33,809 bases of DNA from Actinomycetota bacterium (GTDB lineage: Bacteria > Actinomycetota > Acidimicrobiia > IMCC26256 > JAGPDB01), in assembly GCA_963169585.1 (NCBI GenBank), contig CAUJDU010000047.1, positions 1 through 33,809 of the forward strand, in the 5' to 3' direction. Positions 1 to 33,809 of this stretch are shown here, in pieces; position 1 is the first letter of the stretch, and every line of letters begins with the position of its first letter. Both the position numbers and the translations under genes were made by a program. The notes under the pieces were generated by a model. That model saw nothing but the letters and a program-made list of their open reading frames with translations. It was not told the DNA's origin and ran no database searches.

Positions 1-1902
1 ATCTGTTATATACCGACCTCTAGCCCATTTGGTTTTATCCGGTGTTGGGAATTCTTGTTTAGGCTGAGATGCCATTGCTCCCACCATGAAAGCCTTCCAT
101 ATAGATGCAGGATAGGTTCCACCAAATACTGTTCGTCCGCCAACGTTTCTCATTGGAGTTCTAGCAGAAGGATCTCCCATCCACACACAAGATGTATATT
201 TCATTGTCATGCCGCAAAACCAGGCATCACCATATTCTTCTGAAGTACCTGTTTTCCCAGCAGCTTCATGACCGGGAATTCGCGCCCCTGTTCCTGTTCC
301 GCCTGATATTACCCCTTTTAGAATATCGATTGTCGTTAACGCAACATTTTCATTTAATACTCGAGTCCCTTTATATTGCTGCTCAAAAATAACTTCCCCG
401 CGCGATCCTTCTACTTTGGTAACAAAAACAGGATTGTGTCGAATACCACCGGTAGAAATTGTGTTGTAAACGGTTGTCATATCCAAAGGAGTGGTTTCGT
501 CTGTCCCTAACACTATTGACGGGAAAGCTGGTACATCGTGAGATACCCCAAGACGTTCAGCCATTTCAGCAGAAGCACTGACCCCATCAGCTGCAATTAA
601 ACGAGCATAAGCACAGTTAACTGAACCAGTAGTAGCCGTACGAAGAGTCTTTGTTCCTACTCCGCCTTCAGCATTTGAAGTATTCCATGTGGGATATCCT
701 TCAGGCTTTACAGTACAAGGTGATGTTCCTGAAATAGTATCATTCGGTGAGAAACCATTATTAAGCGCCGAAACCAATGTAACTATCTTATATGTAGATC
801 CAGGTTGGCGTTTCCCTTGAGTTGCTAAATTAAATTTGGCCTCATCAAAGCCTGGCCCTCCTACCATTGCTAAAACTTTTCCAGTATTGCGTTCCATAAC
901 AATCATTGCTGCTGTAAATGGAGGTTGATTTGGAAGCTTTTCATCTACCGCACGTTGTGCCGATTCTTGTAAATCGGGATCGTAGGATGTATATACTTTT
1001 AATCCACCTTTTAATACAGTGTTGTATCTTTCTTGAGGAGTTTCACCTAATCTTTTATCCTCTAACAACAACCTTTGAACTTCAGCCACCATATAGTTTT
1101 GAGGTTTTAACTCTGCAGTAGGTTTTTCGGTAGGTAATGCAACAGCATTTGCTTGAGTTCTTTCTTCTTCTGATATTAAACCTTCTTTTACTGCCAAATC
1201 TAAAATTTCTGCTCTACGTTCGCGAGCTCGGTCTGGAAATATAAAAGGATTCCAAGATTCAGGATTTGGAATAAGCGATGTTAATAAGGCCGCTTCGGCA
1301 ACCGTCATTTCACTTAAAGGATGTTGGAAAAACCTCTCAACAGTCGCTTTGATCCCATAACTTCCTTGCCCGAAATAAACAGTGTTTAGATATTCTTGAA
1401 GGATTTCTGCTTTCGTATATTGTTGAGTGACCCTATATGAAATTACTGCTTCTTTAATTTTTCTAGAAAAAGTTCTCTCATCGGTCAAAATTCTATTTTT
1501 TACTAACTGTTGGGTGATTGTTGATCCACCTTGGGCTACACCACCAGCGGACAGGTTACTCGTTGCAGCACGAACTAAGGCTTTGGCATCCACTCCTGGA
1601 TTATCCCAAAATGATGAATCCTCAGAAGCAACAACGATTTGCTGCATAATTTCTGGAACTTCGCTCAGCTTAACAGGGTCTCGATCTTGCAATCCGAGTA
1701 CACCAATTTCATTTCCACCAGAATCATAAACAACAGTTCGTGAAGAGAGCTCTGAAAATGCTTCAACAACTTTGTCATTTCCACTATGCGCACTAGATAC
1801 CGTTGAAATGCCTGGAGAAAGCGCAGCAATACTGATCCCTAAAAGAGAACCTCCAATAATTACTATCATCCAAAATTTTATGAAAACCGCGATTTTGCTC
1901 AC
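1..1902 (-). CDS. Class A penicillin-binding protein (GT51 transglycosylase plus transpeptidase), 3' end outside window
   Basis: Bifunctional peptidoglycan synthase that polymerises glycan strands and cross-links stem peptides outside the cytoplasmic membrane. Reading the minus strand from a GTG at 1902 gives 634 codons with no stop before the window edge. An N-terminal membrane anchor (about residues 5-28) is followed by a GT51 domain with ASEDSSFW and QGGSTITQQL, then a transpeptidase domain with STYK (Ser near residue 369), SVN (near 427) and KTGTS (near 550), the three canonical active-site motifs. The C-terminus is missing, so a PASTA or other tail cannot be assessed. No clear Shine-Dalgarno precedes the GTG, and the frame stays open further upstream, so the start is provisional. 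It is divergent from the addB-like gene, with about 78 bp between them. The family call is very secure; the paralogue is not. Confidence 0.93.
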   Translation of the reverse strand, partial: MSKIAVFIKFWMIVIIGGSLLGISIAALSPGISTVSSAHSGNDKVVEAFSELSSRTVVYDSGGNEIGVLGLQDRDPVKLSEVPEIMQQIVVASEDSSFWDNPGVDAKALVRAATSNLSAGGVAQGGSTITQQLVKNRILTDERTFSRKIKEAVISYRVTQQYTKAEILQEYLNTVYFGQGSYGIKATVERFFQHPLSEMTVAEAALLTSLIPNPESWNPFIFPDRARERRAEILDLAVKEGLISEEERTQANAVALPTEKPTAELKPQNYMVAEVQRLLLEDKRLGETPQERYNTVLKGGLKVYTSYDPDLQESAQRAVDEKLPNQPPFTAAMIVMERNTGKVLAMVGGPGFDEAKFNLATQGKRQPGSTYKIVTLVSALNNGFSPNDTISGTSPCTVKPEGYPTWNTSNAEGGVGTKTLRTATTGSVNCAYARLIAADGVSASAEMAERLGVSHDVPAFPSIVLGTDETTPLDMTTVYNTISTGGIRHNPVFVTKVEGSRGEVIFEQQYKGTRVLNENVALTTIDILKGVISGGTGTGARIPGHEAAGKTGTSEEYGDAWFCGMTMKYTSCVWMGDPSARTPMRNVGGRTVFGGTYPASIWKAFMVGAMASQPKQEFPTPDKTKWARGRYITD

Positions 1903-1952
1903 ACCTATATTCTGCCATATTTCTGTAAAAAATGGGGCATTTGTCAATATTG

Positions 1953-1971
1953 TCGTACCTAGCAGGTACCA
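1953..1971. promoter_or_regulatory. Palindrome TCGTAC-N7-GTACCA in the PBP/addB divergent spacer
   Basis: GTAC at 1955-1958 and 1966-1969 are separated by 7 bp and lie 9 bp before the addB-like start. The same GTAC-N7-GTAC layout, with a longer symmetric flank, occurs at 30300-30318 upstream of dgt. Both downstream genes act in DNA metabolism, so a shared repressor site is possible. The identity of the protein is not known, and two sites are thin evidence. Confidence 0.35.
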
Positions 1972-1980
1972 TAGAACAAT

Positions 1981-4476
1981 ATGGCTAAAATCATGAAGGT
2001 ATCTCGCCCCAACGAAGTGTACGAACAGGTGCTCGCTTGTGTGCAGGCTCTTACAAGTCAAGGACATAAGCACATAAATGTCTGCTGGCCGACATCGACT
2101 ACTTCTCTTTTTATGCGGAAACGCATGAACCGCGATTTAGGTCCAACATTTGCAATTCGAAATACTACTGCCACACAACTGCGATCTTTAATCGAAGATG
2201 CCTACGATAAATCAAAAAAATATAACCCTCCCAACACCCTTGAAGAGTTATCGCATCTTGCTGAGATAGCAAAAGTAGTTTTACCAAATATGCCTCATTG
2301 GCCAAGTACCCCGTTAATCGATCAAACACTCCAGGTATGTTCAAGCGCAAATCCCAAAGCTAGAGACTACATAAAATCAAATTTCCCGTTAGCACAAATG
2401 TGTATAGAAGAGTTCAAGCAAGTCTATGGCTACGAGCTCCCTTATAACTATTCTTCTAAGCCTGAATTTAATGTCGATCATATCGTTGGATTGTGCATCG
2501 TAATAAAAATTAGTGAACTAGACCAAGACTCAGATTTCTTGATCAATACTTTCCCAAGCAATATCGCACAAATAATAAATTCTAACCAAGACACAAAAAA
2601 TGAAGTTAGATCGTTGTCTGTTCACGAAGATTGTTTCCAGGAAATAGACTCAGTTTTTAAAGATATCGTTAATAGAAAACCAGATCCCAACAGTACATCA
2701 ATAATCATTCCCGATTCAAAATACAGAAAGATTGTCCAGGCTCGTGCAAACAAATTTTCTGTACCTATTTCTGGCAAATCCACCCGACGGCTTTTCGATA
2801 ATGAGCTGATCGTTTGCGCAAATACTCTCTTAACAATTGGAAATAATCCTTCAGAGTCTGTACTCGACGATTTAATAGAACGATTTAGCTGGTTAAAGTC
2901 GACTGAAAACAATAATCATATCCTCATCAAGCAACTGATGGCCCAGATCGGAAATATATACGACTCAAATAATATTTCACATATTTTTAAAATTGTTCTT
3001 GATATTCTCAAAAAGAATTTTTCAACTGGAAAGCTAAAAACTATCGAAGAAATATCGATCACACAAGAAGTATTTTCGGCTTTAATCGAACTATCCGAGC
3101 TTGACCAAGAAGGCACTATACAAGATTGTATTTACCTGTTAAATCTAGTGGGCGATAAGGTAACTAGAGCAGGAACACTTGGAGATGGCATATATATAGC
3201 AACCCCAGATGAAGTGATAGGAACATATTTTGACTTTGCATATGTAGTCGGTCTCCGTGATAAATATATACCTCAACTTCATTTTGAACCATCTCTAATA
3301 GATCGTGACCAATACGTTGTTCTAGGGATAAAAGATGAAGGTACAATTAATACTCACATAGAGGATTCTCTAAATTGGTTAAAAAATTGTGCTGAAAATA
3401 TCTTTTTTAGCTCTAGTCAAATCGACCCGACAGGAAAAGAAACCGCTTTCCCACACTGGGTAAATACGATCAGTCAAGCAAATACAAAAATTAAAGTTGA
3501 AAACAAGATTAACAATCTCCATTACGACTCAGATTTTATTAATCGCATGTTAAATCAAAGTGCGAATATTAATAACTTCGCAGTTAAATGCTCTGTCCCA
3601 GAATCTATCTCTGCTACCGCAGTTGAAACTCTTGCTACCTGCCCGCTTAAATACCTCTATAGACATAGATTTAAACTTTCATCTACTTACGAAAATTACA
3701 ACTCTGATTTTTTTGACAGTGCTGATATCGGAATTATTATCCATAATTTGCTCCAAAATTATATTGAAAAAAAACAAACTCCAGATGAACTTTTCGCAAA
3801 AGTGGACGAGCTAGTTGATGAAGCTTTTAAGAATGGTGAGTTGCCCAATAAAGCCAGCATTGCACATAATAAAGCCAAATTGAACAAAATCCTTTCTACA
3901 TTTTTACTTTTCGATGAAGAAAAACTTAGTGAAAATATCCAGTGTGAGGTTGAGATAGAAAATGAAGTCAAGATAAAAAACCAGTCAATTAAATTAAAAG
4001 GAAAAGTTGACAGAATGGACAATTATTCAAATGGCACTACTCATTTAGTTGACTACAAGACAGGTTCTTTCAAAAACGCAAGATCAACAGATTTTTATCA
4101 TTTTGGTAGACGTCTCCAACTAGGTATTTACTCGCTATTGCTAAAAGATCAAAAAACAATAAGCGCAATAGAATACTGGTATCTTTCCGAACCTACACAA
4201 GTATGCTCAGAACAATTAACTCCTGAAGAAATAATAAAGTTGGATAGGAAAGTAAAGAATATTTTAACAATTCTCTTTAGTGGTGAGTTTCTTGCAAAAC
4301 CATTCAGTTCATTCCAAACCGAAAATGACTTAAAGGAAATTGATAATTGTTCTACCTGTGAATTCAGCGAAATCTGCTATCAAGAATACAGGGATGCTTG
4401 GGAATCTCTATCCATTGCAAATAAATTTCATAACTTCACTAAAGCTACTGTAGGTAAAAAGGATGATAATGGCTGA
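1981..4476 (+). CDS. addB: AddB/AdnA-like nuclease subunit with PD-(D/E)XK domain and Fe-S cysteines, no Walker A
   Basis: Probable partner subunit of an AddAB/AdnAB-type helicase-nuclease that resects double-strand breaks for recombination. At 831 aa it is clearly shorter than classical AddB (over 1,100 aa). The N-terminus shows no GxGKT/S motif, so it probably does not hydrolyse ATP. The C-terminal nuclease is well preserved: LATCPLKYLYR (Cys554), GIIIHNLL, GKVDRMD (Asp677), VDYKTG (Asp691, Lys693) and RRLQLGIYSLLL. Cys790, Cys793 and Cys799 (C-x2-C-x5-C), together with Cys554, reproduce the four-cysteine Fe-S arrangement that staples AddB-type nuclease domains. It overlaps the next gene, so the two are presumably translated as a coupled pair. 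No Shine-Dalgarno is seen before the ATG. The symbol follows domain logic; orthology to AddB rather than AdnA is uncertain. Confidence 0.82.
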   Translation: MAKIMKVSRPNEVYEQVLACVQALTSQGHKHINVCWPTSTTSLFMRKRMNRDLGPTFAIRNTTATQLRSLIEDAYDKSKKYNPPNTLEELSHLAEIAKVVLPNMPHWPSTPLIDQTLQVCSSANPKARDYIKSNFPLAQMCIEEFKQVYGYELPYNYSSKPEFNVDHIVGLCIVIKISELDQDSDFLINTFPSNIAQIINSNQDTKNEVRSLSVHEDCFQEIDSVFKDIVNRKPDPNSTSIIIPDSKYRKIVQARANKFSVPISGKSTRRLFDNELIVCANTLLTIGNNPSESVLDDLIERFSWLKSTENNNHILIKQLMAQIGNIYDSNNISHIFKIVLDILKKNFSTGKLKTIEEISITQEVFSALIELSELDQEGTIQDCIYLLNLVGDKVTRAGTLGDGIYIATPDEVIGTYFDFAYVVGLRDKYIPQLHFEPSLIDRDQYVVLGIKDEGTINTHIEDSLNWLKNCAENIFFSSSQIDPTGKETAFPHWVNTISQANTKIKVENKINNLHYDSDFINRMLNQSANINNFAVKCSVPESISATAVETLATCPLKYLYRHRFKLSSTYENYNSDFFDSADIGIIIHNLLQNYIEKKQTPDELFAKVDELVDEAFKNGELPNKASIAHNKAKLNKILSTFLLFDEEKLSENIQCEVEIENEVKIKNQSIKLKGKVDRMDNYSNGTTHLVDYKTGSFKNARSTDFYHFGRRLQLGIYSLLLKDQKTISAIEYWYLSEPTQVCSEQLTPEEIIKLDRKVKNILTILFSGEFLAKPFSSFQTENDLKEIDNCSTCEFSEICYQEYRDAWESLSIANKFHNFTKATVGKKDDNG

Positions 4477-7400
4477 TAATTTAAACCGCGAAATAATTAA
4501 AGTAGATGATCCAGTAGAACTAGCAACATCTGAACTTACGAAATCGTTTTCAATTGCAGCAAGTGCAGGTTGTGGTAAAACGCACATATTAATCTCTAGA
4601 GTACTGGCCCTATTAGAAAAAGCGATCCCTCTTGAGCGTCTTCTTCTCCTTACTTTTACAGAGAATGCGGCGAGAGAAATGCGAACAAGACTAGCTTTTG
4701 AACTTTCAAAGTCTAGTCAACCCTGGGCTAAACAGGCTTTGTCGGTACTCCCCTATTCTTCTATCCAGACATTGAATTCATTTGCTTTTGAAATCGTATC
4801 TTCAAACTTTATACATGCCGGTATTTCCTCTGCTCCAGAAATTATTGACGATTCTGATTTTAAGTCCAGTTACCTCGAGGCCTTTACAATTGAATATAAC
4901 AAATGGGCAAACGACGATGACCATAACTCATTTTTTTCTTTAGCGAATGATATTGGACTTACACGAATAAAGATGTTCGAAATGGTAAAGCCACTTTCAG
5001 AACTTATACCTATCCCAAATGTTAGCTCTAGGCATTTTACAAATGACATAAAGAAAACCTTAGAAGCAAGAATTAACAAACTTGAGAAGGATTGCAAAAA
5101 TGAAGCAAAAAAGATTCTTCACGAAATAAAGTTGATAGATCTTTCGACACTGAAGCCATACCCCCAAAAAAGAATCATTAGGATTCAAGAACTTTGCGAA
5201 GGGATAAGTGAAACACATAACCCAATAGATTTCTTCACTACTTTCTTCCAGCTATATTCAAAAATAACACAAGCCCAGTTAGCACCGAAAAATAAGTCTG
5301 ATTATGAAATATTAGAAAACTCCTTTGATGTCATAAGATCTGCCGGTGAAGAAGTCATACAAGATATTAAAGATTCTGCTTTAACCTATTCTTCAATATT
5401 GCTCTGGAATTTCATCGTTGATCACCGGAATATGCGTTTCCAATCTGGTGAGATCAGCCATGACGAGTGCCTAACAATTGCCAGCTATCTTCTAACCAAT
5501 GAGAACATCAGATTTGATATTTGGAAAAAGTATTCAACAATACTTGTAGATGAATTCCAAGATACTGATGACATACAAATTCTACTCGTAAAAGCTTTAA
5601 GTGAAAATGAAAGCGACACAGACATAGGACGACTATTTGTTGTAGGTGATGCGAAACAATCAATATATGGATTTAGAGGAGCCCAAGTAACTAGCTACGA
5701 GAAATTTGTTGAGACAAGTGAATTAGATCAAATTGCTCTGGATAAATCTTTTAGAAGTACCAACCTCGTACTTGAACCTATTAACAAGATAATGAAACAA
5801 CTAATGCCAGACTATCGAGAAATGTCAAATGTGCGCGAAGAATCACTACTAAAAGGGAAATTAAATAATAGAGTTGCTGTTATAGGGTCAAAATCTTCGG
5901 AACCTGTGGATGTTATACGTGAAAATCGAGCCAAAGACATAACAGGTTCTATCAATAATTTTCTTGGCCAAACGATTCAAGACCGTAGCGGAAATAGAGA
6001 AACCAGGTATTCAGATATTGCTGTACTAATGAGAAATTCTACAGGTATAAATGACATCATTCGTGCGTTTCAGGAAGCTCGAATCCCTTTCAAAGTTGAC
6101 TCTGTCGACCTTATTTGGGAATTAACTTTTACCAAGATGACTTTTTCAATAATTTCAGCTATTAGCGACCCTAAAGAGTCAATTGCAATTATTGGGGCGT
6201 TGAAAACACCTTTCTTTTCTTGTGACAATGACGACATATTAGAGTACGTTTCTCAATGTAAAACTTTAGGAATTCATAATTCCAATATTTGGAATTATGA
6301 AAAAACTCAGTTAGATATTGATAGCAAAGTAAGTCGATCAATGAAAAAGCTCCAGCAATGGCACAGGGACTACAGCCACATTGCCCCTTCTGAATTAATG
6401 AACTTACTGCACAACGAATTGGGATTACTGGAAAGTTTCGATTTGCTGGGTAAACGAAATAGCGAATCTGTTTCAAACTACTTAACTGCACTTGCTATTT
6501 ATTTTGAAGATACAAGGAGAAACAGGACTTTGTTTGATTTTATGTCTTTTATAAATTCCATCAAAGCGGGCAATAAACCTCCAGTTATCTATCATCCGTC
6601 TAGCATTGAAGACTCCGTTTCGATTATGACTATCCATAAGTCAAAGGGACTTGAGTTCCCGATCGTCTACGTTCTTCCTGCTATTAAACCATCAAGTCAG
6701 TCAGATATTTTTGTATTTCCAGACAACGAAGAATTAGATTGTGCTCCATCATCGATTAAGTTCTATATCAGTTCAAATCTTTTTAATAACAACATTTCAG
6801 AACAACTAGAGAATAAACGTGACGAAATTGCGCAAGAAGAAGAACGGTTGCTATATGTAGCCATGACCAGAGCCCGAGATTTTTTGATCTTATGTGTTCA
6901 CGAAAAGGAAGTAAAGAGCGAAAGCGACCAAAAACCTCGGGGTGGTGCTGCCTTACTTAGATATGCAATTGACAGATCTGAAATAAAAGACAGCCTCGAA
7001 CCTTTGCAAATAGATAATTCTTCAGATATAACAGAAATCTCCCCTACGATAAATCCTACAAGCTTATATAGTGATGTAATTTCATACAAAACAATTGAAG
7101 AACTGCATGGAAGAATAAGATCTTCAAATATACTAAGTCCTAGCTTATTGGAAAAAAGTTACAATCAAAATCAAGTTATCGATAGCCCTATTTACAATTT
7201 CAAGCAAGTTACAAATCCTAGTAAATCAAACCTAATCGGTAATGCTGTTCACAGAACCTTAAATATCATCCCTTTTAACGCAGACAAAGGAACAATCCTT
7301 CGGATATCAAAGAGCTGTTCCCAAAGAGAAGGCATCCCTGAGCTTTTTGAAGAGGTAAGTACGCTTACATCTAAAGCGTTATCAAATATTGAAATTTCTA

Positions 7401-7732
7401 ATGCAAAAAATAATCTACGTGAGATACCAGTAAATGGAATAATAGATAATCGCCGTGTAGAAGGTTTCGTCGATCTACTCTTAGAAACTGATTCAGGATG
7501 GATAGTTGTAGACTACAAAACAGATGCGGTCAAAAATAAAAAAGACATAGAAGCAAAGGTTGAAAAATATCAAAATCAATTAAAAATCTATGCATACCTC
7601 CTTTCAAAAACTGAAAGAATCAAAATCTCTGGCGTTGCATTATTCTTTTTGCGTGCAGATTCAAACGAATTTGTCTATCTAGAAAATTTTCTAGATCTCG
7701 ATGAAAATTTGCTAATACCAACCCACGAATGA
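4469..7732 (+). CDS. addA: AddA-like UvrD/Rep-family helicase-nuclease
   Basis: Motor and nuclease subunit of the AddAB-like complex. The superfamily 1A helicase motifs are all visible: ASAGCGKT (about residues 31-38, Lys37), ILVDEFQDTDD, VVGDAKQSIYGFRGA, IMTIHKSKGLEFP and EEERLLYVAMTRAR. The C-terminus carries a RecB-type nuclease with NAVHRTL, EGFVDLL (Asp1002), VVDYKTD (Asp1015, Lys1017) and YQNQLKIYAYLL. Length (1,087 aa) is near the AddA norm. An ATG at 4463 is also in frame, but the purine-rich AAAAGG at 4457-4462 is spaced correctly only for the ATG at 4469. That start gives an 8-bp overlap with the upstream nuclease gene. The pair stands alone, with no lexA or recA neighbour in the window. 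Confidence 0.93.
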   Translation: MADNLNREIIKVDDPVELATSELTKSFSIAASAGCGKTHILISRVLALLEKAIPLERLLLLTFTENAAREMRTRLAFELSKSSQPWAKQALSVLPYSSIQTLNSFAFEIVSSNFIHAGISSAPEIIDDSDFKSSYLEAFTIEYNKWANDDDHNSFFSLANDIGLTRIKMFEMVKPLSELIPIPNVSSRHFTNDIKKTLEARINKLEKDCKNEAKKILHEIKLIDLSTLKPYPQKRIIRIQELCEGISETHNPIDFFTTFFQLYSKITQAQLAPKNKSDYEILENSFDVIRSAGEEVIQDIKDSALTYSSILLWNFIVDHRNMRFQSGEISHDECLTIASYLLTNENIRFDIWKKYSTILVDEFQDTDDIQILLVKALSENESDTDIGRLFVVGDAKQSIYGFRGAQVTSYEKFVETSELDQIALDKSFRSTNLVLEPINKIMKQLMPDYREMSNVREESLLKGKLNNRVAVIGSKSSEPVDVIRENRAKDITGSINNFLGQTIQDRSGNRETRYSDIAVLMRNSTGINDIIRAFQEARIPFKVDSVDLIWELTFTKMTFSIISAISDPKESIAIIGALKTPFFSCDNDDILEYVSQCKTLGIHNSNIWNYEKTQLDIDSKVSRSMKKLQQWHRDYSHIAPSELMNLLHNELGLLESFDLLGKRNSESVSNYLTALAIYFEDTRRNRTLFDFMSFINSIKAGNKPPVIYHPSSIEDSVSIMTIHKSKGLEFPIVYVLPAIKPSSQSDIFVFPDNEELDCAPSSIKFYISSNLFNNNISEQLENKRDEIAQEEERLLYVAMTRARDFLILCVHEKEVKSESDQKPRGGAALLRYAIDRSEIKDSLEPLQIDNSSDITEISPTINPTSLYSDVISYKTIEELHGRIRSSNILSPSLLEKSYNQNQVIDSPIYNFKQVTNPSKSNLIGNAVHRTLNIIPFNADKGTILRISKSCSQREGIPELFEEVSTLTSKALSNIEISNAKNNLREIPVNGIIDNRRVEGFVDLLLETDSGWIVVDYKTDAVKNKKDIEAKVEKYQNQLKIYAYLLSKTERIKISGVALFFLRADSNEFVYLENFLDLDENLLIPTHE

Positions 7733-7839
7733 TTCTGATTACCATTATTGTGCACGATGTACTCTTATTCGCAATATTCCACTAAAAACTCTTATTTTCA
7801 ACTATCAGTTTCACCTGGTAAAACGACGAATAAACATAT

Positions 7840-10587
7840 GTGAAAAGAGCTAAAAATGTATTAGATAATACATATTCTCGTCTTGCGAATTTTTGGACCA
7901 CTCCAGTCATTTTGCTCATGATCGTTTCGTCAATAGCTGTCTACACTTTTCAATATGTAAACTACGATTCTAATACAAAGAATTTTCTATTTATTGGTGA
8001 AATAGTAAAACCTTTATTCCCCCTCATGTTCTTAGTTAATGCTCTAAAGAAATATAAGAACTCAAAATTACTCAGTTGGATGCTTTTGGCTATTTCTTGT
8101 GTTCTTTGGTTTTTAGCTCAAACGCTAACTTTATTGATGGATATCTCACCGGAAATTCGAGATACATTTTTCAGTTTTAAAGACTTTTTAATTTTTCCTA
8201 TTTTTCCATTTGTCCTTATAGGCATTATAGGAATTGGCCTACATGACTATTCAAAGATTTCAAAAACCAGAATTATTTTTGACGGATTTACACTAGCTGG
8301 ATCAGTAAGTTTTTTTGTTTGTTCTATATTGCTCCTTACAAATATTGCTAGCGAGGATACGGGTACCAGATTTGTTGGGATATACATAAGCCTGTTAATC
8401 GCATCATTAGCATTCTCTATAACAATCCTGAGGAGCTTCAATCGGGTAATCTTCCCAATTACGCAAGCACTATTCTTGTATTCTGTAGCTGAAACATCGA
8501 AAATATTCTTTATTTCAAAAAATGAGATAATTTCTCATCCCTTAGTCGAAGCATTACTACTAACTGCAATAATCGGATACGCATTCACCTTTAGAACAGC
8601 TGATTATATTCCACAGACGTCATTATCATCAAAGGGTGAAGACATTTTGAAATATTCAATATTTGCAAGTGCTTTTGCCTGCCTGATTTTTGCTTCTTCC
8701 ATCTATATTTCTAAGCCTGGCCTTCCTTGGGGGTTATGGATAATTTTTGGTTGTACGTTCGGAGCGATGATTGGAACCCAAATACTCACCCACTATGAAA
8801 ATAGACATCTGCTAAAACTAAGAGAGCAAGACCTATATGTGATGACATCTTCAGAAGAGAAATTTCGAATTGCTTTTGAAAATGGCCCTACTACATTGGT
8901 TCTCCTCGATGAAGAAGGCAAAGTTTTAAGTGCTAATAAAGCTTTCTTCAACTTTACAGCTTTTGAAGAGGCTGATGTTTTAGGGAGTGCGCTCAGTTAC
9001 ATAATACACCCTGATGATAGAGCAATCTTTGACGTAAATTTAGCAACCGTCCTTTCCCAATTATCTGGTGTATCAATAAATGTTGAATGCAGATTTTTAC
9101 AGAGAGACGGAACTATCAGATGGGGTTCAGCCTCGATTAGCCATATCCCTGTTACCTTTATCAGCGAAGAAGAAACAGCAGAATTTGTCGTCCAGATAGA
9201 AGATATAACAGATCAAAAAGTCCATGAGACTGAATTAAAGTCTTTAGCTATCAAAGATCCTCTAACTGGCTTATGGAATCGCACACACATTTTTGATCTC
9301 ATAAATGAGACGATAGAGAATCAGAATTCGCAAAATCCTAAAGATAAGTCTGGCACCTTTGCCGTAATGTTCTTAGACCTAGATAGGTTCAAAGTGATAA
9401 ACGATACTTTTGGACATTCTGCTGGAGACATCATCTTACATATCAGTGCCGAGAGAATAACATCTATCGTTGGGACTCGCGGCGAAGTTGCACGATTAGG
9501 TGGAGATGAATTCGTAATTCTTCTTTCACCTCCAGTAAACGAAACAATGGCAAATTTAATTGCCCAAGAGATAAAAGAAACGCTTTGTCAACCCACCCTT
9601 CTGTCTCAAGGTGAGACAATAATGACATGTTCAATCGGGGTTGTAATGTGTTCAGGATCCGATCTTGATGCACAAGATATTCTTCGCGAGGCTGATCTGG
9701 CCATGTACAGAGCAAAAGAACACGGGAAGAACACTATTGAAATGACAGTTGCTAAAGACCGCCATAGGATTTCAACTGAACTTAAATTCTCAAACGATTT
9801 GAGGCGTGCACTGGCTACTGAACAAATTAAAGTTTTTTATCAGCCTATTGTTTCGCTAAACAACAACGAAATAGTTGGATTTGAAGCACTTTCGAGATGG
9901 GTTCACCCTAAAAAAGGGCTTATTAGTCCCGATGAATTTATTCCACTTGCGGAAGATACTGGATTAATTCTAGATATTGGCTACTACATGATGGAACAAG
10001 CCTTTAAACAGTTAGGGATCTGGCAAAAAACGTACACAACAAGTAGTGGACGGCCATTAACAATGAATGTCAACCTCTCTGTTACTCAACTTCGTGATCC
10101 AAAACTATTACGAGAAATAGAAAGGGTTAGAAATCAGAGTGACTGCATCGTTCAATCAATGGTTTTTGAGATAACAGAAAGTGCTGTTTTAGGTGATACG
10201 ACTAGAGCGATTTCACTTCTAAATGACATCCGTGACTTAGGTTTCAAACTCCGAGTTGACGATTTTGGTACTGGATACTCTTCCCTGTCATATCTTAAAA
10301 AGTTACCTATTGATGGTTTTAAGATCGACAAAAGTTTTGTAAATGGTTTAGAGATAGATGAAGACGATACAGCAATTATCCATGCGTTACTTGGGTTAGC
10401 CAATGCTATGAGCTTGACTGTTACAGCAGAAGGTATTGAACAAGATTCACAGCGCATTGCCTTAAAAGAGCTTGGCTGCGACTACGGGCAAGGATATCTA
10501 TTTTCAGAGGCACGTGCAGCAGAAGATATATCTTTACCTAACAGAAGCACCCAGACCTCGACGAAAAAATCAAAAAAACCTGCTTAA
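7840..10587 (+). CDS. Membrane PAS-GGDEF-EAL cyclic-di-GMP protein
   Basis: Likely a bifunctional or switchable cyclic-di-GMP enzyme at the cytoplasmic membrane. About the first 320 residues are hydrophobic, with roughly eight to ten membrane segments and no recognised sensor family. A PAS/PAC module follows (about 337-457, from SSEEKFRIAFENGP to EDITDQKV). The diguanylate cyclase domain starts at DPLTGLWNR and has intact GGDEF at 554-558. No RxxD product-inhibition site occurs at the usual place five residues before it. The EAL domain looks catalytically complete: EAL at 682-684, NVNLS, EITES, DDFGTGYSSL and TAEGIE. The start is GTG; the overlapping ATG two bases earlier runs straight into a stop. 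It follows addA by 107 bp of featureless sequence. Both activities look intact, so the net direction cannot be predicted. Confidence 0.92.
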   Translation: MKRAKNVLDNTYSRLANFWTTPVILLMIVSSIAVYTFQYVNYDSNTKNFLFIGEIVKPLFPLMFLVNALKKYKNSKLLSWMLLAISCVLWFLAQTLTLLMDISPEIRDTFFSFKDFLIFPIFPFVLIGIIGIGLHDYSKISKTRIIFDGFTLAGSVSFFVCSILLLTNIASEDTGTRFVGIYISLLIASLAFSITILRSFNRVIFPITQALFLYSVAETSKIFFISKNEIISHPLVEALLLTAIIGYAFTFRTADYIPQTSLSSKGEDILKYSIFASAFACLIFASSIYISKPGLPWGLWIIFGCTFGAMIGTQILTHYENRHLLKLREQDLYVMTSSEEKFRIAFENGPTTLVLLDEEGKVLSANKAFFNFTAFEEADVLGSALSYIIHPDDRAIFDVNLATVLSQLSGVSINVECRFLQRDGTIRWGSASISHIPVTFISEEETAEFVVQIEDITDQKVHETELKSLAIKDPLTGLWNRTHIFDLINETIENQNSQNPKDKSGTFAVMFLDLDRFKVINDTFGHSAGDIILHISAERITSIVGTRGEVARLGGDEFVILLSPPVNETMANLIAQEIKETLCQPTLLSQGETIMTCSIGVVMCSGSDLDAQDILREADLAMYRAKEHGKNTIEMTVAKDRHRISTELKFSNDLRRALATEQIKVFYQPIVSLNNNEIVGFEALSRWVHPKKGLISPDEFIPLAEDTGLILDIGYYMMEQAFKQLGIWQKTYTTSSGRPLTMNVNLSVTQLRDPKLLREIERVRNQSDCIVQSMVFEITESAVLGDTTRAISLLNDIRDLGFKLRVDDFGTGYSSLSYLKKLPIDGFKIDKSFVNGLEIDEDDTAIIHALLGLANAMSLTVTAEGIEQDSQRIALKELGCDYGQGYLFSEARAAEDISLPNRSTQTSTKKSKKPA

Positions 10588-10645
10588 TGCATACTCTACC
10601 TGAGTAAAATACACATTTGTGCCACAGGAGAACTAGTATCTCTCT

Positions 10646-11128
10646 ATGGATTCTTTTGAGCCCCTTATAACGACAAGAACAGCAAATAAAGAAGAGTTTG
10701 AAAGAGTTGTGGAACTTTCAAAAAATATGATTCATCCTCAAATCACAGGGATAGATAACGATCGTTGGGTCCAAAACCCCATTGCATGGATGGAAGAGGA
10801 AACACAAAAAAATACTGCTCAAGTTGTTGTTGCACATGATGCTGCAACAAAAACAGTAGTTGCAAGCGGTATAGGTATTTGTTTTGAAGAACCTAATAAA
10901 CATGATGGATCTAAGGAAAAGATTGGTTATATACGGTGGATGTCAACTGCGGAAGATTTTCGTGGTTTTGGTGTAGGCGAACAAATTTTAAATCATTTAA
11001 TGAATTGGTTTGACGAGAAAAATGCAAACCTTGTGAAACTACATGCAACTGATAAAGCAACAGAATTCTATTCTCAACATGGTTTCAAACAAGACCCTGA
11101 CACCGACATTTGGTGGCGTAAAAACTAA
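10646..11128 (+). CDS. GNAT-family N-acetyltransferase
   Basis: A 160-residue single-domain acyl-CoA-dependent acetyltransferase. The acetyl-CoA pyrophosphate-binding motif is visible as DFRGFGVGEQIL (R-G-x-G-x-G type), followed by LHATDKATEFYSQHGFKQDP, the usual GNAT motif B region with its YxxxGF element. The substrate cannot be inferred. A Shine-Dalgarno-like AGGAG lies about 14 nt before the ATG, longer than ideal spacing. It is in the same direction as the GGDEF-EAL gene, 58 bp downstream, and may share its transcript. Confidence 0.87.
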   Translation: MDSFEPLITTRTANKEEFERVVELSKNMIHPQITGIDNDRWVQNPIAWMEEETQKNTAQVVVAHDAATKTVVASGIGICFEEPNKHDGSKEKIGYIRWMSTAEDFRGFGVGEQILNHLMNWFDEKNANLVKLHATDKATEFYSQHGFKQDPDTDIWWRKN

Positions 11129-11180
11129 TTATTTTTATTCTAATGGATTAGTTTTACGATCGTAGCTGCTAATCAAGAGA

Positions 11181-12020
11181 TTAAGCTGCCAATTCGGATC
11201 TAACGTAGTTAATTTCTGCTGCAATCAAAAGCACCCGAACCTGCAATGCAATCCAAGCCATTAGAGTTAGGGCAACAGCAAATGTTCCATACAGGGGTCT
11301 GGCATTGTGAAGAGACCTTTCGACAATAAATATGCTCAACAATTGAATAACCGATATTGCTACACCACCTATGATTGGACCATATCCTTTAGCTGAGTTA
11401 GATGAGACCGATACTGAAAAGATTAAATATATTAGTCCCATATTCCACAATATCGAAACGATAAATATCAACATTCTTATCGCGATATTCTCATTCATTA
11501 TTGACGTAGCTGCTGTTGGAATAATAATTCCAACAGAAATGATAAACATCACAAAATAAGCTCTCCAATGTTGCGATATGAATGATCGATCTAATCTTTT
11601 ACCTTTAAAAATTCTCCATAACGAGTTTTGTAAAGCTAGTGCACCGCCTTTTCCTGCCCAAACTAGAATAAGCAGTGAGATTACTAATGTCCAACCTCGG
11701 TCTTTCACAAAAGTTAAATCCGACTCCAGTGTTGGACCTATCACGGGGATTGCAGAGAAAGTTGAATCGATCATTCGACGTCGCAATTCTTCGTTTTTTG
11801 CGAAAATAATGTCAAATAATGTTAGCGAAGCCAATAGCAACGGCAATACCGATAGGAACATATAGTAGGTAATTGCTCCTACCCTGTATCCACCTTCGTC
11901 TTCATTAAATTTTTTATGAACCTCAATCATAAAATTTATACTTTGATATTTTTTAACAAAAGTTGATAATTGTTTGGACATTTTATCTTTGGCAGCTTTT
12001 ATTAAGTTAGCTAAATGCAT
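11181..12020 (-). CDS. YihY/BrkB-family inner-membrane protein (formerly annotated ribonuclease BN)
   Basis: Integral membrane protein of 279 aa with about six hydrophobic segments after a basic, amphipathic N-terminus. The family signature reads EGGYRVGAITYYMFLSVLPL, followed by the middle LVWAGKGGALALQNSLWRIF region and a C-terminal PLYGTFAVALTLMAWIALQVRVLLIAAEIN stretch, abbreviated here because the family match is clear. Function in the family is unproven; the old RNase BN assignment was an error. It is convergent with the acetyltransferase gene (52 bp between stops). A second in-frame ATG, 13 codons in, is an alternative start, and neither has a strong ribosome-binding site. Confidence 0.88.
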   Translation of the reverse strand: MHLANLIKAAKDKMSKQLSTFVKKYQSINFMIEVHKKFNEDEGGYRVGAITYYMFLSVLPLLLASLTLFDIIFAKNEELRRRMIDSTFSAIPVIGPTLESDLTFVKDRGWTLVISLLILVWAGKGGALALQNSLWRIFKGKRLDRSFISQHWRAYFVMFIISVGIIIPTAATSIMNENIAIRMLIFIVSILWNMGLIYLIFSVSVSSNSAKGYGPIIGGVAISVIQLLSIFIVERSLHNARPLYGTFAVALTLMAWIALQVRVLLIAAEINYVRSELAA

Positions 12021-12104
12021 ATGTCGATGCTAGTGATTATTTGTTCGATATGAGCACTTAAATGCTTTAGTGTGATAGTAGACCTCAATAAACCATCAAT
12101 CACA

Positions 12105-12155
12105 GGGAGCGACCGGAGGAGCGACCGCGAGAAGCGACCGGCTTAGCCGGTGCTT
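12105..12155. repeat. GC-rich tandem AGCGACCG repeat with terminal hairpin, downstream of tRNA-Val
   Basis: Three copies of AGCGACCG start at 12108, 12120 and 12133, that is every 12-13 bp. The last merges into an inverted repeat ACCGGCT-T-AGCCGGT (12137-12151), extended by AAGC/GCTT around a one-base bulge. The block is strikingly GC-rich in an AT-rich spacer. It lies on the 3' side of the tRNA-Val gene; no T-tract follows, so it is not a standard intrinsic terminator. Confidence 0.6.
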
Positions 12156-12170
12156 CGACGATAAGTTGAG

Positions 12171-12244
12171 TGGGCGTTGAGGGACTTGAACCCCCGACCC
12201 CCTCCTTGTAAGGGAGGTGCTCTAGCCAACTGAGCTAAACGCCC
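12171..12244 (-). tRNA. tRNA-Val (anticodon TAC)
   Basis: The minus strand folds as a complete cloverleaf: acceptor GGGCGTT/AACGCCC, D-arm GCTC/GAGC, anticodon stem CCTCC/GGAGG with loop CTTACAA, and T-loop TTCAAGT. Anticodon TAC reads valine codons. The discriminator is A, and no CCA is encoded. Confidence 0.96.
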
Positions 12245-12271
12245 GCAATGCGGTTTCGTTAACCGAAGCGA

Positions 12272-13102
12272 TTAATCTAGCAGACTCATTATTTGTTCGT
12301 GAACACGAGCGCTTGCACAGCCAAGAATTTCTCCGTTAGTGAGCCAATTTGCCTCATGACCACTAAAATCAGTGACCATACCGCCAGCCTCTCTAACTAG
12401 CAAACCTCCAGCAGCTACATCCCAAGGTTTTAAGAACCTTTCGACAAATGCTGCCCAAGTTCCTTGAGCCACCCACATTAGCTCTAAAGAAGCAGAACCG
12501 ATCCTTCGCATATCTTCAAATTTTGTTAATAATCTTCTGACTAGCTCCATATGCTCGTCTATGTATTCTGGGTATCGGAATGGTACTGATGTGGCAAAAA
12601 TATTAAAATGGTTTCCGGAATCTATCGTTTTGAGCTTTATTGGCGATTGAGAATTAGTTGTATATTTCCATGCTCCTGAACCACGTATCGCATGTACAGT
12701 TTCACCAAAAATGGGCACATCTAAAACTCCAACTTCGAGTTCTCCATCTACACGTAAACCGATAGATACTCCAACAGCACCGAAGGAATGAGAAAAGTTT
12801 GATGTGCCATCTAGTGGGTCGACTATCCAACAGGTATTTGGAACATCAATTTTAATTTGGTTACCAACTAGCTCGAAATTTGTGGATTCTTCACCCATGA
12901 AATATATTGAATCATCAAATTTTGCTAGTTCTTCTTCAATTATCTCTTCACACTGGCCATCCACTTCGGTAACAAAATCTGCATGACCTTTAGCGGTTAC
13001 GTTTAAATCAGTCCCTATCCGTGAACGGATAACCTCACTTGCCTTATTTGCAGCACTGATTGCGGCCTGGCGGGCATGTTCGAGGTCTAAATTACTCGTC
13101 AT
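12272..13102 (-). CDS. Inositol-monophosphatase-family phosphatase
   Basis: Mg2+/Li+-sensitive sugar-phosphate phosphatase fold, 276 aa. Metal-binding motifs are present: GEES (acidic loop), VDPLDGTSNFSHS, and near the C-terminus KPWDVAAGGLLVREAGG. Substrate could be inositol-1-phosphate, histidinol phosphate or another phosphomonoester; the sequence does not decide. The start codon lies 11 bp downstream of the whiB7-like stop, so the two are probably co-transcribed. A second, more divergent family member lies at 13880-14701, on the other side of the whiB7-like gene. Confidence 0.9.
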   Translation of the reverse strand: MTSNLDLEHARQAAISAANKASEVIRSRIGTDLNVTAKGHADFVTEVDGQCEEIIEEELAKFDDSIYFMGEESTNFELVGNQIKIDVPNTCWIVDPLDGTSNFSHSFGAVGVSIGLRVDGELEVGVLDVPIFGETVHAIRGSGAWKYTTNSQSPIKLKTIDSGNHFNIFATSVPFRYPEYIDEHMELVRRLLTKFEDMRRIGSASLELMWVAQGTWAAFVERFLKPWDVAAGGLLVREAGGMVTDFSGHEANWLTNGEILGCASARVHEQIMSLLD

Positions 13103-13113
13103 ACCCGCTGACT

Positions 13114-13500
13114 CTAGGCGATTTGCATGGCAATATCAGGACTGAGACCCTGATTTCCTTGTTCCTCTTTGCTCTTGGCCGATAGCTGTAGTGCTTTGCG
13201 AACTCTGGCATTGTCTAGGCTCTCAGATTTCCTAGGCCTTCCCCTTCCTCTCTTTGTTGCCTGTTCTTCACCGTTCACGAAAATTACTCCACCCCAAACT
13301 CCAGCAAATGGAGGATTAGATCTAGCTTGATCTAAGCAAATAGACCTGACTGTACATCGTGCACATACGAGTTGAGCACTGAGCATATCTTTTGTGCTTT
13401 CAGAAAAGAATAGGTCAGTTTGTCCACTACAAGCTGGCTCTGTGCTTGGTTGTTGTAAATAATCGATTTGTCTTTGTTGTTCTAATAATAATTTATTCAT
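13114..13500 (-). CDS. whiB7: WhiB7/WblC-like iron-sulphur transcription factor with AT-hook
   Basis: Actinobacterial WhiB protein that binds a [4Fe-4S] cluster and the primary sigma factor. Four cysteines are present (ACSG, then CARCTVRSIC, i.e. C-x2-C-x5-C), followed by the GVWGG turn. The segment after the turn, GVWGGVIFVNG then KRGRGRPRK, closely resembles mycobacterial WhiB7, whose RGRPRK AT-hook contacts AT-rich DNA next to the -35 of antibiotic-resistance genes. At 128 aa it is longer than typical WhiB7 because of a basic C-terminal extension and an N-terminal coiled segment. A Shine-Dalgarno AGGGA sits 8 nt before the ATG. An intrinsic terminator with a competing structure lies just upstream (13531-13620), suggesting attenuation. 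The paralogue call rests on motifs read by eye. Confidence 0.85.
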   Translation of the reverse strand: MNKLLLEQQRQIDYLQQPSTEPACSGQTDLFFSESTKDMLSAQLVCARCTVRSICLDQARSNPPFAGVWGGVIFVNGEEQATKRGRGRPRKSESLDNARVRKALQLSAKSKEEQGNQGLSPDIAMQIA

Positions 13501-13530
13501 TTGATGATTCCCTAAAAAGTGTGTATAACG

Positions 13531-13561
13531 AAAAAAACCGCCGGATAAATCCGACGGTTTT
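13531..13561 (-). terminator. Intrinsic terminator/attenuator hairpin 30 nt upstream of the whiB7-like start
   Basis: On the minus strand the arms AAAACCGTCGGA and TCCGGCGGTTTT pair over 12 positions (one G-U wobble) around the loop TTTA and run into seven Ts (13537-13531). The G-U becomes a C-A mismatch on the plus strand, so it is built to work in the minus direction. Its position between a leader reading frame and whiB7 makes it either a simple terminator for that frame or, more likely, a whiB7 attenuator. Confidence 0.85.
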
Positions 13562-13583
13562 GAATTTTGTTTTAGGTATTTTC

Positions 13584-13667
13584 TTAAAAATCCTTCAATC
13601 CAGAATTGTTATCCGTCGGAGGTGTTACCCAAATTCCTGACTTATTAGTGTATGCAAATAGATACAC
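13584..13667 (-). CDS. Putative upstream open reading frame (leader peptide) of whiB7
   Basis: An open frame ends at 13584 (TAA), 22 nt before the attenuator hairpin. The frame is open up to a TTG at 13862 (92 codons), but that TTG falls within a -35-like TTGACG, so the full length is doubtful. Internal in-frame starts are ATG 13826 (79 codons), ATG 13736 (50 codons) and GTG 13667 (27 codons, preceded by GGA at short spacing). The last is given here as the minimal version; it ends in WVTPPTDNNSGLKDF. Its Pro-Pro-Thr-Asp codons contain the anti-terminator segment. Other short frames exist in the leader, for example a leucine-rich one starting after AAAGGG near 13790. Which one is translated cannot be settled from sequence. 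If the long form were a real protein, it would be a small unknown one with an N-terminal hydrophobic segment. Confidence 0.4.
   Translation of the reverse strand: MYLFAYTNKSGIWVTPPTDNNSGLKDF
13613..13620 (-). promoter_or_regulatory. Putative anti-terminator segment in the whiB7 leader
   Basis: The minus strand reads TCCGACGG here, the exact reverse complement of CCGTCGGA (13557-13550), the 5' arm of the terminator. Pairing the two would prevent terminator formation. The segment is translated as Pro-Thr-Asp codons near the end of the upstream reading frame, so ribosome position could choose between the two structures. Confidence 0.55.
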
Positions 13668-13856
13668 TTGTCCGGCTGAGCTATTGCTAATGGTGGGTAC
13701 GAAAAGTAAAGTCACCTGGTCAAACGTAGAAATCATCCACGCGTGAAAAGTGCGCGTTTTTTCGCCAACAGAAGCAGTTGTTGAGACAACAAGCCCTTTG
13801 AGCAATGTAGTTATGATTCCTAACATACATACAAGAAAAGCAGGATATAAGCCGTT

Positions 13857-13862
13857 CGTCAA
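13857..13862 (-). promoter_or_regulatory. Candidate -35 element of the whiB7 leader transcript
   Basis: TTGACG on the minus strand, directly downstream of a strongly AT-rich stretch (about 13863-13900). WhiB7 proteins act with the primary sigma factor at promoters having AT-rich DNA next to the -35, often including their own. No convincing -10 is found 17 bp downstream (it reads TTTTCT), so this stays tentative. Confidence 0.3.
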
Positions 13863-13879
13863 GTTATTAAAAGAAAAAT

Positions 13880-14701
13880 CTAGAAAAAATGTGGAAATAA
13901 TTTCTTAAAATCATCCAAAAGCACTTTAGATCTAGAGACTAGAACCCCAGTTGCAGCTAAAATCCCATTCGAGTCACGTCTTAGAACTTCACATCCAGCC
14001 TGTATTGCAATGTATTCGGCTGCTAAAAGATCCCATGGTTTTAACAGAATATTTTCGTCATCTATATATGCATCAAGTCCACCTCTAGCTACATCACATA
14101 TGGCTAATGCCGTTGAACCAAAATGACGCAGGTGTCTAAAAGGGATGCTTGGTCCTTCGTGCGAATTGAAATATATTAGTGATCCTGAAAAATTATCTGC
14201 ACGATTACCTACTTCATTTCGTTCTATATGAGTTCCGTCTAGTTTTGTCGATTTCCCATCTTTATCAAGTACTTTTACTTCATCTTTTTGGGTAGCTACA
14301 AACTTTCTCTGTGTCACTTGATCTACGACAAGCCCAGCAATAACGCTTCCTCTGTGTACCAATGCAGCAGAAAAACTCCAATATCCTATCTTTCGAGAAG
14401 CATTTGTCGAGCCGTCTATTGGATCGACTACAAGGATGAGTTCATTCGAATCGATTTTTGATTTATCGAGTTCACGTTCTTCGCTAATAATATATCCAGG
14501 AAAATTAGATATGTGATCATGTAATATTTTATCTGCAAGTATATCTATCTCATACTGATTAGAAATACCATCTACTTTCTTTCGCCTATCACCATTATTC
14601 ATAGATTCAACTCGTTCACGAATCTCGTCTGCTACGCCAATGAGCTTTTCTATTAATTCAAGAATTTCTTTTTCTTCGAGAACATTCATTTCTTGACTCA
14701 T
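13880..14701 (-). CDS. Second inositol-monophosphatase/CysQ-like phosphatase
   Basis: 273-aa member of the IMPase superfamily, clearly divergent from the copy at 12272-13102. Metal-site motifs: ISEERELD, VVDPIDGSTNASR and LLKPWDLLAAEYIAIQAGCEV. DPIDGST with the following W-D motif supports an active phosphomonoesterase. The substrate is unknown; inositol phosphate, fructose-1,6-bisphosphate and 3'-phosphoadenosine 5'-phosphate are all handled by relatives. The N-terminus is a predicted helical segment rich in Glu and Lys. It begins 9 bp after the small membrane-anchored gene at 14711-15097, so the two are likely co-transcribed. Confidence 0.87.
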   Translation of the reverse strand: MSQEMNVLEEKEILELIEKLIGVADEIRERVESMNNGDRRKKVDGISNQYEIDILADKILHDHISNFPGYIISEERELDKSKIDSNELILVVDPIDGSTNASRKIGYWSFSAALVHRGSVIAGLVVDQVTQRKFVATQKDEVKVLDKDGKSTKLDGTHIERNEVGNRADNFSGSLIYFNSHEGPSIPFRHLRHFGSTALAICDVARGGLDAYIDDENILLKPWDLLAAEYIAIQAGCEVLRRDSNGILAATGVLVSRSKVLLDDFKKLFPHFF

Positions 14702-14710
14702 ATTCTCATA

Positions 14711-15097
14711 TTACAAAGTTGCTAATTTAATGGAAGTTATAATCCACTGGCTATGTGTTGCACGACAATCGAATATCAAGCTCTTAGCCTCACCACATGG
14801 AACTTGAATCTGCTCGTAAGTAGCATTTTCACTATCCCATTTTTTTATGACCTTAGATCTGTAGCTCGTTGCTGGCTCTAGATGTTCAGTTTTAACCTCA
14901 TTTAAGCTATCTAAAACTTGATTAGGTATCTGAGGGAAAGAGATTAGATCTTTTTGTGTTTTGACATCTCCTCTTAGGATGGCGTCACACAAAGCTTCCG
15001 TTGTCTCTAAAGCGCTAGGAGCCTTAAATTTTGCAACTAAAACCACCATTGCCACACAGAGCACTAGAAAAATGGCCAAAGGTAAAAGTAGTTGCAC
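14711..15097 (-). CDS. Unknown small membrane-anchored protein
   Basis: 128-aa protein with one N-terminal hydrophobic helix (residues 2-23) followed by a soluble domain of about 100 aa. Start is GTG with AGGA seven bases upstream, a better ribosome-binding site than most neighbours. No lipobox or catalytic motif is seen. Two cysteines in the soluble part (VPCGEA and IFDCRA) could form a disulphide if the domain is outside the membrane. The ALCDAILRGD stretch, with a domain ending in WIITSIKL, recalls small extracytoplasmic NTF2-like or DUF4878-type domains, but this is only an impression. It sits 9 bp upstream of the IMPase-like gene. Confidence 0.6.
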   Translation of the reverse strand: MQLLLPLAIFLVLCVAMVVLVAKFKAPSALETTEALCDAILRGDVKTQKDLISFPQIPNQVLDSLNEVKTEHLEPATSYRSKVIKKWDSENATYEQIQVPCGEAKSLIFDCRATHSQWIITSIKLATL

Positions 15098-15180
15098 AGT
15101 ACTATCCTATTATTTATTGAGAAGTTAACCTAAATTTTCTGTTTTCACTATAGCTAGCCTCTATGCTATTACATCTGAAG

Positions 15181-15254
15181 GGGCTGTAGCTCAGTTGGTT
15201 AGAGCAAACGACTCATAATCGTTAGGTCGCGGGTTCGAGCCCCGCCAGCCCCAC
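15181..15254 (+). tRNA. tRNA with CAT anticodon, probably elongator tRNA-Met
   Basis: Complete cloverleaf: acceptor GGGGCTG/CAGCCCC, D-arm GCTC/GAGC, anticodon stem AACGA/TCGTT with loop CTCATAA, T-arm GCGGG/CCCGC with TTCGAGC. The standard 7-bp acceptor pairing excludes an initiator type. The T-arm and variable loop (AGGTC) look like actinobacterial elongator Met. A lysidine-modified Ile2 tRNA is the alternative. CCA is not fully encoded. Confidence 0.93.
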
Positions 15255-15318
15255 CGATACTAGATGAAGTTCTAGTTATACTCTTGCTCATAAATTCACT
15301 AAGTCTCAGTCCCATCAA

Positions 15319-15412
15319 AAGAAACTTTAGGTTTTTGCTCGAAGCGACATCTGGACTGAGCCAACGCAACGCAGCGAAGGAAGCGGAACGAGAAGATAAA
15401 CTAAAGTTTCTT
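15319..15412. repeat. 94-bp element bounded by 12-bp perfect inverted repeats
   Basis: AAGAAACTTTAG at 15319-15330 and its exact reverse complement CTAAAGTTTCTT at 15401-15412 flank a GC- and purine-rich core with GCGAAG, GCGGAA and GAAGCGAC words. CTCG/CGAG inside (about 15338-15392) extends the pairing loosely. The right repeat overlaps the folB stop by two bases. It lies between a plus-strand tRNA and the minus-strand folB, so it could be a bidirectional terminator-like structure, a small palindromic repeat or a decayed mobile element. GAAGCGAC also occurs in the GC-rich block next to tRNA-Val. Confidence 0.6.
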
Positions 15413-15776
15413 AGTTACGGGATCTGCTTATACATACACCTGCAGAGGTGATTTCAACATTTACTGGAGGCTCAAGTTTTTTCAATGTCAATGTTATTTG
15501 CTCAATCAAATCATCTATTTCAAAAACCAACTCCACAATAACTTGCGCGAATCTTTCCATCAAGGAAAATTCTTTTTCAGCAACAACCTTTTCTATCAGG
15601 TCACAAATTAAACCATAATCTGCCGTATCGTTAAGTTCATCAGATTTTCCAGCTTTACTTTGATCCAAATCGAGATCAAGGTCAATTTCGAAAGGCTGAA
15701 CTACATCACGCTCTTCCTTCGTTACACCACAATGTGCCAAAACTTTGATTCCACGTAATTGGATTTGATCAGTCAT
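15411..15776 (-). CDS. folB: Dihydroneopterin aldolase
   Basis: Folate-pathway enzyme converting 7,8-dihydroneopterin to 6-hydroxymethyl-dihydropterin and glycolaldehyde. The 121-aa length is typical. Family signatures: IKVLAHCGVTKEERDVVQPFEIDLDL, shortened as HCGVTKEER and QPFEIDLDLDLD, then LNDTADYGLI, FSLMERFAQVI and LKKLEPPV, which holds the catalytic lysine. No folP, folK or folE is in the window, so the gene is detached from a folate cluster. It follows the Nudix gene by 23 bp and may be co-transcribed with it. Confidence 0.95.
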   Translation of the reverse strand: MTDQIQLRGIKVLAHCGVTKEERDVVQPFEIDLDLDLDQSKAGKSDELNDTADYGLICDLIEKVVAEKEFSLMERFAQVIVELVFEIDDLIEQITLTLKKLEPPVNVEITSAGVCISRSRN

Positions 15777-15799
15777 ACATTAAATCTACTGATTAACTG

Positions 15800-16360
15800 T
15801 CAGCATTTTAGAAATTTATCTTGTTTAACAAGCTTTTCTATAGTTCCAGTTATTGCTGGATCTGTCAGCGTCATACATTTTTCAGGTGTGAACCATTCGA
15901 CGGATTGTGATTCATCCTCTCCGGGGTTGATTTTTAAGTCGTCACTATATCCTAAATAGCGGATATCAAAATGAGTATGACCTGAAGGAGTTTCGTGTAC
16001 ATCTACATAAAATATTTCATTACTTAAGTCTGGCACTACTCCTGTTTCTTCTTTTGTTTCCCTTAAAGCAGCTTGATAAGTAGTTTCATTCTCATCCAGG
16101 TGACCTCCTGGCTGTATCCATAATTTAATCTTTTTGTGTAGATGTAATAGTAAGCCTTGATTTGATATAACGAAAGCTGAGCCCGTAATGTGGCGGTGAC
16201 TGTGCTCTCTCGTAAACGCTTTGTCGCTCATCGTGTTGAGAAGATTGCATGTTTGTGTGAGCGAGCGTTCCTCTCTCGTATCGTAAGGGGTGTGTTTGTT
16301 GAGCTCTGCAAGGAGAGCTTGTGGACGAGACAATGAGGATACGATCGCGTTGTTGGCCAT
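15800..16360 (-). CDS. Nudix hydrolase
   Basis: Hydrolase of nucleoside-diphosphate-linked substrates, 186 aa. The Nudix box is complete (GGHLDENE followed seven residues later by RETKEETGV), preceded by KLWIQPGG. The N-terminal region (LLAELNKHTPYDTREE and HRHITGSAFVIS) matches the pattern of a Nudix subgroup common in actinobacteria, which supports the ATG at 16360. An internal ATG at 16231 would give a protein without this helical part. With either start the gene overlaps the MFS reading frame (by 236 or 107 bp) in a different frame. The specific substrate is unknown. Confidence 0.9.
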   Translation of the reverse strand: MANNAIVSSLSRPQALLAELNKHTPYDTREERSLTQTCNLLNTMSDKAFTREHSHRHITGSAFVISNQGLLLHLHKKIKLWIQPGGHLDENETTYQAALRETKEETGVVPDLSNEIFYVDVHETPSGHTHFDIRYLGYSDDLKINPGEDESQSVEWFTPEKCMTLTDPAITGTIEKLVKQDKFLKC

Positions 16361-17597
16361 ACATAATGAGTATAACGCGTAGCGAAATAATAAGAGTAAA
16401 GACTAAAGCACAAATACCTATAAAAATAAATGCTCCATGCAAAGACGTCCAAGTGGCAACAGCTCCCACGATGAGAGGAGCTACGATCCTCCCCAAAGCA
16501 TCCCTCTGCATCATGCTACATCCAAATTTATGGTATTCGTTAACACTAAGAACTTGAGCTGCACGCTGAGACAATAAGGAATCGCACATAGCCCAGGAAA
16601 GACCATTAAAAAATGCTGCAATAATAGCTACATAAAGACCTGCAATGGTTGTGTACAAAATGACCGAAACCATAACTAACATATAGGAAAATATGAGCAA
16701 TCCCCATTCATAACCATCAGAAAGTTTGAAGTTATTACGTATCCAGGTCATTACTATAATGCCAACAAAAGAAGCTGATACTCCAAATATAATGCCAAGG
16801 GCAGGTTCTACTCCTTGAGACAAGGAACTTACCTGGGCAAGGCATAGCGCCATAAGAGCCATTGACCCACCGCATACAAGATTTTGGAAGAGTACAATGA
16901 GAAGAAGTGTTGAAGGAATCCGTCTCAATTTGTGAATACGCGACTGATTCTCACGTATAGATTCATTTCTTTCAATATCGCCTATACGCCGGTCAAACCT
17001 TTCTTGAGTCGAGTCAGCATTCAATACTTCTTCATAGGAATCCATTCCACATTCAGGGAAGAGAAAAGTGAATGCGTAAACTACAATAAATATAGATATT
17101 GCAATCACCATAGGTGCGACCATAAATCCACTTAACGCAATGGGTGCAATAATTGCACTCGCGCATAAGTAACCGCTTTCTTTAGCACCCACAAAACGTG
17201 AAGCAAATTTTGGATCGTTTGCTGTATATGAATGCGTGATACGTGGAAATGTAGATTCAAGTGCCACCTTTGATGTACTTGCAATAAAAGCAACTGCAAT
17301 GAATATTGCAAGATTATCGATAAATAAAAGTGCACTAGAAGATATGATACCGACCCCGGCCCCTAAGCGTTGTGAAGACAAGACGGTCATATGCAAAAAG
17401 ATTTTCTTTGATAATGGCTGCGAAAAGATGATCGTACCTTGAAGCGCAATACTTGTTGCTGCAGACGTCATGGGTGATACATCGAACCGTGCCATCAATA
17501 AAATCCAGACAGAAGCCATTAGAGCCGTTCGACCGGCCACAGCTAAATGTCCTATTGCATAAAAAGGCCGCTCCGGCGAATCTCGCATAATGCGCAT
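16125..17597 (-). CDS. Major facilitator superfamily transporter
   Basis: 490-aa protein with about 12 hydrophobic segments split into two halves by a charged cytoplasmic loop (around DSTQERFDRRIGDIERNE). The overall layout and the basic loop after the second helix fit MFS efflux-type carriers; the substrate is not recognisable. The last membrane helix ends near RVILIMYG at about 16360. The remaining 78 residues are a polar tail that lies entirely within the Nudix gene, in another frame. Starts: ATG 17597 or ATG 17588, both inside an unusual tandem of GCATAATGC repeats; no Shine-Dalgarno is visible. The gene follows gyrA by 172 bp on the same strand. Confidence 0.8.
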   Translation of the reverse strand: MRIMRDSPERPFYAIGHLAVAGRTALMASVWILLMARFDVSPMTSAATSIALQGTIIFSQPLSKKIFLHMTVLSSQRLGAGVGIISSSALLFIDNLAIFIAVAFIASTSKVALESTFPRITHSYTANDPKFASRFVGAKESGYLCASAIIAPIALSGFMVAPMVIAISIFIVVYAFTFLFPECGMDSYEEVLNADSTQERFDRRIGDIERNESIRENQSRIHKLRRIPSTLLLIVLFQNLVCGGSMALMALCLAQVSSLSQGVEPALGIIFGVSASFVGIIVMTWIRNNFKLSDGYEWGLLIFSYMLVMVSVILYTTIAGLYVAIIAAFFNGLSWAMCDSLLSQRAAQVLSVNEYHKFGCSMMQRDALGRIVAPLIVGAVATWTSLHGAFIFIGICALVFTLIISLRVILIMYGQQRDRILIVSSTSSPCRAQQTHPLRYERGTLAHTNMQSSQHDERQSVYERAQSPPHYGLSFRYIKSRLTITSTQKD

Positions 17598-17611
17598 AAT
17601 GCGTATTATGC
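17585..17611. promoter_or_regulatory. Three contiguous 9-bp near-palindromes at the MFS start codon
   Basis: GCATAATGC (17585-17593), GCATAATGC (17594-17602) and GTATTATGC (17603-17611, equal to GCATAATAC on the other strand) abut exactly. Each is symmetric about its central base. They cover both candidate start codons of the MFS gene, a plausible place for an autoregulatory or translational control site. Confidence 0.4.
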
Positions 17612-17769
17612 ACCTTTTTTAGTTGAATCTCAATTGCATTTTTTTTGTAAGGAGGCCTGGCCTCCCATAAAGGATAAAACGGACGTCGTACCAGGCGTAT
17701 GGTCGAAAACAGCTAAATTTTCAAGCTTAATCGGCCCAACGCGGATAGAACAGCGTTAGCACACAAACT

Positions 17770-20187
17770 TTATACGGTGTCAGCCACAGGAGAAACTCCG
17801 ATAATTGTTCCTGTAAGCCCCTTAACCTTAGCTCCGGAACCTTCCCTATCCTGCAATGCTATGACGGTAGTAGCACAATCACTCGACGTTGTTTCAGTCA
17901 AGAAAGTCGTCTCATCCCCAAGTGCGATACACATATCAACAACTAAACCTCTAGATGGTTGAATACGCATCGCCTTCATACCTGTGCCACCTCTAGATTG
18001 GAGAGTCAAAGAATTAATATGCATTCTTTTCGCATAGCCCTTGTTCGTAGTTATCACACAATCATCATCTTCATAAACACTAATAGAAGCAATAACTTCA
18101 TCGTCGTTCTTTACTTTCATAGCACGAACAGTTCCAGCTGTCCGCGAAGTACTTCGAACGTCAGAAAGCAGAAATCTAATCCCTTGACCACTTCTAGTGA
18201 CCATCACCATTTGATGATCTTTGTCCTCATGAACTTCGCTTGCAGAAACAATAGCTTCCCCACTAGCAAGTTTTGCGCACACTACCCCATCTTTTCGCGT
18301 AGCAATTTCTTGCAACACTTGTGCATCAATTTTCTTTATCCCACCCTTATTTGTAACAAGAGCAATCGCTTCAATATTGTCGATATCAATTATTCCAACT
18401 GGTTTTTCACCCGATGAAAAAGAAACCATCGCAGAAACAGCACCCAAGCGATCTTTTGGAAGTTCATAACAAGGTATTCGGTATGCCCTCCCCAAATTTG
18501 AAACAACAAGCAAACTATTCAAGCTTGTTAACTCGTAGACAGACTCGATCGCATCACGATCTTTTGTACCAGTAATTTTAGATGCTTTTGAATTTGCAGG
18601 TATCGCACGAACATAGTTCCGCGCAGACACATTAACTACAAGGTCTTCTTCTGCAATAAGTGCCGTTGTTGAAAGCTCACCACTATCTTGTTTTTCTATT
18701 TTTGTTCTTCGCGGTGCAACCAACGTACCCATGTATTCTTCAAGGTCAGTTTTTATTAGCTCACGAACCTTTGCTGGAGACTTTAAAAGAGCATTTAACT
18801 CTTTAATTTCCTTATTCAAAGCTTTTAGTTCTAGTGCTAATTCTTTTTGGCCAAGTTCAGTCAATCTACCTAAAGCCAAGTCTAAAATATGGTTAGCTTG
18901 GATCTCTGAGAAAGCGAACTTACCCGTCATCAATTTTGTTCTCGCAACCGAACGATCTTTCGATGCTCTAATTGTTTTAATAATTGCATCGATCATGTCA
19001 ACAGCACGAACAAGTCCTTCAACAATATGACATCGGGCTTGAGCTTTTTCAAGTCTGAATGCGCTTCTCCTTCGAATGACTTCAACCTGATGGGTTACCC
19101 ATGCGCGCAACATATCATCTAAATTCAATGTTTGCGGGACGCCATCAACTAGAGCGATCATATTTACTGGAATAGATGATTGAAGAGTTGTGTGCTTATA
19201 CAAGTTGTTTAGGACAACAGATGCATCTGTACCGAGTTTACAATCGATAACCAATCGAGTTTGTCCTTGCCCAGATTCGTTTCGGATATCTTTAACTCCC
19301 GATATAGTTCCTGACTCAACAGCTTCTGCCGCTTTTTCTGCAATAGATTCAATTGATGTTTGATACGGAACAGAAGTTATTACTATAGAAGTTTTACCTT
19401 TGGATTCTTCCAGAATATGTTCACCTCGTACCCGTATAGATCCACGTCCTTTGGAGTACATATCATTAATTCCATCAGTTCCCAATATCGTTGCGCCTGT
19501 AGGGAAATCTGGTCCTTTAATTATTTTTGCTAGTTCTTTCGACGTTGCTTCCTCATGGTCGATTAGATAGATAGCTGCTTTGATTACTTCTATAGGGTTA
19601 TGAGGTGGGATATTCGTTGCAATTCCAACAGCGATACCTTGGCTACCATTAATTAATATATTTGGAATACGAGAAGGTAAAACGACTGGTTCGAGTTGAG
19701 AAGCATCAAAATTATCAACGAAATCAACAGTATCTTCATCTATGTCTCTAAGTAATTGATCGGCAACAAGAGATAGCCGACACTCTGTATAACGCATTGC
19801 TGCTGCAGGATCATTTGGTGAACCAAAATTACCATGAGGATCTATAAGGGGAAGTGATAAAGAGAAATGTTGACCCATCCTGACTAGTGCTTCATATATG
19901 CTTTGGTCACCATGTGGGTGATATCGCCCCATCACATCACCAATAACTCGAGCAGATTTCACGAAAGGTCTATCACTCCTAATTCCAGCATCATGCATAG
20001 CCCATAAAATTCTTCGATGCACAGGCTTCAAACCATCTCGTACATCAGGTAAAGCACGTGAGACGATAACACTCATCGCATATTCGAGGAATGCACTCTC
20101 CACTTCATCTACAAGTGCTTTTGTTGGTACTTGCGCATCAAAAAGTGATAGCTCGTTTTTCTTTGACTTTTTTGTTTTTGCCGGCAT
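17770..20187 (-). CDS. gyrA: DNA gyrase subunit A
   Basis: DNA-cleaving subunit of the type IIA topoisomerase that introduces negative supercoils. Signatures: DGLKPVHRRILWAM, GDVMGRYHPHGD, AAAMRYTECR with catalytic Tyr133, and a C-terminal beta-pinwheel with a GyrA-box variant QSRGGTG (about 17990-18010). The ATG at 20187 is preferred because AAGGAG is correctly spaced for it; a GTG six bases earlier overlaps that ribosome-binding site. The quinolone-determining segment reads HPHGDQSIYE: Gln at E. coli position 83 and Glu at position 87. It lies 87 bp after gyrB, with a long palindrome between them. The GyrA box argues for gyrase, but a ParC-like second enzyme cannot be excluded without the rest of the genome. 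Confidence 0.92.
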   Translation of the reverse strand: MPAKTKKSKKNELSLFDAQVPTKALVDEVESAFLEYAMSVIVSRALPDVRDGLKPVHRRILWAMHDAGIRSDRPFVKSARVIGDVMGRYHPHGDQSIYEALVRMGQHFSLSLPLIDPHGNFGSPNDPAAAMRYTECRLSLVADQLLRDIDEDTVDFVDNFDASQLEPVVLPSRIPNILINGSQGIAVGIATNIPPHNPIEVIKAAIYLIDHEEATSKELAKIIKGPDFPTGATILGTDGINDMYSKGRGSIRVRGEHILEESKGKTSIVITSVPYQTSIESIAEKAAEAVESGTISGVKDIRNESGQGQTRLVIDCKLGTDASVVLNNLYKHTTLQSSIPVNMIALVDGVPQTLNLDDMLRAWVTHQVEVIRRRSAFRLEKAQARCHIVEGLVRAVDMIDAIIKTIRASKDRSVARTKLMTGKFAFSEIQANHILDLALGRLTELGQKELALELKALNKEIKELNALLKSPAKVRELIKTDLEEYMGTLVAPRRTKIEKQDSGELSTTALIAEEDLVVNVSARNYVRAIPANSKASKITGTKDRDAIESVYELTSLNSLLVVSNLGRAYRIPCYELPKDRLGAVSAMVSFSSGEKPVGIIDIDNIEAIALVTNKGGIKKIDAQVLQEIATRKDGVVCAKLASGEAIVSASEVHEDKDHQMVMVTRSGQGIRFLLSDVRSTSRTAGTVRAMKVKNDDEVIASISVYEDDDCVITTNKGYAKRMHINSLTLQSRGGTGMKAMRIQPSRGLVVDMCIALGDETTFLTETTSSDCATTVIALQDREGSGAKVKGLTGTIIGVSPVADTV

Positions 20188-20202
20188 TGCCACTCCTTCT
20201 TA

Positions 20203-20267
20203 CTGGGGGTCTGATCCCCCAAATAGGACATTTGCGATATGTCTGATTTGGGGGATCAGACCCCCAG
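20203..20267. repeat. REPIN-like palindromic element between gyrB and gyrA
   Basis: Two perfect 22-bp inverted arms (20203-20224 and 20246-20267), each with core GGGGGTCTGATCCCCC or its complement, flank a 21-bp spacer. The spacer pairs again through GACAT (20227-20231) and ATGTC (20239-20243). Each arm contains its own GGGGG/CCCCC mini-palindrome. The transcript would form a hairpin of about 27 bp. It occupies most of the gyrB-gyrA gap, ending just before the gyrA ribosome-binding site. No target duplication is evident, and no second copy is in the window. Confidence 0.85.
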
Positions 20268-20274
20268 CAGCTCA

Positions 20275-22239
20275 TTAGATATCTATATTTTCTACTTCTT
20301 TTGCGTTCGATTCAATAAATGCTCTACGGGCACCTGCATCATCGCCCATAAGTCGAGACAGAACATCGTCACAAATTGATGCTTGGTCAATATCAATTCG
20401 TACCAAACGTCGAGTCTGCGCATTCACTGCAGTTTCCCTTAACTCTTTAGCGTCCATTTCACCCAAACCCTTGAAACGTACAAACCGCAAATTTGCTCTC
20501 GGATTTTTTTGAATCAAGTCTTGTCGCTGTGCTTCATCAGCAACATAGATTTTTTCTCCCTTTATTTCTGTCGAGTACAAAGGAGGTTGAGCAACATACA
20601 AACATCCAGCTTCAACCAATTCAAGCATCTGACGGAAAAAGAAAGTAATCAACAAGGTCCGAATGTGGCCACCATCGACATCAGCATCTGCCAATATGAT
20701 TATTTTTTTGTATCTCAGTTTTTCTATATCAAAATCCGAACCGATTCCAGCACCAATGGAGCTAACCAATGCTTGAATCTCAGCATTTTTTAATATTTTA
20801 TCTAGTGGAGCTCGCTCAACGTTAAGAATTTTTCCACGCAAAGGCAAAATGGCTTGGGTTTTTGGATTACGCGCATCCTTAGCACTACCTCCAGCAGAAT
20901 TTCCTTCAACAATGAACAATTCACATTCATCTGCTTTTTTCGAAGAACAATCTGCTAATTTCCCAGGGAGCCCACCTGAATCTAAAGACGATTTCCTTCT
21001 TGTTAATTCTTTAGCTTGCTTAGCGGCCTTTCGAGCTTTACTCGCTCCAACTGCCTTATTTATAAGAGATTTTGCTTCGGAAGGATTTTGCTCTAACCAA
21101 GTAAAAAAGAAATCGCTAGTTGCTTTTTCTACGGCTGAACGCATAGCAGTATTTCCTAGTTTTGTTTTAGTTTGGCCTTCAAATTGAGGTTCACTTAAAC
21201 GCACACTTACAACCGCACACATCCCTTCACGCACATCTTCACCAAAAAGATTGGAATCTTTTTCTTTCAACAATCCCGATTGACGTGCATATTTATTACA
21301 AGCACTAGTTAGAGCACGTTTAAATCCTTCAGCATGCATTCCTCCTTCAGTAGTCGAAATACCATTAGCAAAACTATACAAACCTTCGTGATAAGAATTA
21401 TTCCATTGCCAAGCAATATCTATTTCACCATCTTCGACTTGTGTTGAAAAAGAACCAATAGAATTAAATAATGCAGTTTTACTCGCATTTAAATGTTTAA
21501 CAAAATCTACAAGGCCACCTTTATAGCTATATGTTTCTTCACGCTCATGACCTTTTCTTTCATCATGAAAGCCAATAACAAGACCTTTGTTTAGAAAGGC
21601 CATAATTTGTAGACGTTCACAGATCGTCTGTGATTTAAAATTTACCTCGTCAAAAACTCTTTCATCAGGCCAAAAAGTTATCGTTGTACCTGTTCGTGTT
21701 TTTGGAATACTTGATATTTTTTTAAGTTTGCCTTGAGCTACACCTGAGCGAATACTCTTACCAGAACCAAGAGCAGCAAACGACATCTCATATGCCCCGC
21801 CATCTCGTTCTATATGAAGATCTAGTCTTGATGAAAGTGCGTTTACGACACTTATTCCTACCCCGTGCAGACCACCAGATACTTTATAGCCACCATCACC
21901 GAATTTTCCCCCAGCATGTAATGTAGTTAAAACAATTTCAGCTGCTGATTTTTTTGGATATTGCGGATGAGGGTCAACAGGGATACCTCGACCATTATCA
22001 GATACACGACAAGAACCATCTTTGTTAATCGTTATATCAATCCGGGTGCAATGTCCTGCCATTGCTTCATCGATCGAATTATCAACGACTTCCCAGACTA
22101 GGTGATGTAATCCTTGAGAACCGGTAGAGCCAATATACATACCTGGTCGTTTACGAACCGGGTCGAGTCCTTCTAAAACGGTGATATTGCTAGCGTCGTA
22201 AGAAGTGTTATTAGTTTTTTGAGTTTTTGTTGATGCCAT
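20275..22239 (-). CDS. gyrB: DNA gyrase subunit B
   Basis: ATPase and metal-binding subunit of gyrase, 654 aa. GHKL ATPase motifs: EVVDNSIDEA, DNGRGIPVD, HAGGKFGDGGYKVSGGLHGVG. TOPRIM motifs: VEGNSAGGSAK, LPLRGKILNVE and ADADVDGGHIR. C-terminal FKGLGEMDAKEL is typical. The N-terminal segment VLEGLDPVRKRPGMYIGST and the MAFLNKGL region look like GyrB rather than ParE. In the usual EGDSAGG the Asp, at the position equivalent to E. coli 426, is Asn (codon 20899-20901). The catalytic Glu and DxD acids are retained. The gene precedes gyrA, but no dnaA, dnaN or recF is nearby. Confidence 0.94.
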   Translation of the reverse strand: MASTKTQKTNNTSYDASNITVLEGLDPVRKRPGMYIGSTGSQGLHHLVWEVVDNSIDEAMAGHCTRIDITINKDGSCRVSDNGRGIPVDPHPQYPKKSAAEIVLTTLHAGGKFGDGGYKVSGGLHGVGISVVNALSSRLDLHIERDGGAYEMSFAALGSGKSIRSGVAQGKLKKISSIPKTRTGTTITFWPDERVFDEVNFKSQTICERLQIMAFLNKGLVIGFHDERKGHEREETYSYKGGLVDFVKHLNASKTALFNSIGSFSTQVEDGEIDIAWQWNNSYHEGLYSFANGISTTEGGMHAEGFKRALTSACNKYARQSGLLKEKDSNLFGEDVREGMCAVVSVRLSEPQFEGQTKTKLGNTAMRSAVEKATSDFFFTWLEQNPSEAKSLINKAVGASKARKAAKQAKELTRRKSSLDSGGLPGKLADCSSKKADECELFIVEGNSAGGSAKDARNPKTQAILPLRGKILNVERAPLDKILKNAEIQALVSSIGAGIGSDFDIEKLRYKKIIILADADVDGGHIRTLLITFFFRQMLELVEAGCLYVAQPPLYSTEIKGEKIYVADEAQRQDLIQKNPRANLRFVRFKGLGEMDAKELRETAVNAQTRRLVRIDIDQASICDDVLSRLMGDDAGARRAFIESNAKEVENIDI

Positions 22240-22280
22240 TAATTGCCATTCTAATGGTCATTATTTGCTGATAATTGGTT

Positions 22281-23312
22281 CTATGCGAGAGAAACAGCTT
22301 CTTTTTGACCCGTCACACCATTTCTTGGAAAAATACTGCCACCATTAAAATATGTGCTCGTAGCAATTTCATGCTCTGGCCTAAAGCCTGGTGTTGTATC
22401 TCGTAGAATCAATGGGCAAAGACCTGTGCTTTCATACTTTACTCGCGTGTTAGCACCAATACTAAAGCTATCTCCTGGTTTAAGTTCTTGTATAGTTTCC
22501 CCAACAAGGCTAGGGATACCATCAATAAATTCAATGTGATCTGGCTCTAGCAAAGATGAACATCGCAATATTCCTATACCAGAAAGTACTTCGATCTTCA
22601 TAGGGGTAGGCCCTAAATAGACAACATCATCTCCGAGACTATTAACTATGATCAACACTCTTGAATTATCTTCAAGCCTATTATTTTTGATAGCCAAAAG
22701 TGAATAGTCCCACTGTTGGGCGTCTACATCATGAGAACCCCTAACATTATTATCAACAGAATTCTTTATATCTACAGGTTGGCTATTTATGTAGTCGCCA
22801 GGCTCTAAATATTGAAAAAGAGATGACCCTTGAGCAATAAATGGTGTCCGTTCAATAATATCTAATATTTCGGGTTTATTAGCTGTCCTTGCATGGCGAC
22901 TTGGATGCTCATCTACTAAATATGTATCACCAAAAACGTTAAGTCTCACTTGAACACCACCAGGTATATGCACCCCATGGTGCAAGTCTCCAAGTATTCG
23001 CGTAACGTGTTCGCTGAATCCCGATTCACTTTCTCGATCTGGATCAATGTATTCGACAACAATAGATTGTCCAGTGTTATTACGCCTTAATGCGTCTGGT
23101 GATATCGATAGAATATGCCCATCGCCTCTAGCAGTGAACTCATAGACTCCTGCTTGAAGAAATATTTTACTGGCGACATTGCCTGAGACACTATGTCCTA
23201 ATATTGCTTGGACTTCCCTACCACCAAGTTTAGTGTTAATACGAACAGGATTTCCTTCTTCGTCAAAGTGGCGTCTTCGTCCATAAATAAAATCATCCGA
23301 TGATTGCATCAT
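22281..23312 (-). CDS. Unknown soluble protein upstream of gyrB, possibly cupin-like
   Basis: 343-aa acidic, soluble protein that I do not recognise. It has no signal peptide or membrane helix. Two stretches, EPGDYINSQPVD and LKPGDSFSIGANTRVKYES, each have the PGD-plus-beta-strand look of cupin barrels, and HHGVHIPGGVQVRLNVFGD resembles a metal-binding first motif. The assignment is weak. The start has two consecutive ATG codons without a Shine-Dalgarno. It ends 41 bp before gyrB and may be co-transcribed with it. The conserved-looking ordered motifs suggest a real gene rather than a chance frame. Confidence 0.7.
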   Translation of the reverse strand: MMQSSDDFIYGRRRHFDEEGNPVRINTKLGGREVQAILGHSVSGNVASKIFLQAGVYEFTARGDGHILSISPDALRRNNTGQSIVVEYIDPDRESESGFSEHVTRILGDLHHGVHIPGGVQVRLNVFGDTYLVDEHPSRHARTANKPEILDIIERTPFIAQGSSLFQYLEPGDYINSQPVDIKNSVDNNVRGSHDVDAQQWDYSLLAIKNNRLEDNSRVLIIVNSLGDDVVYLGPTPMKIEVLSGIGILRCSSLLEPDHIEFIDGIPSLVGETIQELKPGDSFSIGANTRVKYESTGLCPLILRDTTPGFRPEHEIATSTYFNGGSIFPRNGVTGQKEAVSLA

Positions 23313-23374
23313 AATATTCTATGGTGTAGCGCATACTAACGTCAACAATACATGCCTATATGTTTAAAACTGAT

Positions 23375-24343
23375 TCACGCATGTAAAATCTTTCGTTTTT
23401 TGTGCCATTCCCTTTTCGCCCATTGATGCAAATAATAGATGATCATCGGCAATATCATACCCATAATCACAAAACTAAATGGTTCTTTTTTGTATTCAAA
23501 TAATACCCTAAATCCTGTGGCTAATGGTATGTGCATATACATGATATATAGTGATGCAGCACCTGGATATTTCATAAACTTTATATATTTAGAAGTGATT
23601 TGTATTACTCCCAATATTGCGACAATACATACGAGTGGAACAATGACATCTAATAAAGGATGAGCATATTGTTTATATTTCATCCCCATTCGCAAATCTA
23701 TAACGTCGTTAATTTGGAGAGTTACAAAAAATACTACAAGCACGAAAGAAGATATTAAGACATAAATATTTTTAAAATAATGTAAATAACCCTTTATGTA
23801 ATAACCTAAAGCAAAATATGTTATTGAAATCAAGACAACATCTAAATTCCAAAATATTGCACGTGGTTCACTTGCTGTCATTGTCAGTACATGGCCTAAT
23901 AAATTCATTACGATCAAAATTGCATACTGTACATACCTATTTTTTATTTGTGAAATAAAATTAAAAGCTATAGTTGTACCAAAATAGGCGGTTATAAACC
24001 AATACACACCGTACAACCCTTGAAGCCGAACACCTCCAATAAATATTTTTTCAAAACTGGGTAAAAGTTCTGGTGCAATAACAAGAAAAATTAGATACAT
24101 TGAAGTACCAAAAACAATATATGGTATCAGCAGGTGCTTTGCCTTTGACATACTCCAGGAAAGATTAGAGGTATTCTTTTCTTTTGCATTCTGGAAAAGT
24201 ATCCCTCCTATAAAGAAAAATAGAGTCATTTGTATCCAGGAGATATAAGGGAAAATCCAACGTACCCCGGAATGTCCATACACCACAATAAAGATTGCTA
24301 CACCCTTAGCTACGTCTAGGTAGTCAATCCGTTTATTCGACAT
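23375..24343 (-). CDS. Acyltransferase-3 family membrane protein
   Basis: Integral membrane O-acyltransferase that modifies sugars, lipids or surface polymers, about 322 aa with around ten hydrophobic segments. The family's N-terminal signature is present: RIDYLDVAKGVAIFIVVYGHSG (the His of YGH is the proposed catalytic residue), followed by a TLFFFIGGILF helix and LLIPYIVFG. A TTG at 24349 is also in frame, but the ATG at 24343 (MSNKRIDYLD) is the more likely start. The gene is even more AT-rich and richer in ATA isoleucine codons than its neighbours, a possible sign of recent acquisition. It sits between the unknown gene and the YbaK-like gene, all on the minus strand. Confidence 0.85.
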   Translation of the reverse strand: MSNKRIDYLDVAKGVAIFIVVYGHSGVRWIFPYISWIQMTLFFFIGGILFQNAKEKNTSNLSWSMSKAKHLLIPYIVFGTSMYLIFLVIAPELLPSFEKIFIGGVRLQGLYGVYWFITAYFGTTIAFNFISQIKNRYVQYAILIVMNLLGHVLTMTASEPRAIFWNLDVVLISITYFALGYYIKGYLHYFKNIYVLISSFVLVVFFVTLQINDVIDLRMGMKYKQYAHPLLDVIVPLVCIVAILGVIQITSKYIKFMKYPGAASLYIMYMHIPLATGFRVLFEYKKEPFSFVIMGMILPMIIYYLHQWAKREWHKKRKILHA

Positions 24344-24367
24344 TAACAATCAATGATATCTAAATAA

Positions 24368-24925
24368 TTACAGTTCTATGGCCATGCCATCTAGTACCTG
24401 TGCCCCAGGCAGAAAATCCATTACTTTACCGGGTATAGCAATCTTAGAGTTACGAAGTCCTGATCCGATTACTACAAAGTCTGGCTCTAATACCCTTGAA
24501 TCAATTAATAGTGGCCAATCTTTAGGTGCTCCTATAGGGCCTATCCCGCCGTATTCCATTTTTGTTGTTTGTGTTGCAAATTCCATAGATGCAAATGATG
24601 TACGCTTAGCATCTAGATGTTTTCTAACGATTTTATTTATGTCAGCCTTGGTTGTTGCAAGAATATTACACAGTGCATACCATTTTTTATCTGCACGTTT
24701 TGCTTCTACGACAATGGTATTCGCTGAGACTTCAAGACCAATCTTATAGTAATTACAGAATTGTGCGGTGTCGGCTAAAGTCGGATCAATTGGGGCAACA
24801 TATATTTCATCTAGATATTGGTCCAACTCTCCATTAGCAAGCGCATTGCGAACAGGATCACCTAAGAGCTCATAAGCATTTTTAACGTGGGTAAATTTTA
24901 GATTACCTATTACAAGATCAGGCAC
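24368..24925 (-). CDS. YbaK/ProRS editing-domain aminoacyl-tRNA deacylase
   Basis: Probable trans-editing enzyme that hydrolyses mischarged aminoacyl-tRNA (YbaK, ProX, PrdX type). Diagnostic segments: TAQFCNYYKIGLEVSANTI, KRTSFASMEFATQTTKMEYGGIGPIGAPKDWP, abbreviated as ATQTTKMEYGGIGPIG, and SGLRNSKIAIPG. The frame can be read as far as 24967, but that would extend into tRNA-Asn. The first start after the tRNA is the GTG at 24925, which gives about 185 aa. The specific tRNA is not predicted. It may be co-transcribed with tRNA-Asn just upstream, which is neat but possibly accidental. Confidence 0.86.
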   Translation of the reverse strand: MPDLVIGNLKFTHVKNAYELLGDPVRNALANGELDQYLDEIYVAPIDPTLADTAQFCNYYKIGLEVSANTIVVEAKRADKKWYALCNILATTKADINKIVRKHLDAKRTSFASMEFATQTTKMEYGGIGPIGAPKDWPLLIDSRVLEPDFVVIGSGLRNSKIAIPGKVMDFLPGAQVLDGMAIEL

Positions 24926-24939
24926 ATATTCATTGTAAA

Positions 24940-25015
24940 TGGCTCCGGGGGTGGGGCTCGAACCCACGACCTACTGATTAACAGTCAGTTGCTCTGCCAG
25001 CTGAGCTACCCCGGA
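24940..25015 (-). tRNA. tRNA-Asn (anticodon GTT), CCA encoded
   Basis: Minus-strand cloverleaf with acceptor TCCGGGG/CCCCGGA, D-arm GCTC/GAGC, anticodon stem ACTGA/TCAGT with loop CTGTTAA, and T-loop TTCGAGC. Discriminator G at 24943, then CCA at 24942-24940. Unlike the other two tRNAs in the window, the CCA end is encoded. Confidence 0.96.
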
Positions 25016-25090
25016 ATGCTCGAAAACTTTAGCAGACTTGGGAGCTAATTTCGGACTTAAAACACCTAATGTACAAATATGCTTATGAAG

Positions 25091-26371
25091 CTACTCAGAT
25101 TCTTCTAAGTAGACTTTAAGCTGCTTAGATCTAACAGGATGTCTTAATTTTTGCAGGGTTTTGCTTTCGATCTGACGAATTCTTTCCCTTGTCACCCCAA
25201 AAGTTTGCCCGACTTCTTCTAAAGTATGCACCTGTCCGTCATCTAATCCAAACCTGAGTCGAACTATTGCTCGTTCACGCTCATTTAGCTCATCTAAAGC
25301 GGTTTCGATCGCTTCAACCAAAAGCTTTTTTGCAGCAATTTTTTGTGGAGTTAAGCCTGTAGGATCGACTACAAAATCTCCGAGTGAAGAATCATCATCA
25401 TCACCTACACGCATTTCCAAGCTAACTGGATCTTGCTGGATTCTTTCTATTTCACGAATTTTTTCTATAGGAAGCTGTGCTTTTTTTGCTAACTCTGCAT
25501 GTGTAGGTTCACGCTCAAGCTCTTGGGCTAGCTGACGCCTGATCCGCATTACCTTATTCATGGTTTCAACCATATGAACAGGAATTCGGATGGTGCGTGC
25601 CTGATCTGCAATTGCTCTAGTAATTGCTTGACGAATCCACCAAGTTGCATAGGTTGAGAACTTAAATCCTTTTGTATAGTCAAACTTATCGACTGCACGC
25701 ATCAAACCAAGATTTCCTTCTTGAACTAAATCCAAAAGAGCCATCCCTCTATTCGCATATCGTTTAGCAATAGAAACAACTAAACGTAAGTTAGCTTCGA
25801 CTAGTTGCCTTGAAGCCATCTCACCATCTCTAGCGATTGCTTTTAAGCTAGATCTTTTTGAAGAATCTTCAATAACCTCGTTTTCTAAACGTTCTAATGC
25901 ATCTGCACCTGCTTCGATCCGTTTGGCCAAAACAACTTCTTGTTCAGCGCTTAATAGCGGAACTTTACCAATTTCTTTTAGATACATTCGGACAGGATCA
26001 AAATTTCCTGCCCCTGATGAGGTTGTGAGCTGTAAAGGTAATACTGTACCTTTATTCTGTGAGCTTATCTCTTCTAAGTTTTCAGTATTATTTAGTCGTT
26101 CTTTTCGTTCTTCCTTAGAAACACTCCTATTTCGTCTCTCATCTTCGAGCTTTAGTTCATCAGTAATCTCGTCTACAACCTCAATCCCACGTTTTTTTAA
26201 ACTCGCATATATTGTGGCCAGTTCTTCGGTTTCTGGTTCAAGATCAGCTAGTGCAGCAAAAATTTCACCGGAAGTAATAAAGCCTCTTCCTTTAACAGTA
26301 TCAACCATATCGTCTATCACTTGTTCTGCAGTTTTTTCGCCAGCGATCTCGTTTGATTCTTTATTTGCCAT
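25091..26371 (-). CDS. rpoD: Primary RNA polymerase sigma factor (sigma-70, SigA/HrdB type)
   Basis: Housekeeping sigma factor, 426 aa. Region 1.1-like acidic N-terminus ([20 protein letters not shown]), region 1.2 [18 protein letters not shown], region 2 with [20 protein letters not shown] and [15 protein letters not shown], region 3 ([14 protein letters not shown]) and region 4 with [23 protein letters not shown] sits 7 nt before the ATG. It follows dnaG by 42 bp, the classic macromolecular-synthesis arrangement minus rpsU. WhiB-family proteins bind region 4 of this factor, which links it to the whiB7-like gene in the window. Confidence 0.96.
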
Positions 26372-26413
26372 CTATTTTCCTTACAGTCCAAATTACATTC
26401 TAGGTAAAAGAAC

Positions 26414-28243
26414 TTAAATTTGAGAACTAGTCAGTTCCGCTTCGAAAGATGCTCGAATCTCCAGAAGCTCATTCGCACATTCTACGATAATATGCCCATC
26501 CCCTTTATCTATAGCTGCTGTCATGGTATCTATTAGTTTTTTAACCTTAGAAGTATTGTCGGCCCCTTTTTGCACGAGTTGATGAAGAAATTCTTTCATT
26601 TGAGACTCTACAACGCGAGAAAATACATCTAGCGAATATGGCGCAATCTCTTCCACATTCGCAACATCTTCGACCATGATTTGATTTAGTATTTCCCCAG
26701 TCTCTTCTCTTAGCGAAGCTAAAGCATCTGAAATATTCTCATGTTCAACTAAAGCATCGAATATCTCCCTGTAGTCAGAGTCTCTAAAAACTTCCCCTCT
26801 AATGTATCTTGCAACACTATGTGGTTCATGAACACAAAGACGCAACAACTCACGTTGGCGAGCATCATGTCGTTTAGGGAATTTTTTTGAGACCTTACCG
26901 TCTTGGACAACCTGCCCATGCGCTACCGCTGATATGGCTGACTTTTGAGATTTTTTAGATTGCGTGGATGGTTTTTTCAGCTGTTCAAAAAACCAATCTG
27001 GTTCGAAACCAAGATCAGGTGCAAACTGCATAACATAACCTTCACGAACTAGAGGGCTAGGGTGCTTACGGATGATTTCGACTACCTCTTGAGCAACTCT
27101 TGCTCTCATCTCAATCGATTCATCCAAAGAAATTTTCGACACTATCCTTCCTAAAAGAAATTCTAAAAATGGAATTGCAGCATCTACCATCTGACATAAT
27201 TGAGATGGATCTTCTAGATATATTTCTGCAGGATCTTTCTTAGCGCTATTACCTGCAACATAAATATCAGCTTTTGTTTCACCTAAAAAAGCCAACCACC
27301 GATCTGTAGCGTTTTGCCCAGCAGAATCGGTATCGAATGCTAAAACAATTCTTTCTACATACTTAGACATCAGATTCACGTGATCAATTGTTGCAGCAGT
27401 TCCACAAGTAGCTACAGCTTGAGTCACCCCAGCCAATGACATCGCAATAACATCTGTATATCCTTCACAAACAACAAAATTTCCAGACTTAACTGCTCCA
27501 GACTTTGCCTTGTCTAAGTTATATAGGACACTCGATTTACGGTACAGCTTTGTTTCACTTGTATTTTTATATTTTGGAGGTGTTGAATCTAATGATCGTG
27601 CCCCAAAACCAATTACTGCACCCGCAGGATTGCGAATCGGAAACATAAGCCGATTCCTAAATACATCGCTCAAATTACCTCTAGAATTTTTGAAACATAA
27701 TCCGGCATCTACTAATACTTGATCTCCGTATTTCACAGATAACTTCTTCGCCATGTAATCAAATGAATCGGGCGCAAAACCAATGGAGAATAATTCAACT
27801 GCTTGGCTATCAAATCCTCTAGATCTAACATATTGTCTTACAGTTTTTGCGTTTTCATTTTTCTTAAGAAGTTCGCAGTATATATTGGCCGCTGCTTCTA
27901 AACACTCATATATGGGCTTCAAGGTAGATTTATTCTGAGTTTTATTTGAATCATAGCGAAGGGTAATGTTGGCTTTCTTCGCAAGTTCCTCTACAGCTTC
28001 TGCGAAATCCATTTGCAGAAATTCACGTAGAAAAGTTATTGCATCACCTTTTTTGTTACAACCAAAGCAGTAATAAAACCCGAGTTCTGGATTGACACTA
28101 AATGAAGGAGTTTTCTCCTCGTGGAATGGGCATCGTCCACTAAACCTACGACCTGCACGCTTAAGTGGAACATGTTCAGAGATCAAAGCAACGATATCTG
28201 CACTTTCTTTCACTCTCTGTATGTCTTCACTGATAATACCCAT
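26414..28243 (-). CDS. dnaG: DNA primase
   Basis: Synthesises RNA primers at the replication fork. The N-terminal CHC2-type zinc motif reads CPFHEEKTPSFSV with YYCFGCNKKGD. The catalytic TOPRIM core has VVCEGYTDVIAM and AFDTDSAGQ. A C-terminal DnaB-binding-like helical domain completes about 609 aa. The frame is open to 28267, but homologues begin at MGIISEDI, so the ATG at 28243 is preferred. The gene is followed by the primary sigma gene and, upstream on the same strand beyond an inserted plus-strand gene, by dgt. Confidence 0.95.
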   Translation of the reverse strand: MGIISEDIQRVKESADIVALISEHVPLKRAGRRFSGRCPFHEEKTPSFSVNPELGFYYCFGCNKKGDAITFLREFLQMDFAEAVEELAKKANITLRYDSNKTQNKSTLKPIYECLEAAANIYCELLKKNENAKTVRQYVRSRGFDSQAVELFSIGFAPDSFDYMAKKLSVKYGDQVLVDAGLCFKNSRGNLSDVFRNRLMFPIRNPAGAVIGFGARSLDSTPPKYKNTSETKLYRKSSVLYNLDKAKSGAVKSGNFVVCEGYTDVIAMSLAGVTQAVATCGTAATIDHVNLMSKYVERIVLAFDTDSAGQNATDRWLAFLGETKADIYVAGNSAKKDPAEIYLEDPSQLCQMVDAAIPFLEFLLGRIVSKISLDESIEMRARVAQEVVEIIRKHPSPLVREGYVMQFAPDLGFEPDWFFEQLKKPSTQSKKSQKSAISAVAHGQVVQDGKVSKKFPKRHDARQRELLRLCVHEPHSVARYIRGEVFRDSDYREIFDALVEHENISDALASLREETGEILNQIMVEDVANVEEIAPYSLDVFSRVVESQMKEFLHQLVQKGADNTSKVKKLIDTMTAAIDKGDGHIIVECANELLEIRASFEAELTSSQI

Positions 28244-28284
28244 GGCCTTATTTTCAAGTCCTTTCACACGATTTTCCCCAAGAA

Positions 28285-28302
28285 ATAGGTCAAATTACCT
28301 AT
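28285..28302. promoter_or_regulatory. Palindrome ATAGGT-N6-ACCTAT between dnaG and the divergent unknown gene
   Basis: Perfect 6-bp arms separated by CAAATT, lying 42 bp upstream of dnaG and about 80 bp upstream of the plus-strand gene at 28382. It is a reasonable operator candidate by position only; no second copy was found. Confidence 0.3.
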
Positions 28303-28381
28303 GTGAATAAATATAACTAAGCGTATCCTAGAGGAAAAGCACACAAAACCCAATATACATGGGTAATTCAATGGAGCTGGA

Positions 28382-29029
28382 ATGGATATTGGTGCGCTGG
28401 AAGGCTTGGGTTCAGTAAAACATCAAGGTCGTAAGCTTAAAAATACGTATTTTTTTACAGGAACGGCCCTGATGGTGGTGTCTATTTCATTAGCAGTATT
28501 TATATCTTTAGGCCATGTATTCATGCAGACAAGTGATCTGAAAACCACCAGGAAAGAATCAGATGTAGATTTTACTAGCATAAATAAGGAAGCACCGATA
28601 CCGTTGCTTACTAATTCACAGAAAACACTGAATGACCCCGTTAAGGTTTTAGGTACAGAAGTTACCAAAAGTAGCACAGTAAATATAGCTAACTCTCCAC
28701 CTGCAACATTGCTTCGTGAAGCTTATATTAGATCTTTTACATTTGTTCGAGCTGGAGATACAAGCGGCACATCAACAATTTATGCTTCATGGAATTCAAG
28801 GAAAGCTAGCTCGACACAGCTGTATATTATCAACGGGGCTAATGGCTCAGGCTACTCTAATACCGACCGAGAGCTTTATTCGGTTGAAGGTAAAGGTTTG
28901 GAGGTTTCCAGCTTTACATTTGAAGTGGATTCAGACATTAAAAATCTATATTTGAATATATATGCGTTAGATGAAGATGGAACTTATATTTTGAAAGATT
29001 CTAGCCTTATAGTAGAAAGTTCTAGATAA
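28382..29029 (+). CDS. Unknown membrane-anchored protein inserted between dnaG and dgt
   Basis: 215-aa protein with a cytoplasmic basic N-terminus, one transmembrane helix (about residues 24-46) and an external domain of about 165 aa. The external part has a Ser/Thr-rich linker (to about residue 110) and then a beta-rich region (SFTFVRAGD, TIYASWNSRK, QLYIINGANGSG, FTFEVDSDIKNLYLNIYALD) that looks like an immunoglobulin-like or jelly-roll sandwich. No catalytic motif is recognised. GGAG lies 6 nt before the ATG. It is the only plus-strand gene in the last 18 kb and ends 1 bp before the dgt stop, so it breaks the common dgt-dnaG linkage. Confidence 0.75.
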   Translation: MDIGALEGLGSVKHQGRKLKNTYFFTGTALMVVSISLAVFISLGHVFMQTSDLKTTRKESDVDFTSINKEAPIPLLTNSQKTLNDPVKVLGTEVTKSSTVNIANSPPATLLREAYIRSFTFVRAGDTSGTSTIYASWNSRKASSTQLYIINGANGSGYSNTDRELYSVEGKGLEVSSFTFEVDSDIKNLYLNIYALDEDGTYILKDSSLIVESSR

Positions 29030-29030
29030 G

Positions 29031-30272
29031 CTACATTGTAAACAATGTTGCATCATCTAAAATGTGTTTACCTCTAACTAATTCTGAGTGTAAACGATAA
29101 GCAAAATTATCTGTCATCCCTGCAACATATTCAACCACACTAGGTGTAAGTTCTGCTTTTCCTTGAGAAATACGTAACTGCATTTCACTAGGTAAGTTTT
29201 TAGGTGAATCCAACAGGCACTCAACGAGTTCACGTAATTTTGTTATGACATCATCATTTGCTTTGACAGATATTGGATGTCTGTATACACGCTCTAAATT
29301 AAATGATCTCATTTCCTTAAGCAACTCTCCAAATTCGCTCAACATTGCAATCGAACCAGACTCTATTGAACCCAAAATTACGGCCCGGATGAAATAGTCT
29401 ATTTGCTCACCTCTTGGTTGCAACATAAACCAAGATGCTTGTTTTGGATATTCAGTTGGGGAAACCATCCCACAAGACAGCGCATCTTCAAGATCATGAC
29501 ACACATAAGCGATTCTATCCGCGAAAGAGACAACTTCTCCCTCAGGAGTTATGGGAGTCTCTAAGGACCAGGAGTGGTTTCGAATACCATCTAGAGTTTC
29601 ATAACAAAGATTTAGAGGAACAAGAGTCACATCTGCACCAAATTTTGCATGATTAAAACCCTCTGGCAAATATGGGTCTAGTGCATCTTCACTTGCATGT
29701 CCCCCAGGTCCGTGCCCACAATCATGACCTAAGGCAATTGCAGAAGTAAGAGCAGTATTAAGTCTTAAAGCTTGCGCTATAGCAACTGCTATTTGTTCCA
29801 CTTCGAGAGAATGAGTAAGTCGGGTTCGTTGATGGTCAGAACGATCTAGGTGAACCTGCGTTTTATTTGCTAAACGTCTGAATGCTTCAAAATGTTTAAT
29901 CCTGTCTCGATCATGTTCGAACCGAGTTCTAAGTGCTAAATTTCCGAGTGGTAACCGATCGGATTTTATGAAACCTGGAAGGTTGTTTTGTGCTCGAGAA
30001 TCAATAGGGGTTGAAAATGTTGCACTAGGCGAAAAGGTTAACTTTTCGATTTCAAGCCTGGCTTGTAAATCTAATATGCCTAAAGAGCTATGTTGGCCAG
30101 CAACTTGCGACCCTTCAAAAGGTATATAGGCTATGGGTTCATGCGCCCAGGTATATTTACCATCTGAATGTCCAGCCATGGTAGCTGCCCATATTTTGGC
30201 CCGCTGGGACGTTTCATCCGATGGATCTTCAGGTGGTGTACTTTGTGCTATTTCAGAGTCAATGTTAGTCAT
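29031..30272 (-). CDS. dgt: Deoxyguanosine triphosphate triphosphohydrolase-like protein (HD domain)
   Basis: HD-domain enzyme that cleaves dNTPs to deoxynucleoside and triphosphate, limiting dNTP pools; 413 aa. Metal motif elements are clear: FRRLANKTQV, TRLTHSLEVEQIA, and ALGHDCGHGPGGHASEDAL (the HD pair, with Cys and Gly where many members have Leu and Phe). Further on come FNHAKFG and VSFADRIAYVCHDLEDAL. A long N-terminal segment of about 90 aa precedes the catalytic core. No Shine-Dalgarno is seen. A GTAC-N7-GTAC palindrome lies about 28 bp upstream. Whether it prefers dGTP or all dNTPs cannot be told. Confidence 0.92.
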   Translation of the reverse strand: MTNIDSEIAQSTPPEDPSDETSQRAKIWAATMAGHSDGKYTWAHEPIAYIPFEGSQVAGQHSSLGILDLQARLEIEKLTFSPSATFSTPIDSRAQNNLPGFIKSDRLPLGNLALRTRFEHDRDRIKHFEAFRRLANKTQVHLDRSDHQRTRLTHSLEVEQIAVAIAQALRLNTALTSAIALGHDCGHGPGGHASEDALDPYLPEGFNHAKFGADVTLVPLNLCYETLDGIRNHSWSLETPITPEGEVVSFADRIAYVCHDLEDALSCGMVSPTEYPKQASWFMLQPRGEQIDYFIRAVILGSIESGSIAMLSEFGELLKEMRSFNLERVYRHPISVKANDDVITKLRELVECLLDSPKNLPSEMQLRISQGKAELTPSVVEYVAGMTDNFAYRLHSELVRGKHILDDATLFTM

Positions 30273-30299
30273 TATTCATCATTTCACTTTATATGTTTA

Positions 30300-30318
30300 T
30301 CGTACACCTTAGGTACGA
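30300..30318. promoter_or_regulatory. Palindrome TCGTAC-N7-GTACGA upstream of dgt
   Basis: Perfect 6-bp arms around ACCTTAG, in the 127-bp spacer between dgt and the RDD gene. It matches the site at 1953-1971 in arm sequence and spacing. The symmetric form supports a dimeric regulator; the regulator is unknown. Confidence 0.4.
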
Positions 30319-30399
30319 CAATTTACCCCAAAATCAGGAATTTCTAGCTTGGATGGTGCTCGTATATACAGGAAAATAAGACTAGTTAGTTATAACAAA

Positions 30400-31002
30400 T
30401 TAAAATTTAATATCTTTTATAACTATAGATCTTGAAATCATATCGTGAATCCCTTGCCTATATGGCGTTCTCAATATGGGAGCATACGTTACTAGCGTTA
30501 TCAAAATATAGATAGCGCTAGAAACTAGCAACATATTTTCACTAGGGATAATGACAATCAATAGCCAAGAAACTAGTACAGGAAGACAGATGGAAGTAAA
30601 CCATCTAATAGTTGAACTAGAAAAGCTTAAATATTTTTCTCCTGAACTATCTATCACAACTATTCCTGCTTTTTTACAACCAAAAGTTTGACCATACTTC
30701 CTCAAGGATGGAATAAAATATATAAATCCAAAAATTACAACAGAAGTAATAGAGCCTATGTTACTAGCAATATCCTTTCCTAAAATTACACTAAGAATAA
30801 TCAAATAGAAGAAAAAGAAAAAGATATAAATCAACTGGTCAACCATGAAAGCAAATAATCGCCTCAAATATGAAGCTAACTCTGCTTCTTCTTGATTTGG
30901 CCCCAAACCTTTACGTCTACGTTGGGCCTTTAATTTCCTAATCTGAAGTTCAGCCTTTTTTGATTTACTGTCTTTTCGTCGCTTAGACCGTGAATCATTC
31001 AT
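30400..31002 (-). CDS. RDD-family membrane protein (second of a pair)
   Basis: 200-aa membrane protein. A highly basic N-terminal segment (RKDSKSKKAELQIRKLKAQRRRKG) precedes the RDD domain (YLRRLFAFMVDQLIYIF), about four to five hydrophobic helices, and the family GQTFGCKKAGIVVID segment. RDD proteins have no agreed function; some have been linked to transport or ion homeostasis. Its start overlaps the stop of the other RDD gene by 4 bp (ATGA), which implies translational coupling. The basic extension distinguishes it from its partner. Confidence 0.83.
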   Translation of the reverse strand: MNDSRSKRRKDSKSKKAELQIRKLKAQRRRKGLGPNQEEAELASYLRRLFAFMVDQLIYIFFFFFYLIILSVILGKDIASNIGSITSVVIFGFIYFIPSLRKYGQTFGCKKAGIVVIDSSGEKYLSFSSSTIRWFTSICLPVLVSWLLIVIIPSENMLLVSSAIYILITLVTYAPILRTPYRQGIHDMISRSIVIKDIKF

Positions 31003-31511
31003 TGGAGATCATTAGGTCCCGAAGTATGTGACTGTATCTCCCGAGTAAAAAAACCTTTAGGAGTTCGAATCACAAAAGTCTTTGCAACTTTGTCAGGAAG
31101 ATTCTGTCGAGTTGGATCAAATACAAACCAACCTAAAGCCAAAATTCCTGCAAAAGGAATAAATGCAGAAATCATTATTGCTAAAAATCGAGTTAGCGCT
31201 CGATCAAACCCGAGTCCAGTAAGACCATCTTTCCTAACTATCAAGATACCCATCAATCGCTTTCCTAAAGTTTGACCACGATAAGAAGTACCTGGCAATT
31301 CATAAGCTAAATATAATACGGGTAAAAACCACACCCAAGCGCCAAGCCCCATATCACCAGTCAACCCCGCTTCGGTATTAACTTCTATACCTGTCAAAGA
31401 TAAGAATACAGCAAATAAGAATGACACAATCACTATGTCTAGTAATCTCGCAGCTATACGCTGAGGCGTTGAGGCAAACTCAACAGTTTCAAGATCAATA
31501 GTTCTTCGCAA
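30999..31511 (-). CDS. RDD-family membrane protein (first of a pair)
   Basis: 170-aa protein with RDD motif AARLLDIVIVSFL, then helices and the GQTLGKRLMGILIVRKDG segment, which is close to the family consensus. It is 18 bp downstream of glyS and overlaps the next RDD gene by 4 bp, so glyS-RDD-RDD probably form one transcript. Two different RDD proteins encoded in tandem suggests a heteromeric membrane complex, but that is inference. Confidence 0.85.
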   Translation of the reverse strand: MRRTIDLETVEFASTPQRIAARLLDIVIVSFLFAVFLSLTGIEVNTEAGLTGDMGLGAWVWFLPVLYLAYELPGTSYRGQTLGKRLMGILIVRKDGLTGLGFDRALTRFLAIMISAFIPFAGILALGWFVFDPTRQNLPDKVAKTFVIRTPKGFFTREIQSHTSGPNDLQ

Positions 31512-31529
31512 ACCAAACCTACTTCGTAT

Positions 31530-32876
31530 TTAAGCGCACATAAAGTTTTCTAAATTACTGATCGGAATACGCTCTTGCTTTGTTGTATCTCTATCTCTAA
31601 CCGTTACGGCGTTATCTTCTAGGGTATCGAAATCAATAGTTATACAAGTTGGTGTACCAATCTCGTCTTGTCGGCGATACCGTTTACCGATAGATTGTGT
31701 AACGTCAACATCAATGTGCATTAGAGGCCTCAGAATATCTGCAATTTTTTTAGTTGTGGACACCAATTCTTCCTTTTTTGACAAAGGTAATACAGCAGCT
31801 TTATATGGTGCCAAGTCTTTGTGAAGTTTCAATACAGTTCTAGATTCTCCATTGACTTCATCTTCACAGTATGCACTCAACAGAAAAGCCAATGTCGCCC
31901 TATCGCATCCGGCTGCTGGCTCTACTACATAAGGTACATATCTTTCATTTGTTTGTTGATCATAATAAGAAAGGTCAAGACCCGAATGTTGTGAATGTGC
32001 TTTTAGATCGAAATCAGTTCGCTGAGCGACACCTTCAAGCTCTCCCCAACCCCATGGGTACATGAATTCGATATCACTTGTTCCTGTTGAATAATGGCTT
32101 AGCTCATCTTGTTCATGGTCACGTAAACGAATCTCATCACTGCTTATACCTAAATTTTGATACCATTTCATCCGTTCATTTTTCCAGTACTCGTACCATT
32201 GTGGTCCTTGATCTGGTGGGACAAAAAATTCCATTTCCATCTGTTCAAATTCACGAGTACGGAATATAAAGTTTCCAGGTGTTATTTCATTCCTGAAACT
32301 TTTACCAATTTGTGCAATACCGAACGGAGGTTTCATACGTGTAGTATTTAAAATATTGACAAAGTTCAAAAAGATACCTTGTGCAGTTTCCGGGCGGAGA
32401 TAAGCTACATTCGCACTATCTTCAACTGGACCCACAAAAGTCTTAAACATAAGATTGAAATTTTTTGCTTCACCAAGCTGACATACGTTCTTTTTATCTT
32501 GTGGACATTTGGGAGCTAACGGATTGCCGTCACTATCCACTTCGAGTTGGTCTTGCCGATATCGTTGATGACAGACAGAGCATTCAACTAATGGGTCAGT
32601 GAACCCTGCTAAATGTCCAGATGCCTCCCAAACAGCAGGCGGCATCAGGATTGCTGAATCTAGACCAACAACATCATCGCGGTCTTGCACCATGGCTTTG
32701 AACCAGGCATCCTTTACATTTTTCTTTAGCAAAACCCCAAGTGGACCAAAATCCCATGTTGAGCGAAAACCTCCATAGATATCGCTGCTTTGGAAAACAA
32801 AGCCCCGTCGCTTACATAGGTTAACAATCGCTTCCATCTTATCTTTTGGTTGATTTTCTTCGTCTGCCATAATCAT
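31530..32876 (-). CDS. glyS: Glycyl-tRNA synthetase (alpha-2 type)
   Basis: Class II aminoacyl-tRNA synthetase charging tRNA-Gly, 448 aa. Signatures: YGGFRSTWDFGPLGVLLKKN, zinc-site cysteines CSVCHQRYR and CPQDKKNVC, motif 2 RNEITPGNFIFRTREFEQMEMEFF (FRNEI and FRTREFEQ), LRPETAQGIFLNF, motif 3 EPAAGCDRATLAFLL, and a C-terminal anticodon-binding domain. The single-chain type is normal for actinobacteria. Two starts are possible (32876, 32870). A TATAAT lies at 32880-32875, so a leaderless start at the second ATG is conceivable. No ribosome-binding site is visible. Confidence 0.95.
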   Translation of the reverse strand: MIMADEENQPKDKMEAIVNLCKRRGFVFQSSDIYGGFRSTWDFGPLGVLLKKNVKDAWFKAMVQDRDDVVGLDSAILMPPAVWEASGHLAGFTDPLVECSVCHQRYRQDQLEVDSDGNPLAPKCPQDKKNVCQLGEAKNFNLMFKTFVGPVEDSANVAYLRPETAQGIFLNFVNILNTTRMKPPFGIAQIGKSFRNEITPGNFIFRTREFEQMEMEFFVPPDQGPQWYEYWKNERMKWYQNLGISSDEIRLRDHEQDELSHYSTGTSDIEFMYPWGWGELEGVAQRTDFDLKAHSQHSGLDLSYYDQQTNERYVPYVVEPAAGCDRATLAFLLSAYCEDEVNGESRTVLKLHKDLAPYKAAVLPLSKKEELVSTTKKIADILRPLMHIDVDVTQSIGKRYRRQDEIGTPTCITIDFDTLEDNAVTVRDRDTTKQERIPISNLENFMCA

Positions 32877-32942
32877 TATAGGTTAGTTCAGGTTTGCTAT
32901 ATTTTGGCGAAACATACCTAAAAATAGATAATTCCAACTATC

Positions 32943-33665
32943 TCAGACGCTAACGGCACGCAATCCATGTCCTGTATGGTATTCGATCATCGCTACTGCC
33001 ATGGACTCAATTTCTAAAGCAACGGCACTCGGGATACTTTTTAGAACAGCTGCTAGTTTTCCTTCAAAGATCGCTTGAAGCGATATCCGAGTTGCGCTAA
33101 GGGTATGGATCATATTCAAGCTAGCGCAATCTGGGCAATAAAATGCTGCTTTGTCGGGAGAAAAGAACTCTAAATTATCGCTTCGAGAACAGTCTGGGCA
33201 ACTGTTTATATCTGGCGCAAAACCCTCCAAGCTAATTAGCTTAAAGAGAAAGGCACCGCAAACATTTGTGGATTTCATCTCGTTCATGGTCGCTAACGCT
33301 TTTATTGTCATCGTGGCTAGATCTGGATGAGGTGAATGATCCTCGCAAAGCACATCTACAGCATCGAGCATCCTCGCTGTCGAATTAATAAGATCAAGAT
33401 CCTCACGCAGATAACGGTTTGCTTGTAGCGTATCAGTTTGTGTAATTCTAACTAACTCTTTAGTTGAAGATATCCATTGAAAATCGACAACACTTCCAGT
33501 TTCTAGCCTGGCAGAATATTTAGAGCCAGACTTTCTAGCTCCTTTGGCAACACCTTTTATTTTTCCGTTCTGCACCGTGAGTATCGTAACTATCCGATCT
33601 GCTTCACCTAACTTAACGGTTCGTAATACTATGCCAGAATCACGGATAGTTTTCCCTAATGTCAT
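32943..33665 (-). CDS. recO: DNA repair protein RecO
   Basis: Mediator that helps load RecA on single-stranded DNA, 240 aa. N-terminal OB-fold ([43 protein letters not shown]), a helical domain, and a four-cysteine zinc motif CPDCSRSD with CPDCASLN. It overlaps the uppS stop by 4 bp (ATGA), so translation is coupled. glyS follows 66 bp downstream. This order (uppS-recO-glyS) is a familiar neighbourhood in many actinobacteria. A start further upstream is excluded by the overlapping uppS stop and lack of good codons. Confidence 0.94.
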
Positions 33666-33809
33666 AATGCGCCAAATCTTCTATTACGATTTTGGAATAC
33701 CTTTATTGCATCAAATAAATCTTCTCTTCTAATATCGGGCCACAGCGTCTGCGTGATATAAAACTCTGCGTAAGCAGCTTGCCATAAAAGAAAATTAGAT
33801 AGTCTTTGC
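33662..33809 (-). CDS. uppS: Undecaprenyl diphosphate synthase-like cis-prenyltransferase, C-terminal fragment
   Basis: The minus-strand frame up to the window edge reads [18 protein letters not shown] then [10 protein letters not shown], the conserved C-terminal end of cis-prenyltransferases, including the RxSxFLLWQ and AE-F motifs. It ends with a TGA that overlaps recO. The 5' part is outside the window, so catalytic residues cannot be checked. It would supply the lipid carrier used by cell-wall synthases such as the PBP at 1-1902. Confidence 0.9.

Follow-up and report, generated by a model that had tools for sequence, protein, structure and literature searches.

The whiB7 leader in the window, a 33,809-nt stretch of an Actinomycetota contig, very probably constitutes a transcription attenuator of the whiB7/wblC type that depends on an upstream reading frame (uORF). 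Sequence analysis demonstrated the parts of such a switch, their conservation and co-variation, and two predicted folds that are mutually exclusive.

The whiB7-like gene and its genomic setting

The gene at 13114..13500 on the minus strand encodes a WhiB7-like regulator of 128 amino acids with four Cys residues, a GVWGG motif, and the AT-hook KRGRGRPRK. The Pfam Whib and AT_hook models matched at 42.2 and 18.1 bits, respectively, each above its cut-off, and the protein thus combines the features of the WhiB7 type (four Cys, G[VI]WGG, and AT-hook). The AT-hook is absent from every other WhiB protein recovered in the source genome, and no NCBIfam model was found for the protein. It diverges from the canonical forms carrying EPWGVWGG and occupies a long branch in the WhiB7 tree. 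A Shine-Dalgarno-like AGGGA lies at 13509..13513 on the minus strand, and AAAGGA is present at a similar site in the sister genomes. The whiB7 gene is flanked on the same strand by two distinct genes of the inositol-monophosphatase family (12272-13102 and 13880-14701). An inositol phosphatase also adjoins whiB7 in several relatives of the order, and the neighborhood is partly conserved.

The source contig is part of a 1.57-Mb draft genome (G000). The window has a G+C content of 38.7%, in agreement with the AT-rich setting described in an earlier reading of this DNA made from sequence alone (the sequence-only reading). That reading also pointed to an unusually long gap in front of whiB7. Between the stop codon of the upstream phosphatase gene (13880, minus strand) and the whiB7 ATG (13500) there are 379 nt, which exceeds the adjacent spacers of 11 and 9 nt, but gaps of 313 and 251 nt also occur nearby. 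Two ABC-F genes and hflX were examined as possible targets of the regulator, and no WhiB7-type box was found at them.

Promoter and upstream reading frame

The putative promoter of the leader consists of a -35 element (TTGACG, 13857..13862, minus strand) and a weak -10 element (TTTTCT, 13834..13839, minus strand) at a spacing of 17 nt. The same -35 element occurs in the sister genome G002 at a similar distance to the terminator, and TTGAC is present in most relatives of the order. Three nucleotides upstream of the -35 element, the AT-rich hexamer TTTAAT (13866..13871, minus strand) is a predicted WhiB7 autoregulation box, based on the order relatives and the published position of the motif. 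In the published WblC promoter, the motif lies 3 bp upstream of the -35 element, and transcription starts 7-8 bp after the -10 element (PMC7157823). An AT-rich stretch abuts the -35 element in most of about 38 order relatives, including those with GC-rich genomes. The hexamer of the window, in an AT-rich genome, departs from the GAAAWY consensus; many GC-rich relatives match it well. From the spacing of the -10 element and the published distance between this element and the start site (PMC7157823), transcription is predicted to begin at approximately 13827-13826.

The sequence-only reading had left open which leader peptide is made. It can now be identified as an 80-residue peptide, MLGIITTLLK...SGIWVTPPTDNNSGLKDF, encoded on the minus strand from the ATG at 13826 to 13584 and presumably translated. 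The assignment is based on homology to the uORF of G002 and on the distance between the ATG and the -10 element. The G002 uORF (81 amino acids) aligns with that of the window from end to end, with a score of 104 compared with -5.7 ± 9.7 for shuffled sequences. The uORF of the distant sister genome, G001 (65 amino acids), shows a weak similarity that is not convincing as homology, and G001 keeps 6 bp of the pairing described below.

The uORF appears to be leaderless. Its ATG lies 8 nt after the -10 element in the window and at the same distance from it in G001 and G002, and with transcription starting at the predicted site (13827/13826) the frame would have no 5′ leader. The same seems to apply in all three genomes, in contrast to most order relatives, whose ATG follows the -10 element by some 30-90 nt. 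We consider the chances about even that the uORF in the three genomes of the genus (G000, G001, and G002) is a leaderless sensor, in which the ATG is base 1 or 2 of the transcript and translation is started by whole 70S ribosomes, as a variant of the whiB7 attenuator. If this is correct, the part of translation initiation that such a uORF senses would not be the one reported by the mycobacterial uORFs, which start from a Shine-Dalgarno sequence.

Terminator and antiterminator

As the sequence-only reading had noted, a strong intrinsic terminator precedes whiB7. The 11-bp hairpin on the minus strand (13535..13560) consists of AAACCGTCGGA-TTTA-TCCGGCGGTTT, read from 13560 to 13535, has a calculated energy of -15.8 kcal/mol, and is conserved throughout the class. 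It is followed by a U-tract that ends at 13531, 30 nt ahead of the whiB7 ATG. The uORF stop (13584) is located 23 nt ahead of the first arm of the terminator.

The proposed antiterminator 5′ strand, TCCGACGG (13613..13620, minus strand), is indeed an exact complement of the first arm, forming eight of eight pairs with 13557-13550, so that the first arm (13560-13550) is common to the terminator and the antiterminator. The strand was also said to be encoded by the last codons of the frame ending at 13584. The frame does contain it, but at about ten codons before its end. An 8-nt complement arose by chance in 2.2% of dinucleotide shuffles of the whole leader and in 0.24% of those of 70-nt upstream stretches. 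The match is therefore modest and suggestive by itself and decisive only in combination with the relatives.

The predicted fold of an RNA ending at the first arm is one long hairpin (13550..13620, minus strand; -18.0 kcal/mol compared with -9.0 ± 2.2 kcal/mol for shuffled sequences), in which 13620-13613 pairs with 13557-13550 and the uORF stop codon lies in an apical hairpin. For the complete leader, the terminator state (-27.8 kcal/mol) is favored over the antiterminator state (-25.2 kcal/mol) by 2.6 kcal/mol. Since the terminator state is the more stable one in the completed leader, the antiterminator can prevail only if it forms earlier; the choice would be kinetic, and a ribosome could tip it. 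The equilibrium fold of the whole leader contains the terminator alone, and the switch appears in folds of the nascent RNA. Folding thus yields two mutually exclusive states, and co-variation, the exchange of arms between loci, and RNAalifold (see below) agree with this exclusion. In the window, 26 nt separate the end of the antiterminator strand from the uORF stop. This distance is larger than in most relatives, and a ribosome at the stop codon would therefore not directly cover the strand.

An Rfam search of the leader gave no family at its gathering score (best score of 30.8 bits compared with a gathering score of 60 bits). The low-scoring matches were generic terminator hairpins and were rejected.

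Co-variation of the arms

The pairing was examined in an alignment of 38 order sequences (A2), which was built without structural information. The helix between the antiterminator and the first arm is paired in 84.0% of the cells, compared with at most 50.0% when the strands are slid by 1-3 columns. Changes on both sides of this helix were found in 23 cells (8.4 in shuffled alignments), and none of 500 shuffles reached the observed covariation score. The terminator is paired in 95.8% of the cells of the order alignment, and RNAalifold recovered the antiterminator helix unaided. The co-varying arms that the sequence-only reading had proposed to look for in relatives are thus present.

At one diagnostic position, the first arm has C or U, and the second arm always has G (C-G in 19 sequences and U-G in 16). 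A first-arm C faces G in the antiterminator in 18 sequences, and a first-arm U faces A in 14 and G in 2. The terminator thus accepts U at this position as a wobble, and in the antiterminator its partner is A. This antiterminator base falls in most relatives on the silent third position of an Arg codon (Pro-Arg-Arg), and the frame differs in the window (Pro-Pro-Thr). Between G000 and G002 too, the segment is read in different frames and encodes different residues, and the pairing is retained. Because the RNA still pairs when its reading frame is a different one, what is kept is the pairing and not the peptide.

The arms of the same locus fit each other better than arms exchanged between loci (mean of -19.74 kcal/mol compared with -16.36 ± 0.24 kcal/mol; none of 5000 permutations). 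In the nascent fold, at least six bases of the first arm pair with the end of the uORF in 92 of 92 loci, with 41.6 expected, and the mean z-score of the folds is -3.65. For the diagnostic position, parsimony on the WhiB7 tree gave 11 changes of the first-arm base and nine of the antiterminator base, none of which are opposed. On its well-supported branches only three independent pairs occur, all concordant or neutral, a number that is underpowered and not significant.

Conservation of the layout across the class

The WhiB protein served as the query against genomes of the family (three), the order (58), and the class (395), and 113 class whiB7 loci with upstream DNA were taken for a scan of the layout. 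A strong terminator is present at 95 of the 113 loci. At 92 of them it is combined with a uORF whose stop precedes it by 19-38 nt, in most cases by 23-28 nt with a mode of 25 nt, which provides the conserved upstream frame that the sequence-only reading had proposed to look for in relatives. This first scan limited the loops to 8 nt; when longer loops were allowed, approximately ten of the other 18 loci were recovered with the same geometry. The first arm is GCCGYCGG or similar nearly throughout the class. Unusually long terminator loops with unchanged uORF spacing were observed at whiB7 genes of the WGVWGGVIFWDG type, whose proteins are close to that of the window (L042, L044, L045, L054, L058, L066, L086, and L087).

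The uORF peptides drift freely in length and sequence across the class, and the distance from stop to terminator and the pairing are kept. Within the order the peptides are varied, and a Trp residue and a basic C-terminus recur. In many of them (e.g. L017, L022, and L030), the conserved Trp, often as Ser-Trp, lies some 20 codons upstream of the end, and the last codons are rich in Arg.

A covariance model built from A2 was searched in the source genome and 397 genomes of the phylum. It gave one match in the source genome, which is the whiB7 leader (E = 1.7e-7), and all matches in the class that were opened lie at whiB7. Matches outside the class were rejected as background (E of at least 1e-5, none adjoining a WhiB gene).

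In G002, two near-identical short contigs carry whiB7 (C52 and C182; L006 and L008, L127 and L128), which probably reflects redundancy of the assembly and not duplication. Tandem whiB7 copies occur in one family of the class, at L136 (G059 C1, about 680027-681198) and at G079 C1 4345955-4347299. At L136, the RNA model matches only ahead of the second copy.

Proposed mechanism and alternative explanations

In the proposed mechanism, RNA polymerase would start at about 13827 from the promoter with the predicted WhiB7-type box, and ribosomes would load onto the 80-codon uORF at the 5′ end of the transcript. Without stress, a ribosome would trail the polymerase to the uORF stop, where it would sit between the antiterminator strand and the first arm and break the antiterminator hairpin. 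The first arm, 23 nt downstream, would remain free, and the terminator would form and keep whiB7 off; this would be the default when the uORF is fully translated. A ribosome footprint extends approximately 12-15 nt beyond the stop codon, so that a first arm at a distance of 23 nt would stay accessible; this would account for the constancy of the spacing. When a ribosome stalls early in the uORF or none is loaded, the nascent 13620-13613 segment would fold onto 13557-13550 while the second arm is still to be transcribed. This would pre-empt the terminator, and whiB7 would be transcribed and amplify itself. The idea of the sequence-only reading that a ribosome stalled upstream frees the segment to open the gene is supported by the co-variation and the conserved uORF. 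Translation of the uORF, ribosome stalling as the signal, autoregulation, and a response to drugs are what we infer from this arrangement.

The uORF might instead sense amino acids, as in attenuators of the trp/ilv type, and report on one scarce charged tRNA and not on general ribosome inhibition. The logic of terminator and antiterminator would be identical, mycobacterial whiB7 responds to amino-acid starvation as well (PMC11550727), and many uORFs of the class share a conserved Trp codon. However, no run of a single residue that could serve as regulatory codons was found in the 80 codons of the uORF, the peptides differ greatly between families and share only single conserved residues, and WhiB7 controls no single biosynthetic pathway. 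We therefore regard this explanation as unlikely.

It is considerably less likely still that the hairpin is a plain terminator of the upstream inositol-phosphatase unit, with an accidental uORF and a whiB7 promoter further down. The phosphatase gene (13880) has no other obvious terminator after it, and a TATACA-like stretch (~13525) lies between the hairpin and whiB7. This stretch is missing in both sister genomes (G001 and G002), so that a promoter at this place, which would speak against the switch, has no conserved support. Moreover, the upstream neighbors vary among relatives (an inositol phosphatase, or unrelated or divergent genes) and the leader remains with whiB7, which argues against a terminator of the adjacent operon, in which the co-variation between the antiterminator and the first arm would also have no role. 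The least probable of the alternatives is that the frame of 80 codons encodes a small protein in its own right and is cotranscribed with whiB7, with the terminator just setting the expression ratio. Although the peptide is conserved between G000 and G002, its length and sequence change freely in the class at a constant stop-to-terminator distance and pairing, and in these same two genomes the pairing outlasts the change of frame and residues. The evidence as a whole favors the uORF-dependent attenuator.

Comparison with known attenuators

Attenuation of whiB7/wblC mediated by a uORF is described as experimentally established in Streptomyces and mycobacteria in the parts of the literature consulted (PMC11550727, PMC13236596, PMC13393426), which cite Lee, Lee and Roe (2022, Mol Microbiol 117:179) for the wblC attenuator of Streptomyces. 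In the portion of the literature on both whiB7 and Acidimicrobi- that was covered, nothing on attenuation was found. As far as these sources describe it, the Streptomyces system resembles that of the window in its WhiB7/WblC regulator, its uORF, and an intrinsic terminator with a mutually exclusive antiterminator, and its autoregulated promoter has a predicted counterpart in the window. It differs in that the window uORF appears to be leaderless. The sequences differ as well: beyond the class, no whiB7 leader is detected by the covariance model of the order. Of 20 whiB7 leaders from outside the class, including some from Streptomyces-sized genomes, 12 have a terminator. Most of these 12 show a uORF stop 18-28 nt before the terminator, with the pairing partners located roughly 41-61 nt upstream; in the Streptomyces-sized genomes the stop is 23-24 nt before the terminator, the geometry seen in the window. 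This shared geometry places the window leader among the whiB7/wblC attenuators.

Mycobacterium whiB7 is similar in its transcription start about 350 nt upstream, its uORF, the terminator before the gene, and induction by ribosome stalling (PMC4128351, PMC13236596, PMC13393426). The mycobacterial uORF has a Shine-Dalgarno sequence approximately 10 nt upstream (PMC4128351), whereas that of the window, so close to the -10 element, seems to have none. A simple scan of whiB7 leaders in Mycobacterium-sized genomes found no terminator.

In the attenuators of ARE-ABCF genes (vmlR, are5sc, and tiaA), translation of a uORF likewise selects between terminator and antiterminator, but these attenuators control resistance ABC-F genes and have very short uORFs in are5sc and tiaA (PMC9226507, PMC12421871). 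The window has an 80-codon uORF, and its target is a transcription factor. In amino-acid attenuators such as that of ilvB1 of M. tuberculosis, the position of the ribosome on the uORF also selects between the two structures (PMC13236596); these carry regulatory codons for the end product, unlike the uORF of the window.

Because the stop-to-terminator spacing is the same inside and outside the class, the sequence data suggest that the switch is older than the split of these actinobacterial classes. The class-wide alignment, in which the peptide drifts but the RNA pairing and the position of the ribosome stop are retained, defines a concrete RNA element that can be annotated and that has no Rfam match at the gathering score. 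Since the mechanism is established in Streptomyces and Mycobacterium, the present case widens its range and adds no new kind: the ribosome-sensing attenuator of whiB7 is now traced, with co-variation, to a second actinobacterial class and to an AT-rich genome of 1.6 Mb.
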